Below are positions 1 to 64,000 of a stretch of DNA of 64,000 bases, piece by piece. The DNA lies in assembly GCF_000299415.1 (NCBI RefSeq), contig NZ_AMPG01000006.1:1-64000 (forward strand), read 5' to 3'. The notes under the pieces are model-generated. The model had not been told where the DNA came from. It did no database searches and saw only the letters and a list, made by a program, of their open reading frames with translations. Every line of letters begins with the position of its first letter. Position 1 is the first letter of the stretch. The position numbers and the translations under genes were made by a program. This DNA comes from Candidatus Microthrix parvicella Bio17-1 (GTDB lineage: Bacteria; Actinomycetota; Acidimicrobiia; Acidimicrobiales; Microtrichaceae).

Positions 1-44
1 CAATCACCCCCACCACAATCACCCCCACCACAATCACCCCCACC
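1..44. repeat. Three 15-bp tandem repeats before tuf
   Basis: The unit caatcacccccacca occurs three times head to tail, the last copy one base short. It ends just before the tuf ribosome-binding site. The array starts at the window edge, so more copies may lie upstream. Its role is unknown. Confidence 0.85.
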
Positions 45-62
45 TGACAAGGAGCAACACTC

Positions 63-1250
63 ATGGCCAAGGAGAAGTTCGAGCGGAACAAGCCTCATAT
101 GAATGTGGGGACGATGGGTCATATTGACCATGGTAAGACGACGTTGACTGCGGCGATTTCGAAGACGTTGGCTGATCGGGTGGAGGGGAACGAGGCGACT
201 GCGTACGACAATATTGATAAGGCTCCGGAGGAGCGTGAGCGTGGGATCACGATCAATGTGTCGCATGTGGAGTATTTGACTGAGAACCGGCATTATGCGC
301 ATGTGGATATGCCTGGTCACGCGGATTATATTAAGAACATGATTACGGGTGCGGCGCAGGTGGATGGCGCGATTTTGGTGGTGTCGGCGGCTGATGGTCC
401 GATGCCGCAGACTCGTGAGCATGTGTTGTTGGCTCGTCAGGTGGGTGTTCCGTCGATTGTTGTGGCGTTGAACAAGGTTGACATGGTTGATGATGAGGAG
501 TTGTTGGAGTTGGTGGAGCTTGAGGTTCGTGAGCTTCTGAGCGAGTTTGAGTTCCCGGGTGATGATATTCCGGTGGTGCCGGTGTCGGCGTTGAAGGCGC
601 TTGAGGGTGATGAGGCTGCTCAGGATCAGGTGATGGAGTTGATGGCGCAGGTGGATGCGTATATTCCGCAGCCTGAGCGTGATTTGGATCGTCCGTTTTT
701 GATGCCGATTGAGGATGTGTTCTCGATTACTGGTCGTGGGACGGTGGTGACGGGGAAGATTGAGCAGGGTGCTGTTCATACTGGTGATGCGATTGAGATT
801 GTTGGTTTGAAGCCGACGCAGAAGACGACGTGTACGGGTGTGGAGATGTTCCGTAAGTTGTTGGATGAGGGTCAGGCTGGGGACAATATTGGTGCGTTGT
901 TGCGTGGTGTGGAGAAGGATGAGGTGCAGCGTGGGCAGGTGTTGGCTGCTCCGGGGTCGATTACTCCGCATACGGATTTTGAGGGTCAGGTGTATGTGTT
1001 GACCAAGGATGAGGGTGGTCGGCATAAGCCGTTTTTCTCGGCGTATTCGCCGCAGTTTTATTTCCGGACGACGGATGTGACGGGGACGGTGACGTTGCCG
1101 GCGGATAAGGAGATGGTGATGCCTGGGGATAACACGTCGATGACGGTGGAGTTGATTGCGCCGATCGCGATGGAAGAGGGTTTGCGGTTCGCGATTCGTG
1201 AGGGTGGTCGTACGGTTGGTGCGGGCCGAGTCACCAAGATCCTCAAGTAG
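63..1250 (+). CDS. tuf: Elongation factor Tu
   Basis: This is the GTPase that delivers aminoacyl-tRNA to the ribosome. At 395 residues it has the normal length. The G1 motif GHIDHGKT (residues 19-26), the DMPGHADY switch II, NKVD, and the domain III signature FRTTDVTG are all present. An aaggag Shine-Dalgarno lies 8 bases before the ATG. The body of the gene uses T- and G-ending codons (gat, ggt, gtt, ttg), unlike the C-ending codons of its first and last few codons and of the neighbouring ribosomal genes. The usual Arg before PQFYFRT is Ser here (AYSPQ). fusA is presumably upstream of the window. Confidence 0.98.
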
Positions 1251-1286
1251 CCCAGCCCGCCCGACAGGGCATCCAGTGACATGTTG

Positions 1287-1310
1287 CGACCCGGGCCTCG
1301 GCCCGGGTCG
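1287..1310 (+). terminator. Hairpin after tuf
   Basis: A perfect inverted repeat, cgacccgggcc / ggcccgggtcg, lies 36 bases after the tuf stop. It is followed by only a weak T stretch. It probably ends tuf transcription and so separates tuf from the downstream gene. Confidence 0.7.
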
Positions 1311-1329
1311 TTCCGCGTCCGAGTCTGGA

Positions 1330-1335
1330 TAACGT
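1330..1335 (+). promoter_or_regulatory. -10 element of a leaderless-looking start
   Basis: TAACGT lies exactly seven bases before the ATG at 1343, which has no Shine-Dalgarno. This suggests that transcription starts at or next to the start codon. No clear -35 is seen. Confidence 0.45.
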
Positions 1336-1342
1336 TGGGCCC

Positions 1343-2242
1343 ATGTCGCAGATCATCGCTCGACGTTCGGCGCTCGGGGTCATAGCCGGCGTCGCCGGTG
1401 CCGCTCTTGGCTCGTGTGGCTGTCAGGCACCACCGCCATCGGGCAGCGCTCTTGCGCCGTTTCGGGGTTTGGGAGCCTGGGCCTCGATGTATCAGTGGTC
1501 GCCCTCGGTGGCCGGTCACCCGGTGGTGAACCCCTCGGGGGTGGCGTCGCTGGCACGACGGGGTGTCTCGACGCTGTACATCCAAACATCGAAACAGTCG
1601 GGCACCGCTTTGCTGCTGGACCCGACCGTGCTGAAGAAGTTCGTCAGCGAGTGCCATCGTCACGCGATCGCCGTCGTGGGCTGGTACCTCCCCGCCCTGA
1701 ACAACCTCGACCTGGATGTGTCCCGTCTGGTGGCCATGCGTGATGTTGGTGTCGATGCCATCGGCGTCGATATCGAGACCACCAACTACGCGCCCGCCGA
1801 ACGCAGCCGTCGACAGCTTCAGGTGCTGGAACGTCTGCGGCAACGCGTTGGTCGTGGAACGGGCATCGGTGGCGTCGTCTATCCGCCCTTGCAGTTGAAA
1901 CAGTTTCCGAGCATTTGGCCCAATTTCCCCTGGGCTCGGGTATCGGCGCTCTGCGACGTCCTGTTGCCGATGAGTTACTGGACCTTCCGGCGATCGCGTG
2001 CCCCCTACTGGGATAACGGATTTCGCTATACGGAAGAGAATTTCAAGATGTTCAGCCAGTTGACCGGTCGTAACGGCAACACCATTCACTCCATCGGCGG
2101 GATGTCCAGCGACCTCTTGGCGGGGCAGGCGGCTGATATGGCCAGGGCGGTCGCCAAGTACCGAGGTATGGGTGCCAGCCTGTATGAGTGGTCGGGCACG
2201 TCCAGCCGTGCGTGGAGCGAGTTGGCGCCGCTGGCCCGGTGA
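1343..2242 (+). CDS. Glycoside-hydrolase-like lipoprotein, function unknown
   Basis: The protein has 299 residues. Its N-terminus has an RR pair, a hydrophobic stretch and a lipobox-like LGSC (cysteine near residue 25), suggesting export as a lipoprotein, possibly by Tat. The rest resembles a TIM-barrel glycosidase-like fold: a GWYLP strand, an acidic strand end VDAIGVDIE that could carry the catalytic acid, VLLPMSYW, and a late SLYEWSG strand. The exact family is not recognised and no substrate can be given. It lies between tuf and rpsJ, an unusual place, after a terminator hairpin and with its own -10. Confidence 0.75.
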   Translation: MSQIIARRSALGVIAGVAGAALGSCGCQAPPPSGSALAPFRGLGAWASMYQWSPSVAGHPVVNPSGVASLARRGVSTLYIQTSKQSGTALLLDPTVLKKFVSECHRHAIAVVGWYLPALNNLDLDVSRLVAMRDVGVDAIGVDIETTNYAPAERSRRQLQVLERLRQRVGRGTGIGGVVYPPLQLKQFPSIWPNFPWARVSALCDVLLPMSYWTFRRSRAPYWDNGFRYTEENFKMFSQLTGRNGNTIHSIGGMSSDLLAGQAADMARAVAKYRGMGASLYEWSGTSSRAWSELAPLAR

Positions 2243-2403
2243 GATTGCCCACTCAGGTGTGAACCTGGTCCGCAGTGGTGGCCGGCCGAATCGGCCCGCT
2301 AGGGTGTCAGACCCCGGTGCACCCATCGTGCCCGCGTTCCTTGACACTCGACGATCCCCCAAAGCCGCCCCTTCCAGGGCGCGGCGAATCCAGGAGAGCC
2401 CCC

Positions 2404-2715
2404 ATGGCCAACCAACGCATCCGCATCCGCCTCAAGGCCTATGACCACGAGGTCATCGACCAGTCGGCCAAGAAAATCGTCGAGACCGCTGTCAGAACCC
2501 AGGCTTCGATTCGTGGCCCCATTCCGCTTCCTACCGAGAAGCACCGGGTGACGGTGATCCGTTCGCCACACAAGTACAAGGACTCCCGCGAGCACTTCGA
2601 GATGCGGGTGCACAAGCGACTGATCGACATCCTTGAGCCCACCCAGAAGACCGTCGATTCGCTTCAGCGACTCGATCTTCCGGCGGGTGTCGAGATCGAG
2701 ATCAAGATCCAGTAG
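2404..2715 (+). CDS. rpsJ: 30S ribosomal protein S10
   Basis: This 103-residue protein matches S10 along its length, from [15 protein letters not shown] to the C-terminal VEIEIKIQ, including the [16 protein letters not shown] region. S10 sits in the 30S head and also works as NusE in antitermination. The ATG has an aggaga ribosome-binding site. A longer frame upstream is unsupported. It normally heads the S10 operon, but here the next gene on this strand is more than 1 kb away because an opposed gene follows. Confidence 0.98.
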
Positions 2716-2795
2716 CGACCTTCAACCCGTGAGCCGACCGAAGGCCGGGTGGCTGGGCGACGGGCGCGAGCGTCCACCGTCGAGGTTTGGCTCCG

Positions 2796-3362
2796 TCATG
2801 TTTTGGCGCGGTCGACGATCTCGGGGCGTGGCGGTCGAACCAGTGCCCCTGCGGGCACATCGGTGGTAACCACGCAGCCGGCCCCGATCATTGCCCCGGC
2901 CCCGATGCTGATTTCACCGAGGACGATGGCATTTGCGCCGAACTCCACCCCGTCGCCAACCACCGGACATGGTGTGAGCCCCCGGCGGCGTTTGATATTG
3001 CCGATGGTCACGCCCTGTCGCAGCATGATGTTGCTCCCAAGAACCGTGCCGGGATTGACGACGACCCCCTGGCCGTGACGGACCCGCAGCCCAGGACCGA
3101 CGGTGGTGCCCGAAGGAAGCTCAAAGCCAAGTACCCAGGCGACCAGCACGCGGTAGGTCACGAGGATTGGAAGCATCGCCAGCCGTATGGCGGGGCTGAG
3201 CCGACCAAGCCAGCCGGCCTCCGCAGCCAAACGAAACGCCATGACCAACATGAGGCCCTTGGGGTCGTGTCGGTTGGCCGCAAAATCTGCACTCAAAACC
3301 TCGCGGATCCCAGGCGTGACAGCCGGCAACCCCGGGGCGACGTCTGGACGAGGCTTGGGCAC
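2796..3362 (-). CDS. Hexapeptide-repeat acyltransferase, serine acetyltransferase-like
   Basis: The 188-residue protein has a mainly helical N-terminus and a left-handed beta-helix from about residue 84. Its isoleucine/valine-rich hexapeptide turns and catalytic-type His (VRHGQGVV) resemble serine O-acetyltransferase and sugar or colanic-acid acetyltransferases. The acceptor cannot be assigned. The start is a GTG with a good Shine-Dalgarno (ggagg, seven bases away). Longer frames upstream lack conservation. It is convergent with rpsJ and divergent from rplC, so it breaks the S10 operon. Confidence 0.85.
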   Translation of the reverse strand: MPKPRPDVAPGLPAVTPGIREVLSADFAANRHDPKGLMLVMAFRLAAEAGWLGRLSPAIRLAMLPILVTYRVLVAWVLGFELPSGTTVGPGLRVRHGQGVVVNPGTVLGSNIMLRQGVTIGNIKRRRGLTPCPVVGDGVEFGANAIVLGEISIGAGAMIGAGCVVTTDVPAGALVRPPRPEIVDRAKT

Positions 3363-3476
3363 GGAATACCTCCGGGGGATGGTCGTGGGCGTCCGGCTCG
3401 CAGTGTACGGGCGGTTGGGAGTGGAACGTCGGGTAGGGCCCGCGATGTGGGCGTGCACAAGCAATCCTCCACCGGT

Positions 3477-3505
3477 TTGTGGCTGAGCCCGACGACCGAT
3501 AAGGT
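3477..3505 (+). promoter_or_regulatory. Promoter of the rplC operon
   Basis: TTGTGG (3477-3482) and TAAGGT (3500-3505) are 17 bases apart, a good vegetative promoter arrangement. Transcription would start near 3512, giving a leader of about 250 bases before rplC. The 3363-3760 interval contains no other gene. It also faces the acyltransferase start. Confidence 0.55.
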
Positions 3506-3632
3506 TTCCCTTTCGTGTGTGGGACGCCCCCGTCTCACCAACTGAGGCTCTCGTAGGCCGCCGGAACAACACCCTCGACCGCTGCGGTCACCGGGGCGCC
3601 GGATTGGAACCACGAGACACAACCGAGACGCC

Positions 3633-3680
3633 GCTCCGCCCGGGTTCGCCCGAGCGGAGCGTTTGCCTGAGTGGGCGAAC
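3633..3680 (+). promoter_or_regulatory. Structured rplC leader with two competing hairpins
   Basis: A GC-rich hairpin (3633-3660) has a gctccgc/gcggagc outer stem, a cggg/cccg inner stem and a TTCG loop. A second pairing, gttcgccc (3644-3651) with gggcgaac (3673-3680), uses the loop and right arm of the first, so the two exclude each other. This looks like an attenuator or autoregulatory leader of a ribosomal operon. No T-run follows the first hairpin. Confidence 0.45.
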
Positions 3681-3760
3681 AAATTACAGCCCCGTTATCT
3701 CGATTCGCTCGACGCACAGGCGTCGCCGGCGAAGGAAGCTACGACCAAGGACGAGCCGTC

Positions 3761-4420
3761 ATGGCGAACAAAGCAATCGTTGGACAAAAAGTCGGCATGA
3801 CCCAGGTATGGGGTGACGATTCACAGATTCAGCCCGTCACCGTGGTGAAGGTGGACCCCTGCCGGATCGTGGCGGTTCGTTCCGCCGACGGCGTCGACGG
3901 CTACGAAGCCGTGCAGGTGACCTTCGGAACAAAGTCGGCAAGCAAGCTGACGCTGGCCGAGGCGGGTCATTTCGACAAGGCGGGAGTTGATCCGGGCGTT
4001 CGCCTGGTCGAGCTCCGCATGACCGATGCATCCGCCTACGAGGTGGGTCAGCAGCTCGACGCGTCGATCTTCGCCGCGGGAGACCGGGTGGATGTTGCAG
4101 GGGTGTCGAAGGGTAAAGGCTTCGCCGGCGCCATGAAGCGCCACAACTTTGCCGGTCAGCCGGCAAGCCACGGAGCACACAAGGTGCACCGCAAGCCTGG
4201 TGCGGTCGGCGCATGTGCCACCCCGGGCCGTGTCTTCAAGGGGACCCGCATGCCCGGCCGAATGGGCGGGGAGAAGGTGACCACCCTCAACCTGGAGGTG
4301 GTGAGAGCCGATCCTGAAGCCGGCGTCGTGCTGGTCAAAGGCTCCGTACCCGGCCCGAAGGGGTCCTACATCGTGATTCGCGACGCGGTCAAGGCTCGCG
4401 TCGGCGGAGGTGAGAGCTGA
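3761..4420 (+). CDS. rplC: 50S ribosomal protein L3
   Basis: This is a 219-residue L3, which helps start 50S assembly near the peptidyl transferase centre. The N-terminal KVGMTQVW motif, the SKGKGFAG segment and the central GQPASHGAHKVHRKPG loop are typical. I chose the ATG before ANKAIVGQKVGM, with aagga upstream. The longer frame from 3671 runs through the leader hairpin. It is the first gene of a long operon, with the stop overlapping the rplD start by one base. Confidence 0.97.
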   Translation: MANKAIVGQKVGMTQVWGDDSQIQPVTVVKVDPCRIVAVRSADGVDGYEAVQVTFGTKSASKLTLAEAGHFDKAGVDPGVRLVELRMTDASAYEVGQQLDASIFAAGDRVDVAGVSKGKGFAGAMKRHNFAGQPASHGAHKVHRKPGAVGACATPGRVFKGTRMPGRMGGEKVTTLNLEVVRADPEAGVVLVKGSVPGPKGSYIVIRDAVKARVGGGES

Positions 4421-5067
4421 TGGCAACCGTTGATGTACTGAATCCCAGCGGGTCGCCGTCCGGTTCGGTCGAACTGGACGACACCCTGTTTGGCGTGGAG
4501 CCAAACGTGGCGGTCATGCACCAGGTGGTGACGGCACAATTGGCCGCTCGCCGCAAGGGCACGGCATCCACCAAGACACGTGCCGAGGTGCGTGGCGGTG
4601 GTCGTAAGCCATGGCGCCAGAAGGGCACCGGCAACGCCCGGCAAGGCTCGATTCGTGCGCCCCACTGGCGTGGCGGCGGAGTGGCCCACGGGCCCAAGCC
4701 TCGAAGCTACGCCCAGCGGACCCCCAAGAAGATGAAGCGCCTGGCATTGGCCTCAGCCCTGTCGGACCGTCTGGCCGACAACAGGTTGCTGGTGCTGGAC
4801 GGTTGGGGCCTTGATGTGCCCAACACCAAGTCCGCCAAAGCAGCCCTGGCTGCACTCGGAGCCGAGGGCCGAATCCTGGTCGTGCTCGGACCCGACGATG
4901 GGACCGCCGGCCGTAGCCTGCGCAACCTTCCCGAGGTCACGCTGACCGATGCCGGGCAGGTCACCACCTACGACGTGCTGGTGTCGGATTACGTCATCTA
5001 CACCCGCGGCGCCCTTCCCGGCGCTGATGCACCATCGACCGAGGCCGACACCGGAGACGAGTCATGA
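4420..5067 (+). CDS. rplD: 50S ribosomal protein L4
   Basis: This 215-residue L4 lines the exit tunnel and in many bacteria regulates its own operon. The conserved loop [19 protein letters not shown] is present, as is ALASALSDR. Its start overlaps the rplC stop (TGATG). A short acidic C-terminal tail follows the conserved domain. The L4 family link to S10-operon control makes the upstream rplC leader of interest. Confidence 0.97.
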
Positions 5068-5357
5068 GGGATTCACGCAGCGTCATCATCCGTCCGGTGG
5101 TGTCCGAAAAGTCCTATGGGCTGATCGATGAGGGCGTCTACACCTTCATCGTGGCGCCCGACGCCAACAAGGTGGAGATCCGCCAAGCGGTGGAACAGAT
5201 TTGGGGCGTGTCGGTGGTCAAGGTGAACACCTTGAACCGCCCGGGCAAGCGAATCCGCCAGCGCAAGCGCATGACGTACGGCTCCCGCGCCGATACCAAG
5301 CGGGCCATGGTCACCCTCGCCGAGGGTGACGAGATCGAACTCTTCGAAGTTCGCTGA
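5064..5357 (+). CDS. rplW: 50S ribosomal protein L23
   Basis: This is a 97-residue L23, the tunnel-exit protein that docks trigger factor and SRP. Recognisable segments are [11 protein letters not shown] near the N-terminus, [13 protein letters not shown], and the basic [13 protein letters not shown] loop. The start overlaps the rplD stop by four bases (ATGA), indicating translational coupling. Confidence 0.97.
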
Positions 5358-5368
5358 GAGGGAGTTTC

Positions 5369-6205
<837 letters not shown>

Positions 6206-6244
6206 GTATGAATCCATCGCTCAGCAACGTGAGGAAGTCCTGAT

Positions 6245-6529
6245 ATGCCACGCAGTCTGAAGAAGGGCCCCTTCGTTGACGACCACCTGTTAAAGAAGGT
6301 GGACGCGCTCAACGAGAAAAGCCAGAAGACCGTCATCAAGACGTGGTCGCGTCGCTCGACCATCATCCCCGACATGGTGGGTCACACCATCGCCGTTCAC
6401 GATGGCCGCAAGCACGTGCCCGTGTACGTCACCGAGTCGATGGTGGGCCACAAGCTGGGTGAGTTCGCTCCAACCCGCACCTTCAAGTTCCACGCCGGGC
6501 AGGAGCGCACGGCGCGAGGCGGCCGATAG
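6245..6529 (+). CDS. rpsS: 30S ribosomal protein S19
   Basis: This is a 94-residue S19 of the 30S head. It begins [16 protein letters not shown] and contains [23 protein letters not shown] and the C-terminal [12 protein letters not shown], all diagnostic. A gaggaagtcctgat stretch provides the ribosome-binding site. It is 39 bases after rplB and two bases before rplV. Confidence 0.97.
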
Positions 6530-6531
6530 CC

Positions 6532-7236
6532 ATGACCCAAACCGGAACCAAGACCAACGAGCGCCCCGGCACTCGGGCCGTCCTGCGCCATGCTCGATTC
6601 TCTGCCTACAAGGCGCGGGTCGTGCTCGACCTGATCCGCGACCTGCCCGTCGCCGAGGCCATGGACGAGCTGAACCGCTGCGAGCGCGAGGCGGGTCGTC
6701 CCATCTCCAAGTTGCTGGCATCGGCGGTCGCCAACGCCGGCAACAACGATGGCCTACCGGCCGACGAACTGTTCGTTGCGGCATGCTTCGCCGACGAAGG
6801 CCCCACCATGCGGCGCTTCCGGCCACGAGCGCGAGGGCGAGCCACCCGCATCAACAAGCGGACCACCCACATCACCATCATCGTGGGTCGGCTCTCCTCC
6901 GACGAGATCGCCGAGCGACGCGAGCGCGGCGGGGCACCCGCCGATGCCGCGGCAGCTCGTGCACGCCGTGTTGCAGCGAGCCGAGGCGACAATGCCGCCG
7001 AGGAGACACCTGCGGACGACGAGCCCGCCGAGGAGCCAATCGAGGCCTCTGAGGCGGAGTTGGTCACCGACACGGTCGACGAGAACACCGCCGCCGACCA
7101 AGCCGTCGAGGCAAGCAGCGAGACCGACGCAGACTCCGACGAGTCTGCCGACGACAGCGCCAAGACAGACACAGACGACACCAGCGCAGACTCCGACGAG
7201 TCTGCCGAAGGCAGCGACAGCAAGGACGACGCCTGA
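6532..7236 (+). CDS. rplV: 50S ribosomal protein L22 with long acidic tail
   Basis: The first ~120 residues are a normal L22 ([17 protein letters not shown], the [23 protein letters not shown] tunnel hairpin, shown here in part). They are followed by about 110 extra residues, which double the usual ~113-residue length. The tail is first Ala/Arg-rich, then strongly acidic and low in complexity (Glu, Asp, Ser, Thr, Ala). A 23-bp DNA direct repeat (7129-7151 and 7186-7208) encodes two ADSDESA copies, so the tail grew partly by duplication. It overlaps rpsC by one base. Confidence 0.95.
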
Positions 7237-8141
7237 TGGGACAGAAGGTCAACCCGTACGGCTTCCGGCTGGGAATCACCACGGACTGGAAGTCCAGGTG
7301 GTACGCCGACCGTGAACAGTATGTCGACTACGTGGTCGAAGACTGGGAAATCCGTCGCTACCTGATGAGCCGCATGGCGAACGCAGCCATCAGCCGTATC
7401 GAGGTGGAACGCACCCGTGACCGAGTGCGGATCGATCTGCACACCGCTCGACCGGGCATCGTGATCGGGCGTCGTGGCGCCATGGCCGACGAGCTCCGCC
7501 AGGAGCTGGCCCGCATCACCGACAACCCGAAGGTTCAGCTGAACATCCAGGAGATCAAGCAGCCCGAGCTGGATGCTGCCCTGATCGCCCAGGGCGTGGC
7601 CGACCAACTGGCCAACCGCATGGCATTCCGTCGTGCGATGAAGCGTGCGGTGCAGAACGCCATGAAGGCCGGTGCGCTCGGTATCCGGGTGCAGTGTGGT
7701 GGCCGTCTGGGCGGGGCCGAGATGAGCCGTTCCGAGTGGTACCGCGAGGGGCGGGTGCCGCTGCACACGCTGCGGGCCGATATCGATTACGGCCTCCGTG
7801 AAGCCGCAACCAGCACCGGCCAGGTCGGCGTGAAGGTGTGGCTCTACAAGGGCGACATTCTTCCGTACAAAGCGCAGGGTGAAGACAAGGCCTCCAAGGA
7901 GGCGGCGATGGCGGTGGGCGAGTCCACCGGCCAGGAGGCCACCCCACGCGTGGTCTCGTCCCGTCCGACTCCGCCGAATGCCGGCGATGCCGCCGACGAG
8001 GGCACCGAAGAACCGGCGCCGTTGTTGAAGGAAGCGGATCCGGAGTTCGAGAAGCTGCTCACCGAGGAAGAAGAAATCGAGCGCCAGGCCCAGTCACGTT
8101 CCAAGGGCCCGGAGCACTTCCGACCGAACGAGGGGGAGTGA
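7236..8141 (+). CDS. rpsC: 30S ribosomal protein S3 with extended C-terminus
   Basis: This is a 301-residue S3, which binds mRNA at the entry channel and has helicase activity with S4. [13 protein letters not shown], the KH-domain [14 protein letters not shown] and the C-terminal [10 protein letters not shown] motif are present. After about residue 220 comes a charged extension ending in EHFRPNEGE. Actinobacterial S3 proteins often carry such tails, but this one is on the long side. The ATG overlaps the rplV stop. Confidence 0.97.
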
Positions 8142-8145
8142 CCTC

Positions 8146-8562
8146 ATGTTGATGCCACGCAAGGTCCGCCACCGCAAGCACCAGCGCGGACGCCTCAAGG
8201 GCAACGCCAAGGGCGGCACCGCGGTCAGCTTCGGCCAGTATGGGGTTCAGGCTCTCGAGCCGGGCTGGATCACCGCTCGCCAGATCGAGGCCGCCCGTAT
8301 CGCCATGACCCGCCACATCAAGCGTGGGGGCAAGGTCTGGATCACGGTGTTCCCTGACAAGCCGGTCACCCAGAAGCCCGCCGAGACCCGCATGGGTTCA
8401 GGCAAGGGCAACCCCGAGCGGTGGGTTGCACCAGTGAAGCCGGGCCGCATCATGTTCGAGCTGAGCTACCCCGACGAGGACGTCGCCCGTGGCGCACTCG
8501 AGCGGGCCATTCAGAAGCTGCCGATCAAGGCACGCATCGTCACCCGCGAGGAGGGCATCTGA
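8146..8562 (+). CDS. rplP: 50S ribosomal protein L16
   Basis: This is a 138-residue L16, which contacts A-site tRNA. It starts [15 protein letters not shown] and contains [13 protein letters not shown]-like and [21 protein letters not shown] segments typical of the family (residues ~40-90). The ATG at 8146 is preceded by a gaggggg ribosome-binding site. The second Met two codons on is less likely. Confidence 0.97.
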
Positions 8563-8780
8563 TGGCCAAGAGCGACACCCCCATCCGAGAAATTGCCGAT
8601 TCTGAGTTGCTGTCGCAGCTTGGCGAACGACGTGAAGAGCTGTTCAACCTGCGTTTCCAGTTGGTGACCGGGCAGCTCGACAACTCCGCCCGGCTGGGCG
8701 AAGTGAAGCGAACGATCGCACGAATCATGACCGAACTGCGAGAGCGTGAGATCGCCGCCGCCGAGAGGGAGCACGCGTAA
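8562..8780 (+). CDS. rpmC: 50S ribosomal protein L29
   Basis: This is a 72-residue L29, located at the tunnel exit. The two-helix pattern includes ELLSQLGERREELFNLRFQ and the conserved RLGEVKRTIARIMTELRER end. The ATG overlaps the rplP stop by one base, so the longer frame from 8421 is rejected. Confidence 0.96.
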   Translation: MAKSDTPIREIADSELLSQLGERREELFNLRFQLVTGQLDNSARLGEVKRTIARIMTELREREIAAAEREHA

Positions 8781-9078
8781 TGCCAGAGTCCACCACCAGC
8801 CCCGATGACACGGCCGCTGAAATCGCTGAGGATCGCCCCGCCCGTAAGGTGCGCGAGGGCATCGTGACCTCGAACGGCATGGACAAGACCGTCGCCGTCA
8901 GCTTCACCCAACAGGTGAGCCACCGTGCCTATACCAAGGCTGTTCGCCGCACGAAGCGCTTGTACGTCCACGATGAGGAGAACACCCTCAACGTGGGGGA
9001 CCGTGTTCGGGTGGTGGAAACCCGCCCGCTGTCCAAGAACAAGCGTTGGCGTTTGCTCGAGATCCTGGAGCGTGCCCG

Positions 9079-9082
<4 letters not shown>
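8780..9082 (+). CDS. rpsQ: 30S ribosomal protein S17
   Basis: This is a 100-residue S17, an early 16S rRNA binder. After a non-conserved acidic N-terminus of ~25 residues comes the OB-fold core: [32 protein letters not shown] and the [19 protein letters not shown] block, given here in part. The ATG overlaps the rpmC stop (TAATG). Confidence 0.96.
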
Positions 9083-9446
<364 letters not shown>

Positions 9447-9447
<1 letters not shown>

Positions 9448-9782
9448 TGTCTCGTTCCAAGACAAAGGCGCCGACGAAAATGAAGATCCGAGAGGGCGAT
9501 CGAGTGATCGTGTTGCGGGGCAAGGACCGTGGCACCGAGGGCCTCGTCATCAAGGCGATGCCCAGGACCCAACAGCTTCTGGTCGAAGGTGTGAACGTGC
9601 AGAAGCACCACGACAAGCCACGTGGCCAGAACGAGCCCGGCGGTATCCGAGAGGCCGAAGGGCCCATCCACGTGTCGAACGTGGCCATGGTTGAGGGCGG
9701 TACCCCAACCAGGGTCGGCTACAAAATGGCCGACGACGGCACGAAGACCCGAGTCTCCCGGAAGAGCGGAGGTGACCTGTGA
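9447..9782 (+). CDS. rplX: 50S ribosomal protein L24
   Basis: This is a 111-residue L24, an assembly initiator. The KOW motif is at [21 protein letters not shown], followed by [10 protein letters not shown] and [10 protein letters not shown]. The ATG at 9447 overlaps the last base of the rplN stop. A GTG one codon earlier is also possible. Confidence 0.96.
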
Positions 9783-10399
9783 GTTCCGATACCGCAACCT
9801 CACCCGAGTCGTTGATCGACATGGGCGGTTATGACGGCGCCTCACCGGGGCCTCGTCTGAAGAACCGTTACAACGATGAGCTTCGTGATCAGGTTCAGGC
9901 TGAACTCGGCCTGGAGAATGTCATGGAGGTCCCCCGCCTCACCAAGATCGTGGTGAACGTGGGTGCCGGCGCTGCCACCGAGCAGAAGGCGCTGATCGAG
10001 AAGATCGTCACCGACATCACCATCATCACGGGGCAAAAGCCGATTGTCACCAAGGCCAAGAAGTCGATCGCAGGCTTCAAGCTTCGAGAGGGCAACCCCG
10101 TAGGCGTGAAGGTCACCCTCCGGGGCGACCGCATGTGGGAGTTCTTCGACCGGTTGGTCAACCTGGCCATCCCTCGGATTCGAGACTTCCGAGGTCTCTC
10201 CCCCAAGAGCTTCGACGGCCGGGGCAACTACACCTTCGGGGTCACCGAGCAGTTGATCTTCCCCGAAATCGATTACGACCAGGTGGACGCCTCCCGAGGC
10301 ATGGACATCACCTTGGTCACGACCGCTCGTACCGATGCTGAAGGCAAGGCCCTGCTCGATGCCTTCAGTTTCCCGTTCCGACGTGAGGGGCAGCAGTAA
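9779..10399 (+). CDS. rplE: 50S ribosomal protein L5
   Basis: This is a 206-residue L5, the 5S rRNA binder of the central protuberance. The conserved core begins at [13 protein letters not shown] after a ~25-residue non-conserved leader. The [20 protein letters not shown] and [11 protein letters not shown] motifs are clear. The GTG at 9779 overlaps the rplX stop by four bases. Confidence 0.95.
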
Positions 10400-10584
10400 T
10401 GGCGACCAAGGCACTCATCGAGAAGGCCAACCGCAAGCCGAAGTTCAAGGTACGTGGCTACACCCGCTGCAAGCGCTGCGGTCGCCCACGTGCCGTCTAC
10501 CGGAAGTTTGGACTGTGTCGTATTTGTCTGAGAGAGCTGGCCCACGCGGGGGAAATCCCCGGGGTCCGCAAGGCGAGCTGGTGA
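10399..10584 (+). CDS. rpsZ: 30S ribosomal protein S14, zinc type
   Basis: This is a 61-residue short S14 with two CxxC pairs (CKRC and CRIC) that hold zinc. This C+ form is the usual housekeeping version in Gram-positive lineages. The C-terminus [11 protein letters not shown] is diagnostic. The ATG overlaps the rplE stop by one base. Confidence 0.97.
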
Positions 10585-10598
10585 GAGGAGTCTGAACC

Positions 10599-11003
10599 AT
10601 GTCAATGACTGACCCCATCGCCGACATGCTCACCCGTATCCGCAACGCGAACATCGCGATGCACGATCAGGTGCGCATGCCATCGTCCAAGCAGAAGCTG
10701 GCCTTGGCCGAGCTGCTCCGTCGTGAGGGCTACATCGGCCCCTACGAGGTGAACCCGGCTCCCAACGGTCCCGGCGAAACGCTGACGATCACCATGAAGT
10801 ACTCACCGGAGCGCCGACGCGTGATCTCCGGTCTGCAACGGGTTTCCAAGCCCGGCCTTCGTATCTACCGCAAGTCCAGCGAGGTGCCCCGCGTTCTGGG
10901 TGGCCTTGGGATTTCGGTCCTGTCCACCAGCCAGGGGCTGATCACCGACCGGGAGGCGCGTCGCCGCCGGGTCGGTGGCGAGATCCTCTGCAACGTCTGG
11001 TAG
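10599..11003 (+). CDS. rpsH: 30S ribosomal protein S8
   Basis: This is a 134-residue S8, a central-domain rRNA binder that regulates the spc operon in E. coli. [16 protein letters not shown] opens the protein. The C-terminal [20 protein letters not shown] and GGEILCNVW motifs (partial quotes) are intact. A gaggag site precedes the ATG. Confidence 0.97.
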
Positions 11004-11012
11004 GAGCGACAC

Positions 11013-11549
11013 ATGTCACGAATCGGAGAACAACCGATCACCCTGCCCGCCGGCGTCACGCTGGCCATTGACGGCGCGACCGTCACCGTCACGGGCCCCA
11101 AGGGCGAACTGAGTCAGGAGATCCCCGCCGGCATCGACGTGTCGCTGGGCGACGGCCTGGTCTCGGTCACGAGGCGGGACGACGAGCGGGAAACCCGTTC
11201 GTTGCACGGCCTGGTGCGCTCGCTGGTGAACAACATGGTCGTTGGTGTGTCCACCGGGTTTCAGAAGGACCTTGAGATCGTGGGTACCGGCTACCGGGCC
11301 ACGGCGAAGGGCAAGGGCATCGAGCTCCAGTTGGGTTTCTCCCACTCGATTACCGTGGACGCCCCCGAGGGCATCACCTTCACCCTTCCTCGAAACACCT
11401 ACATCGAGATCGCCGGCATCGATAAGCAGCTGGTGGGCCAGGTGGCGGCCAACATTCGGGCATTGCGTTCGCCGGAGCCCTATAAGGGCAAGGGTGTCCG
11501 CTACGCCAATGAGCACGTGAAGCGCAAGGCCGGTAAGGCCGGCAAGTGA
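11013..11549 (+). CDS. rplF: 50S ribosomal protein L6
   Basis: This is a 178-residue L6, which binds near the GTPase-factor site. It opens [15 protein letters not shown]. The second domain carries [10 protein letters not shown] and the C-terminal [16 protein letters not shown]. An aggag site is nine bases before the ATG. Confidence 0.97.
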
Positions 11550-11568
11550 GCCGGTCCAGGAGCATGAG

Positions 11569-11934
11569 ATGACGAACAAAACCAACGCCAAACGCCGATC
11601 CCGGATTCGCCGCCACGCACGCGTGCGCAAGGCCGTGGCCGGAACCGAGCAACGCCCCCGCCTCGCCGTGTTCCGCAGCAACCGCCACGTGGTCGCCCAG
11701 GTGATCGACGACACGGCCGGGGTCACCCTGGCCGCAGCCTCCACGCAGGAGGCCGATCTGATCGGTGGCGCCACATCCAACAAGGAGGCGGCCGCGACGG
11801 TCGGCGAGCGAATCGCCGAGCGTGCCAAGGCTGCTGGAGTGACCACGGTGGTCTTCGACCGGGGCGGCTTCCGCTTCCATGGTCGAGTGGCCGCCCTGGC
11901 CGATGCCGCCCGTTCCGGCGGACTGGAGTTTTAG
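11569..11934 (+). CDS. rplR: 50S ribosomal protein L18
   Basis: This is a 121-residue L18, the 5S rRNA partner of L5. [20 protein letters not shown], the [13 protein letters not shown] helix and the closing [20 protein letters not shown] (partial) are diagnostic. A caggagc ribosome-binding site precedes the ATG. Confidence 0.97.
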
Positions 11935-11936
11935 AG

Positions 11937-12524
11937 ATGGCCAACAACAACCGTGGTAACTCCCGTGGCGGCGACGATATGTCGCTGCGCGAACAGCGGG
12001 TGATCAACATCAACCGTGTGGCCAAGGTGGTAAAAGGCGGACGTCGGTTCTCCTTCACCGCTTTGGTGGTCATTGGTGATGGTGCCGGTCGTGTCGGGCT
12101 TGGCTACGGCAAGGCCAAAGAGGTGCCCCTGGCGATCCAGAAGGGCACCGAAGAGGCCAAGCGAACCCTCATCAAGGTGCCGATGGCCGGATCGACCATC
12201 GTTCACCCCATCATCGGTGAGCTGGGAGCCGGTCGGGTGATGTTGAAGCCCGCTGCACCAGGTACCGGTGTCATCGCCGGCGGTGCCGCCCGCGCAATTC
12301 TGGAAGAGGCGGGCATCGGAGACGTGCTCTGCAAGTCGCTCGGTTCGCCCAACTACATCAACGTGGCCCGGGCGACCATGAACGGGCTCACCAGCCTTCG
12401 TCGCCCCGACGAGATGGCCCGCCTCCGCGGCCTCGACCCCGAGGAGTTCATGCCCCCCGCCCTGTGGCGTGCGTGGCAGGAGTCCGAGCGGGGCCCCGAT
12501 GCCGAGCCCACCGAGGTTCGATAA
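11937..12524 (+). CDS. rpsE: 30S ribosomal protein S5
   Basis: This is a 195-residue S5, involved in decoding fidelity. [37 protein letters not shown] and the [18 protein letters not shown] region (partial quotes) are typical. About 14 residues of Asn/Gly-rich sequence precede the core, and a ~25-residue charged tail follows. It is two bases from rplR and overlaps rpmD by one. Confidence 0.97.
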
Positions 12525-12709
12525 TGGCCAAGATCAAAGTGACCCAGACACGGTCGTCCATCGGTTCGAAGCCCAAGCAGCGTGGTTCGCTCAGGGCGTT
12601 GGGGCTTGGGCGGATCGGAAAGTCCAATGTCTTGGAAGACACCCCGGACGCCCGGGGCCAGATCAACAAGGTTCCTCACCTCATCAGCGTCGAGGAGGAT
12701 GACTCATGA
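12524..12709 (+). CDS. rpmD: 50S ribosomal protein L30
   Basis: This is a 61-residue L30. The core [17 protein letters not shown] and [19 protein letters not shown] matches the family, with an acidic C-terminus. The ATG overlaps the rpsE stop (TAATG). A longer frame from 12464 is rejected for that reason. Confidence 0.96.
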
Positions 12710-13191
12710 AAATTCACGACCTTGAACCGGCACCCGGTTCCAAGCGCCGCTCCAAGCGGGTCGGTCGCGGCATCGGTGGCAAGGGCGGCAAGACCGCCGG
12801 CCGCGGCACCAAGGGCCAGCGGGCCCGCAACACCGTGCCCGTCGCCTTCGAGGGCGGCCAGTTGCCGCTGTTCCAGCGCCTGCCAAAGCTTCGCGGCTTC
12901 AACAACCCGTTCCGGGTGGAGTATCAGCCCATCAACCTCGATACCATCTCAGAGTGTGGGTTGGACGAGGTGACCCCCGAGACCCTGTTGGGCATCGGGC
13001 TGGTGGGTAAGGGCTCGCTGGTGAAGGTGTTGGGCCGTGGCGAGATCAGCCGCGCCGTCACCGTGAAGGCGCATGCGTTCTCCGCATCCGCCGAGGCGGC
13101 GATTATCGCAGCCGGCGGCAGCGTTGAGCGCCTCGACCTGCCCTACAGCGTGCGGCCCGCCTTCCACGGATCTGCCCACACCAACCGCTAA
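12706..13191 (+). CDS. rplO: 50S ribosomal protein L15
   Basis: This is a 161-residue L15. The N-terminal [20 protein letters not shown] basic segment and the [18 protein letters not shown] motif are diagnostic. The [13 protein letters not shown] helix lies near the end. The ATGA overlap with rpmD fixes the start. It lies 17 bases upstream of secY, the conserved gene order. Confidence 0.97.
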
Positions 13192-13208
13192 GCGGTACTG
13201 GAGCACCT

Positions 13209-14546
13209 GTGTTTTCGTCGCTGCGCAACCTTTTTAAGATTCCGGAACTTCGGAACAAGGTGCTTTTCACGCTGTTCATTCTGGCGTTGTACCGACTGGG
13301 GTCCTACATCCCGGCGCCGGGCATCGACCAGTCGGCAGTGGCGGCAATCAAGGCGCAGGCCGAACAGGGTGGTGTGCTCAGCTACCTCCAGTTGTTCTCG
13401 GGTAACGCACTCACACAGTTCGCCATCTTTGCGTTGGGCATCATGCCGTACATCACGGCATCGATCATTCTGCAGATCCTGGGCGTTGTGATCCCCAAGC
13501 TGGAGGAATGGCAACAGCAGGGGGCGGTGGGCCAGCGGAAGATCACGCAGTGGACCCGCTACGTCACCATCGGCATCGCCGTGTTGCAGTCGACCGGCTT
13601 TGTCTACCTCTTCCAGAACGGTGGCGGCGGGCTGAGTACCAACGAGAACATCTCGCTGGTGACCAACTTCAACCTGGGCACGCTCTCCCTCATCGTGGTG
13701 ACGTTTACCGCAGGTACCGCACTGCTCATGTGGATGGGCGAACTGATCACTCAGCGCGGCATCGGAAACGGCATGTCGCTGATCATTTTCTGCTCGGTGG
13801 TGTCCAGCTTCCCGTCGGTTGGTGCCAGCCTGCGAGCTTCGAACGGCTGGTTTGCGGTTGCGTTGGTTGCCGTGGTCGCCGCCATCCTGCTGGTGTTCAT
13901 CATCTACATCGAAAACGGCACCCGTAAGATCCCAGTGCAGTTTGCGAAGCGTCAGGTGGGCCGTCGTATGTATGGCGGACAGAGCACCTACATTCCGCTG
14001 AAGGTCAACCAGGCGGGCGTCATCCCGATCATCTTTGCGTCAGCGTTCCTGCAGATGCCGGTGCTGCTGGTGAACGTGCTGCCCCAGACCGACTGGGGCA
14101 ACGCCATTCGAAAGTGGATCAACGACAACCTGGTGGCGGCGGCCTCGCCGATCTATCTGGGCATCTTCGGATTGTTGATCTTCGCATTCAGCTACTTCTA
14201 CACGTCGATCGCGTTCGACCCGGTGCAACAGGCCGATCAGCTGCGCAAGCAGGGCGGCTTCATCCCCGGCATCAGGCCAGGCCCGCAGACCGAGCGTTAC
14301 CTGGCCAAGGTGCTCAACCGGATTACCTTCCCGGGCGCCCTGTTCATCTCGTTCCTTGCGCTCGCCCCAACCATCATCATCATCATGATCGTGGGCAAGG
14401 CCAACTCGGGCATTGCCTTCTCGATCGGTGGAGCATCGCTCCTGATCGCCGTGGGTGTGGCCCTCGAACTGATGAAACAGATCGATGGCCAGTTGATGTT
14501 GCGCAACTACGAGGGCTTCCTCTCCGACAAGCCGGAGAAACACTGA
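13209..14546 (+). CDS. secY: Preprotein translocase subunit SecY
   Basis: This is a 445-residue channel protein with ten membrane segments. Family hallmarks include FALGIMPYITASIILQ, the GIGNGMSLIIF plug-adjacent region, QFAKRQVGRRMYGGQ, and the cytoplasmic loop PGIRPGPQTERYL before TM9. It forms the SecYEG export pore. Its GTG start follows a ctggag site. It overlaps adk by one base. Confidence 0.98.
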   Translation: MFSSLRNLFKIPELRNKVLFTLFILALYRLGSYIPAPGIDQSAVAAIKAQAEQGGVLSYLQLFSGNALTQFAIFALGIMPYITASIILQILGVVIPKLEEWQQQGAVGQRKITQWTRYVTIGIAVLQSTGFVYLFQNGGGGLSTNENISLVTNFNLGTLSLIVVTFTAGTALLMWMGELITQRGIGNGMSLIIFCSVVSSFPSVGASLRASNGWFAVALVAVVAAILLVFIIYIENGTRKIPVQFAKRQVGRRMYGGQSTYIPLKVNQAGVIPIIFASAFLQMPVLLVNVLPQTDWGNAIRKWINDNLVAAASPIYLGIFGLLIFAFSYFYTSIAFDPVQQADQLRKQGGFIPGIRPGPQTERYLAKVLNRITFPGALFISFLALAPTIIIIMIVGKANSGIAFSIGGASLLIAVGVALELMKQIDGQLMLRNYEGFLSDKPEKH

Positions 14547-15190
14547 TGAGGTTGGTCATCTTTGGTCGCCAGGGTGCCGGTAAGGGCACGCAGTCGAAAC
14601 TGCTCGCGTTGCACCTCGACGTGCCCCACATCTCCACAGGGGACATCTTCCGCGCCGCCATCTCCGCAGGATCCGAGATCGGCCTGGCGGCCAAGGCCAT
14701 CATGGACCGCGGCGACCTGATTCCCGACGACGTGCTGCGCGGCATCGTCGCCGAACGCCTGGCGCAGCATGATGCCGCCAATGGTTGGTTGCTGGACGGG
14801 TTCCCCCGCACCCCGAAGCAGGCCACCGACCTTGATGAGATCGCGGATCCACCGTTGGACCTGGCCATCAACCTCGAGGTTCCCGAGGACGTCGTGGTGC
14901 AACGGATCGGCTCGCGCCGAGTGTGCGAGGCCTCCGGCCACATTTATACCGTCGGCGACCCCGCCGCGGATTCGGCCCGCTGCGAGATTGACGGTAGCCC
15001 GGTGGTTCAACGCGACGATGACACCGAGGAGGCGGTTCGGCACCGCCTGGCGCTTTACGCCCAACAGACCGAACCGCTGCTCGGTCGTTATGACCGCGCC
15101 GGCATGTTGGTGACCGTCGACGGCGTTGGAGATGTTGATGAGGTCGCACAGCGCGTGGCCTCCGCCGTCGAGGGGCGGAAGGCCACATGA
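14546..15190 (+). CDS. adk: Adenylate kinase
   Basis: This 214-residue enzyme interconverts ATP, AMP and ADP. The P-loop GRQGAGKGTQ (residues 7-16), the AMP-binding ISTGDIFRAAI, the DGFPRT motif and the LID are visible. The start overlaps the secY stop (TGATG), so the longer frame from 14114 is a shadow. The LID keeps two cysteines but not a full four-cysteine zinc set. The map gene that often follows adk in this cluster is absent, and infA comes next. Confidence 0.97.
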   Translation: MRLVIFGRQGAGKGTQSKLLALHLDVPHISTGDIFRAAISAGSEIGLAAKAIMDRGDLIPDDVLRGIVAERLAQHDAANGWLLDGFPRTPKQATDLDEIADPPLDLAINLEVPEDVVVQRIGSRRVCEASGHIYTVGDPAADSARCEIDGSPVVQRDDDTEEAVRHRLALYAQQTEPLLGRYDRAGMLVTVDGVGDVDEVAQRVASAVEGRKAT

Positions 15191-15201
15191 GCACCTCGGT
15201 T

Positions 15202-15229
15202 TTGTCTCACCGCCGGTTGGGGATAAGAT
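15202..15229 (+). promoter_or_regulatory. Promoter ahead of infA
   Basis: TTGTCT (15202-15207) and TAAGAT (15224-15229) are 16 bases apart. The predicted start is near 15236, giving a leader of about 160 bases before infA. It would drive infA-rpmJ-rpsM-rpsK-rpsD-rpoA-rplQ separately from the S10-spc part. Confidence 0.5.
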
Positions 15230-15396
15230 TGTCAGTCGGCTCGGGCGCTCTTCGAACTTCGCAGCACGGTATTGCACCGTATGCGCCCATTTCTCCGGTT
15301 TCCAACCCCACCCGGGGCGCTGGCCGTTGCCGCCGCCCACACCTCGCACTCGGCCGCAATGGTCGAGTCCCGTCCGTCCGCAACTGAGGAGTTACC

Positions 15397-15621
15397 CTGC
15401 CGAAGTCCAAAGAAGACGCCATCGTCATGGAAGGCACCGTCAACGAGTCGCTGCCCAATGCGATGTTTCGCGTCGAGCTGGAAAACGGCCACCAGGTGCT
15501 GGCCCACATCTCCGGAAAGATGCGCATGCACTACATCCGCATCCTGCCCGGCGACAAGGTTCAGGTGGAGCTCACCCCCTACGACCTCACCCGAGGTCGC
15601 ATCACATACCGGTACAAGTAA
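15397..15621 (+). CDS. infA: Translation initiation factor IF-1, apparent CTG start
   Basis: This is a 74-residue OB-fold factor that binds the 30S A site. [20 protein letters not shown] and the C-terminal [14 protein letters not shown] are diagnostic. The family N-terminus ([14 protein letters not shown]) is encoded in frame from a CTG at 15397. An in-frame TGA sits at 15385, and no ATG, GTG or TTG lies between it and the internal ATG at 15427. An aggag site lies six bases before the CTG. Starting at 15427 would remove the first beta strand and leave 64 residues. A rare CTG start is therefore the best reading. Confidence 0.9.
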
Positions 15622-15672
15622 TCAACCAGCAAGTTTCGACGGCAACGTCGTCGAGGAGCCCGAGAGGCAGCC

Positions 15673-15786
15673 ATGAAGGTTCGAACCAGCGTCAAGCGCA
15701 TGTGTGAAAAATGCACGGTCATCCGTCGGGGTGGCACCGTGCGGGTGATTTGTGACAACCCGCGTCACAAGCAGCGTCAGGGCTGA
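15673..15786 (+). CDS. rpmJ: 50S ribosomal protein L36
   Basis: This is a 37-residue L36 beginning [14 protein letters not shown] and ending [10 protein letters not shown]. The zinc ligands CxxC...C...H ([12 protein letters not shown]) are complete, so this is the zinc-binding C+ form. It sits between infA and rpsM as usual. Confidence 0.97.
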
Positions 15787-15834
15787 GGTCGGAATCCATG
15801 GTTGAGATCCAGATGATCGAGGAGCGCTAAAGAC

Positions 15835-16212
15835 ATGGCACGTATTGCCGGAGTGGACATTCCACGCGAGAAGCGGTTGGTGATCTCCCTCACCTACATC
15901 TATGGCGTCGGCCCCAGCCAGGCGTCGGCGATCCTGGAGAACATCGGTCTCCCCGAGGACACCCGTGTCCGCGACCTGACCGAGGCTGAGGTCAGCCAAC
16001 TCCGCGCCTACATCGAGGCCAACCTCAAGGTGGAGGGCGACCTGCGCCGAGAGGTGCAACAGAACATCAAGCGCAAGATGGAGATTGGCTCCTATCAGGG
16101 GCTTCGGCACCGTCGTGGCCTCCCCGTGCGGGGCCAGCGCACCCACACCAACGCCCGCACCCGTAAGGGCCCGAAGAAGACCGTGGCCGGCAAGAAGAAG
16201 GTCCGCAAGTAA
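15835..16212 (+). CDS. rpsM: 30S ribosomal protein S13
   Basis: This is a 125-residue S13, which contacts P-site tRNA and L5. [26 protein letters not shown] and the C-terminal [18 protein letters not shown] are typical, ending in a lysine-rich tail. A ggagcgctaaagac ribosome-binding region precedes the ATG. A ten-codon mini-ORF (15798-15830) ends four bases before this start and overlaps the binding site. Confidence 0.97.
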
Positions 16213-16285
16213 TTCCTGCGGACCTGCCCCGATCATCACCGATCACCGAACGATCCATACACCGGAACGAAGCTGAGGAAGACGA

Positions 16286-16684
16286 ATGGCCAAGCCCCAA
16301 GCCGGCGGACGCAAACCCCGCCGTCGTGAGCGCAAAAACGTCACGCATGGCGTCGTGCACATTAAATCGTCGTTCAACAACACGATCATCGCCATCTCCG
16401 ACCAGGAGGGCAACATCCTCGCCTGGGCGTCGGGTGGCAACGTTGGTTTCAAGGGCTCTCGGAAGTCCACGCCCTACGCCGCCCAAATGGCGGCCGAACA
16501 GGCGGGCCGGAAGGCCATGGAACATGGCGTCCGGCGAGTGGACGTGATGGTCAAGGGACCCGGTTCCGGTCGAGAGACCGCCATCAGGTCGATTCAGAAC
16601 CTCGGTATCGAGGTCATCGGCATCAAGGATGTCACCCCCGTACCCCACAATGGCTGCAAGCTGCCCAAGCGGCGCCGTCAGTAG
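16286..16684 (+). CDS. rpsK: 30S ribosomal protein S11
   Basis: This is a 132-residue S11 of the 30S platform. [34 protein letters not shown] and the C-terminal [18 protein letters not shown] are diagnostic. A gaggaag site is eight bases before the ATG. Confidence 0.97.
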
Positions 16685-16701
16685 CAGGAAGGAACAAACA
16701 C

Positions 16702-17319
16702 ATGTCCCGCTACACAGGACCCCGGGCGCGCGTCTCGCGCCGCCTCGGCACCAACATCTGGGGAACCAAGGGCGAAGACCTCGCCATGGAAAAGCGTCCC
16801 TACCCACCAGGTCAGCACGGCCGCACCCGACGACGCGGCAACGTGTCGGAATATCTTGTGCAGTTGCAGGAGAAGCAGAAGGCGCGCTTCAGCTACGGCC
16901 TGACTGAGAAGCAATTCCGCAAGCTGTACGAAGAGGCCTCCCGCCGGCCTGGGGTCACGGGTGAGACCCTGCTGATGTACTGCGAGCTGCGTGTCGACAA
17001 TGTCGTCTACCGCTCAGGACTGGCCGCCACCCGGCCCCAGGCCCGCCAGCTGGTGAGCCACGGTCATTTCGAGGTGAACGGCAAGCGGGTGCACACCCCC
17101 AGCTACCGCCTGCGGAAGGGCGATGTGGTCACGCTGCGCGAGAAGAGCCGCGAGATGATCACGATCACCTGGAACAAGGACACCCTCGATCGCACCCCTC
17201 CGGCCTGGCTGGAGCGTGGGGAGAACAACAACTCCATCACGGTGCGCGAACTGCCGGTGCGCGAACAGATCGACATCCCGGTGCGCGAACAGCTCATCGT
17301 CGAGCTCTACTCCAAGTAA
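16702..17319 (+). CDS. rpsD: 30S ribosomal protein S4
   Basis: This is a 205-residue S4, a primary 16S rRNA binder. The N-terminus MSRYTGPRARVSRRLG lacks zinc-binding cysteines (C-minus form). The YPPGQHG motif and the S4 RNA-binding domain (RLDNVVYR-like, then ARQLVSHGHFEVNGKRV) follow. It is 17 bases after rpsK. Confidence 0.97.
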   Translation: MSRYTGPRARVSRRLGTNIWGTKGEDLAMEKRPYPPGQHGRTRRRGNVSEYLVQLQEKQKARFSYGLTEKQFRKLYEEASRRPGVTGETLLMYCELRVDNVVYRSGLAATRPQARQLVSHGHFEVNGKRVHTPSYRLRKGDVVTLREKSREMITITWNKDTLDRTPPAWLERGENNNSITVRELPVREQIDIPVREQLIVELYSK

Positions 17320-17417
17320 GGCCGACGGAACCGCCCCCCGACCCGGGGGCGTCCTCCACCGGCGAAGTACCAACGAAGTTTCTCCACGATCACCCCCCCT
17401 AGGAAGGTGCGACCACC

Positions 17418-18362
17418 ATGCTCGTGATCCAACGACCCACGGTCGAAGCCCTCGACGAGGGCGAAGGTACCCGTCAGCAGTTCGCCATCGGCCCACTTGA
17501 GCCCGGCTTCGGGCACACGATGGGCAATTCGCTGCGCCGTACATTGCTGTCCTCCATCCCGGGCGCTGCCATCACCTCTGTGCGATTCGATGATGCGCTG
17601 CACGAGTTCGACACGATTCGCGGTGTGGCAGAGGATGTCACCGACATCATCCTGAACCTGAAGGATGTCGTCGTCTCGTCGGAGTCCGATGCGCCGGTGG
17701 TTCTCCGCCTCGATGTGGCGGGCCCCGCCACGGTGACCGCCGGCAACATTCGTACCACCACCGATGTGGAGATTCTCAACGGCGAGCTGGCGTTGGCCAC
17801 GGTGAATGAGGATGGTCACTTGGCCATGGAGCTCACCATCGAGCGTGGCCGTGGCTACTCGCCCGCCGACTCGACCAAGGGCAACACCACCATTGGTGCA
17901 ATTCCCATCGATGCCATCTACTCACCGGTTCGGCGCGTGTCCTTCACGGTGGAGCCCACCCGGGTTGAGCAGTCGACCAACTACGACCGCTTGGTGATCG
18001 ACATCGAGACCGACGGTTCGTTGGAGCCCCGTGATGCATTGGCCTCGGCCGGCGCCACGTTGACCGGCCTCGTACAGCTCGTTGCCGAGCTGACCGACGA
18101 GCCCGAAGGACTCGAGCTGGGCGATTTGGCACCCGCTGCCGGTTTGTCGCCCGATCTTGAGCTGCCCATCGAAGACCTGGAACTCTCCGAGCGTCCCCGC
18201 AACTGCCTGAAGCGGGCCCAGGTGAACACCGTGGGCGAACTGTTGTCGAAGACCCCCGACGACCTACTGGCCATCACCAACTTTGGACAGAAGTCCCTCG
18301 ACGAGGTGCTCGTCAAGCTTGACGAGCGAGGGCTGTCCCTCAACTCACGGGAGCTCGGATGA
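17418..18362 (+). CDS. rpoA: RNA polymerase alpha subunit
   Basis: This is a 314-residue alpha. The N-terminal assembly domain carries [18 protein letters not shown]. The C-terminal promoter-contact domain carries [16 protein letters not shown] and [10 protein letters not shown]. The residues around the DNA-contact arginine read ERPRNCLK. An aggaagg site precedes the ATG. It overlaps rplQ by four bases. Confidence 0.98.
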
Positions 18363-18715
18363 AGGGCACACCAACCAAGGGCAAGCGCATGGGCGGCTCG
18401 GCCAAGCATCAGCGGCTGATGCTGGCCAACCTGGTCGCTTCGCTGGTGGCTGCGGAACGAATCGTCACCACCGAGGCCAAGGCCAAGGCGTTGCGCCCCG
18501 TGGCCGAGAAGGTCATCACCAAGGCGGCAAAGGGCGGCCTGCACAATCACCGCCAGATCCTCGCGTTTCTCAACGACACCGAGATCGCCGACAAGCTGAT
18601 GGAGGACGTCGGTCCGCGCTATGCCGACCGGCCGGGTGGGTATACCCGCATTCTGAAGCTGAGCGACCGCCGCAAGGGTGATAACGCCCCGATGGCGATC
18701 ATCGAACTGGTCTGA
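18359..18715 (+). CDS. rplQ: 50S ribosomal protein L17
   Basis: This is a 118-residue L17. [37 protein letters not shown] and the closing [14 protein letters not shown] are diagnostic. The ATGA overlap with rpoA couples the two genes. It ends the alpha operon proper. Confidence 0.97.
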
Positions 18716-18893
18716 CGCTCTTTGGGGCGGCAGCACCGAGCGGCAATGACCCCCTGGGCCGCCTCGCTCTGCCTCTGGGCGCCATCACCCGACGGCACTA
18801 CCTCGATGCGACCGCTCGACCCCTTCGATGGGGCGGGTGGTCGTCTCGCGTCGGCGTCGCTCAACCCGACGTCGGCGTCGGGGGAGAGCTGAG

Positions 18894-19646
18894 GTGACGC
18901 GGTGGCGGCTGGATGTCGCCTATGACGGCTCCGGCTTTAGGGGGTTCGCCGTCAACGTTGGGATCCGCAGCGTTGCCGGGGAGTTGCAGGGTGCCCTGGC
19001 GAAGATGTGCGGCCACGCGGTGGTGCTGGTGTGTGCCGGTCGGACCGACGCCGAGGTGCACGCCCGGCGCCAGGTGGTGCATTTCGAGAGCGATGCCAAC
19101 CTGGACTCGCTTCGGATGGTGCGTTCGCTCAACCGGATGTTGGGGCCCGAGATCGCCGTGATCGCGGCACTCGTGGTGCCCGGGTCGTTCGACGCTCGAT
19201 TTTCGGCGATATGGCGCCGGTATCGCTACTCGGTGGTTACCTCGGTATGGGTTGATCCCCAGCTGGCCCGCTTTGTTTGGCACACCGAGGGCGACCTCGA
19301 CGCGGAGGCGATGCGCGAGGCGGCTCAGACGTTTGTTGGCCGGCACGACTTCTCTGCATTCTGTCGTCGCACGCCGCCGGCGCCTGGCAGGCCGGAGCGA
19401 TCGCGGGTCCGCAACCTTTTCGAGTTTGCCATCGTTCCCGACGGTACAAATCGGCTGGACTTCTGGGTGCTTGCCAGCTCGTTCTGCCATCACCAGGTGC
19501 GATCGATGGTGGGAACGCTCGTCGAGGTGGGAGAGGGCCGACGCAGCGTGGCCTCGGTTGCTGAAGCCCTGGAATCTCAAGATCGACAGCAGTGCGGGCG
19601 GGTGGCCCCGGCTCATGGCTTGACGCTGTGGGAGGTGGGGTACTGA
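18894..19646 (+). CDS. truA: tRNA pseudouridine synthase A
   Basis: This 250-residue enzyme makes pseudouridine at positions 38-40 of tRNA anticodon arms. The catalytic Asp is D52 in CAGRTDAEVHA. Family members usually have Gly where residue 54 is Glu here. The RRYRYSV, FVGRHDFSAFC and FCHHQVRSMVGTLVEVG motifs are intact. I chose the GTG at 18894 (ggggagag upstream), because the longer frame begins with a run of arginines. It follows rplQ, the common actinobacterial order. Confidence 0.93.
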   Translation: MTRWRLDVAYDGSGFRGFAVNVGIRSVAGELQGALAKMCGHAVVLVCAGRTDAEVHARRQVVHFESDANLDSLRMVRSLNRMLGPEIAVIAALVVPGSFDARFSAIWRRYRYSVVTSVWVDPQLARFVWHTEGDLDAEAMREAAQTFVGRHDFSAFCRRTPPAPGRPERSRVRNLFEFAIVPDGTNRLDFWVLASSFCHHQVRSMVGTLVEVGEGRRSVASVAEALESQDRQQCGRVAPAHGLTLWEVGY

Positions 19647-19784
19647 TACCGTCGGACCTCCGACGAGGGACACCCAACGACGTACACCAGGTCGGCTCAG
19701 CGCTGTCAGGTTGGCGTCATCCTACGAAGGTGTTTCTCGGTCATGCTGCTGCGTGCTCGTGGGACTGGGAGGGGAATTTGCACC

Positions 19785-20408
19785 GTGAGTGATCCAGATG
19801 GCCATGCAGCCTCGGAATATGAGCAGATGGACCCCGAACTGGCTGCCCAGTCCGATGCCGCCCTGGTGGTGGCAGTCGGCCGATACGACGAAGGGGCGCT
19901 GCGCGAGCTGTATCGACGTCATGGCGATGCTGTGTATGGCCTGGCCAACCGGGTGATCTGCGATCGTCACATCGCCGAGGAGGTGCTCCAAGACACGTTT
20001 GTTCGTCTCTGGAACTCTCCTGAGAAGTTCGACTCGGAACGGGGCACGCTGCGCACCTACCTGTTGCGCATGACCCACGGCCGGTCGGTCGATCGGATTC
20101 GTAGCGAACAGGCCAGACGCAATCGTGAGGAGCGTCACGAGGTGGATCTGGCCACAACCAGGCCTTCGGCCGACATCGAGCGCGAAGCCTGGGAAATGAT
20201 TCGGTCATCCAACATCCGGGATGCCCTCGAAGAACTCTCGACCTCCGAGCGCGACGCAATCGTGCTGGCCTACTTCGGTGGCCGAACCTACCGGGAGGTT
20301 GCCGAACAACTGTCCATCCCCGAAGGCACGGCCAAGAGCCGGATCCGGCTGGGGCTCGCCAAGCTTGCCTCGCATTTGGAGGCGGCAGGACTAGGAGTCC
20401 AGACATGA
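19785..20408 (+). CDS. ECF sigma factor, SigK-like
   Basis: This is a 207-residue sigma-70 family ECF factor. Region 2 spans about residues 35-105 (LYRRHGDAVYGLANRVI, AEEVLQDTFVRLW). Region 4 spans about 145-200 (LEELSTSERDAIVLAYFGG, YREVAEQLSIPEGTAKSRI). It is followed, with a four-base overlap, by an RskA-like anti-sigma gene, the arrangement of mycobacterial sigK-rskA. The GTG at 19785 is my preferred start (gggagggg upstream). An ATG at 19743 is possible. Confidence 0.88.
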   Translation: MSDPDGHAASEYEQMDPELAAQSDAALVVAVGRYDEGALRELYRRHGDAVYGLANRVICDRHIAEEVLQDTFVRLWNSPEKFDSERGTLRTYLLRMTHGRSVDRIRSEQARRNREERHEVDLATTRPSADIEREAWEMIRSSNIRDALEELSTSERDAIVLAYFGGRTYREVAEQLSIPEGTAKSRIRLGLAKLASHLEAAGLGVQT

Positions 20409-21406
20409 CCGCCAACTTCGATGGTGCCGCCGGCAACGGAGACGGCGCCGCTGAGTCGATCGAAACACTCTTGGGGGTCTACGCCCTCGATGCCGTCTCC
20501 CAAGAGGAGCGAGCGGAGGTTGACGCGTTGTTGCAACGCTCTCCCGACGCCCGCGCCGAACTGGCAACCCTCCAGGTCGCCGTGGATGCGCTGGCGGCCG
20601 AGGCTGCCTCCGCCCCTCCGATCGGCACCTGGGACCGTCTGCGCGACCGGCTGGCCGAGTCTGACGGGGCGCCTGGTGAATCGACAGGAGGAGCGCCCTC
20701 CGTCTCAGCCTTGTTTCCGGAGGGCTCGCTCAGCGGACGGCCGGGCATGATCGCCACGACGGGGCCCACCGACCGGTCTTCTGGGCCGAACCCCGGAGCG
20801 GGTGCCGCGCCTGGCGGCGATGCGTTGGAAGACGGCCATGCCAGGGCGGTGCCCGACGAGCTGAGCAGCCGACGGGAGGCACGAGGCCACAATGTTCCGC
20901 CTGGCGCAGCCGTCGCAGGTGGTGGCTCGGTGAGCAGCCTGCGGTCGAAGGTCTGGCCAATGTTGGCGGCCGCGGCCGCTGTGGTGGCGGTGCTGATGCT
21001 TGGTGGCCTGGTGGTTCGCCAAGGCGACCGAATCGACAACCTGAGCGCCGAGATGGCCTCGGGGAGCATCGAGCGGTCGGCCCAGGAAGCGCTTGCCGAT
21101 CCGTCCTCCGAGTTGGTCGACCTTGCAGGGGATGATTTGAAGGTCAACCTGCGGGCGGCGGTGAGGCCCGATGGAACCGGCTACCTGTTTGCCGACAATC
21201 TGCCTGAACTGCCTGCGGATCAGACCTATCAGCTGTGGGCCGCCCGGGACGACAACGTGGTCTCGGTCGGCGTGCTGGGTAACCGCCCTCGGGTGAGCGC
21301 GTTCCAGACCGCCACCGATGCCAGGGCGCTGGCGATCACGGTCGAGACGGCAGGTGGCGTGGTCAGCTCTGATCACGACCCCGTGGCGGCGGGCGAGTTC
21401 ACCTGA
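20405..21406 (+). CDS. Membrane anti-sigma factor, RskA-like
   Basis: This is a 333-residue single-pass protein. The N-terminal anti-sigma domain (LLGVYALDAVSQEERAEVDA) binds the sigma factor. A long Gly/Pro/Ala-rich linker (~85-180) leads to the membrane segment (~183-204). The extracytoplasmic RskA domain includes LPADQTYQLWAARD and VSAFQTATDARALAITVE (partial quotes). The linker is unusually long. It would hold the upstream sigma factor at the membrane until proteolysis. Confidence 0.88.
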   Translation: MTANFDGAAGNGDGAAESIETLLGVYALDAVSQEERAEVDALLQRSPDARAELATLQVAVDALAAEAASAPPIGTWDRLRDRLAESDGAPGESTGGAPSVSALFPEGSLSGRPGMIATTGPTDRSSGPNPGAGAAPGGDALEDGHARAVPDELSSRREARGHNVPPGAAVAGGGSVSSLRSKVWPMLAAAAAVVAVLMLGGLVVRQGDRIDNLSAEMASGSIERSAQEALADPSSELVDLAGDDLKVNLRAAVRPDGTGYLFADNLPELPADQTYQLWAARDDNVVSVGVLGNRPRVSAFQTATDARALAITVETAGGVVSSDHDPVAAGEFT

Positions 21407-21446
21407 CCCCTGGCCGCCGGGTGGCGTGACCCTCCAGCGGCCAACC

Positions 21447-21475
21447 CAGCGCCACCCCTCCACGGGGTGGCGCTG
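21447..21475 (+). terminator. Hairpin after the anti-sigma gene
   Basis: cagcgccacccc pairs with ggggtggcgctg (12 bp, five-base loop), 40 bases after the stop. No T-run follows. It may separate the sigma/anti-sigma pair from the oxidoreductase gene. Confidence 0.5.
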
Positions 21476-21612
21476 CCGCGTCACCCCGTGGGAGCGGCCC
21501 GCAACTGGGTGCGTGGGGTGCGCTTCTATGTGAGTCTCGGCCCCTCTGTGATGTGTCGCGTGTCACACCCATTTGGGTGATCCGGGGATGCGGACAGCCC
21601 CGAAGAAGAGTT

Positions 21613-23244
21613 GTGAACGCACCCACCCCCCAGGAGTCAGGCTCCCCCCGTGTCGACTCCGCCTCCTCCCTCCCCGGGGTCTCCCGGGTGGAGGAGGCCG
21701 TGGGTGCGCTTCGTGGTCCCCGCCAACAGCAGGGCGGATGGATCAGCGGCCTGGTGGCCGGTCTGGCCGCCGCCGGAGCCGCCCTCGGAGTAGCCGAACT
21801 GGTGGCTGCGCCATTCAGTTCGGTCTCATCACCGGTGGTCGCCGTGGGCAATGTTGTCGTCGACAATGTGCCCAATGCCGTCAAGGAATTCGCCATTGCA
21901 ACGTTCGGGCAGAACGACAAGATCGCCCTGATCTTCGGCACCACGATCTTCCTCTTCATCTTTGGTGCGGTGCTCGGCATGCTCACCACCAAGCGCCGCA
22001 TCGCCGCCCCCGTCGGTGCCGGTGTCTTCGCCCTCGTCGGTGCGGTCTCAGCGTTGAGCCGCACCGGCGCAGGGCCGCTCGCCGTTCTCCCCAGCATCCT
22101 GGGCGGTCTCACCGCCGCAGCGGTGCTGGATCTGCTGCTGTGGCCACCACAGCGGCAGGCGGGGGTTTCCGATTCCGCCGACCGTCGTCGATTTCTGGTC
22201 GGCTCCTCCCTCGTCGTCGCAGGTGCGGCGGCGGCCGGCGGGCTCGGGAAGGCCGTTTCCGGACTGTTCAAGGTGTCGACCAATCGGGGAGAGATCGTTC
22301 TGCCCAAGCCGGCGGAGGCCGCAAAGGCTCTTCCTTCTGGCATAGATCCGGACATCGCTGGACTCACCCCCTTCATCACCCCGGCCAAGGACTTCTACCG
22401 GGTGGACACCGCCCTGGAGATCCCCCGGGTCAACGGCAAAGACTGGAAGCTCGACATCCTGGGCATGGTGGACAACGAGCGCAGCTACTCGCTCGCCGAC
22501 CTGCTTGACCGCCCCCTCATCGAGCGCACGATCACGCTGGTGTGCGTCTCCAACCAGGTTGGGGGGCGTCTGGCCGGCACCGCGAAGTGGTTGGGCGTGC
22601 CGCTCGCCGAGCTCCTCGACGAGGCCGGACCGCAGGACGGGGCCGATCAGGTGCTCAGCCGTTCGGTGGACGACTTCACTGCCAGCACCCCACTGAAGAC
22701 GATCTACGACGGGCGGGACGCAATGGTGGTCGTCGGTATGAACGGCGAGCCGTTGTCGCTGGAACGGGGCTTCCCGGCACGTCTGCTGGTGCCCGGACTG
22801 TACGGATTCGTCTCGGCAACCAAGTGGCTGTCCGAACTGAACGTCACCACCTTTGAGGCCGAGCAGGCCTACTGGACCAAGCGTGACTGGGCCACCGACG
22901 CACCGATCAAGACCCTCAGCCGCATCGACCGCCCCGGCGGCCTCGGCGACACGGTCGATCCTGGCACGGTGCCCGTGGCGGGCGTCGCCTGGGACCCGCA
23001 CGTCGGGATCGACAAGGTGGAACTCAAAATCGACGACGCCGCCTGGGTCGAAGCCGACCTGGCACCCGTCCCCTCAGCCGACACCTGGGTCCAGTGGTCC
23101 TACCCCTGGAAGGCCACCTCAGGCAGTCACACCATCGTTGTCAGAGCAACCAATGCCGACGGCGAAACTCAACCGTTCGACCGGGTCAAACCCATCCCAG
23201 ATGGTGCAACCGGTTGGCAAAAGATCGTGGTGAACGTGACATGA
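21613..23244 (+). CDS. Membrane-anchored molybdopterin oxidoreductase, sulfite-oxidase fold
   Basis: The protein is 543 residues long. The N-terminus has about four membrane segments (~47-68, 104-124, 132-150, 154-176). A Tat-like RRRFLVGSS with a fifth hydrophobic segment comes at ~191-212, and then a periplasmic sulfite-oxidase-type domain. Cys311 in TLVCVSNQVGG is the expected molybdenum ligand. A C-terminal immunoglobulin-like dimerisation domain (VAGVAWDPHVGIDKVELKID) follows. Its substrate is unknown. The GTG start has a purine-rich gaagaagag before it. Its place beside the sigma/anti-sigma pair and the fasciclin gene suggests a shared envelope function. Confidence 0.85.
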   Translation: MNAPTPQESGSPRVDSASSLPGVSRVEEAVGALRGPRQQQGGWISGLVAGLAAAGAALGVAELVAAPFSSVSSPVVAVGNVVVDNVPNAVKEFAIATFGQNDKIALIFGTTIFLFIFGAVLGMLTTKRRIAAPVGAGVFALVGAVSALSRTGAGPLAVLPSILGGLTAAAVLDLLLWPPQRQAGVSDSADRRRFLVGSSLVVAGAAAAGGLGKAVSGLFKVSTNRGEIVLPKPAEAAKALPSGIDPDIAGLTPFITPAKDFYRVDTALEIPRVNGKDWKLDILGMVDNERSYSLADLLDRPLIERTITLVCVSNQVGGRLAGTAKWLGVPLAELLDEAGPQDGADQVLSRSVDDFTASTPLKTIYDGRDAMVVVGMNGEPLSLERGFPARLLVPGLYGFVSATKWLSELNVTTFEAEQAYWTKRDWATDAPIKTLSRIDRPGGLGDTVDPGTVPVAGVAWDPHVGIDKVELKIDDAAWVEADLAPVPSADTWVQWSYPWKATSGSHTIVVRATNADGETQPFDRVKPIPDGATGWQKIVVNVT

Positions 23245-23288
23245 ACGTCCACTACGTCCACGAAAACCCCTGCGAAAGGAACCCATTC

Positions 23289-24455
23289 ATGCGTTTCAAC
23301 ACCAAGCCCCGCAAAGCCATCGTCGCCTTCGGCCTCGTCGGTTCATTGATTCTCGCCGGTTGTTCCGACGATGACGGAAGCACCAATGCGTCCGACACGT
23401 CGGCTCAGACCACCGAGACGACGGCCGCCTCCGGCGACACTGCCTCAGCAGATTTCAGTCAGGACAACTTTGGTGAGGGCTGCGCTGCGGTCCCAGCTGA
23501 CGGGAAGGGCAGCTTCGAGGGCATGTCGGAGGATCCGGTGGCCACTGCGGCCTCCAACAACCCGGCGCTTTCCACTCTGGTTGCCGCGGTCACCGCCGCC
23601 AACCTTGGTGACACCCTGAACTCGGCTGAGGCCCTGACGGTGTTCGCTCCCGCCGATTCGGCGTTTCAGAAGATCCCCAAGGAGACGCTGGACACGCTGC
23701 TGGCCGACCCGACCGGTGACCTGACCGACATCTTGAAGGTGCATGTGGTTGAGGGCAAGATGAGCGCCCAGGACCTGATCGATGCCGGTTCGGTGAAGAG
23801 CCTGCAGGGCTCCGAGCTGAAGATCACCGCTGATGGCGACACCATGAAGGTGAACGACTCCACTGTGGTCTGCGGCAATGTTCAGACCGCCAACGCCACC
23901 GTGTTCATCATCGACTCGGTGCTCATGCCCGAGGCAGCCGACGCCGCCTCCGGCGACACTGCCTCCGCTGCGTTCGCCGACGACAACTTTGGTGAGGGCT
24001 GCGCTGCGGTCCCAGCTGACGGGAAGGGCAGCTTCGAGGGCATGTCGGAGGATCCGGTGGCCACTGCGGCCTCCAACAACCCGGCGCTTTCCACTCTGGT
24101 TGCCGCGGTCACCGCCGCCAACCTTGGTGACACCCTGAACTCGGCTGAGGCCCTGACGGTGTTCGCTCCCGCCGATTCGGCGTTTCAGAAGATCCCCAAG
24201 GAGACGCTGGACACGCTGCTGGCCGACCCGACCGGTGACCTGACCGACATCTTGAAGGTGCATGTGGTTGAGGGCAAGATGAGCGCCCAGGACCTGATCG
24301 ATGCCGGTTCGGTGAAGAGCCTGCAGGGCTCCGAGCTGAAGATCACCGCTGATGGCGACACCATGAAGGTGAACGACTCCACTGTGGTCTGCGGCAATGT
24401 TCAGACCGCCAACGCCACCGTGTTCATCATCGACTCGGTGCTGATGCCCAGCTAG
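23289..24455 (+). CDS. Lipoprotein with two near-identical fasciclin (FAS1) domains
   Basis: This 388-residue lipoprotein has a signal with SLILAGC (Cys25). After a Ser/Thr/Ala linker come two FAS1 domains (~60-205 and ~233-387), each with the H1 motif TVFAPADSAF and the H2 motif ILKVHVVEG. FAS1 domains mediate adhesion at the cell surface. MPT70 and MPT83 of mycobacteria, which are SigK targets, are relatives. The domains are encoded by a 519-bp tandem duplication that is identical over 461 bp. The ATG with aaagga upstream is preferred over one 16 codons earlier. Confidence 0.92.
   Translation: MRFNTKPRKAIVAFGLVGSLILAGCSDDDGSTNASDTSAQTTETTAASGDTASADFSQDNFGEGCAAVPADGKGSFEGMSEDPVATAASNNPALSTLVAAVTAANLGDTLNSAEALTVFAPADSAFQKIPKETLDTLLADPTGDLTDILKVHVVEGKMSAQDLIDAGSVKSLQGSELKITADGDTMKVNDSTVVCGNVQTANATVFIIDSVLMPEAADAASGDTASAAFADDNFGEGCAAVPADGKGSFEGMSEDPVATAASNNPALSTLVAAVTAANLGDTLNSAEALTVFAPADSAFQKIPKETLDTLLADPTGDLTDILKVHVVEGKMSAQDLIDAGSVKSLQGSELKITADGDTMKVNDSTVVCGNVQTANATVFIIDSVLMPS
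23463..24442 (+). repeat. 519-bp tandem duplication inside the fasciclin gene
   Basis: Bases 23463-23923 are repeated at 23982-24442 with no difference seen, silent sites included. Just upstream the copies diverge for about 20 bases, then match again at gccgcctccggcgacactgc. The first mismatch at the 3' end is ctc versus ctg. This indicates a recent duplication or ongoing gene conversion. Confidence 0.92.
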
Positions 24456-24507
24456 TGAGCTGCTAGCCCAACGAGCCGGACATTGAGTCCAGCGGATTTA
24501 CGACGAT

Positions 24508-24535
24508 GCGGGAGGTCTCCTCGGAGGCCTCCCGC
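24508..24535 (+). terminator. Terminator hairpin after the fasciclin gene
   Basis: gcgggaggtctcc pairs with ggaggcctcccgc, 13 bp with one G-U pair and a very short loop, starting 52 bases after the stop. A pronounced T-run is lacking. Confidence 0.6.
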
Positions 24536-24603
24536 ACCATCGCGTCGGTCCCTCGGTCGCTCGTTGCCGGGTCATGACTTCCGTAACCATCCTTCGAGGG
24601 AAG

Positions 24604-24609
24604 TAGCGT
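24604..24609 (+). promoter_or_regulatory. -10 element of the malic enzyme gene
   Basis: TAGCGT is seven bases before the ATG at 24617. There is no Shine-Dalgarno, so the mRNA is probably leaderless. Confidence 0.5.
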
Positions 24610-24616
24610 CGAGAAA

Positions 24617-26020
24617 ATGGCTGATACCCCCACCCCCGCGTATTCACTGCGCCTGCGTGTCCGCATGGAGAACCGCCCCGGCATGTTGGGCCGGCTGGCC
24701 ATGGCCATCGGCGAGGTGGGTGCCAACATCGCCGCGCTCGACGGGTTCGAGGTGAAGACCTCGCATCTGGTGCAAAACGCCGTCGTGTATTGCAGGAGCG
24801 AGTCGCACCAGGAGCAGGTGCTGGCAGCGGTGAACGACATTGACGGCATCATCGTGCTCGAGTGGTCCGATCAGGTCTTCGACCTGCACCAGGGCGGCAA
24901 AATCGAGCTGAGCTCGTTGTCGGAACTGCGTGACAACGATGACCTGTCGATGGCCTACACGCCGGGTGTGGCCCGGGTCTGCATGGAGATCTCCAAGAAT
25001 CCGGCGAGGGCGCACGACCTGACCATCAAGGCCAATACGGTGGCCATCGTGTCCGACGGCACCGCAGTCCTCGGTTTGGGTGACATCGGCCCCGAGGCGG
25101 CCATGCCGGTGATGGAGGGCAAAGCGTTGCTGTTCAAGCATTTTGCCGGGGTGGATGCCTTTCCCATCTGCCTGGACACCAAGGATCCGCAGGAAATCAT
25201 TGAGACCGTGGCCCGCCTGGCCCCGACCTTCGGTGGCATCAACCTGGAGGACATCGCCGCCCCCGGTGCATTCGAAATCGAGGAGGCGCTGGTGGAACGC
25301 CTTGACATTCCGGTGTTTCACGACGACCAGCACGGCACGGCCATCGTCACCCTCGCCGCGCTGGACAATGCGTTGCGGATTGTTGGCAAAGCGCTCGGCG
25401 AGATCAAGATCGTGGTGTCCGGTGTGGGTGCCGCAGGAGTTGCCGTTTCCAAAATCCTGATGGGCGCGGGAGCGACGCATGTGGTTGGGGTCGACTCGCA
25501 GGGCGCGGTGCACACCGGTCGGGAGAATCTGAACAGTTCGAAGCAGTGGTTTGCCGAGCACACCAACCCCGAGGCGCTCGCCGGCAGTCTCACCGATGTG
25601 ATGGGTGGCGCCGACGTGTTCATCGGGTTGTCTGCGCCCAATGTCTTGACCCGGGAGGATGTCGAGAGCATGAACGCCGACCCGATCGTCTTCGCGATGG
25701 CCAACCCCGACCCCGAGATTCGGCCCGAGCTCATCGCCGACATCGCGGCGGTGATTGCCACCGGCCGCTCGGACTTTGCCAACCAGATCAACAATGTGTT
25801 GGCCTTCCCCGGCGTGTTCCGAGGTGCCTTCGATGCAGGGGCCACCAAGATCACCCAGGGCATGAACCTGTCGGCCGCGCATGCGATCGCCTCGGTGGTT
25901 GGGGACGATCTTGCTGCCGACCACATCATCCCGTCGGTGTTCGACCCGCGTGTCGCCGATCGGGTGGCGGCGGCAGTCAGTGCCGCGGCCCGGAGTGAGG
26001 GAGTGGTGCGCAATCGCTGA
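24617..26020 (+). CDS. NAD(P)-dependent malic enzyme with N-terminal ACT domain
   Basis: This 467-residue enzyme decarboxylates malate to pyruvate. An ACT domain (~8-80, with GRLAMAIGEVGANIAALDG) probably senses an amino acid or other small effector. The malic core follows, with the catalytic Tyr in SMAYTPGVARVC, the Lys region VMEGKALLFK, the metal site HDDQHGTA and the dinucleotide fold VVSGVGAAGVAVSKIL. The ACT fusion is known in bacterial malic enzymes. The neighbouring HAD gene overlaps its 3' end. Confidence 0.94.
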   Translation: MADTPTPAYSLRLRVRMENRPGMLGRLAMAIGEVGANIAALDGFEVKTSHLVQNAVVYCRSESHQEQVLAAVNDIDGIIVLEWSDQVFDLHQGGKIELSSLSELRDNDDLSMAYTPGVARVCMEISKNPARAHDLTIKANTVAIVSDGTAVLGLGDIGPEAAMPVMEGKALLFKHFAGVDAFPICLDTKDPQEIIETVARLAPTFGGINLEDIAAPGAFEIEEALVERLDIPVFHDDQHGTAIVTLAALDNALRIVGKALGEIKIVVSGVGAAGVAVSKILMGAGATHVVGVDSQGAVHTGRENLNSSKQWFAEHTNPEALAGSLTDVMGGADVFIGLSAPNVLTREDVESMNADPIVFAMANPDPEIRPELIADIAAVIATGRSDFANQINNVLAFPGVFRGAFDAGATKITQGMNLSAAHAIASVVGDDLAADHIIPSVFDPRVADRVAAAVSAAARSEGVVRNR

Positions 26021-26753
26021 AGCCCGTCGAGTCGACCGCCCGTTGATCCGCGCAGTCACCTACGATTTCTGGAACACCCTGATCGGTGAGCACGATTCGC
26101 CCGAAGATCAGCGGGTCGACCGGGTGATGGTGGCCTTGGCGTCGGTGAAGGCCGATGTGGCCAAGGAGGCACTTCTCGCGGCCACCGCCGCCGCAGAGAG
26201 CTTCTACGAGGTGCGCTGGCGGGAGAACCGACCGTTTTCACCCGAGGAATGGTCGGCTCAGGTGCTGGGGGAACTTTCCATCGATGACCCCGCGGCCCAC
26301 GATGCCGTGGCTGCGGAGTTGCACCGAGGGCTGCCCGTTACCCAACGTATCCTGGCCCCCGGGATCGCGGACACGCTCCGCACCCTCAAGGACGCAGGCA
26401 TCAAGGTGGGCATCGTCTGCGATGTCGGTATCACCCCGTCAACGGCACTTCGGGGGTACCTCGAGCACTTCGAGGTGCTGAAGTACTTCGATCACTGGTC
26501 GTTTTCTGACGATGTGGGCATCTACAAGCCCGACGCACGCATCTTCGATCATGCACTCGACGGGCTGGGTGTGGCGGCGGGTGAGACGGCGCACGTTGGT
26601 GATCTGCGACGCACAGATGTGACCGGGGCGCTCGGCAGGGGCATCACCGCGGTGCGCTATCGCCACTGGCGCGATGATCAGACCGAGTTGCCGGAAGCCG
26701 ACATGGTTCTGGACCACCACCCGGACCTGCCTGCAATGTTGGGCATCGGCTGA
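25995..26753 (+). CDS. HAD-superfamily hydrolase
   Basis: The protein is about 252 residues. The nucleophile Asp is in VTYDFWNTL. The +2 position is Trp instead of the Asp of classical phosphatases, so a dehalogenase-like or atypical hydrolase is possible. Motif II (GIVCDVG), the motif III Lys (YKPDARIFDHAL) and the acidic motif IV (HVGDLRRTDVTGA) are visible. The start is uncertain: a GTG at 25995 overlaps the malic enzyme by 26 bases, and a TTG at 26043 is the alternative. The substrate is unknown. Confidence 0.8.
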   Translation: MREWCAIAEARRVDRPLIRAVTYDFWNTLIGEHDSPEDQRVDRVMVALASVKADVAKEALLAATAAAESFYEVRWRENRPFSPEEWSAQVLGELSIDDPAAHDAVAAELHRGLPVTQRILAPGIADTLRTLKDAGIKVGIVCDVGITPSTALRGYLEHFEVLKYFDHWSFSDDVGIYKPDARIFDHALDGLGVAAGETAHVGDLRRTDVTGALGRGITAVRYRHWRDDQTELPEADMVLDHHPDLPAMLGIG

Positions 26754-26865
26754 GCCTCGGTGCTCGCAGCGGTCGGCGCCGCAACGCCGCAACCGGTGCT
26801 GATTGCAACCGGCTTCCGGTTTGTGGTCCGGCATTGGTACGCTCTGAGGCTCCCGCGAGGGACTG

Positions 26866-26941
26866 GCCCCCATCGTCCAGCGGCCTAGGACACCGCCCTT
26901 TCAAGGCGGCAACACGGGTTCGAATCCCGTTGGGGGTGCCA
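26866..26941 (+). tRNA. tRNA-Glu (UUC)
   Basis: The cloverleaf folds fully. The anticodon stem is ccgcc/ggcgg with loop CTTTCAA, so the anticodon is TTC. The T arm is cgggt-TTCGAATC-type, and CCA is encoded at 26939-26941. It is the first of three tRNAs in a row. Confidence 0.95.
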
Positions 26942-27196
26942 GAGCGAGGTCCGGCGTGGAGGCGGTTGCCGCCTCAAACCCAGCGGGCGTGGACCCCTGG
27001 TAGGCGTATCCGGCCATCCGGCGGTGGCTTCATGCAGGGACTCATCGCACTCAGCATCAAACGCGCAACCCGCTCCCGAACGGGGCGTGCGCGGCGCTTC
27101 GTCGTGCCTGACCGGATACCGACTGGCGGAGACCGCCTGCGTATCGGATAAGGTGTCGCTTCCTGATCGGGCCTCGGCTCGTGAAGGAATAGCGCT

Positions 27197-27274
27197 GGTC
27201 CCGTGGTGCAGTTTGGAGTGCACGCCGGCCTGTCAAGCCGGAGGTCGCGGGTTCAAATCCCGTCGGGACCGCCA
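27197..27274 (+). tRNA. tRNA-Asp (GUC)
   Basis: The acceptor is GGTCCCG/CGGGACC. The anticodon stem is ccggc/gccgg with loop CTGTCAA, so the anticodon is GTC. CCA is encoded (27272-27274). The 255 bases between this gene and tRNA-Glu hold no recognisable gene. Confidence 0.95.
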
Positions 27275-27334
27275 CCACAGACACCGGAATCAACCCTGGG
27301 GGCACGTGCCCCAAGGGTCCGGGTTTGTGGTCTT

Positions 27335-27407
27335 GGTCGGGTAGCTCAGTTGGTAGAGCGACCGCCTGAAAAGCGGTAGGTCACCGGATCGACGCCGGTC
27401 CCGACCA
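27335..27407 (+). tRNA. tRNA-Phe (GAA) with unusual T loop
   Basis: The acceptor is GGTCGGG/CCCGACC, the D arm is GCTC-GAGC, and the anticodon stem is ACCGC/GCGGT with loop CTGAAAA, giving anticodon GAA. CCA is not encoded. The T loop reads ATCGACG, so the usual T at position 54 is A. All stems are intact, so it still looks functional. Confidence 0.93.
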
Positions 27408-27416
27408 CATCATCAC

Positions 27417-27450
27417 GAGACGGGTCGGGCCTCAGGGCTCGGCCCGTCTC
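27417..27450 (+). terminator. Hairpin after the tRNA cluster
   Basis: gagacgggtc pairs with ggcccgtctc (10 bp, one wobble), starting nine bases after tRNA-Phe. It also faces the end of the convergent DUF2017 gene. Confidence 0.55.
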
Positions 27451-27498
27451 GCGTCCGGGCCAGACCTCGGAGTGAGGGCCCGGCCGATGTACGGGGGG

Positions 27499-28536
27499 TT
27501 ACAGCTGCGTGCGCAGGGCCATGACGGCCTCGTGCACCAGGTTGCCGAGGAGCGAATAGGAGCGCCAGGCGGGGAACGTGGGGTCCCACGGAACTGGCGG
27601 TGGCTGCTCGTCATGGTCGATTTCCAGGTTGGTGCCCATGACCAGACGAACGTCGTTGAATGTCCGCATCCAGGCGGCGAGCGTATCGGCGTCGATGATG
27701 CGCTCGCCCAGCGAGGCCTGCATTGATTGGAGTGCGTTGCGTCGCCCCATCATGAGGTCGTCCCGGGTTAGCGAGGCGAACTCGGCCGAGCGAATTGCCG
27801 CATCGGGGTCAACATCGCCGTAGCCGGGAGGAAACAGCGGCGCCAGGTCGGGTGTGTCCTCGGCAAGCCGCTGCTGCTGTTCGGCCAGCACACGTGCAAC
27901 CAGCACACGCTCGCCGCGGCGCAGACGCACCCGAAACCGGCCGTCGTCCATTGGTACAAATCGTCTCCACATGGCGTGGTGAAACTCCTCGGACGTCCGT
28001 TGCAACCACCGGCCTTGTTGGGCCACCGCAGACTCGTCGGTGGTGGCGGCCACTATGGCAGCGATCACTGCACCATCGTGAGCAGCCCCAAACGCAGCGC
28101 CCAGATCCTCGCCGGCCAGCGTGCGACCATCGCAGACCTCGGCGAGTGTTCCCAGCGCGTGCTCCATGGCCGCCATCAACTGCTGGTGGTTGAAGTGCTG
28201 CCCGCCCTCTGGATTTTGGTGGGCCAATTCGGGCAACTCCTGGGTGAGCCGGTGTGCGAGTGACCGTGTCACTGCGCAAAGCCGATCTGGAAGCTGTTCG
28301 TCGATCGCCCAGCCACTCCACGCCAGGGTGGTGCCCGGAGCCACGCCGGACAGCCCGCCAGCGGCGTCATCGGCGGCGTCATCGGCGGCATCATCGTGCT
28401 CGACGGCGTCATTGCCGGATGCGGCTTCGGCGTCGTCCTGGACGTTGTCACCCCACGCCCCATCCGGGCCCTCCGCGGTCATCACCGGCACGAACCAGGG
28501 CCGCTCGCCATCAGGTGGCGCACCGGGTTCCGTCAC
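27499..28536 (-). CDS. DUF2017-family protein with N-terminal extension
   Basis: This is a 345-residue protein. The part after about residue 195 (RFRVRLRRGERVLVARVL, then FASLTRDDLMMGRRNAL and WMRTFNDVRLVMGTNLEID, partial) matches the DUF2017 family, which lies beside clpS in actinobacteria and has no proven function. The first ~190 residues are an acidic, Ala/Asp-rich stretch followed by a helical region I do not recognise. The GTG start is 16 bases after clpS. A shorter protein from an internal start cannot be excluded. Confidence 0.75.
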   Translation of the reverse strand: MTEPGAPPDGERPWFVPVMTAEGPDGAWGDNVQDDAEAASGNDAVEHDDAADDAADDAAGGLSGVAPGTTLAWSGWAIDEQLPDRLCAVTRSLAHRLTQELPELAHQNPEGGQHFNHQQLMAAMEHALGTLAEVCDGRTLAGEDLGAAFGAAHDGAVIAAIVAATTDESAVAQQGRWLQRTSEEFHHAMWRRFVPMDDGRFRVRLRRGERVLVARVLAEQQQRLAEDTPDLAPLFPPGYGDVDPDAAIRSAEFASLTRDDLMMGRRNALQSMQASLGERIIDADTLAAWMRTFNDVRLVMGTNLEIDHDEQPPPVPWDPTFPAWRSYSLLGNLVHEAVMALRTQL

Positions 28537-28552
28537 GGCGGGGGCCGGGTGG

Positions 28553-28864
28553 TCACGAATCCTGCTCCATCGTTGCCCACAGGCCGTGCTCGTGCAGACG
28601 GGAAACGTCGAGCTCGCACCGCTCCCGGGTGCCGGTGGCCACGGTGGCTCGGCCCAACTGGTGCACGTCCAGCATCAATCTGGTGGCCTTCTCCTTTGAA
28701 AAACCAAACAGTGACTGAAAGACGAAGGTGACGTACTCCATCAGGTTGATCGGGTCGTTCCAGACGATGACCACCCATGGGCGGTCCAACGAGAGTGATT
28801 CATCGACCTCGGTGCGTTCGAGGGTGTCGGGTGCCGTGGTGCTCAGTGACGATCCGCGGATCAT
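28553..28864 (-). CDS. clpS: ATP-dependent Clp protease adaptor ClpS
   Basis: This is a 103-residue adaptor that brings N-end-rule substrates to ClpAP or Clp[20 protein letters not shown] carries the Asn-Asp binding pocket. [12 protein letters not shown] and the final [19 protein letters not shown] (partial) are typical of the family. The ATG overlaps the ctaA stop (ATGA), which fixes the start and suggests co-transcription with ctaA. Confidence 0.95.
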
Positions 28865-29913
28865 TCCGTCGACGCCCACGGGAGGAGCGGACGGGCACCG
28901 GGTGTGACCGGGGTGAGCAGCACGAGGCGGGTGACCGCTACGACCAGCAGGGTGACCCCGACGATGTGGGCCGCCACCAACACCGGGGGCACGCCCAGGG
29001 CGTACTGCGTGTAGCCGATGGCGCCTTGGGCGAGGGTGAGCAGCACGATGATCTGAGCCCGGAAGGTCGTGGGGCCGTCGCCGCTCCGGCCTGCCTCAAT
29101 CGCCAGCCAGACCACGGCACCCACCAGTAGCCAGGCGGTGAGCGAGTGCAGCCGGACGACCGAGGTGAGGTTGAAGCCAAACCGCGGGGCGGTGGCATCG
29201 CCGGCGTGCGGCCCGGTGCCGGTGACCACCGGGCCGGTCAGTACCACCAGAGCCAAGGCGGCGCCCGCCGACCTGGCAGCGACGCTGACGCGAGGGAGCG
29301 CACCGGGCTTGACGGGCGATGGCCCGCCTGCCCCGTCGGCGTCGCCGGCGCGCACGTGCAACACGGTGGCCGACCACACCAGCACCATCGAGATCAGAAA
29401 GTGACCAATGACCACCGCCGGGTTCAGGTCGGTCAACACGGTGACGCCGCCCCAAACGATCTGGGCCACCACGCCCGCCACCAACGACCAGGCCCAGACC
29501 GTGAGACTGCGACGGTACGGCCGGCGGCGAACGGCGCCGAGCACCGCAGCGGCGACCGCCACCGAGACTGCGCCGGTGAACAGGCGGTTGGCCTGCTCGA
29601 CGCCTTGGTGACCGGACAGCGTGCCGATGACCTCGGTGTCGGAGCATCGGGGCCAGTCTGCACAGCCAAGGCCGGATCCGGTGAGCCGCACGGCGGCGCC
29701 GGTCAGGACGATGATGCCGAGGAGCAGCAGTGCCGCAAAGGTGAACCTGCGGTAGGCGCGGGGGCTCACCGGTTGACGAACGAACCCGGTCATCTTGCGA
29801 AGCGCGGAGGCCGAACCGCCAGGGTTCTGGGCCCCGGTGCCGTCCGTCGCCGCCCGTTCGGAAGCGCTGTCCTCGCCCGCTCGCAGGCTTGGTTGGATGG
29901 GACCGGGGTTCAC
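28861..29913 (-). CDS. ctaA: Heme A synthase
   Basis: This 350-residue, eight-helix protein oxidises heme O to heme A for cytochrome oxidase. The Cys pair [10 protein letters not shown] (C84, C90), Glu106 in GVEQANRLF, and His171, His256 and His316 match the known functional positions. The first heme-ligand-type His of the family (the EYxHR site) is Asn109 here. The GTG at 29913 is chosen because TAGCCT lies seven bases upstream. An ATG at 29793 would give 310 residues. It is divergent from ctaB. Confidence 0.92.
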
Positions 29914-29920
29914 GGCCGTC

Positions 29921-29926
29921 AGGCTA
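29921..29926 (-). promoter_or_regulatory. -10 element of ctaA
   Basis: On the minus strand TAGCCT stands seven bases before the GTG at 29913, with no Shine-Dalgarno. This is the main argument for that start. Confidence 0.45.
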
Positions 29927-29988
29927 GCGCTGGGTTGGCGTTGCCTCGATGGCAGGTTGTTGCTTGGCCACCGGCCGTCGGCGGGGCG

Positions 29989-29994
29989 TACCCT
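29989..29994 (+). promoter_or_regulatory. -10 element of ctaB
   Basis: TACCCT lies seven bases before the ctaB ATG, again without a Shine-Dalgarno. ctaA and ctaB thus diverge from an 88-bp region with two facing leaderless-type starts. Confidence 0.45.
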
Positions 29995-30001
29995 TGACGC
30001 G

Positions 30002-30943
30002 ATGGCGACGGCAACACACCTCACTCACACGACGCCGTCTGCGGTCGCGGGCTCGAGCGCTAGAGGGTGGAGTGCGATCGGGGCGTACGTGGCGCTCACC
30101 AAACCCCGGATCATCGAACTGTTGTTGATCGAGACCGTGCCGGTGATGATCGTCGCGCAGCGTGGCCTGCCGTCGATCTGGCTCATGGTGGCCACCGTGG
30201 TCGGGGGCACGCTGTCGGCGGGCGGAGCCAACGCCGTCAACATGTTCATCGACCGTGACATCGACGCCAAGATGAAGCGCACGGCAAACCGCCCCCTGGT
30301 GACCGGAGCGGTCACCCCACGCAACGCCCTGATCTTCGCGCTGACGATCGAGGTGGTTGCCGTGACCCTGCTGTGGTTTGCGGTCAATCCGCTCAGCGCC
30401 ATGCTGGCGTTCGCCTCGTTTGCGTTTTACGTGGGCGTGTACTCGATGTGGCTGAAACGTCGATACTCCTCGAACATCGTCATCGGTGGCGCCGCAGGGG
30501 CAGGTCCGGTGCTGATTGGCTGGGCGGCCGTCACCGGCTCGCTGGGCTGGGCGCCATGGTTGCTGTTCCTGCTGATCTTCCTGTGGACGCCGCCACACTT
30601 CTGGGCGCTGGCGGTGAAGTACCGCGAGGACTACGCCTCGGTCAACGTGCCGATGCTGCCATCGGTCACGACGCTGAACGTCACCGCCCGCAAGATCCTC
30701 GCCTACACGCTGGCCCTGGTGGTGGTGTCGCTGGTGCTGGCACCGGTGGCCGACCTGGGTTGGATCTACATGGGGGCGGCCCTGATCAGCGGTGGAGTGT
30801 TCATCTGGTCTGCACTTGCTGTGCTGCGAACACCCACTCCCGCTGCGGCGATGAGGCTGTTCGGATGGTCGATCACCTATATCACTGTCCTGTTCGGGGC
30901 GATGGCCGTCGACCAGTTGGCAGGGCTGGGCTGGCCCTGGTGA
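30002..30943 (+). CDS. ctaB: Protoheme IX farnesyltransferase (heme O synthase)
   Basis: This is a 313-residue UbiA-family membrane enzyme that adds the farnesyl tail to heme b. The first Asp motif is NMFIDRDIDAKMKRTANRPL. The second is in KYREDYASVNVPMLP. About eight membrane segments are predicted. The frame extends upstream, but the ATG at 30002 fits the family length and has a -10 seven bases away. Confidence 0.96.
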   Translation: MATATHLTHTTPSAVAGSSARGWSAIGAYVALTKPRIIELLLIETVPVMIVAQRGLPSIWLMVATVVGGTLSAGGANAVNMFIDRDIDAKMKRTANRPLVTGAVTPRNALIFALTIEVVAVTLLWFAVNPLSAMLAFASFAFYVGVYSMWLKRRYSSNIVIGGAAGAGPVLIGWAAVTGSLGWAPWLLFLLIFLWTPPHFWALAVKYREDYASVNVPMLPSVTTLNVTARKILAYTLALVVVSLVLAPVADLGWIYMGAALISGGVFIWSALAVLRTPTPAAAMRLFGWSITYITVLFGAMAVDQLAGLGWPW

Positions 30944-31089
30944 CCCAGTCTCCCCTGGTCGACGGTTTTCCAACCGCCGGTCTTCTGGGAGTAATGTCCG
31001 CATCGGTCGCGCCGTCGAGCACAGCACGACCCTGAACGGCACAGCAACACGAACCATGAATCACTCTGACGTCGAGGTAGGGAACGGAC

Positions 31090-32724
31090 ATGGCAGTAAC
31101 CGACACCACGGTTGAGGCGCCCCCTGCCGCACCACCCGCGCTGGCAGCGGCAAAGCCCGAGAGCCGGCCGCAGGCGGCCGCAGCCGAGTTGACCGCGATC
31201 GAGCATTACCTCGGTGCCGTCGACCACAAGCGTCTGGGACGGCGGTTCACGCTGGCGGCGCTGCTGGTGACCGCAGGTCTGTTCGTGGCACGGGCGGTGG
31301 GCTGGGCCGGCGCCAACAGCGCTGATCCACTGCTGGGCACATGGTCGGTGCAGGTTCGACAGTCGGCAGACATCGCCGTCATCGTGCTCGGGGTGATGGC
31401 CCTCATCGTGGGACTCGCCATCTATGTGGTGCCGCTTCAGGTTGGCGCCCGCGGCATTTCGTTCCCACGGTTGGTGGCGCTGTCGTATTACTCATGGCTG
31501 ATCTCCACGGTGCTGTACGTCGTGTCGATCCTCGGTGACGGGGGTCTGGGCGGTAACTCCTACGAGATGGGGCGCCTCGGGATCTTTTCGCTCGCAGCCG
31601 GCGCGGTTTCGCTGTTGGGCGGCATGATCGCAGTGATGACCACGGTGCTCACGTTGCGGGCTCCCGGGATGACGCTTGCCCGCACCCCGATGTTCGCCTA
31701 CTCGATGTTGGTGTCGGGGGCGCTGTGGCTCGCAACGGTCCCGGCGATTGTGGCGGTCGGCGTGCTGATGCAGGCCAATCGTGCCGAAGCAGGCGCCATC
31801 AAGATTGGCGCCGTTGCGGACCTGCGATTTCTTGGCTGGCAACCTGCGATCTGGATCATCGCCATCCCGGTGATCGGCTTGGCCGTCGACGTTCTGCCGG
31901 TGGCCACCGGCGCCCGCCTGATGCAGCGCTTCGTCTTTCGAGGTCTGATCGTCGTACTTGGCGTCGCCTCTTTCGGGGTCTGGGCGGTCGACCCCAACCT
32001 GGCGGTCAACACATTTGTCTGGGCTGCACTGGCCGTGCTGGCCCTCGTGGCGGTGTTGGCCACCCTGGCAGGGTTGCTTCCGCAACTTCGTCGACTCAGC
32101 GGCGCTCCGGCCGCCCCAGACGCCCTGGTTGGTGTGCTGGCAGCACTGGGGCTCCTCGCATTGGCCGGCATCGTCGGAACTTTGGCAGCACTCAATACCT
32201 ACGGCGGCGGTGAGGACGGGCTGCTGGGTTTGCCTGCGGTCAACGGACTGATCGACGGTCAATCCAACATGATCCTCGGTGGTGCGGTCGCCGGTTTGTT
32301 GGCTGCCCTCGCCTTCTGGGGCGTCAAGTTCACGGGTTCCATGCCTGCCAAGGGCGCAGCGGCGGGCATGGCGCTGCTGGCTGCGCTTGGCGGCCTGCTG
32401 GCTGGCGTGGGCGGAGTGATCGACGCTGTTGCATCCATCGATGGCGGCGCCGGTGCGCCTGAGACGGCCGGTTGGCTGATTGCAGCGGGTTCGGTCCTGC
32501 TGGCGCTGAGCGTTCTGGGTGCCGCCGGTGGGTTGGCTGCCGGGCTGCGCGGAGGTGAGTCTGATGGTCCTGTCGATCCATTCGACGGTCACACGCTGGA
32601 GTGGCTCACGTCCTCTCCGCCGAGCACAAACAACTTCGATGACGAGTTGCCCGAGGTGGTCTCCGCCTCGCCGCTGCTGGACGCTCGTGAGGCGTCCGGC
32701 ACTGCCGAAGGGAGCGAGCAATGA
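31090..32724 (+). CDS. Heme-copper oxidase subunit I paralogue lacking all metal ligands
   Basis: This is a 544-residue protein with about 12 hydrophobic segments. It aligns by eye with the true CtaD at 35426: VDHKRLG (44-50) with VDHKRIG, YVVPLQVGARGISFPR (112-127) with YIIPLQIGARDVAFPR, LRAPGM (189-194) with MRAPGM, and a C-terminal HTLEWL with RTLEWT. The catalytic residues are gone. The helix II heme His is Ala93, HPEVY is QPAIW (251-255), the copper HH pair is VD (300-301), and the AHFH heme pair falls in DGQS (389-392). It therefore cannot bind heme or CuB in the normal way. It is likely a structural or assembly component. A gagg site precedes the ATG. Confidence 0.85.
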   Translation: MAVTDTTVEAPPAAPPALAAAKPESRPQAAAAELTAIEHYLGAVDHKRLGRRFTLAALLVTAGLFVARAVGWAGANSADPLLGTWSVQVRQSADIAVIVLGVMALIVGLAIYVVPLQVGARGISFPRLVALSYYSWLISTVLYVVSILGDGGLGGNSYEMGRLGIFSLAAGAVSLLGGMIAVMTTVLTLRAPGMTLARTPMFAYSMLVSGALWLATVPAIVAVGVLMQANRAEAGAIKIGAVADLRFLGWQPAIWIIAIPVIGLAVDVLPVATGARLMQRFVFRGLIVVLGVASFGVWAVDPNLAVNTFVWAALAVLALVAVLATLAGLLPQLRRLSGAPAAPDALVGVLAALGLLALAGIVGTLAALNTYGGGEDGLLGLPAVNGLIDGQSNMILGGAVAGLLAALAFWGVKFTGSMPAKGAAAGMALLAALGGLLAGVGGVIDAVASIDGGAGAPETAGWLIAAGSVLLALSVLGAAGGLAAGLRGGESDGPVDPFDGHTLEWLTSSPPSTNNFDDELPEVVSASPLLDAREASGTAEGSEQ

Positions 32725-33299
32725 GCACCATCCCCGCCGAGGTGACGCCCGCGGTGTTGCCCAAACGCCGCCAGACGGTGGCGGGTGCGGCCTTCGCCGC
32801 AGCCTCATCCGCCATGCTGGTGGTCCTGTTGCTTGGCAACTACCTGGAGATTCGCTCCGCCTCGGAGAAGTTCTTTGACGGCGTCTCGATGCCGCTCGCT
32901 CAGCCCAACGTGATGTTCTGGGGTCTTGGCCTCTCGGTGCTGTCGATCCAATGGGCGGTGTGGGCCATCGCCAGGGACGAGCGGTCTCAGGCCTATTGGG
33001 CCATCGGGATTACAGCGCTGCTGGGGCTGTCGTTTCTCAACAGCACCTGGTACTTGATGTCGCAAAGTGACCTGGCGGTTGGCGTCCAACCCGAGGCCGG
33101 CGCAACCTTCGCCGTGGTGGGAGCGCATGTCGCCATGGTGCTGGTGGGCCTCTTGATGGTGGCCGTCATGGCCTTCCGCACATTTGGTGGACAGTTCTCC
33201 AGCCGCTATCCCGACGGATGGTCGGCGGCTGCGCTCTATTGGCATACCACGGTCGGCGTGTACGTACTGGTTTGGTACGCCGTCTACGTCACGAAGTGA
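32721..33299 (+). CDS. Cytochrome oxidase subunit III-like membrane protein
   Basis: This is a 192-residue protein with about five membrane helices. The end (GAHVAMVLVGLLMV ... ALYWHTTVGVYVLVWYAVYV) resembles the last helices of CtaE (GFHGVHVSFGILML ... LYWHFVDVVWILIF), including the YWH. The N-terminal half is more divergent. The ATGA overlap with the preceding subunit I paralogue implies that the two act together. A role as partner of the ligand-free subunit is inferred. Confidence 0.75.
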   Translation: MSTIPAEVTPAVLPKRRQTVAGAAFAAASSAMLVVLLLGNYLEIRSASEKFFDGVSMPLAQPNVMFWGLGLSVLSIQWAVWAIARDERSQAYWAIGITALLGLSFLNSTWYLMSQSDLAVGVQPEAGATFAVVGAHVAMVLVGLLMVAVMAFRTFGGQFSSRYPDGWSAAALYWHTTVGVYVLVWYAVYVTK

Positions 33300-33312
33300 G
33301 GCGAAGGCACCC

Positions 33313-34206
33313 ATGATCAACACAGGGTCACGTACCTACTTTGGCCTCGCAATCGGGGCCTTCATTTCAGCCGTGCTGTATGGCTTCATCACCAACACCA
33401 TGGACGCGGGCACGTGGAGCACACTTGCCGGCGACGGTGCGGTGGGCGCTGTTCTCGGTCCGTTGACGTTCGGCTACAAGGGCGGCGTCGGCGACCACTT
33501 TGGCTATGCCGCGTTGATGGGTTTTGCTGGGCTCAGCGTCGGCCTGGGCGCGCTGACCACCGCATTTCGAGACGGCGACGCCGTGTCGATCGTGGAGGTG
33601 GAAGCACCTGACCGTTCCTACGTCGACCAGCCGCCCATGGATGTCGTGCCCTGGCCTGCACTGTTTGCCCTTGCCCTCGGTATCGCAGTGGTCGGCCTGT
33701 CGTTCCAGCCGTTTCTCTTTGGTCTGGGTTTGTTCGCTGCGTTCCTGATCGGTGCCGAGTGGACACTGACCGTCTGGAGCGAGCGCACCTCGGCCGATCC
33801 GGAGGTCAACCGCACGGCGCGCCGCCGGGTTTTGTGGCCTCTTGAGGTGCCGGTGGGCGTTGCGGTCGGTCTTGGCATCGTGGTGTTTGCGCTTTCCCGT
33901 CTCTTCCTGGCCACCGCCGGTATGGGCGCAGCGATCATTGCCGCCGGGTTGGCGCTGGCCGTCATGTCCACCGCATTCGCGCTGTCGGCTCGGCCCACCA
34001 TCAATCGTGGCGTCGTGTTGGCCGTGGTGATCCTGTTTGGCGTCATCGTGATCGGCGCCGGCATCTGGGGCGGTCTGGCCGACGATCACAAAGAGCATCC
34101 CGAGGACAATGAGGCCGCCTGGCTGCTGGTGGACAACCAGGGCCAGACTGGTGCGATGCCGTCCTCGATCTCTGCACCGGGGCCATCCGCCCTGGTGGCA
34201 GCGTAA
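33313..34206 (+). CDS. Multi-pass membrane protein of the oxidase operon
   Basis: This is a 297-residue protein with about seven or eight membrane segments and no recognised catalytic motif. The first ~160 residues (short helix, glycine-rich loop, then PWPALFALALGIAVVGL) recall the layout of the small actinobacterial oxidase subunit IV, but the similarity is weak. The second half adds three or four helices and a hydrophilic tail. It lies 13 bases after the subunit III-like gene and 21 before ctaC, so it is probably an accessory subunit of the same complex. Confidence 0.6.
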   Translation: MINTGSRTYFGLAIGAFISAVLYGFITNTMDAGTWSTLAGDGAVGAVLGPLTFGYKGGVGDHFGYAALMGFAGLSVGLGALTTAFRDGDAVSIVEVEAPDRSYVDQPPMDVVPWPALFALALGIAVVGLSFQPFLFGLGLFAAFLIGAEWTLTVWSERTSADPEVNRTARRRVLWPLEVPVGVAVGLGIVVFALSRLFLATAGMGAAIIAAGLALAVMSTAFALSARPTINRGVVLAVVILFGVIVIGAGIWGGLADDHKEHPEDNEAAWLLVDNQGQTGAMPSSISAPGPSALVAA

Positions 34207-34227
34207 GCACTTGTTCCAACTCGACCG

Positions 34228-35403
34228 ATGGACCCTTCTATGAACCTCCTCAGCAGACTTCCCGCACCGGTTCGCCGCACCGTGCACGGCGTGGTTGGCG
34301 TCGCCTTGGTGGCGGCGTTGGCGTCGTGTGGCAACCAGGACACCTATCCGCTGACCACCCTCAGCCCCAAGGGACAGCAGGCGGACACGATCCACACCCT
34401 CGTCAAGCCGATCTTCATCATCGCCGGCGTGGTGTTTGTCGTCGTGCAGGTGGTGATCGTGGTCATCGTGATCAAGTTCCGCCGTCGCCGGGGCGAAGAG
34501 CATGGTGAGAACGACCCGGTGCAGATCCATGGCAACACCCCGCTCGAGCTCACTTGGACTGCTCTGCCGGCGATCCTGCTGGCTGGTCTGGCCGTCCTGA
34601 ACGTCCAGACGATCTTCAAGCTGGAGCAGCGGGTTCCAGACGCCATCCATGTCGACGTGTACGGACAGCAGTGGTGGTGGGAGTATCGATACGACCTCGA
34701 CTCCGATGGTCAACCCGACATCATCACCGCAAACCAGATGGTGGTACCGGCGGGCCGTCAAGTTGAACTGAATATCCGCAGCCGCGACGTCATCCATTCG
34801 TTCTGGATCCCCGCGCTGAATGGAAAGATGGATGCCAGTCCAGGCTCCACACACTTCATGGCCATCAATGCCAACAAGCCAGGCATTTACGAAGGTCAGT
34901 GCACCGAATTCTGTGGACTGTCGCACGGTTACATGCGCATGGAGGTCAAGGCCTTGACCCCGGCGGACTACGACCAGTGGGTGACCGATCAGACCGCGTC
35001 CCCCGCAGAGCCGGGCAACAAGTTGGCCGAGGAGGGTCGCACGGCCTTTCTGTCGCAGTGCGCCTACTGCCACCAGGTGAACGGATTGACGGCCGAGGGC
35101 GAGTACAGCAATGCGGGGCCGGTGGCCGACTACAAGGGCCTCGACGGCAAAGCCGTGCCCACCGTCCGACCCGGCGTGGCGCCAAACCTCACTCACCTGA
35201 TGTCCAGGGAGCGCTTTTCGGGCAACATGTTCCCCCTTCACTACGAGGACGGAAAGCCCGATGAGGGCAACCTCAAGGACTGGCTGACAGATCCAAAAGC
35301 CATGAAACCGATGATGCCCGACAACCAGCAGGGCATGCCGAACCTCAACCTCGACCCGGCCACAATCGATGCCCTGGTCGCCTATCTCGTCACCCTCAAC
35401 TGA
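34228..35403 (+). CDS. ctaC: Cytochrome c oxidase subunit II fused to cytochrome c (caa3 type)
   Basis: This is a 391-residue lipoprotein (LASC lipobox, Cys34) with two membrane helices (~62-83, ~109-130). The CuA site is complete: His190, then C225-x-E227-x-C229, His233 and Met236 (QCTEFCGLSHGYM). A C-terminal cytochrome c domain has CAYCH (278-282). It accepts electrons and passes them to CtaD. The fusion marks a caa3-type oxidase. The ATG at 34228 or one four codons later could be the start. Confidence 0.95.
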   Translation: MDPSMNLLSRLPAPVRRTVHGVVGVALVAALASCGNQDTYPLTTLSPKGQQADTIHTLVKPIFIIAGVVFVVVQVVIVVIVIKFRRRRGEEHGENDPVQIHGNTPLELTWTALPAILLAGLAVLNVQTIFKLEQRVPDAIHVDVYGQQWWWEYRYDLDSDGQPDIITANQMVVPAGRQVELNIRSRDVIHSFWIPALNGKMDASPGSTHFMAINANKPGIYEGQCTEFCGLSHGYMRMEVKALTPADYDQWVTDQTASPAEPGNKLAEEGRTAFLSQCAYCHQVNGLTAEGEYSNAGPVADYKGLDGKAVPTVRPGVAPNLTHLMSRERFSGNMFPLHYEDGKPDEGNLKDWLTDPKAMKPMMPDNQQGMPNLNLDPATIDALVAYLVTLN

Positions 35404-35425
35404 CCCAACGGATCGAAGGACCAAC

Positions 35426-37537
35426 ATGACGATCGTTGAACCAGACAAGAAAGACCTCCCGGCAACCGTCGACCCAGACGGCAACGGCTCGGGGGCCTTA
35501 GTGCCATCCACCAACGGAGCGCAGCCGGCGCGGCCTCTTGGCGTCTTCACCCGCCCGCAGAGCACCACCGGTTGGCGCTCTTGGATCACCACGGTGGACC
35601 ACAAGCGCATCGGCATCATGTATGCCTGCACGGCCATGGTGTTCTTCGTGATCGGCGGGAGCGAAGCGTTGCTGATTCGTGCGCAACTTGCTGCGCCGGG
35701 TCAGAAGTTGCTGTCAGCCGACCTGTACAACCAGGTCTTCACGATGCACGGCATCACGATGATCTTCCTCTTCATCATGCCGTTCGCTGCAGGCATCATG
35801 AACTACATCATCCCGCTGCAGATCGGTGCCAGGGATGTGGCCTTTCCCCGAATGAATGCGCTGAGCTATTGGGTCTACCTGTTTGGCGCCATCTTCGTGA
35901 ACAGCTCGTGGTTCCTCGGCGGCGGGGCCGATGGTGGCTGGTTCAACTACGCACCCAACTCCAGCGTGGTCTTTTCACCCAGCCACGGCATCGACTTTTA
36001 TGCGGTCGGTCTCCAGATCGTGGGCCTCGCCTCACTGATCGGCTCGATCAACCTCATTGTGACGGTGTTCAACATGAGGGCTCCGGGCATGACGTGGTGG
36101 CGTATTCCGACCACCACCTGGATGTCCCTCGTCACCCAGTTCCTGCTTGCATTCGCAGTGCCGGTCATTTCGGTGGCGTTGTTCCTGCTGACCTTTGACC
36201 GTCGTTTCGGCGCCACCTTCTTCAACGCATCCAAGGGTGGCGATCCGTTCCTGTGGCAGCACCTGTTCTGGATCTTCGGCCACCCCGAGGTGTACATCAT
36301 CGTGATGCCGGCCTTCGGCATCGTGTCCGACATCATCCCTGTGTTCAGCCGTAAGCCGCTGTTTGGCTATCGCTTCGTGGTGTTCTCAGGTATCGCCATC
36401 GGCTTCCTGGGCTTCGGCGTGTGGGCGCACCACATGTTCGCCTCGGGCATGGGGCCCATGTCGGTCACCGCGTTCTCGTTGGCAACCATGACCATCGCAG
36501 TACCAACCGGCGTGAAGGTGCTCAACTGGATGGCCACCATGTGGGGCGGCCGTATCCGCATGACGGTGGCCATGATGTATTCGGTTGCCTTCGTTGCCAT
36601 GTTCACCATCGGTGGACTGTCGGGCGTGACCCACGCCTTCGCCTCGGCCGACCAACAACAGACGGACACCTATTACATCGTCGCTCACTTCCATTACGTG
36701 ATCTTCGGTGGGGGAGTCTTGGGCTTCCTGGCGGCCGTCTACTACTGGTACCCGAAGATCTTCGGCTACCTGCTCCAGGAAAAGCTGGGCAAGGTTGCAT
36801 TCTGGTTCGTGTTCGTGGGTTTCAACGCCACCTTCGGGCCGATGCACGTGTTGGGCATGGAAGGTATGAGCCGCCGGATCTTCACCTACAGCGACTACCA
36901 GGGTTTCAACCTCTGGAACATGGTGGCCAGTATCGGCGCCTACACCATGGCCATCGGCGTTGCCCTGTTCCTCTACAACGTCTACTCCAGCTACAAGGCT
37001 CACAAGGCCAACCCGGTAGCCGTCGGGCCGGACCCATGGGACGCCCGAACCCTGGAGTGGACCATCCCGTGCCCCACTCCCGAGTACAACTATGACCCGA
37101 TCCCCACCGTGCACGAGCTCGACGAGGCCTGGTACCTGAAGTACGGCCACGATGAGGACGGCCGCCCGGTGCGTATCGCAAACATCGAGGATGTCGCACA
37201 GAAGGGCGATTCGGTCGGCGTGCACCTTCCGTCGCCGTCCTACCAGCCCATCCTGCTGGCCTCGGGCCTGCCGTTCATCGGTTACGGGGTCATCTTCAAC
37301 CTGTGGTTTGCCGTGCTCGGCGCTGCGCTGGTCATCGCCGGCATGGTCGGCTGGGCGTTGGAACCACCCGATGACGTCGATACAGCTCACGATGCGCACC
37401 ACGACGTCGGCCCCTCCGAGGATGCCGAGACGGCCCTCTCCGACGGGTCGGATCAGGACGAGCCAACCGACGCAGCTGCCGCCGACATGCAGGTGAGCGA
37501 CGCGAAGGTTGCAACCGAGGAGCCCGCCAATGTCTGA
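35426..37537 (+). CDS. ctaD: Cytochrome c oxidase subunit I
   Basis: This 703-residue subunit is the catalytic core. All ligands are present: His108 and His423 for heme a, His421 for heme a3, and His286, His335 and His336 for CuB, with the cross-linking Tyr290. Glu288 (HPEVY) and the K-channel Lys364 (PTGVKVLNW) mark an A-type proton-pumping enzyme. After helix XII a long extension adds DARTLEWTIPCPTPEYNY, a further pair of hydrophobic segments (~605-650) and an acidic tail. A gaagga site precedes the ATG. Confidence 0.97.
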   Translation: MTIVEPDKKDLPATVDPDGNGSGALVPSTNGAQPARPLGVFTRPQSTTGWRSWITTVDHKRIGIMYACTAMVFFVIGGSEALLIRAQLAAPGQKLLSADLYNQVFTMHGITMIFLFIMPFAAGIMNYIIPLQIGARDVAFPRMNALSYWVYLFGAIFVNSSWFLGGGADGGWFNYAPNSSVVFSPSHGIDFYAVGLQIVGLASLIGSINLIVTVFNMRAPGMTWWRIPTTTWMSLVTQFLLAFAVPVISVALFLLTFDRRFGATFFNASKGGDPFLWQHLFWIFGHPEVYIIVMPAFGIVSDIIPVFSRKPLFGYRFVVFSGIAIGFLGFGVWAHHMFASGMGPMSVTAFSLATMTIAVPTGVKVLNWMATMWGGRIRMTVAMMYSVAFVAMFTIGGLSGVTHAFASADQQQTDTYYIVAHFHYVIFGGGVLGFLAAVYYWYPKIFGYLLQEKLGKVAFWFVFVGFNATFGPMHVLGMEGMSRRIFTYSDYQGFNLWNMVASIGAYTMAIGVALFLYNVYSSYKAHKANPVAVGPDPWDARTLEWTIPCPTPEYNYDPIPTVHELDEAWYLKYGHDEDGRPVRIANIEDVAQKGDSVGVHLPSPSYQPILLASGLPFIGYGVIFNLWFAVLGAALVIAGMVGWALEPPDDVDTAHDAHHDVGPSEDAETALSDGSDQDEPTDAAAADMQVSDAKVATEEPANV

Positions 37538-38180
37538 TACCGCCACGATCACTGCGGGCGCTGACGGCTCCGAGGCCGGCCACGGTCATGGAGCGGTCCA
37601 TGACACCGGCACCGGCGTCTCCAACGAGAAGTTGGGCATGTGGGTGTTTCTCGGCTCGGACTGCATGCTCTTCGGTGGCTTGATCTCCACCTACCTGCTG
37701 TACAAGAACCGCCCGCTTGCACCTGGCATCTCCGGGTCCACCGAGCGAATCTCCGATGTGTTCGACATTGCGTTCACCTCGGCCAGTTCGTTCGTGTTGC
37801 TTATGAGCTCGCTGACCATGGTGTTGGCGGTGACCTCAATCGCACGCGGTGACCATCACCGCCTGCGGCTCTGGCTGGGAACCACAGCGTTTCTTGGTGC
37901 GATCTTCATCGGTGGTCAGGTGTACGAGTTCACCGAGTTCGTCAGGGAGGGTTTCGGCTACACGACCAACGTGTCGTCGTCGGCATTCTTCACTCTCACC
38001 GGGTTTCACGGTGTCCACGTCAGTTTCGGCATCCTCATGCTGCTGACGTTGCTGGTGCTGTCGTTCAAGGACCGGATCCCCCAATCCAAGGCCGAGTCGG
38101 TGGAGATCATCGGCTTGTATTGGCACTTCGTCGATGTGGTGTGGATTCTCATCTTCACCGTCGTCTACCTGATCAAGTAG
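37530..38180 (+). CDS. ctaE: Cytochrome c oxidase subunit III
   Basis: This is a 216-residue membrane subunit with about five helices: KLGMWVFLGSDCMLFGGLIS, FHGVHVSFGILML and the terminal LYWHFVDVVWILIFTVVYL (partial). It stabilises subunit I and its proton uptake. The ATG overlaps the ctaD stop by eight bases, with gagga upstream. A longer frame from 37509 is not supported. Confidence 0.95.
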   Translation: MSDTATITAGADGSEAGHGHGAVHDTGTGVSNEKLGMWVFLGSDCMLFGGLISTYLLYKNRPLAPGISGSTERISDVFDIAFTSASSFVLLMSSLTMVLAVTSIARGDHHRLRLWLGTTAFLGAIFIGGQVYEFTEFVREGFGYTTNVSSSAFFTLTGFHGVHVSFGILMLLTLLVLSFKDRIPQSKAESVEIIGLYWHFVDVVWILIFTVVYLIK

Positions 38181-38191
38181 GAGCGTCTCCC

Positions 38192-38680
38192 GTGAGCACC
38201 ACCAGCCCTGAAGACTCGGGTTCGTCCAGCATCGAGTCACTACCCGGCTCGCCATTCAGCGAGCACGACACGCTGACCGCCGCTGAAATGGCCACCCTTG
38301 AGGCCGATCCCGGCCTCGATCGCATGGTGCACCACTCCGACATGATCTATGTCAAGGTTGGCGCATTGCTGGCGGTGCTGACCGCCATCGAGATCGCACT
38401 GCCCGAACTCCTCGACAACGGCAGGATCTATGGTCCGATCCTGATGGTCTTGATGTTGATCAAGTTCCTCATGGTGGCCGGGTTCTTTATGCACCTGCGC
38501 TATGAGAGCAAAGTGCTGAGCAGGGTGTTCTACGGGGGCGCCATCGCTGCGGTGATCGTGTACACCGCCGTGCTCTCCGTCTTTGTGTTCTGGGTGGACT
38601 CGGGCATCCCGGAGTTCAATGACCCACCGCCTCCGCAGACGACGGTGCCCCTTGACGCGGCGCTCACACCCGGCGGATAG
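38192..38680 (+). CDS. ctaF: Cytochrome c oxidase subunit IV-like protein
   Basis: This is a 162-residue protein with three membrane helices (YVKVGALLAVLTAIEIALPE; ILMVLMLIKFLMVAGFFMHL; a third ending VFVFWV), the pattern of the prokaryotic COX4 family. The MHLRYES motif after helix 2 is characteristic. The GTG start has aggag eight bases before it. It is the last gene of the oxidase operon. Confidence 0.87.
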   Translation: MSTTSPEDSGSSSIESLPGSPFSEHDTLTAAEMATLEADPGLDRMVHHSDMIYVKVGALLAVLTAIEIALPELLDNGRIYGPILMVLMLIKFLMVAGFFMHLRYESKVLSRVFYGGAIAAVIVYTAVLSVFVFWVDSGIPEFNDPPPPQTTVPLDAALTPGG

Positions 38681-38717
38681 CCAAGACCTTTAGCCGTCCC
38701 AGCGAAAGGTCTTGGCT
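38679..38717. terminator. Bidirectional terminator between the oxidase operon and the ABC operon
   Basis: agccaagaccttt and aaaggtcttggct form a perfect 13-bp stem with a 13-base loop. The stem covers the end of ctaF on one strand and the end of the permease gene on the other, so it can stop both convergent transcripts. Confidence 0.8.
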
Positions 38718-39415
38718 GCGACGAGCGGTGCCCCGATCGCCCACAAGGTGAGCACCAGCCAGAGTGGGCCCGTGGCGAATTTCTCAGGGCCCATGGTGGT
38801 GATGACCAGGCCGGAGAGTGACGCTGCGGGAAGGCCATGAGCCAGGGCGGCGAGCGGGCCGGGGAATTTCTCCAGAGGTACCACCATGCCGCCGATGAGC
38901 AGCAGCACCAGGTACACGCTGTTGGTGGCCGCCAGATTTGCCAGTGCGGGAAGCGCGCCCGCCAGAGCCAGGCCGATGCCGGCGAAGGCAGCCGTGCCGA
39001 GCGCAAGGGCCACGATGCCCAGCGGCCAGGTGGCGGGAGGCCGCCAGCCGAGGGCCGCACCGACGGCGCCCAGCATGGCCACCTGGCCCACTTCAATGGT
39101 GGCCACTGTGGCCACTTTGGCGGCCAACCAGCGGCCACGCCCCAGCGGGGTGGCACCGAGGCGCTTCAGGACGCCGTAGTTGCGGTCGAATCCCGTGCCG
39201 ATGCCAAGGCTGACCATGGAGGTCGACATCACGGCCAGCGCCATCGTGGCCGGGGTGAGGTAGTCCACCGCTTTGACGCCGTCGAAGCTCACCACGTCGA
39301 TTTGGCTGAAGAAGACCAGGATGCCCAACGGAATGCCCACCGACACCAGCAGTTGCTCGCCCTGGCGCATCGCCAGAGTCAACTCGGCTCGCCACTGTGA
39401 CAGGAAGGGTTTCAT
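38690..39415 (-). CDS. ABC-2 type transporter permease
   Basis: This is a 241-residue permease with six membrane segments (for example GIPLGILVFFSQ, ATMALAVMSTSMVSLGIGTGF, VYLVLLLIGGMVVPLEKFP, partial). The loop FDRNYGVLKRLGATPLGRGRW is typical of ABC-2 exporters of the DrrB/NatB type. Its start overlaps the stop of the ATPase gene by four bases. The cargo is unknown. In mycobacteria a similar exporter lies beside ctaA/ctaB. Confidence 0.9.
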   Translation of the reverse strand: MKPFLSQWRAELTLAMRQGEQLLVSVGIPLGILVFFSQIDVVSFDGVKAVDYLTPATMALAVMSTSMVSLGIGTGFDRNYGVLKRLGATPLGRGRWLAAKVATVATIEVGQVAMLGAVGAALGWRPPATWPLGIVALALGTAAFAGIGLALAGALPALANLAATNSVYLVLLLIGGMVVPLEKFPGPLAALAHGLPAASLSGLVITTMGPEKFATGPLWLVLTLWAIGAPLVAAKTFRWDG

Positions 39416-40383
39416 CGGCCCTCACGGTCGGGGGTGGTGGACGGCGTGTCGGGTTGAGTTACTCCAGCGGCTGCGCTGCTTGCCTCACCCGTCAGGCGCA
39501 GAAAGACATCGTCGAGCCGCTTACGGCCGGCTCGGAGGTCGGCCAACGTCACGTCCCATTCGGCCAGCGTGGACGTGAGGGCCGCCACCAGTTGCGGGGT
39601 GCCGGCGGCGGCCACCAGATACTCGCCCCGGCTGGGCTCGGTCACGTCGACTCCCAAGCGTCGCGACAACTCGTTGGTGTCCAGGTGCGGATCAGCCCCG
39701 AAACGCACCTCCTCACCAGACTCAAGGCGCAGCAACTCGTCGGGTGCCCCGGAGGCAACCACGACGCCCCGGTCGACGATCACGATGTGGTCGGCCAGGC
39801 TCTGCGCCTCGTCCAGGTCGTGGGTGCTCAGCACGACGGCGACACCGTCGTCTCGCAGTTGTGAGATGAGCGAGCGGATCAGCAACCGTCCTTCAAGGTC
39901 GACTCCGGCCGACGGCTCGTCGAGGAACGCCACACGAGGGCGGCCGATCAGAGCCAAGGCCAAGGAAAGCCGTTGCTGCTCGCCACCGGAGAGCCTGCCC
40001 CAGGTTGAGCGGGCGCGATGGGTCAGCGATACCTGCTCAAGGAGCTGGTCCGGGTCGAGAGGATCGTCATAGAAGCCGGCGAACTGCACCAGCACATCAC
40101 GAGGACGTTGGTGGCGTGGTAGGCCCGAGCCCTGCAACATCACACCGATGCGCTCCGTGACCGCCTGATGGTCGGCGATCGGGTCAAGGCCATCGACACG
40201 AACCCGCCCGGAGGCTGGTCGGCGATAACCCTCGCAACACTCGATGGTGGAGGTTTTCCCGGCGCCGTTGGGGCCAAGCACCGCCGTGACGGCACCGAAG
40301 TCGGCGGTCAGCGAGAGCCCGCTGACCGCTTCGAGCTCGCCGTAGCGGATATGTAGATCGTCGACCTCAACGGCGATTCCCAA
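39412..40383 (-). CDS. ABC transporter ATP-binding protein
   Basis: This is a 323-residue ATPase. Walker A is GPNGAGKT (37-44), the signature LSGGEQQR (131-138), Walker B VAFLDEP (151-157), and the switch His is in STHDLDEA. A ~100-residue C-terminal domain with DLRAGRKRLDDVFLRLTGE follows, as in drug and lipid exporters of the DrrA type. A TTG start is inferred. TAGCGT lies eight bases before it, suggesting a leaderless mRNA. Confidence 0.92.
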   Translation of the reverse strand: MGIAVEVDDLHIRYGELEAVSGLSLTADFGAVTAVLGPNGAGKTSTIECCEGYRRPASGRVRVDGLDPIADHQAVTERIGVMLQGSGLPRHQRPRDVLVQFAGFYDDPLDPDQLLEQVSLTHRARSTWGRLSGGEQQRLSLALALIGRPRVAFLDEPSAGVDLEGRLLIRSLISQLRDDGVAVVLSTHDLDEAQSLADHIVIVDRGVVVASGAPDELLRLESGEEVRFGADPHLDTNELSRRLGVDVTEPSRGEYLVAAAGTPQLVAALTSTLAEWDVTLADLRAGRKRLDDVFLRLTGEASSAAAGVTQPDTPSTTPDREGR

Positions 40384-40504
40384 GGGAGACGACGCTACCT
40401 TCGCACCGGCCAGGGAACTCAGTCGGCGTGGTGTTGTGCATTTCGGGTGGCCGGGAGTTTCAGCGCGAACGAAACGTCGGGGCCCGTGCCCGGACTGCTG
40501 CTCG

Positions 40505-40510
40505 TAAGAT
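40505..40510 (+). promoter_or_regulatory. -10 element of the HAD phosphatase gene
   Basis: TAAGAT is seven bases before the ATG at 40518, another leaderless-type arrangement. It supports that start over a longer frame from 40428. Confidence 0.5.
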
Positions 40511-40517
40511 CGGTGAG

Positions 40518-41264
40518 ATGTCCGAACCGACGGAGCCTCTGGCAGTGCCTCTTGACGGGAACCTCGCTGATCCCCTCAACGGAGCGGTGGTGTTGTTCGA
40601 TGTCGACGGCACCTTGGTGGATTCCGCTCCAGCAATCACCCACTGCCTGGCCCGTGCCATCGAGTCGGTTGGCCTGGAAGCACCGCCAATGGAGGCCTTG
40701 GGGGCCGACATCGGCCCGCCCTTGGAGGAGGCGCTGTCGGCCCACGGCGTCCCAGGCGAAGCGATGGAACAGGCAAAGGCCACCTATCGAAGCTGTTACG
40801 CCACCGAGGGGCTCGAGCGCAGCGCGTTGTACCCGGGTGTTGCGGCGATGCTGGCGGATCTTGGCTCTGCCGGCCTGCGCATGGCGACAGCAACATCCAA
40901 GCGGGTGGCCATGGCAACCGACGTGTGCCGGCATCTGGGGATCCTGGACCACTTCGAAGTGATCGGTGGCGCCGATGAATGGGGCCGCCTGCACAAGCCC
41001 CAGATCCTCAGCTGGACCTTGGATCAGATGGGCGGTGCGCCGGCGGGGCGGACGGCGATGGTGGGTGATCGCCGATTCGACATCGAAGGAGGAACGGCCC
41101 ACGGGTTGCCGTCGATCGGCGTGCTGTGGGGGTACGGCACGTCAACGGAGTTGCAGGCCGCCGGCGCCGCCATGACGGTGTCCGAACCCGGCCGGTTGCC
41201 CGGCGCGCTGGTCGCTGTGATCCGTGACGGCGAACCAGGCCGCGTTGGTGGGTCACGCTGGTAG
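40518..41264 (+). CDS. HAD phosphatase, phosphoglycolate-phosphatase-like
   Basis: This is a 248-residue protein. FDVDGTLVDS has both catalytic aspartates. A helical cap follows. Motif II is ATATSKR, the motif III Lys is in HKPQILSW, and motif IV is MVGDRRFDIEGG. This matches the Gph/PGMB branch that hydrolyses phosphoglycolate or other small phosphates. The exact substrate is not determinable. It lies between the divergent ABC operon and serS. Confidence 0.88.
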   Translation: MSEPTEPLAVPLDGNLADPLNGAVVLFDVDGTLVDSAPAITHCLARAIESVGLEAPPMEALGADIGPPLEEALSAHGVPGEAMEQAKATYRSCYATEGLERSALYPGVAAMLADLGSAGLRMATATSKRVAMATDVCRHLGILDHFEVIGGADEWGRLHKPQILSWTLDQMGGAPAGRTAMVGDRRFDIEGGTAHGLPSIGVLWGYGTSTELQAAGAAMTVSEPGRLPGALVAVIRDGEPGRVGGSRW

Positions 41265-41346
41265 ACGCGTGTGGCGCCACGGTTGGTTGACCTGACCTGA
41301 TATCGGCCACCGCCGAAGTCGTTCGGACCGAGGGCGCTCCTGCCGC

Positions 41347-41352
41347 TACCGT
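41347..41352 (+). promoter_or_regulatory. -10 element of serS
   Basis: TACCGT is seven bases before the serS ATG, and no Shine-Dalgarno is present. Confidence 0.5.
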
Positions 41353-41359
41353 CTCCGGC

Positions 41360-42646
41360 ATGCTGGACGTCCGCACGCTTCGCACCGATCTTGACGGCGT
41401 TACGGCGGCGCTTGCCCGCCGTGGGGACGAGTCCCTTGACGCGGACGTGGTCAGGGCCGCAGCCATGGATGCGGAAATGCGTCGCTTGGCCGCCGAACGA
41501 GATCAGCTGCGTGGCAGGGTCAATACCCTCTCCAAGGAGGTCGGCGCGCTCTTCCGGGAGGGTAGACGGGACGAGGCCGAGGGCCTCCAGGCCGAGAGCC
41601 GCTCGTTGGGGGACCGCGAGAAGGAGTTCGATGCTCAGGCGGACGCCGTCGCCGCGGAGTTGCGCTCGCTGTTACTGGTGATACCCAACGTGCCCCATCC
41701 GGAAGCGCCCGATGGTGCCGGCGACGCTGACAACCCGGTGCTCCAATGCGGTGGGCCGGATCCTGCCGGCTACGGTGCCGCCCAGCGTGTGCCCCACTGG
41801 GACATCGGCGCCGACCTGGAGATCCTCGACACCGAGCGGGCCACGAAGTTGAGCGGCGCCATGTTCAGCCTGCTGCGCGGGGCGGGCGCCACGCTCAGCA
41901 GGGCCCTCACCCAGTACGGCCTGGACCGCAACGCCGATGCGTTCGTCGAGATCCGTCCACCGTCGTTGGTGACCAGTGAAACGCTGACCGCCACCGGGCA
42001 GCTCCCGAAGTTTGCCGATGACGCGTATCACCTGGAACGGGACGACCTCTGGGCGATTCCCACCGGCGAGGTACCGCTCACGTCGATGCACCGCGACGAG
42101 GTACTCGCCGAGTCGGACCTCCCGCTGCGTTACATGACCGCTACTCCGTGCTACCGGCGCGAAGCTGGTTCGGCCGGCCGTGACACCCGGGGCATGCTCC
42201 GTAGCCATGAGTTCGACAAGGTTGAGATTTTGGCCTTCTCGACCCCCGAGCAGGCGCCTGCCATGTTCGAGGAGTTGCTGAACCGTGCACTCGATGGAAT
42301 CCGGGATCTGGGTCTCAGTTGGCGCACGGTTGACATCTGCGTCGGAGATCTCGGCCAGAGCCACCATCGGAGCATCGACATCGAGGTGTATGCGCCGGGG
42401 GCCGATGCCTGGCTGGAAGTGTCATCGGTGTCCTGGTTCAGCGACTACCAGGCGCGCCGGGCCAACATCCGATACAAGGGTGATGGCGGTGGTGGCACAC
42501 ATCTGGTGCACACGCTCAATGGCTCGGCGCTGGCCGTGCCGCGGGTGTGGGCCGCCATCTTGGAGAGCAACCGCAATGACGACGGCACCGTGAATGTGCC
42601 TGAACCGCTCCGCCCCTACATGCGGGGCATCACTCGGCTGGGGTAG
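41360..42646 (+). CDS. serS: Seryl-tRNA synthetase
   Basis: This 428-residue class II synthetase charges tRNA-Ser. The N-terminal coiled-coil arm (~1-105, MLDVRTLRTDLDGVTAALARR onward, partial) binds the long variable arm. The catalytic core has motif 2 (TPCYRREAGSAGRDTRGM, SHEFDKVE) and motif 3 (LNGSALAVPRVWAAILE). The C-terminus PYMRGITRLG is near family norm. It overlaps the convergent maf gene by 17 bases. Confidence 0.97.
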   Translation: MLDVRTLRTDLDGVTAALARRGDESLDADVVRAAAMDAEMRRLAAERDQLRGRVNTLSKEVGALFREGRRDEAEGLQAESRSLGDREKEFDAQADAVAAELRSLLLVIPNVPHPEAPDGAGDADNPVLQCGGPDPAGYGAAQRVPHWDIGADLEILDTERATKLSGAMFSLLRGAGATLSRALTQYGLDRNADAFVEIRPPSLVTSETLTATGQLPKFADDAYHLERDDLWAIPTGEVPLTSMHRDEVLAESDLPLRYMTATPCYRREAGSAGRDTRGMLRSHEFDKVEILAFSTPEQAPAMFEELLNRALDGIRDLGLSWRTVDICVGDLGQSHHRSIDIEVYAPGADAWLEVSSVSWFSDYQARRANIRYKGDGGGGTHLVHTLNGSALAVPRVWAAILESNRNDDGTVNVPEPLRPYMRGITRLG

Positions 42647-43274
42647 CGGCAAGACCCTCTGGGGATTCGGGATGGCACGGAACGGTGACACCGGCCATGC
42701 GGAGGAGCCGTCGGGTCGACGCGAGATCCAGGCCGATCACCGTGTCTCGACGGCCTTCGATGTGGTCGACGAAAGCCCCACCACCGCCCTGGATGGCGTA
42801 CGCGCCCGCCTTGTCCATCGGTTCGCCGGTGGCGACGTAGGAGTCGATCTCGGCGCGGCTCAGCGGGCGGAAGGTGACCTTGGTGGCGGACAAGGCGCCA
42901 CGGGGCTCCGAGAGGTCACCATCACCGGCGCGGGATATCACGGCCTGGGCTGTCAAAACCTGGTGTGTGCCGTCGGACAGCAGGGCCAACGTCGCCGCAG
43001 CGTCGGCCGGACCGCCCGGCTTTCCCAGAACCCGGTGCCCCAGCACCACAACGGTGTCGGCGCCCAAGGCCACCTCGCCGGGCCCGACCGAGGCGCCCGC
43101 TTTGAGTGCGGCCAACCTGGTCACGTAGCGGCCCGGACCCTCGTCAGGGTGCCGGGCCTCGTCGACGTTGGGTGGCCGCACCACGGGATGCAGCCCCAGC
43201 GTGGCCAACAGCTCGAGCCGTCGGGGTGACCCACTCGCCAACACGAGGGTGGGAGGCGGCACCGGGTCAGCCAC
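42630..43274 (-). CDS. maf: Maf-family nucleotide pyrophosphatase
   Basis: This 214-residue protein belongs to a house-cleaning family that hydrolyses non-canonical or modified nucleoside triphosphates. LASGSPRRLELLATLG opens it. The catalytic Asp is in LGADTVVVL, and the GEPMDKAGAYAIQGGGGAFV motif (partial) is intact. Whether it prefers dTTP/UTP or others is not clear. Its GTG start overlaps the upstream dus gene by eight bases. Confidence 0.93.
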   Translation of the reverse strand: MADPVPPPTLVLASGSPRRLELLATLGLHPVVRPPNVDEARHPDEGPGRYVTRLAALKAGASVGPGEVALGADTVVVLGHRVLGKPGGPADAAATLALLSDGTHQVLTAQAVISRAGDGDLSEPRGALSATKVTFRPLSRAEIDSYVATGEPMDKAGAYAIQGGGGAFVDHIEGRRDTVIGLDLASTRRLLRMAGVTVPCHPESPEGLAATPAE

Positions 43275-44517
43275 CCGAGGTGAAGGCCTCGGCCGCCGGG
43301 TCGAGGCGGGGATCCTCCTCGGAGTCGTTCAGCCAGCCATCGGGCAGCGCGACCCGACGCGGACCGCCGGAATGGGAGCGGACCAGCCGTTCGTTGCCGG
43401 GAATCAGCTCGGCAGCCGGGTTGAGTGAGCCAAGCAACGCCTCAACATCGGCAAGGGTGCTCACCTGCGACGCAGCTCGTCGCACCTCGCCACCGGTGGG
43501 GTAGCCCTTGAGGTACCAGCTGAGGTGCTTGCGGAACGCGGTGATGGCCCGGTTCTCAGCGCTCTGGGGCGTGCGGGCACGCCGAGCAGCGGCTCGGCTA
43601 CGCCTGGGCGGCAGGGCCTCATGCCCGGCTCGCCACGCCACCGCCTCGCCGGCGTGCTCAAGGGCGGTGGCGCACGCCTCGCCCAGCGTTGGAGGCGGAG
43701 GTACCTCGACGCCTTCAAAAACGGCTCGGAGATCGGAGAACAGCCATGGCTTTCCCAAACAGCCGCGCCCGATCACCACTCCGGCGCACCCGGTCCGATC
43801 GATCATGTCCAACGCGTCGGTGGCCTCGAAGATGTCGCCATTGCCCAGCACCGGGACCTCCAGTGCTGCCACCAACTCGCCAATGGCCTCCCAGCGCGCG
43901 CTCGGTGCATAGAGTTGCTCGGCGGTGCGGGCGTGCAGCGCCACCCAGGCCACCCCTTCGTCCTGGGCAATGCGGCCGGCGTCGAGGAAGGTCAGGTGCT
44001 GCTCGTCGACGCCCATGCGAAACTTCACGGTGACCGGGATCGACCCGGCGGCCTCGACCGCTGAGCGGATCATTCGTGCGAACAGCGGCCGCTTGAAGGG
44101 CAATGCGGCGCCTCCGCCCAGGCGGGTCACCTTGGGGGCGGGGCAGCCGAAGTTGAGGTCGAGATGATCCAGCGGCCGGTTCGCCACCAGGTAACGCACC
44201 GCCTCGCTCAGGTAGTGCGGATCGGTGCCGTACAACTGGAGTGAGCGCAACGGCTCGGTGGGATGATGATCCAGCATGGCCAGCGTGGGGGCATGGCGCT
44301 CAACGATGGCGCGGGCCGTCACCATCTCGTTCACGCACAGCGGCGCACCACGCCGTGAACAAATGACGCGGTAGGGGGTGTCGGTGACGCCTGCCATCGG
44401 CGCCAGCACCACCGGTGGCCAGATCCGGTGCCGCCCGAGCGACAAGGCGTCCGCAGACGAGCCGGCATCGATCGAACCGGTTGCGTGCGCGGTTGTGGCT
44501 GCGACGAGGGCTGACAC
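43267..44517 (-). CDS. dus: tRNA-dihydrouridine synthase
   Basis: This is a 416-residue flavoenzyme that reduces uridines in tRNA. The FMN barrel begins VVLAPMAGVTDTPYR. The catalytic Cys is in LNFGCPAPKVTRLGGG, and KFRMG and GVVIGRGCLGKPW line the FMN site. The C-terminal tRNA-binding helical domain contains FRKHLSWYLKGYP. A GTG at 44517 is taken as start (CATACT six bases upstream). The frame extends further but is not conserved. Confidence 0.93.
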   Translation of the reverse strand: MSALVAATTAHATGSIDAGSSADALSLGRHRIWPPVVLAPMAGVTDTPYRVICSRRGAPLCVNEMVTARAIVERHAPTLAMLDHHPTEPLRSLQLYGTDPHYLSEAVRYLVANRPLDHLDLNFGCPAPKVTRLGGGAALPFKRPLFARMIRSAVEAAGSIPVTVKFRMGVDEQHLTFLDAGRIAQDEGVAWVALHARTAEQLYAPSARWEAIGELVAALEVPVLGNGDIFEATDALDMIDRTGCAGVVIGRGCLGKPWLFSDLRAVFEGVEVPPPPTLGEACATALEHAGEAVAWRAGHEALPPRRSRAAARRARTPQSAENRAITAFRKHLSWYLKGYPTGGEVRRAASQVSTLADVEALLGSLNPAAELIPGNERLVRSHSGGPRRVALPDGWLNDSEEDPRLDPAAEAFTSGG

Positions 44518-44600
44518 CCATCCAGTATGACGGTGGTTCCGATCTGCGCCACAGAAGCATTGGCCTGGCCGCAGCGCATCCGAGCGTGAAGACTGTGCCG

Positions 44601-45257
44601 ATGACGACCCCAGGAGCAGGCACGGACCCCACCGCGGGTCGTGTGGATTACAACGTCGGCTCGCTGTCGCGCGCTGACCTGGCACCACATCCGGTGGTGC
44701 AGCTACGTCGTTGGTTGGCCGACGCCGCAGAGGCAGGTGATGCTGAGCCCAACGCGATGGTGCTGGCAACGGTCGACGGCGAGGGGCGCCCCCGTGCCCG
44801 GAACGTGCTGCTGCGCGACCTGGATGAGCGGGGGTTGGTCTTCTACTCCAATCGCAACAGCGCCAAGGGCCAGGCGATTGCCGCCAATCCGGTGGCCGTG
44901 GCACTCTTCAGCTGGCTGGGCATGCACCGCCAGGTCAGGGTGGACGCCGACGTGGAGTTGCTCGACGATGACGTGGTTGACGCCTACTGGCGGACCCGGC
45001 CGCGTGACTCACAGCTGGCCTCGGCGGCATCACCCCAAGGCGAGGTGGTGGCCGACCGGGCTGTGTTGGATGCCACGGTGCAACGACTGAAGCAGGAGTG
45101 GGAGGGCCGCGAAATTCCAAGGCCGCGCCAGTGGGTTGGCTATCGGTTGGTGCCGTACACCTACGAGTTCTGGCAGGGTCGCCATGCCCGGTTGCACGAC
45201 CGGTTTCGTTACCGTTTGTTGGACGGTGCATGGCGGGTCGACCGGTTGGCACCCTGA
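44601..45257 (+). CDS. pdxH: Pyridoxamine 5'-phosphate oxidase
   Basis: This is a 218-residue FMN enzyme that makes pyridoxal phosphate. NAMVLATVDGEGRPRARNVLLRD, FYSNRNSAKGQAIAANP and SQLASAASPQGEV, then the C-terminal FWQGRHARLHDRFRY, are diagnostic (partial quotes). The ATG at 44601 fits the family. GTG codons two and five codons earlier are alternatives. Its last 49 bases overlap the convergent ccdA-like gene. Confidence 0.95.
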   Translation: MTTPGAGTDPTAGRVDYNVGSLSRADLAPHPVVQLRRWLADAAEAGDAEPNAMVLATVDGEGRPRARNVLLRDLDERGLVFYSNRNSAKGQAIAANPVAVALFSWLGMHRQVRVDADVELLDDDVVDAYWRTRPRDSQLASAASPQGEVVADRAVLDATVQRLKQEWEGREIPRPRQWVGYRLVPYTYEFWQGRHARLHDRFRYRLLDGAWRVDRLAP

Positions 45258-46162
45258 CCGTCGGAGCCGGCATCGGCGACCGGCTTGTTCAGTGCGGTTT
45301 TACCTCGGAGACGGCCGATGGTGATCCAGGTGATTGCGGCGATCACGAGCGCTCCGCTCACCCAGCCGAGGGTGGCCTGATGGTTGACCACCCAGGTCTG
45401 CACGCTGCCCTGCCAGTCCTGAGCTGCCACGCTGAGCCCGCCTTCGATGCGGTCGCCCCGGGTGATGCGGTACTCGGTCCAGCCGTAGTACGCCACGAAG
45501 AGCCCGGCGATCACCAGGAGGCCGCCTGAGATCCGTTGAATCCAGGGAAGCACCCTGCGCATGTTGCGCACGATGGAGGTGCGACCAAGCGCCACCGCCA
45601 TGGTCAACACGGCGAGGAGGAGGCCCATGCCCAACCCGAAGGTGGCCACGACCAGTCCGGCAGCGACCGGGCTGGAGGTCTCCAGCGTCGAGGTGAGCAC
45701 GCCGGCAAACAGCGGCAGCGTGCAACTGAGCGATGCCACTGCGTAGCTGATGCCGTAGAAGAACATCGACGTCAGCTGTCGATTGCCCACCGACAGTTCC
45801 AGCTTGGGCAGCCCAACCGTGGGCTCATATCCCGCCAGCATGGCCACACCCAGAACGACCACCAGGGTGCCGATTCCGATCGTGATGAACGGCAGGTTGG
45901 GCTGTAGAACGCTGCGGAGCGAGCCCCACAGCAGCCCCATGGTGCCGAACACGACCAGGAACCCGGCGGTCATCGCACCCGACACTTTGAGGGCCCGTGC
46001 GATCGACGTGGCCGTGGATGGGCGCTCGTCCTCCGACGTCTCGTCCAGCCCGAGGTAGTAGGTGAGGTAGGTGGGTAGCAGTGCGAAACCGCAGGGATTG
46101 ACCGTGGCGGCCATACCGGTGGCGAAGGCCCAGGCGAAGGGCGCGTTCATCAGCGCCGGCAC
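45209..46162 (-). CDS. CcdA/DsbD-family thiol-electron carrier membrane protein
   Basis: This is a 317-residue protein with six to eight membrane helices. The redox cysteines are Cys24 (TVNPCGFALLP) and Cys147 (SLSCTLPLF), the CcdA pattern. Such proteins pass electrons from cytoplasmic thioredoxin to outside thiol proteins. The next gene upstream on this strand encodes a TlpA-like thioredoxin 28 bases away, a likely partner. The C-terminus has an extra helix and a basic tail. The 3' end overlaps pdxH. Confidence 0.9.
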   Translation of the reverse strand: MPALMNAPFAWAFATGMAATVNPCGFALLPTYLTYYLGLDETSEDERPSTATSIARALKVSGAMTAGFLVVFGTMGLLWGSLRSVLQPNLPFITIGIGTLVVVLGVAMLAGYEPTVGLPKLELSVGNRQLTSMFFYGISYAVASLSCTLPLFAGVLTSTLETSSPVAAGLVVATFGLGMGLLLAVLTMAVALGRTSIVRNMRRVLPWIQRISGGLLVIAGLFVAYYGWTEYRITRGDRIEGGLSVAAQDWQGSVQTWVVNHQATLGWVSGALVIAAITWITIGRLRGKTALNKPVADAGSDGQGANRSTRHAPSNKR

Positions 46163-46190
46163 CCCGGAGACCTGGCCTCACGGGATCTGT

Positions 46191-46901
46191 TCATGCCGAC
46201 GGGACCTTGAGGTACTTCTCGATGTTGGACCGCAGCGCAGCCTCGTCCATGGCCCCGAGCCGGCGGTGGGCCAGGGTGCCGTCGGTGTTGATGAACAGCG
46301 TCATCGGTAGCGCCACCAGGTCGAGCGCGTTGGAGTGGACCTGCTCGGGGTCCTCGGCCAGCGGATAGGTGATGCCCAACTTGTCGGCGAATGGCTGCCC
46401 GTCGGCCTTGGACTCCCCCGAATCGATGCCCACAAAACTCACGCTGTCCCCCAGGTCCTGGTGGACCGCCTCGAAATCGGGCATCTCCCGGAGGCATGGC
46501 GTGCAAGTGGAAGCCCACACGTTCACCACCATGGGGCGGTCGAGTAGGTCGTCAAGCGTGGTGGTGGTGCCGTCGAACAACTTCAGGTCGAGGTTGGGCA
46601 CGGGGTTGCCCACCTCCAGCGAACCCGCTGCCGCTCCGGTGTCCTGGGGTGTCAGAAACTCCTCGTCCGGGACCGCGTCGCTGGACCCCTTGTTGGTGAA
46701 CGTGACGACAGCGATGGCAATGGCGAACGCGATGACGAGCGAGACGGCCGTGATGGCAGCCATATCACGGCCGGACAGCCGCAAACGGCTTGACCCGGGT
46801 GGCGCCTTGGCGGCGCCCTCCGGAGCGTTGCTGGAGTCCGTCTGGGGGGTTGCCGGGCCCTCGGGCGGAGGGGAATCGGGGGTGGGGGTGGTTCCGCTCA
46901 C
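46191..46901 (-). CDS. Membrane-anchored TlpA/ResA-like thioredoxin
   Basis: This is a 236-residue protein. A Pro-rich cytoplasmic start is followed by one membrane anchor (~48-69), then an extracytoplasmic thioredoxin domain with WASTCTPC (C133, C136) and the cis-Pro loop VALPMTLFI. It probably reduces thiols outside the membrane, for example in cytochrome c maturation, with the CcdA-like neighbour. I chose the GTG at 46901 because TACCGT is seven bases upstream. A GTG three codons earlier is less likely. Confidence 0.9.
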   Translation of the reverse strand: MSGTTPTPDSPPPEGPATPQTDSSNAPEGAAKAPPGSSRLRLSGRDMAAITAVSLVIAFAIAIAVVTFTNKGSSDAVPDEEFLTPQDTGAAAGSLEVGNPVPNLDLKLFDGTTTTLDDLLDRPMVVNVWASTCTPCLREMPDFEAVHQDLGDSVSFVGIDSGESKADGQPFADKLGITYPLAEDPEQVHSNALDLVALPMTLFINTDGTLAHRRLGAMDEAALRSNIEKYLKVPSA

Positions 46902-46949
46902 GAATGTCACGGTACCGCCCCCAGCCGCCCCGACCCCTTCGCGCCCGGC

Positions 46950-47327
46950 TCAGGCGCTGAGCTGTTCCCGCAGGTGTTCGGGGATCGGCACCTGGGGCAG
47001 GTGCTCCTCTGGCCGGGGAACCTTGGGTGGGCGGCCTCGCGCCCGCTTGAAGTGGACAACCTTGCCGCCCACAAACAGCTGGCCGCCCCAGACGCCGAAC
47101 TGCTCGTTGCGGGCGATCGCCGTCTCCAAGCAGTCGGTGAGCACCGGGCACCCGGCGCAGAGGCTCTTGGCCACGGCGATGTCGGCCAGGTCGTCGGAGA
47201 AGAACAACCGGGTCACCTCGCTGGTGGAGGCGGCGCAGGCAGCCATGACCTCCCATCCGGGAGTGCCCGCGTCCAGGACTGGAACGGGTTGGGCTGCTTC
47301 GTGACGAGCGAGTTCGGTGACAGACAT
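46950..47327 (-). CDS. WhiB-family regulator, WhiB7-like with AT-hook
   Basis: This is a 125-residue iron-sulfur regulator. The four cluster cysteines are C31, C57, C60 and C66 (CAGCPVLTDC). The GVWGG turn is at 78-82, followed by a basic segment ending in RGRPP (97-101), an AT-hook. KRxRGRP directly after GVWGG plus about a dozen residues is the WhiB7 layout. WhiB7 activates intrinsic antibiotic-resistance genes. A distinctive leader lies upstream with a uORF, a terminator and an AT-rich promoter. The ATG at 47327 fits; the frame above it is not conserved. Confidence 0.85.
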   Translation of the reverse strand: MSVTELARHEAAQPVPVLDAGTPGWEVMAACAASTSEVTRLFFSDDLADIAVAKSLCAGCPVLTDCLETAIARNEQFGVWGGQLFVGGKVVHFKRARGRPPKVPRPEEHLPQVPIPEHLREQLSA

Positions 47328-47373
47328 CTTTGTTTCTTTCTCGGAGTGGGATCGGGAGCAGGGATGGATTTGG

Positions 47374-47403
47374 CGGGATCGGGGGCAGCGGGATCGGGGG
47401 CAG
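47374..47403 (-). repeat. Two 15-bp direct repeats in the whiB leader
   Basis: cgggatcgggggcag occurs twice without a gap, and a degenerate third copy lies near 47347-47362. The repeats lie between the leader terminator and the whiB start. Confidence 0.8.
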
Positions 47404-47428
47404 GGTGACTCGCTGCGAAAATGCAGAA

Positions 47429-47463
47429 AGGCCGCCGGTTCCCGTGTTGGGATCCGGCGGCCT
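47429..47463 (-). terminator. Intrinsic terminator in the whiB leader
   Basis: On the minus strand aggccgccgg pairs with ccggcggcct, with an inner four-pair extension, and is followed by ttctgcatttt. It sits between the uORF and whiB, about 100 bases before the whiB start. It would stop transcription before the regulator gene, as in an attenuator. Confidence 0.75.
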
Positions 47464-47477
47464 CGGTGGAGGTTCTT

Positions 47478-47499
47478 GGTTGATCCTGTTGGATCAACC
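47478..47499 (-). promoter_or_regulatory. Hairpin over the uORF stop codon
   Basis: ggttgatcc and ggatcaacc form a perfect 9-bp stem with a four-base loop. It spans the uORF stop (47494-47496), so a ribosome finishing the uORF would melt it. It is 15 bases from the terminator hairpin. Confidence 0.6.
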
Positions 47500-47706
47500 A
47501 GCACCTCGTGGCAGTCGGATCCCGACGTCAATCGGGTTGGCGTAGGCGTCGGCCGGCTTGGTCCCGGCGTGCAGCGAGTAGGACGCCTTGGCGTGCCACG
47601 TGCCGGGGACAACGGTTGCCAACGAACGCCCGGACATCTCGCCCAGCGTGCGATGTGCCGATGCGTTGCATCGCCGGATCGCTACGTTGAAGGCGGATGC
47701 AAACAT
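47494..47706 (-). CDS. Small ORF (70 aa), candidate whiB leader ORF
   Basis: The protein begins MFASAFNVAIRRCNASAHRT and ends DVGIRLPRGAG. It matches nothing I recognise. A gaaagg site is seven bases before the ATG, so it is probably translated. Its stop lies in a hairpin and an intrinsic terminator follows, so it looks like the regulatory uORF of the WhiB7-like gene, longer than the short uORFs known in mycobacteria. An independent small gene is the alternative. Confidence 0.6.
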   Translation of the reverse strand: MFASAFNVAIRRCNASAHRTLGEMSGRSLATVVPGTWHAKASYSLHAGTKPADAYANPIDVGIRLPRGAG

Positions 47707-47783
47707 GGCTGACCTTTCGCAGGGGTGTCCAGGACCGAACGTCCAGGGTGGAACCAGATGAGAAAACCACTTGGCGGCCACCC

Positions 47784-47811
47784 CGTCAACCTCTTTACAA
47801 GAATATCTTCG
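47784..47811 (-). promoter_or_regulatory. -35 and AT-rich element ahead of the whiB leader
   Basis: On the minus strand TTGACG (47789-47784) is directly preceded by an AT-rich stretch, aagatattcttgtaaag, which stands out in this GC-rich DNA. WhiB7 proteins activate promoters with AT-rich DNA just upstream of the -35, so this fits autoregulation. The -10 is weak (ttttct at 17-bp spacing), as expected for an activated promoter. Confidence 0.5.
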
Positions 47812-47857
47812 AACCGGGCCCCCGATCCGTGCCGAGCTTCCGGGTTGATCGGTTCGA

Positions 47858-47863
47858 TAGCTT
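47858..47863 (+). promoter_or_regulatory. -10 element of the thioesterase gene
   Basis: TAGCTT lies seven bases before the GTG at 47871, which lacks a Shine-Dalgarno. Confidence 0.4.
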
Positions 47864-47870
47864 GCGGCGC

Positions 47871-48572
47871 GTGCAGGATGCTCCTCTCGGCCAGTCCAAC
47901 CGACCGACCGTCACGTTGCGGGTGCCCCCCGCCGGTTGCGAGCCCGACCGTCGAGCTCGTCTCGACACGATTGTTCGGCTCTGCGACGTGGCGCTCTGGG
48001 ACCTCGACGTGCCCATGGAACCGGCCCCGGGTGCGGTGTGGGTCGTTCGCCGCACCGTCCTGGAGGTGCAGCGCTGGCCGGTGGCAGCGGAGACGCTTTC
48101 CGTCTCGACGTGGGCATCGGCAGCGGGTCGGGTGTGGGCCGAGCGGCGGATCGACCTGACAGGTCAGTGTGGTGCCGGCGTTCGTCTGGCCACCCTGTGG
48201 GCGTCGGTCGACCCGATCAGCGGGCGTCCCACCCGTCTGTCCGGGCTGCCGGGCGTTGCCGATCCGAGGCGGAGGGTCCCCATCGGTTTGACCCACCTGG
48301 AGCCTCCCGACGGATCGACGTCACATCTTTGGCCGATCCGCCGGAGTGACATTGACGTGCTGAACCACGTAAACAACTCGGTGATCTGGACGGCGTGGGA
48401 GGACACCGAATGCGGAGCCGTCGCATCGGTCGGAGCCGGGGGCCGCTTTGAGACCGAGTACCGATCCCAGCTCTTTCACGGTCCTTGTGAACTGACCAGG
48501 TCCCCCGATGGCACTCAGGTGTGGCTCGGCGTCCCAGGTGAGCGCCCAGCGGTGTCCGTCCGTTCCGTCTGA
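47871..48572 (+). CDS. Acyl-ACP thioesterase-like double hot-dog protein
   Basis: This is a 233-residue protein with two hot-dog folds. The second contains SDIDVLNHVNN (159-169), the Asp/Asn/His motif of FatA-type acyl-ACP thioesterases. The first half has strands around RLCDVALWDLDV, typical of the N-terminal fold. It would release fatty acids from ACP or CoA. The start is set at the GTG with a -10 seven bases upstream. A GTG at 47829 is the alternative. It is divergent from the whiB leader. Confidence 0.78.
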   Translation: MQDAPLGQSNRPTVTLRVPPAGCEPDRRARLDTIVRLCDVALWDLDVPMEPAPGAVWVVRRTVLEVQRWPVAAETLSVSTWASAAGRVWAERRIDLTGQCGAGVRLATLWASVDPISGRPTRLSGLPGVADPRRRVPIGLTHLEPPDGSTSHLWPIRRSDIDVLNHVNNSVIWTAWEDTECGAVASVGAGGRFETEYRSQLFHGPCELTRSPDGTQVWLGVPGERPAVSVRSV

Positions 48573-48597
48573 GTAGCGCCGTCGACGCGGGCTGGGC

Positions 48598-49149
48598 TCA
48601 GTCGGTGGGTTGAGTGACTGGCAGAAAGACCTTGGAGCGCCAGTAGCGCAGCTCCTCCACGCTTTCCAAGATGTCATCGAGGGCCCGGTGACTGGTGGCC
48701 TTTCGAGGCAGGTCGGAGAGGGCCTGGGGATACCACCGGCGGGCCAGTTCCTTGATGGTCGAGACATCAACCGACCGGTAGTGCAGGTACTCCTCGATCT
48801 CGGGCAGGTAGGCGGCGAGGAAGCGCCGGTCGGTTCCAATCGTATTACCGCAGAGAGGCACGGTTCGGGCCTTGGGGGCGTGGGTCCTGATGAAGTCCAA
48901 CGTGGCGGTGCCCGCCTCCTCCAGGGTGACCGTGGACTCGGCGATGGCATCGAGGAGGCCGGAGCTGGTGTGCATCTTCACCACAACCGGGTCCATGTTG
49001 GCCATGGCCTCCGGCGGCTGGTGAACCACCAGGTCCGGTCCTGCAGCGACAATGTTCAGATCGTCGTCGGTCGCCAGCGTGGCGATCTCCACGATGACAT
49101 CGGAAGTGTGATCCAAACCGGTCATCTCAAGGTCCATCCAAATGAGCAC
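48598..49149 (-). CDS. orn: Oligoribonuclease
   Basis: This 183-residue DEDDh exonuclease degrades RNA fragments of two to five nucleotides. WMDLEMTGLD holds the first acidic pair, PLCGNTIGTDRRFL the third motif region, and ATSHRALDDILES the His/Asp end. I chose the GTG at 49149 because TACGAT lies seven bases upstream on this strand, and the ATG at 49197 would leave only nine bases to the divergent dut start. Confidence 0.94.
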   Translation of the reverse strand: MLIWMDLEMTGLDHTSDVIVEIATLATDDDLNIVAAGPDLVVHQPPEAMANMDPVVVKMHTSSGLLDAIAESTVTLEEAGTATLDFIRTHAPKARTVPLCGNTIGTDRRFLAAYLPEIEEYLHYRSVDVSTIKELARRWYPQALSDLPRKATSHRALDDILESVEELRYWRSKVFLPVTQPTD

Positions 49150-49156
49150 AACGTGG

Positions 49157-49162
49157 ATCGTA
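49157..49162 (-). promoter_or_regulatory. -10 element of orn
   Basis: TACGAT on the minus strand is seven bases before the GTG start. No Shine-Dalgarno is present. Confidence 0.45.
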
Positions 49163-49206
49163 CGCCCAGTGGGCGCAGGTCGTGATTCGGCGGCCATGAT
49201 GGCACC

Positions 49207-49728
49207 ATGGCGAATGACGCGATCGTTCAATCCGACACCCACCTGGCACCCAACGATCCGGACGGTGAGCCTGGCGCGGGGGAGGTCGGCCCTCTGGAGA
49301 TGCAGGTTCGCCAGATCGATCCCGACCTGGCGCTGCCGGCCTATGCGAAGCCGGGCGATGCCGGGCTGGATCTGCGCTCGACGATCGATGTGACCCTCGA
49401 TCCGGGCGGCGGACGTGCATTGGTTCCGACCGGCCTTGCTGTGGCCATCCCGGCCGGTCACGCCGGGTTTGTGCTACCCAGATCCGGGCTGGCGCTGCGG
49501 TCGGGGGTAACGGTGACCAACGCCCCGGGACTGATCGACGCCGGCTACCGGGGGGAGCTCCGGGTGATCCTTGCCAACACCGACCCACATGAGGCCGTGG
49601 AGGTCAAGCGGGGCGACCGCATCGCGCAGTTGGTGGTGCAGCGGGTCGCTCACGTGACGCTGGTGCCGGTGGACGAACTGTCCCCCAGCGAACGTGGCGA
49701 AGGCGGCTTTGGTCACTCGGGCCGTTGA
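49207..49728 (+). CDS. dut: dUTP diphosphatase
   Basis: This 173-residue protein hydrolyses dUTP to dUMP, keeping uracil out of DNA. Motifs are [38 protein letters not shown] and the C-terminal [10 protein letters not shown] arm that closes the active site. The conserved part starts near residue 32, so an ATG at 49300 (142 residues) could be the true start. The ATG at 49207 has CATGAT six bases upstream. Confidence 0.93.
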
Positions 49729-49779
49729 CCGACCGCGACAGCCCGGTGCTGGGCGATGCCGGTGTGGCCCATTGCCGTC

Positions 49780-51186
49780 TTACCCGTGTGCGGGGGTTGC
49801 CGGGGCCCGAAGTTCCATCTTGACGACCGGTTCGCCATCGATGCTTCCGATGGTCTGCATCGGCCCGGGTCGAACGGCGATGCGGTGGGCGGGGTCCGTG
49901 GAGTCGGTGACTGCGGGCGGGACCTCCACGTCCGAGCGACGTGCATAGGCCATGAGGACCGGACGGCGATCGTTCGACGTGCCGTCCCATTCGACAGCGG
50001 TCAGGAACCGTTCGCCCACCCCTGAACCGGCGTTGACGTAGCGCCGGTAGCGGCTGTTGGTGCCCGGGTCCCACGGGCCGTCTCCGGGGACATGGGTGTG
50101 GCCCAGCACCAGCCATGGTCCGGCCTCCTCGCCGAAACAATCGGCGAATGCTTCGTGAATTTCCGTCTCGTTCAGGGTGAACTGATCCCGATCCATCGAA
50201 AATGGGCCCCGAATCGACCGCAGCCGGTTACCTGCCCGCCCCCCCAGGAGGGCTTCCCGGGCTTCGCTGCCGGTGATGCCCAGCTCGTGCCCGCGCAGGT
50301 CGGCGATCGAGTTGGCCAGCCAGGTGACGATGCGGCCTCTCCAGGCACCCCGGGGGCCGTTCCACGGGTCGGTGAGGTGACCGTGGGTCAGCACCGCCTC
50401 GGGAGTTTCCCCTGGTTCTCCCAACGAGATCAGATCCTGTACCGCAAAGCCGGGGATGATCAGGCGCAGGGCCAAGGCGACCTCCGGTCGGCTCAGCGAG
50501 TCGTCGTGGTTCCCGCTGATGCGCCAATAACGCCCCTGCGAGGCAAACTGGTCGGCGATCGTGGCGTAGGTCGCTGCGTGATTGTTGACGATCTGGCGAA
50601 CCTGATTGCGGGCTGCGGCGTGGCTGAACCGTTGGTCGATCGGCCACAGCGCCGCGCCGAGAAGTCGAAGGCCATCGATGGCGGCACCGACGGCCGAACC
50701 GCCGACCATCCACAGATCTTCGACGTCGCCGGCCTCGACGAGCCCCCAGCCGTGTTCGCCGTAATGGTCCAGGAGCACGCCGTACAACCGATCGGTACGT
50801 TGCATGCGAGGCCAGTCTCTGGCGCCGGGGAGGCTCCTGTGGAGATCGCTGGTGATGACATAGCACTCGTTGGGGTCGAGATGAATGTTGTTGCCCAGCA
50901 CAGTGGGGTCACTCGCCGAGAGGGCTCCCGGCAGCCGCTGCGCGCGCCGCCGGTTGGCGGCGGTGTCCAGCGGCAGCGTTCCGAACATGGCTGCGGCGAA
51001 CGCCGGCAACACCGGCAGAAAGCCGGCCAGCTTGGTGGCCGCCCATGCTTTGGTGACAGCCTCGTCCGGCAATGTCGAGGCGCGTTCCATGAGGGCGTCA
51101 ATTGCAGCTTCGAGGCGCGTGCGTGGCCTCGTGGGAGTGACAGGTCGGTTGGTTGCCTGCGCTGGGGCATTTGCTATCGGCTTCAT
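49780..51186 (-). CDS. Calcineurin-like metallophosphoesterase
   Basis: This is a 468-residue protein with the metal-binding motifs in order: VITSDLHRS, EAGDVEDLW, ISGNHDD, LTHGHLTD and LGHTHVPG. A hydrophobic stretch near the start (AGFLPVLPAFAAAMFG) may anchor it to the membrane. The substrate is unknown; phosphodiesters or lipid phosphates are possible. I chose the ATG at 51186 with gagg upstream. An ATG at 51264 would add 26 residues. Confidence 0.87.
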   Translation of the reverse strand: MKPIANAPAQATNRPVTPTRPRTRLEAAIDALMERASTLPDEAVTKAWAATKLAGFLPVLPAFAAAMFGTLPLDTAANRRRAQRLPGALSASDPTVLGNNIHLDPNECYVITSDLHRSLPGARDWPRMQRTDRLYGVLLDHYGEHGWGLVEAGDVEDLWMVGGSAVGAAIDGLRLLGAALWPIDQRFSHAAARNQVRQIVNNHAATYATIADQFASQGRYWRISGNHDDSLSRPEVALALRLIIPGFAVQDLISLGEPGETPEAVLTHGHLTDPWNGPRGAWRGRIVTWLANSIADLRGHELGITGSEAREALLGGRAGNRLRSIRGPFSMDRDQFTLNETEIHEAFADCFGEEAGPWLVLGHTHVPGDGPWDPGTNSRYRRYVNAGSGVGERFLTAVEWDGTSNDRRPVLMAYARRSDVEVPPAVTDSTDPAHRIAVRPGPMQTIGSIDGEPVVKMELRAPATPAHG

Positions 51187-51405
51187 ATCGAGCCTCGCGC
51201 TCGGGTTGGGGGTGGTCAGACCGGGGCGAGGCAGGGTAGTTCCTGAAGGTGATACGTACTCCATGCATTCGAGGCGTTGGCAATATCGATGAGAGACCGC
51301 TCAGGGGTTGATGTGACTTCACACCAGCTCTGCCGATGCGTCGGGAGGTCTCATCATGGTGGTCACGGTTAGATTCGCTTCGTTGAACTCTTGGGGAGAG
51401 CTGCC

Positions 51406-52260
51406 ATGTCTGAAAACCCAACCGCCTGCCTGCCGCTGAATGGGACGGCGGCGCTGATCACCGGTGGTGGCAGCGGCATCGGTTTGGCGGCGGCTGCTGC
51501 GTTGGTCGCCGACGGTGCCGACGTCACGTTGATGGGACGAACTGCGGCGAAGCTGGAGGCCGCAGCCGTCGTGTTGCGGGCAAACGCACCTGAGGGCGTT
51601 CGGGTGAGCGCCTACGCGGGAGATGTCACCGCTGATGCTGATGTGGCGGCCGCTGTTGGCTTGGCTGACGCCGAGGGACAGCTGCGCATCGCCGTGGCGT
51701 CGGCGGGCGACGGCACGATGGGGCCGGTGGTGGCCACCTCGACCGACGAATGGAACCGCGTGATCGGTGTCAGCCTCACCGGGGTCTTTCTGACGTTTCG
51801 GGAGGCGGGAGCGGCGATCGTGCGCAACGGCGGCGGATCGATGGTGGCGGTGTCGTCGGTGGCCAGCCGGCTGACCCACCGGTTCATGGCGCCATATTCG
51901 GTGGCCAAGGCGGGGGTCGACATGCTGGTGAAGGTGACCGCCGACGAACTGGGTCAGGCGGGTGTGCGCGTCAACGCGGTCAATCCTGGGATCATTCGCA
52001 CCGAGTTGGTGGCGATGATCGAGGAGGACTCCTCGGTAGGGCAGAGCTACCTGACCAACACCCCGTTGGGTCGATTCGGTGAGGTGGACGACGTGGCGCC
52101 GCTGATCCGGTTCTTGTGTGGGCCCGAGTCGGGGTTCATCACCGGCGAGACCGTCGGCGCCGACGGGGGCCACCACCTGCGCACTGGGCCCGACTATTTG
52201 GAGTGGGCCGAAGGGTTGTACGGGGATGCCGCCCACGGACGGGTTCCTGCTCCTGAGTGA
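51406..52260 (+). CDS. Short-chain dehydrogenase/reductase
   Basis: This is a 284-residue Rossmann enzyme. The nucleotide motif is TGGGSGIG, the NAG-type motif is ASAGDG, and the catalytic residues fall in VSSVAS and YSVAKAG (Ser, Tyr, Lys). The C-terminal ITGETVGADGG is typical of classical SDRs. The substrate is unknown. The ATG has ggggagag upstream. The 120-bp region before it seems to contain only its promoter. Confidence 0.92.
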   Translation: MSENPTACLPLNGTAALITGGGSGIGLAAAAALVADGADVTLMGRTAAKLEAAAVVLRANAPEGVRVSAYAGDVTADADVAAAVGLADAEGQLRIAVASAGDGTMGPVVATSTDEWNRVIGVSLTGVFLTFREAGAAIVRNGGGSMVAVSSVASRLTHRFMAPYSVAKAGVDMLVKVTADELGQAGVRVNAVNPGIIRTELVAMIEEDSSVGQSYLTNTPLGRFGEVDDVAPLIRFLCGPESGFITGETVGADGGHHLRTGPDYLEWAEGLYGDAAHGRVPAPE

Positions 52261-52335
52261 GCGGGGTTCGGTCCGCGGTGTGCCGGACGCTGCCTCGGGG
52301 CAGGACGCCGACCTTGGCGCATCCCCTCTGGGGTC

Positions 52336-52815
52336 TTAGCCGGTGTGGAGGCGGCGGAGGGCTGGGACCCCTACTGCGATGCCGACGATCAGGAGCGCCG
52401 TGATCGCTTGGCTGCGGTCGGCATCGATCAGGCCGGGGGTGGCGACGAACACGCCGACGGCCGCAAGCGCCGCCGTCAACAGGTCGGCGGCGACCTGCCG
52501 CGGCCTGATCGGCGTCGACGTCCGGCCGAAGCACCCGCAGCTGATGTTGGCGCCGTTGCGATGCAGTAGCGCCAGCAGTGCTGCAAACGCCAGGTAGACC
52601 GCAGCGATCAAGCCCCACAGTACGAAGCCGCCGACTACCAGCGCACCTGCGCCCAGCAAAATCTCGAGCACGCCCAACACCAGTGGCGCACGAGCCGAGG
52701 TCAGCCCGATGGCAGCGAGTACATCGGCCATCGTGTCGGGGTGGCGCACTTTCGACGCCCCAGCGACCAACAACAGCCCTGCGGCGAGGTAGGGGAGGAG
52801 ATCCAACGCCGCCAT
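52336..52815 (-). CDS. MauE/DoxX-like membrane protein
   Basis: This is a 159-residue protein with four membrane helices. The ISCGCFG motif after helix 3 is the hallmark of MauE-type proteins, thought to pass electrons or disulfides across the membrane. The start ATG has TAGCCT eight bases upstream, suggesting a leaderless mRNA. The gene diverges from the sugar dehydrogenase gene. A longer frame to 52917 is less likely. Confidence 0.85.
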   Translation of the reverse strand: MAALDLLPYLAAGLLLVAGASKVRHPDTMADVLAAIGLTSARAPLVLGVLEILLGAGALVVGGFVLWGLIAAVYLAFAALLALLHRNGANISCGCFGRTSTPIRPRQVAADLLTAALAAVGVFVATPGLIDADRSQAITALLIVGIAVGVPALRRLHTG

Positions 52816-52931
52816 GCGGGTGAAGGCTACCGACCCACTCACGAGTCGCCGAAGCTCGAGATGGCGGCGGGGCCCTTGCCCGAGGTTGCCGACGGTCGGG
52901 CAGGGATGGCGGCACACCCCGAAGGCAGCTG

Positions 52932-52937
52932 TACCTT
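52932..52937 (+). promoter_or_regulatory. -10 element of the sugar dehydrogenase gene
   Basis: TACCTT is six bases before the GTG at 52944, another start without a Shine-Dalgarno. Confidence 0.4.
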
Positions 52938-52943
52938 GGCGCC

Positions 52944-54146
52944 GTGACCTTCCCCGGTAGACGCCAGTTCACGCTCGTGGCCACGTTGACGCTGCTGGTT
53001 CCGCTGGCAGCGTGCGCCGATCGGGATGTCGCCCAGGCCGACGACTACGGATCGCCGTTGGTGGCGGTCGAGGTGGAAGCGGTCGAGGTGGCGAGCCTGC
53101 CGCAACCCACCGAGTTGGTGGGGAGCAAGGATGGAACCCTGCTGGTCGGTCAGCGCACCGGTGTGGTGACACGCATCGACCCCGCCGGCAAGGTCGAACC
53201 GAGGGTGGTTGTCGACGTCTCGGACGACGTCGCCGAAACCGAAGGCGAAAGCGGCTTCCTGAGCATGGACCTGTCGGCCGACGAGGACGAGTTGTACATG
53301 GCCTACACGCGGGCGTCCGACGATGCGACCAGGCTGATGGGGTTTAAAATGAACGGAGACGGCACGGCGGAGACGCCGGGGCAAGAAATTCTGGTGGTGC
53401 CGCAGCCGGAGACATCTCACAACGGTGGCCGGGTGTATCTCGATGACGGCGGCCTGCTGTGGTGGGGGCTCGGGGACGGCGGGTATGGCATCGGCGCCAA
53501 GAATGGTCAGGATCCGGCAACATTCCTTGGGTCGATGATCCGTATCCGTCCCACCCTCGGCGGTGATGCGCCGTACGAGGTTCCCGATGACAATCCGTTC
53601 GTGGACGGCGTCACCCCGGACGGCTCGCGTGCGGCGCCCGAAGTGTGGATGTACGGCATGCGCAACCCGTGGCGCTTCGACTTCGACCCCGAGTCCGGTG
53701 ACCTGTGGGTTGCAGACGTGGGAAAGGAGGACTCCGAAGAGATCAACCTGCTGCCGGCGGATGAGGGTTTGGGGAAGGGAAAGAACCTCGGCTGGGATCT
53801 TCGGGAGGGCACCTTGCCGGTGGCTGACGGCGGTAGTGACGATCCACCCGTCGACCTGGTCGATCCCGTCTTCGAGTACGCCCACGATGAAGACCGATGC
53901 GCCGTGATCGGGGGTCTGTCGGTGCATGATGCTCCGAGTCTCCCCGACTTGAACCGCGTTTTCCTTTGGGGTGACTGGTGTGAGGGGCGACTCTTTGGGC
54001 TCGCCAACAACAAAGGCACGGTGAACGAACTGGACTTGGAGGCCTCGATTCCGAAGATCACCAGCTTTGGCCGCGGGGTCGACGGCGAGATCTATGCGGC
54101 GTCGGAGCGCAAGGACCTCGTCTGGCGACTGCAACAGGTCGGGTGA
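52944..54146 (+). CDS. PQQ-type sugar dehydrogenase lipoprotein (GSDH family)
   Basis: This is a 400-residue exported beta-propeller. The signal ends in LVPLAAC (lipobox). Family motifs are QPETSHNGGRVYLDDGG with the catalytic-type His, WWGLGDGGYG, YGMRNPWRFDFDP and LGWDLREG (partial quotes). Relatives oxidise sugars with pyrroloquinoline quinone. PQQ synthesis genes are not in the window, and some family members act otherwise. It starts with GTG. Confidence 0.86.
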   Translation: MTFPGRRQFTLVATLTLLVPLAACADRDVAQADDYGSPLVAVEVEAVEVASLPQPTELVGSKDGTLLVGQRTGVVTRIDPAGKVEPRVVVDVSDDVAETEGESGFLSMDLSADEDELYMAYTRASDDATRLMGFKMNGDGTAETPGQEILVVPQPETSHNGGRVYLDDGGLLWWGLGDGGYGIGAKNGQDPATFLGSMIRIRPTLGGDAPYEVPDDNPFVDGVTPDGSRAAPEVWMYGMRNPWRFDFDPESGDLWVADVGKEDSEEINLLPADEGLGKGKNLGWDLREGTLPVADGGSDDPPVDLVDPVFEYAHDEDRCAVIGGLSVHDAPSLPDLNRVFLWGDWCEGRLFGLANNKGTVNELDLEASIPKITSFGRGVDGEIYAASERKDLVWRLQQVG

Positions 54147-54171
54147 GGTTCCATTGCGCCGGCGATGTGCC

Positions 54172-54177
54172 TAGACT
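54172..54177 (+). promoter_or_regulatory. -10 element of the leu leader
   Basis: TAGACT lies seven bases before the GTG at 54185 inside the leader ORF. Transcription would begin at about that GTG. Confidence 0.45.
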
Positions 54178-54178
54178 G

Positions 54179-54217
54179 ATGGTCGTGAACACGCTCACGG
54201 GACTGCTCCTTAGTTAA
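54179..54217 (+). CDS. leuL: Leucine leader peptide of leuA
   Basis: A 12-codon ORF reads MVVNTLTGLLLS. Four of the twelve residues are leucine, three of them in a row (ctg ctc ctt). Translation may start at the GTG at 54185 as a leaderless message (ten residues). Ribosome stalling at the Leu codons when leucyl-tRNA is low would favour read-through into leuA. Confidence 0.8.
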   Translation: MVVNTLTGLLLS

Positions 54218-56056
<1,839 letters not shown>

Positions 56057-56115
56057 TCCGGACGGCCTGGTTAGCCTGCGGTGACAGGTGGTCAACTGAC
56101 GCGTTTGGAGCATGT

Positions 56116-56916
56116 ATGACTGCGCAACCCGCCGCACACGCACCCTCAGGTGATTCACCCGAGCACTCCGATCATCACTCCCACGCACCCGCCACCCGCT
56201 CCTCGGGACGTTCCGGGACCAACTGGCAGGTGCATCACCACCGCGACGTCTCCGGCGGCGCAGCAAGGGCGGCGGTGTTCGGCATTTCTGATGGACTGGT
56301 CTCCAATACGGCGCTCATCCTTGGCGTGGCAGGCGCCAACCCGCCCGCTAACACGGTGTTGGTGGCCGGCTTGGCCGGGTTGGTCGCAGGGGCGGTGTCG
56401 ATGGCAGCCGGCGAGTATGTGTCGATGCAGGCACAGAAGGAGCTCATCCAGCGGGAGCTGAGCGTCGAGGCGGCGGCGATCAAAAACCATCCCGAGAGCG
56501 AACACCGTGAGCTGGTGAGGTTGTACCGGTCGCGTGGGGTCGATCGTCAGACCGCCGAGCGAATGTCGACCCAGGTCATGGCCGACCCCGAGCTGGCTCT
56601 TGAGGTGCACGCCATGGAGGAGTTGGGTCTGCATGCGGAGTCGATCGGCTCGCCATGGCAGGCGGCCGGGTCGTCGTTTGTCGCCTTCACGGTTGGCGCC
56701 ATCGTGCCGCTGGTGCCGTGGATCATCGGCTCGGGTACGGGCGCCATCGTGGCGTCGGTGCTGGCGGCCGTGGTCTTGTCAGCAGTGGTCGGCGGGTTGC
56801 TGGCGAGGTTTACCGAGCGATCGGTGGTGCTGTCCGGCCTGCGGCAGGTGCTGATCACCGCATTCTCGTGCCTCATCACCTTCGGTATCGGCTCGGCGGT
56901 CGGTGCCAACGTCTAA
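56116..56916 (+). CDS. VIT1/CCC1-family transporter
   Basis: This is a 266-residue protein. A His-rich start (HSDHHSHAPAT) precedes five membrane helices. VFGISDGLVSNTALILGVAGA and SMAAGEYVSMQAQKEL (partial) are family signatures. The cytoplasmic helical region (EAAAIKNHPESEHREL and following) carries acidic metal-binding positions. Relatives move iron or manganese out of the cytoplasm. A ggag site precedes the ATG. The gene overlaps lhr by 14 bases. Confidence 0.9.
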   Translation: MTAQPAAHAPSGDSPEHSDHHSHAPATRSSGRSGTNWQVHHHRDVSGGAARAAVFGISDGLVSNTALILGVAGANPPANTVLVAGLAGLVAGAVSMAAGEYVSMQAQKELIQRELSVEAAAIKNHPESEHRELVRLYRSRGVDRQTAERMSTQVMADPELALEVHAMEELGLHAESIGSPWQAAGSSFVAFTVGAIVPLVPWIIGSGTGAIVASVLAAVVLSAVVGGLLARFTERSVVLSGLRQVLITAFSCLITFGIGSAVGANV

Positions 56917-59900
56917 GGGCCGCGACGCCCAGGGTGTTGCACCGGTGCCGTTTTCTCCGCCGGTTCGCTCCTGGTTCGAGGCTGCTTTTCCCGAACCGAC
57001 GTTGGCGCAGGCTCGGGCCTGGCCGTCGATTGCCGCCGGCGAACACACGTTGTTGTGTGCCCCGACCGGGTCGGGCAAAACCCTCGCCGCGTTTCTCTGG
57101 GCCATCGACCGCATCGGATCGGCCCCGAGCCGGGAAGCCGGTGGCACCCGGGTGGTGTACCTGTCGCCCCTGCGGGCCTTGGCCGTCGACATTGAAAAGA
57201 ACCTTCGCAGCCCGATCCGCGGCATCGAACTGGCGGCCCAGCGGGTGGGTGGGTCATTTGTCGCCCCTTCGGTGGGGTTGCGCACCGGCGACACGTCGCC
57301 GGAGGAACGACGCAAGATGGCCAAGCGGCCTCCCGACATTCTGGTCACCACCCCCGAGTCGCTCTACCTGCTGTTGACCTCGGCGGCGCGGGATGGCCTG
57401 GCGTCGGTGGAGACGGTGATCGTCGACGAGATCCACGCGCTGGCCCCCACCAAGCGCGGCGCCCACATGGCGCTCAGCCTGGAACGCCTTCACACCTGGG
57501 TCACGGCCCACGGGTACCCGACCCCCCAACGCATCGGCCTCTCGGCCACCCAGCGTCCGCTGGAGACCGTGGCCGACTTTCTGGGCGGGCGCGACGTGGA
57601 CGGGGCGGTGTCCAAACCACGGCCGGTGCGCATCGTCGACGCGGGTATCACCAAGGAACTCGACCTGGAGGTTCGGGTCCCGGTCGAGGACATGGCGTCG
57701 CTCGGCACCATCGTCGAAGAACCCCAGGCGGGCGCTGCGGCGGCCGGACCCCAGCGGCGCAGCATCTGGCCCTCGATGCATCCGGCCTTGCTTGAACTGG
57801 TGGAGCAGCACAGATCGACGCTGATCTTCGTGAACGCTCGGCGTATGGCCGAGCGCCTGTCAAGCCGCCTCAACGAACTCCACGACGAGGCGATCGCATT
57901 GAAAGCCGAAGCGACGGATGGAACGACGGGGTCGCTTCAGCCTTCTCGGTCAGACGTGGTTGCCGCCGGGGCCGAGTCGATCGGCACGTCCAACCCGGAC
58001 GGTGTCGAGCTGGTGAAGGCCCACCACGGGTCGCTGTCGCGTGAGCGTCGGCTGATGATCGAGGACGAGCTGAAACGGGGCACCCTCGCCGGGCTGGTTG
58101 CCACCTCCAGCCTGGAGCTGGGGATCGATATGGGGGCGGTCGACCTGGTGATCCAGGTGGCCTCACCAGGCTCGGTGGCCGCCGGCCTGCAACGCATCGG
58201 CCGGGCGGGCCACCAGGTGGGTGTTCCATCGCGGGGACGCATCTTTCCTCGCCATCGTGCCGACCTGCTCGAGACGGCGGTGGTGGCCGAGCGCATGCAC
58301 TCCGGTGAAATCGAGCACACCAAAATCGTTCGCAACCCGTTGGACGTGCTTGCCCAGCAGTTGGTGGCCACGGTGGCGTTGGAAGACGTCAGCGTCGAAG
58401 GTTTGTACGCATTGGCTCGGGGCACGGCCAACTTTGCCGAACTTTCGGAGGTCCAGTTTCGCAACACGCTGGACCTGGTGTCGGGTCGCTACCCGGCCGA
58501 GGAGTTTGGGGGGCTGTCCCCGCGGGTGGTGTGGGACCGTACCGACGACGTGGTGCGGGCCCGGCGGGGCACCCAACGAATCGCCGTCACCTCCGGCGGC
58601 ACGATCCCCGACCGTGGTCTGTTCGCCGTCGTGCTGCCCGACGGCACCCGGGTGGGTGAACTCGACGAGGAGATGGTGTACGAGAGTCGGGTTGGCGAGA
58701 CCTTCCTCCTTGGTGCCACCACCTGGCGGATCGAGGACATCACGTTCCAGAAGGTCGTGGTCACGCCTTCGCCCGGAGTGCCGGGCAAAATGCCTTTTTG
58801 GCATGGTGATGGTCCAGGCCGCCCCGCGGAGCTGGGTCGGGCGGTCGGTGCGTTCGTGCGCGAGCTGCGCTCAAGTACCGAGTCTGAGGCCTCGACTCGT
58901 CTGCACGCGGCGGGGTTGGACCCGTGGGCCACCGACAACCTCCTTGGTTATCTTCGTGAACAGGCCGAGGCCACCGATGTGGTGCCCGACGACCGCACCA
59001 TTGTGGTTGAGCGGTTTCGCGACGAGATTGGCGACTGGCGCGTCTGCGTGCTGTCGCCTTTCGGCGGTCGGGTGCACGCACCCTGGGCGGTGGCATTGCG
59101 TCAACGCCTGGCCGACCGCTGGGACTCAGAGCTGGGTGAGGGCGCCGTCGAGGTGATGTGGGCCGATGATGGCATCGTCATCCGACTGCCCGAGTCGGTG
59201 GACGAGCTTCCGCTTGAGGAACTGATGATCGACCCGGACGAGGCCGAGGCCCTGGTGGTGGCGGCGTTACCGTCCACTGCTGCATTCGCCTCGGCCTTCC
59301 GCGAATCTGCGGCTCGCTCGCTGCTGTTGCCCAAGCGTCGTCCAGATCGACGCACCCCGTTGTGGCAGCAGCGCCAACGGGCCGCCGACCTGTTGGGGGT
59401 TGCCGCCAAGTATCCGCAGTTTCCCATCCTGTTGGAGGCCACCCGAGAACTGTTGGAGGATCACTTCGATCTCCCGGCGCTGCGCACATTGTTGGGCGAT
59501 CTGGCGCAGCGACGAACCCGCCTGGTGGCCGTCGACACCGACAGCGCCTCGCCGTTTGCTCAGTCACTCGTGTTCGGGTGGGTGGCGGTGTACCTGTACG
59601 AGGGTGACGCCCCGTTGGCCGAGCGTCGGGCCGCGGCATTGGCCCTCGACCGAGACCTACTCGCCGACCTGCTGGGCTCGGAGGAACTGCGGTCGTTGTT
59701 GGATGCCGACGTGGTGGCCGCCGTCGAGCTGGAGCGTCAGCGGTTGGCCGACGGCCGGCGCGCACGCGACGGCGACGAGGCCCACGACCTGCTGCGAGCC
59801 CTCGGGCCGCTGGCGGCCGGCGACGTCGAGGTTCGCAGCCAGGGGGATGCCGCCACGGTCGCCACGTGGATCGACGAGTTGGTGACCGCCCGACGCGTCT

Positions 59901-61594
59901 ATGAGGTGAACGTTGCCGGCGAGGCACGCCTCGCTGCGGCCGAGGATGCGGGGCGGCTGCGCGACGCGCTCGGCGTGCCGGTGCCGCTGGGGCTACCCAC
60001 TGAGTTCACCGAGGCGGGCCCCACGCCGGTGCGTGACCTGGTCGGCCGCTACGCCCGCACCCATGGGCCTTTCACCGCCGTTGAATTGGCCGCCTGGTTT
60101 GGCTTTCCACTCGACGTGGTTCGGGTCACCCTGGAGGCGCTGGCATCCGACGGCGTCGTCACCTCGGGCGAGTTTCGCCCGGGGGGTGCAGGCACCGAGT
60201 GGGTTGACTCCGAGGTGCTCCGCCAGCTGCGCCGCCGCAGCTTGGCGGCCCTGCGGCGCGAGATCGAGCCGGTCGACGGCGACGCGCTGGCTCGTTTCCT
60301 GCCCGCCTGGCAACACGTCGGCAGCCGCCGAACCGGCGCCGATGCGGTGGCCGATGCCGTCGAGACGCTGGAGGGCGCCGCCCTGGCCGTCTCGATCCTT
60401 GACGCCGACCTGCTGGGCGTGCGCGTGCGCGACTACAGCCCGTCGATGCTCGACGAGCTGTGCACGTCGGGTGAGGTGGTCTGGGCTGGTGCCGGGTCGC
60501 TGGGTGCCAGCGACGGGCGTATCAGGCTGGCGTTCCGCGACCGGGCGGCGCTGCTGTTGCCCGACCCGATCGAGGTACCCGACGAGCCCCATCACGTCGC
60601 AATCACCAATCACCTGGCCGCCTCGGGGGCGTCGTTCTGGAGCGATCTGAAAGCCGCCATCGCCACCGCCGAGTTGCCCTACGACGACCCGACCGTGCTG
60701 GAAGCGCTGTGGGATCTGGTGTGGGCAGGCGCCGTCACCAACGACTCGCTTGCGCCGGTCCGGTCGCGCGTGGCCGCCGGGCCGCGTCGCCGGGCCGCGG
60801 GCGGCGGGGCCGGGAAACGTGGTGGTCGAGCCGGGCGTCGGGGCGCTGGTCGCCCTCGGGCCGGACGCATCTCCAGGCTTGGTCCACCCGCGGCTGCGGG
60901 CCGCTGGTCGCTGGTGGCGGGGTTGACCGGCGGCGCCCGGGCAGCGGCCGGGTCGAGTTCCGTGGAGGTGCGCACCGCCCGGGCGATGAGCCTGCTCGAC
61001 CGCTACGGGGTGCTCACGCGGGAGATGGCGCTGGCCGAGGGTGCCGAGGGTGGCTTCGCCGGCGTGTACCCGGTGCTCAAGTTGTTGGAGGAGCGGGGCG
61101 AGGTGCGCCGCGGCTACTTCGTCGCCGGCCTGGGGGCTGCTCAGTTCGCTCACGAGGGTGCCGCCGAACGACTGCGCACTGAACGCGAGTCGGTCCCGAC
61201 CGAACCTCAGGTGCACACGCTGGCGGCGGTCGACACCGCCCAGCCCTACGGCGCAGCTCTGGCCTGGCCCGACTCGTCCGGCAGCCCGACCCGCACCGTG
61301 GGTGCCCACGTGGTGCTCATCGATGGTTTGCTTGCTGCGTATCTCGACCGTGGCGGCCGCACCCTGATCACCTTCCAGAGCGGCGACGGAAACGACAGCA
61401 GCGACAGCCGTGGGAACGCCGCTGCCCGAACCGAGCTGTGGGTGCCCGCCCTGGCCCGGTTGGTCAACGATGGCCGGGTCGCCAGGATCGAGTTGGGCAC
61501 CATCGATGGCGAGCCGTCGTCGTCGCACCCGCTCGCCAACACCTTCAAAGCGGCTGGCTTCCAGACCGGCTATCGGGGCCTCACCCTCCGCTGA
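56903..61594 (+). CDS. lhr: Large ATP-dependent helicase Lhr
   Basis: This is a 1563-residue superfamily 2 helicase that translocates on single-stranded DNA and is linked to repair. Walker A APTGSGKT is at 53-60, VTTPESLYLLL at ~148-158, DEIH at 175-178, and motif VI QRIGRAGHQ at ~430. The Lhr core continues through winged-helix regions to ~860. The C-terminal half follows the bacterial Lhr extension. A Gly/Arg-rich basic stretch (~1289-1329) interrupts it. The GTG start overlaps the transporter gene. Confidence 0.95.
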   Translation: MPTSKGRDAQGVAPVPFSPPVRSWFEAAFPEPTLAQARAWPSIAAGEHTLLCAPTGSGKTLAAFLWAIDRIGSAPSREAGGTRVVYLSPLRALAVDIEKNLRSPIRGIELAAQRVGGSFVAPSVGLRTGDTSPEERRKMAKRPPDILVTTPESLYLLLTSAARDGLASVETVIVDEIHALAPTKRGAHMALSLERLHTWVTAHGYPTPQRIGLSATQRPLETVADFLGGRDVDGAVSKPRPVRIVDAGITKELDLEVRVPVEDMASLGTIVEEPQAGAAAAGPQRRSIWPSMHPALLELVEQHRSTLIFVNARRMAERLSSRLNELHDEAIALKAEATDGTTGSLQPSRSDVVAAGAESIGTSNPDGVELVKAHHGSLSRERRLMIEDELKRGTLAGLVATSSLELGIDMGAVDLVIQVASPGSVAAGLQRIGRAGHQVGVPSRGRIFPRHRADLLETAVVAERMHSGEIEHTKIVRNPLDVLAQQLVATVALEDVSVEGLYALARGTANFAELSEVQFRNTLDLVSGRYPAEEFGGLSPRVVWDRTDDVVRARRGTQRIAVTSGGTIPDRGLFAVVLPDGTRVGELDEEMVYESRVGETFLLGATTWRIEDITFQKVVVTPSPGVPGKMPFWHGDGPGRPAELGRAVGAFVRELRSSTESEASTRLHAAGLDPWATDNLLGYLREQAEATDVVPDDRTIVVERFRDEIGDWRVCVLSPFGGRVHAPWAVALRQRLADRWDSELGEGAVEVMWADDGIVIRLPESVDELPLEELMIDPDEAEALVVAALPSTAAFASAFRESAARSLLLPKRRPDRRTPLWQQRQRAADLLGVAAKYPQFPILLEATRELLEDHFDLPALRTLLGDLAQRRTRLVAVDTDSASPFAQSLVFGWVAVYLYEGDAPLAERRAAALALDRDLLADLLGSEELRSLLDADVVAAVELERQRLADGRRARDGDEAHDLLRALGPLAAGDVEVRSQGDAATVATWIDELVTARRVYEVNVAGEARLAAAEDAGRLRDALGVPVPLGLPTEFTEAGPTPVRDLVGRYARTHGPFTAVELAAWFGFPLDVVRVTLEALASDGVVTSGEFRPGGAGTEWVDSEVLRQLRRRSLAALRREIEPVDGDALARFLPAWQHVGSRRTGADAVADAVETLEGAALAVSILDADLLGVRVRDYSPSMLDELCTSGEVVWAGAGSLGASDGRIRLAFRDRAALLLPDPIEVPDEPHHVAITNHLAASGASFWSDLKAAIATAELPYDDPTVLEALWDLVWAGAVTNDSLAPVRSRVAAGPRRRAAGGGAGKRGGRAGRRGAGRPRAGRISRLGPPAAAGRWSLVAGLTGGARAAAGSSSVEVRTARAMSLLDRYGVLTREMALAEGAEGGFAGVYPVLKLLEERGEVRRGYFVAGLGAAQFAHEGAAERLRTERESVPTEPQVHTLAAVDTAQPYGAALAWPDSSGSPTRTVGAHVVLIDGLLAAYLDRGGRTLITFQSGDGNDSSDSRGNAAARTELWVPALARLVNDGRVARIELGTIDGEPSSSHPLANTFKAAGFQTGYRGLTLR

Positions 61595-61825
61595 TACGTC
61601 AGGTTGGTCAGTGTGGTGGCCGATCTGGGTTGGCTCTGCGTCCAAGAGTTGCCTCCAGGAGTGCCCACATGGGGGGCTCAGAGCTGCCTGCCCGGGCTCC
61701 AACGAGGTCGGTGTGATTTCAAGCCAAGTGCGCCTCCTCAGGAACAAGTTGTGCCACCCCTGTTTCCATCGATCAGGCGTGACACGGCATCGTCAACGGA
61801 GACGGCAGACCGGATGGAGGTCGCA
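61595..61825. other. Noncoding gap, nothing recognised
   Basis: The 231 bases between lhr and the helix-turn-helix gene have lower coding signal and no RNA gene or strong terminator that I can see. A 78-codon frame (61604-61840) has no recognisable motif. It could be the remnant of a lost partner gene. Confidence 0.4.
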
Positions 61826-62245
61826 TCAGGATTCCGGTGAAGCCATGATCGTACCGCTTCGAATCGCCGTTGGACCTTGGCAGCGCCAGATCAGGTCGAT
61901 CAGCGGTGACGTTTCGCTGGGCTCGGTGAGGATCACGTCGCTGACGACCGGCCGCCCAAGTAGTTGTGTCGAACTGGCGGTCAGCATGAAGTCACCTACC
62001 CGGATCGGGTAGAGCGCATCAGCGGTCGCAGCGAGTTCGTCGGGTGCTTGGCGACACCGGACGATGTCGGCGCGCAGGTAGCTGAGTGCAGCGACGCGAG
62101 AGACCCGACGGTGACCGTGAGCGCCCTGCGTCCGCCGAAACGGGATCTCGCCACTCTTGAGGAGCCGAATCAGGGTCGGCCTCGACCCACCGATCAGGCG
62201 CGCGGCCTCCTCGGCCGTGAGGCCATCGCGGCGGTCTTCCGACAA
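61826..62245 (-). CDS. Excisionase-type helix-turn-helix protein
   Basis: The protein is about 139 residues from a TTG start with ggaggg eight bases upstream. A MerR/excisionase-like DNA-binding domain (LTAEEAARLIGGSRPTLIRL, GHRRVSRVAALSYLRAD) resembles antitoxins that pair with PIN toxins. No PIN gene is beside it. The C-terminal ~60 residues are unrecognised and may be frayed. It may be a solitary regulator or a decayed antitoxin. Confidence 0.6.
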   Translation of the reverse strand: MSEDRRDGLTAEEAARLIGGSRPTLIRLLKSGEIPFRRTQGAHGHRRVSRVAALSYLRADIVRCRQAPDELAATADALYPIRVGDFMLTASSTQLLGRPVVSDVILTEPSETSPLIDLIWRCQGPTAIRSGTIMASPES

Positions 62246-62331
62246 GAGGACTGCCCTCCAGGCCGCAGTAGACCGACAGCTTCGGAGAGGTTCGATGGGT
62301 CGAAGGTGGTCAACCCCTTCGGGGGACAGGA

Positions 62332-62628
62332 TCAGTCGGCGATGAACTGGACCGATTGACGGGCGGCCACCACCGGTTCGACGTGCTCGGTAACCACCGC
62401 ACGGTGTGCGGGGTGTGCAAGGTAGGTGCGCCACGCGCGCTCGTCGGCGAACTCTCCGACCAGCGCCAGGGTGGCGTTGTCGTCGCGCAGGCCGAGGTCC
62501 TCGCCCACCCGATACGAGAGAATCTCAGGAATCTGGGCGGGGAGCCCACGTAGGGCCTCGACCAGGCCCTTGACCTCGGCCGGGCGGGCGTCGGGGCGGA
62601 CCGTCATCAACAGCACGTGGCGGAACAT
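62332..62628 (-). CDS. Dabb (stress-responsive A/B barrel) domain protein
   Basis: This is a 98-residue dimeric ferredoxin-like protein. FRHVLLMTVRPDARPAEVKGLV and the closing HPAHRAVVTEHVEPVVAA (partial) are typical of the Dabb family. The biochemical role is unknown. The ATG has aagga seven bases before it. It diverges from the YbaK gene with 14 bases between start codons. Confidence 0.87.
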   Translation of the reverse strand: MFRHVLLMTVRPDARPAEVKGLVEALRGLPAQIPEILSYRVGEDLGLRDDNATLALVGEFADERAWRTYLAHPAHRAVVTEHVEPVVAARQSVQFIAD

Positions 62629-62642
62629 GGGAACATCCTTCC

Positions 62643-63158
62643 ATGACCAACGAAACCTCTGCGACCGCCGACGCGTCTGGAACTGCGACGTCAGGCAGCC
62701 TTGCTCGGGTGGCACGGGCTCTTGAGGCTGCCGGTATCGACGCCGAAGTTCGGCACTTCGACGAATCGACACGCACCGCAGCGGATGCTGCCGCGGCGCT
62801 CGGAGTGCATCAGGCCCAAATTGCCAAGACACTGGTGTTTTTGGCCGACGGTGAACCCATGGTGGTGGTGATGGGCGGGGATGATCGGGTGGATACTGCG
62901 GCGTTGGGCACGGTGCTGAACGGGGCGATGATCGGCCGGGCGGACGCGGACGCTGTGCGCCGCGGCACCGGCTTCGCCATTGGTGGGGTGAGCCCTGCCG
63001 GACTGCCCGGTGGCCTCACCGTGCTGGTCGACCGCTCGTTGAGCGACATCGGGGAGATCTGGGCGGCCGCGGGCACCCCAACGAGCGTGTACCGCACCAG
63101 TTTCACCGAACTGCTGATGGTGACCCGCGGGCGAGAGGTGTCGGTGGCCCAGCAATGA
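62643..63158 (+). CDS. YbaK/EbsC-family aminoacyl-tRNA deacylase
   Basis: This is a 171-residue protein. The catalytic-type Lys62 lies in HQAQIAKTLVFLADG, and GGVSPAGLPGGLTVLVDRSL (partial) is the Gly-rich loop of the family. Relatives clear Cys-tRNA-Pro or similar mischarged tRNAs. The start has no Shine-Dalgarno. It overlaps the NYN gene by four bases. Confidence 0.92.
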   Translation: MTNETSATADASGTATSGSLARVARALEAAGIDAEVRHFDESTRTAADAAAALGVHQAQIAKTLVFLADGEPMVVVMGGDDRVDTAALGTVLNGAMIGRADADAVRRGTGFAIGGVSPAGLPGGLTVLVDRSLSDIGEIWAAAGTPTSVYRTSFTELLMVTRGREVSVAQQ

Positions 63159-63586
63159 CCGAAGGCCCAGCAATGATTGATGATCCGGTGAGCGCAGCGG
63201 TGCCGCTGTGGGTGATCGACGGCAACAACGTGATGGGTTCGGCCGCCGACGGCTGGTGGAACGACCCTGCCGCTGCTGCGGCACGGCTGGCCGAACGGGT
63301 TGGGCGCTGGGCCCGGTCGACCGACGCCTCGCTGGTGCTGGTGTTCGACGGGGCACCCAACGACGCGATCTCTGCAGCGGCCGGCGGCAACCTGGAGGTG
63401 CTGTTTGCCCGCCGGAAGGGTCGTGATGCGGCCGATGACCGCATCGTCGAGGAGGTGGCGGCCCGCTACGCCGAACATCCCCAGACCACCGTGGTCACGT
63501 CCGATCGCGGGCTGATTGCCCGTCTGCCCCCCGGCGTGATCACTGCGGGTGCCGGGCGGTTTTTGCGTTCGCTCACCGAGTTGTAG
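63155..63586 (+). CDS. YacP-like NYN-domain nuclease
   Basis: This is a 143-residue protein with a PIN/NYN-type fold. Conserved acids are Asp22 (VIDGNNVMG), the FDGAP strand, the GRDAADDRIVEE cluster and TSDRGL. It is related to B. subtilis YacP/Rae1, which cuts RNA at the ribosome. Activity here is inferred. The ATGA overlap with the deacylase gene suggests a joint role in translation quality control. Confidence 0.85.
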   Translation: MTEGPAMIDDPVSAAVPLWVIDGNNVMGSAADGWWNDPAAAAARLAERVGRWARSTDASLVLVFDGAPNDAISAAAGGNLEVLFARRKGRDAADDRIVEEVAARYAEHPQTTVVTSDRGLIARLPPGVITAGAGRFLRSLTEL

Positions 63587-63610
63587 GTACTCGTAGAGGT
63601 CGGTACGGCT

Positions 63611-64000
63611 TCAGGGAAGAGCGGCACCGAAGGCCAGTGCCATTCGAACCAGGCGTCCTTGACCGCCCGTCATTTCTCCACCGAGTGCCACCGAGATCGC
63701 CTCCTCCGGGGTCACCCACGCAAGGTCGAGCGCGTCCTGAGATGGCGAGCACGGCCCGTCGACCGGAACGACGTAGGCCAGGCTGACTGCGTGCTGGCGA
63801 GGATCGTGAAACCCGGTGATCTCGTGGTCGGGGAAATACTCGACCACCGTGAAGGGCACCACCGACACCGGTAGCAGCGGCTCTGCGTCCGGGCCCAGGT
63901 CCTTGGCCAGATGCCGCAACAGTGCGTCTCGCACCCGTTCGCCGAAGAGCACCCGGCCCGACACCACGGCGCGGCTCATCGAACCGTCGGGCAGCATGCG
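63611..64000 (-). CDS. Nudix-like DUF4916 protein, partial
   Basis: The gene runs off the right end of the window, so the N-terminus is missing. About 130 residues are visible. The order (SRAVVSGRVLFGERVRDALLRH, PFTVVEYFPDHEITGFHDPR, HAVSLAYVVPV, partial) fits the DUF4916 branch of the Nudix fold. The Nudix box itself is poorly conserved in what is visible. The Met near 63997 is probably internal. Confidence 0.75.
   Translation of the reverse strand, partial: RMLPDGSMSRAVVSGRVLFGERVRDALLRHLAKDLGPDAEPLLPVSVVPFTVVEYFPDHEITGFHDPRQHAVSLAYVVPVDGPCSPSQDALDLAWVTPEEAISVALGGEMTGGQGRLVRMALAFGAALP

Follow-up and report, generated by a model that had tools for sequence, protein, structure and literature searches.

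Metal sites are what define the haem-copper oxidase superfamily. Its family A subunit I (CtaD, CoxA; TIGR02891) is the closest described relative of a protein, here named X1, encoded in a 64-kb stretch of DNA from Candidatus Microthrix parvicella Bio17-1 (64,000 nucleotides; "the window"). X1 shares with family A subunit I the 12-helix fold and the PLQ, FPR, RAPGM and TLEW motifs, and differs from it in having no ligands for haem a, haem a3 or CuB and no D- or K-channel residues. Two further genes, X3 and X4, follow X1; their nearest described counterparts are subunit III (PF00510, COX3) and the mycobacterial cytochrome c oxidase polypeptide 4, respectively. The gene order in the window was ctaB, X1, X3, X4 and then a complete caa3 set, ctaC-ctaD-ctaE-ctaF (Table 1). 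An oxidase core free of metal sites is maintained here across many genomes of a single order. The three genes may encode a redox-dead pseudo-oxidase core retained as a putative structural partner of the caa3 oxidase, a reading to which we assign a probability of roughly 0.5. No description of the X1-X3-X4 module was found in those parts of the open-access PMC full texts that were accessible, PMC9145763 included.

Table 1. Genes of the oxidase locus in the 64-kb window.
Gene and product	Positions	Strand	Basis
CtaB, UbiA-family, inferred by position to be haem O synthase; start also inferred	29999..30943	+	
X1, 544 aa, COX1 (subunit I) fold	31090..32724	+	Sequence matches and predicted model
X3, subunit III-like (COX3), 192 aa	32721..33299	+	Sequence matches
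X4, 297 aa, first half putatively subunit IV (CtaF)-like	33313..34206	+	Profile comparison
CtaC, subunit II of the true caa3 oxidase, carrying a cytochrome c domain	34228..35403	+	
CtaD, true subunit I, six His and Tyr all present	35369..37537	+	
CtaE, true subunit III	37530..38180	+	
CtaF, COX4_pro family, start uncertain	38120..38680	+	

The X1 reading frame was intact, and its GC content by codon position (71.5, 52.2 and 76.1%) was consistent with coding. X1 matched Pfam COX1 at 1.1e-19 (71 bits, above the cut-off of 34.8) and was 27% identical to the CtaD of the window (E 1e-29). Against the NCBIfam model TIGR02891 it scored 105.7 bits, below the cut-off of 670.75, whereas the CtaD of the window scored 684.6. 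None of the seven active-site residues (the six ligand histidines and the cross-link Tyr) was present in X1. Ala93 occupied the position of the helix II His, Q251-P-A-I-W255 stood where CtaD has HPEVY, V-D replaced the HH pair, and the helix X region contained no His. These replacements had all been named correctly in an earlier note made from the sequence alone, and its description of X1 as a ligand-free homologue of subunit I was borne out by the COX1 match, the alignment with CtaD and the empty site. X1 contained three histidines in all (39, 46 and 501), none at a ligand position. At the positions equivalent to the channel residues D124, N131 and K354 and to E278, the Glu of HPEVY (Paracoccus numbering), X1 had G, V, T and A, respectively.

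An AlphaFold2 model of X1 (pLDDT 70.9, pTM 0.75) predicted a 12-helix bundle. The structure prediction that the earlier note had proposed for this product returned a subunit I fold: among solved subunit I chains the best match was 6adq_F (21% identity and Z 35.1 across 452 residues). True CtaD proteins made up two of the five rows in the alignment behind the model, which favours a subunit I fold. The model is not independent proof, but it agrees with the sequence evidence, and together they point to a subunit I fold for X1.

X3 passed the Pfam COX3 cut-off (4.6e-9; 36.9 bits vs 23.8) and fell well below the NCBIfam subunit III cut-offs for CyoC (27.6 bits vs 223.75) and QoxC (15.5 vs 239.9). 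It overlapped X1 by four bases (ATGA), and a subunit III-like partner with this overlap had been anticipated. The two genes had been taken for a pair; both are present, but X4 is a third gene in the same interval. No Pfam or NCBIfam family matched the X4 of the window above cut-off. Positions 41-145 of a profile built from 34 X4 proteins matched the mycobacterial polypeptide 4 (9wcx chain m, E 2.1e-4). X4 differs from that protein in its additional membrane-spanning helices, and the X4 of some relatives also has a blue-copper domain. The AlphaFold2 model of X4 (pLDDT 47) was too poor for use. The second half of X4 shared homology with the membrane portion of a cupredoxin gene that lies beside caa3 elsewhere in the phylum. 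Seven loci outside the order were fetched from hits of the X4 profile; in six (L133-L138) the homologue of this half, together with its cupredoxin, was a separate gene after ctaF, a further tie of the module to caa3, while the hit in the seventh (L139) was a different, 715-aa frame. This membrane-anchored cupredoxin, with PF13473 in the one tested (L133), stands alone in those genomes, whereas in X4 the membrane part is fused to a subunit IV-like half and, in the window, the copper domain is missing.

Two side observations concern these subunits. The cupredoxin after ctaF in L133-L138 is itself a possible partner of caa3. In the window, the C-terminal extension of CtaD (residues ~608-665) matched Cyt_c_ox_IV (PF12270; 28.7 bits vs a cut-off of 26.9) and is a second subunit IV-like piece in the operon.

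The distribution of the module was followed in 61 genomes, with caa3-type CtaD defined as at least 53% identity to the CtaD of the window, a limit fixed after the results had been seen. Caa3-type CtaD was found in 51 genomes, and 50 of these had module genes. X4 was found in 48 of the 51. The three caa3 genomes in which it was not found were G025, where X1 and X3 lie at the end of a contig; G056, where the end of a contig holds X1, in two frames, and the beginning of X3; and G032, the one with no module genes, which is 66% complete and has a contig beginning inside ctaD. X4 was absent from eight of the ten genomes that had no caa3-type CtaD. Among these ten, the module of G036 adjoined a more divergent oxidase, and G055 had X1 and X3 together with a truncated X4, beyond which ctaC-F were missing. 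At that last locus (L042, G055:C84, ~4200-8100) X1 and X3 were open, a stop shortened X4 and ABC-transporter genes came next; either ctaC-F were deleted recently or the assembly is at fault, in a genome with 6% contamination.

Across the 35 fetched loci with X1 (the window included; L148 and L051 represent one contig), ctaB was upstream in all and ctaC downstream in 34. Because of these neighbours, the position of X1 at this locus is more than chance. The module of G060 lay ~4.7 kb away from ctaC. Matches to the X4 profile covering at least 200 of its 288 positions were confined to the order and family of the window in samples of 148 genomes of the class and 246 of the phylum; the longest partial match outside the order (G071) covered positions 111-272. 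The caa3 operons of other orders of the class (L137-L139) had no module, and their genomes gave one subunit I match each. These operons, like the arrangements in G060 and G055, weigh against a structural partnership of the module with caa3. When named genomes were scanned with X3 only, two loci came back, L148 and L149. The record holding L148 (QEUP01000003.1) is titled Acidobacteria bacterium and is probably a mislabelled genome. X1 matched 797 plasmid records, all below 60% identity and none over 80% of its length; among the ten matches listed, four carried an oxidase annotation and the others none. Genes of the X1 type can be counted as oxidases by automatic annotation.

The subunit I alignment and tree comprised 112 rows: 59 with all seven active-site residues (the CtaD of the window appears twice) and 53 X1 rows. 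The X1 rows were those without the full seven-residue site, and this definition is not circular because a branch with support 100 separates the 53 from the 59 complete rows. The HPEVY His was kept in none of the 53. No CuB His remained in 51 rows and one remained in two, so that never more than one of the three was present. All three haem histidines were kept in six rows and only the low-spin pair in two more; L175, outside the 53-row set, also kept the low-spin pair. The haem-ligand set was missing from the other 45 rows, and 37 of the 53 had none of the six histidines. Equivalents of D124, N131 and K354, and of the propionate arginines R473/R474, were kept in no X1 row. The HPEVY Glu was present in four, three of them haem-keeping.

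The earlier note had taken ligand loss as a property of the protein and had counted homologues with ligands at shifted positions as evidence against it. Complete loss holds for the window, but elsewhere in the order, in other families, there are homologues that retain haem histidines, at canonical positions, and never the CuB set. L149, with three haem histidines, was sister to L014, in which only the helix II His is left (support 100). If regain is excluded, haems were therefore lost more than once, and accepting branches of 80-87 would add further losses. Taken together, the alignment and tree suggest that CuB was lost first and the haems repeatedly afterwards, with the X1 of the window representing a late stage of this stepwise loss. 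Living relatives show the intermediate stages.

These haem-keeping rows bear on the possibility that the module is an assembly factor, a temporary template or holding complex for haem A insertion or for caa3 subunit assembly that stays outside the finished enzyme. Eight X1 rows hold a haem-ligand set and in no case a CuB site, a pattern conceivable for a protein that holds haem, and the presence of ctaB upstream of X1 in all 35 fetched loci would suit the same role. Direct handling of haem is unlikely for the 45 rows without the set, though, and three oxidase-type subunits kept together would seem to exceed what a chaperone needs. On balance we think an assembly role unlikely.

A type-1 copper motif was found in the X4 of six operons, all with a haem-keeping X1, and PF13473 cupredoxin was confirmed in the three tested X4 proteins with this motif. 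The motif occurred in six of the eight rows with the haem-ligand set and in none of the 43 other rows with X4 in view; two further X1 rows had no X4 within the locus. For 12 of these 43, the fetched locus stopped before the end of X4, and the corresponding open frames in the genomes (285-303 aa) were too short for a cupredoxin domain. Counting L175, which has the haem pair and no motif, the motif accompanied six of nine haem-keeping operons; those without it were L039, L149 and L175. Fisher's test gave 1.6e-6 and 4.1e-6 for motif against haem-keeping, values that are not probabilities, since the rows are related. These haem-keeping, CuB-less forms with a blue-copper domain constitute a further redox type, for which the open-access text searched gave no description. 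In family f7 (L035, L143 and L144) X4 extended 118-129 residues past the profile and had no copper motif; the extension may be a cupredoxin without its ligands.

A recent copy of the adjacent ctaD was ruled out as the origin of X1, which attached outside the caa3 CtaD clade in the subunit I tree (unrooted, quick and long-branched). Scores with the X1 profile were 370-442 for eight short-tailed oxidases compared with 326-364 for complete caa3 CtaD, and three other short oxidases scored 264-303. The tail of X1 resembled short-tailed oxidase tails by eye. A short-tailed second oxidase occurs in the same class (family f36, L129-L132) in the order ctaC-ctaD-ctaE-subunit IV-like gene, with ctaB seen before these genes in three of the four loci; save for ctaC, this is the order ctaB-X1-X3-X4. 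Its subunit III was the closest to X3, at 93-100 bits with the X3 profile vs 36-67 for caa3 CtaE, and its subunit IV-like gene matched the X4 profile weakly (28-38 bits). Unlike the module, this oxidase has ctaC and all seven active-site residues. With the subunit I scores mixed, we lean towards a derivation of the module from a short-tailed oxidase that lacked ctaC, with a cupredoxin gene fused to subunit IV.

X1 is under purifying selection in related pairs. Its dN/dS was 0.047-0.133 in seven related pairs, of which five fall in one genus and which share genomes; dS was near or above 1 in G007/G019 and G082/G198. Values for X3 were 0.042-0.120, those for X4 0.048-0.134 (six pairs), and those for CtaD 0.015-0.053 in six of the seven. 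Three pairs that are more distant or fragmentary (G067/G090, G016/G001 and G011/G022) lay outside the quoted range, with X1 at 0.256-0.322; the CtaD value of G016/G001 (69% identity) probably compares different copies. Relaxed substitution in a gene confined to one genome, which the earlier note would have counted against its reading, was not the pattern of these pairs, a result that applies to the relatives and not to the X1 of the window itself. Some relaxation is nevertheless real, because X1 evolved at 2.5 to 8 times the dN/dS of CtaD within the same pairs and the X1 of the window had the longest end branch in the tree (2.06).

Such relaxation could mark a slowly decaying remnant, a former oxidase held in place by operon linkage and drifting without function. 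The losses of CuB, haems, blue copper and channel residues, the higher dN/dS of X1, the very long branch of the window's X1 and the truncated X4 of G055 all fit such decay. Drift of this kind is at odds with dN/dS far below 1 in related pairs, with X1 frames that are long and open across many families, with the retention of module genes by 50 of 51 caa3 genomes and with invariant residues. The PLQ Gln, FPR Arg, RAPGM Arg and TLEW Glu were present in all 53 X1 rows, and in the family of the window the old haem a3 His was Gln in 29 of 29 rows, an invariant residue at a dead haem site. We regard a decaying remnant as the least probable of the explanations considered.

The second CuB His was also replaced by Gln in 24 of the 29 rows of that family, with Val in the window. 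A conserved Gln in the old metal site and the predicted 12-helix bundle would be compatible with some other membrane function, in which the metal-free subunit I bundle serves as a channel or as a quinone- or gas-binding unit. Against such a function, the D-channel, K-channel and haem-propionate residues are lost, and the invariant charged columns of X1 (R127, R190 and E504) are common to CtaD and outline no X1-specific charged path. Nor is a quinol dehydrogenase missing, as 54 of the 61 genomes have a cytochrome b (PF13631). We consider this alternative quite improbable. A quinol dehydrogenase replacing bc1 was rejected as not needed, the contig of the window being among those with PF13631. 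NrfD-type proteins were found in 17 of the 61 genomes.

A structural partner of caa3 fits best, because the cofactors are lost while three subunits, the linkage to caa3 and purifying selection are kept. X1, X3 and X4 would correspond to subunits I, III and IV, respectively, of an aa3-type oxidase with no subunit II. Most likely, judging from gene content and order, this pseudo-oxidase core would assemble in the membrane, free of cofactors, beside the caa3 enzyme encoded by the same operon; it might serve as a docking or dimerisation protomer or as a link to the bc complex. The ancestor would have been a second, short-tailed oxidase minus its ctaC, followed by a CuB-less electron carrier with haem and blue copper; the haems, more than once, and the blue copper would then have been lost and the protein contacts kept. 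Among the roles proposed in the earlier note, a scaffold appears the best remaining idea, and a proton-path dimer partner is unlikely given that the equivalents of D124, N131 and K354 are gone in every X1 row. More tentatively, and less likely than not in our view, complex IV of this order could be a hetero-oligomer in which one working caa3 protomer is paired with one pseudo-protomer (subunits I, III and IV), the latter descended from a CuB-less haem and blue-copper intermediate that passed electrons to caa3 and later became purely structural in several lineages, that of the window included. The module offers a natural test of what the complex IV fold does beyond chemistry, such as dimerisation and supercomplex assembly.

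Elsewhere in the window, positions 23094-24455 encode a predicted protein with two fasciclin domains whose amino-acid repeats were near-identical by eye; the repeat probably arose by internal duplication in the recent past.
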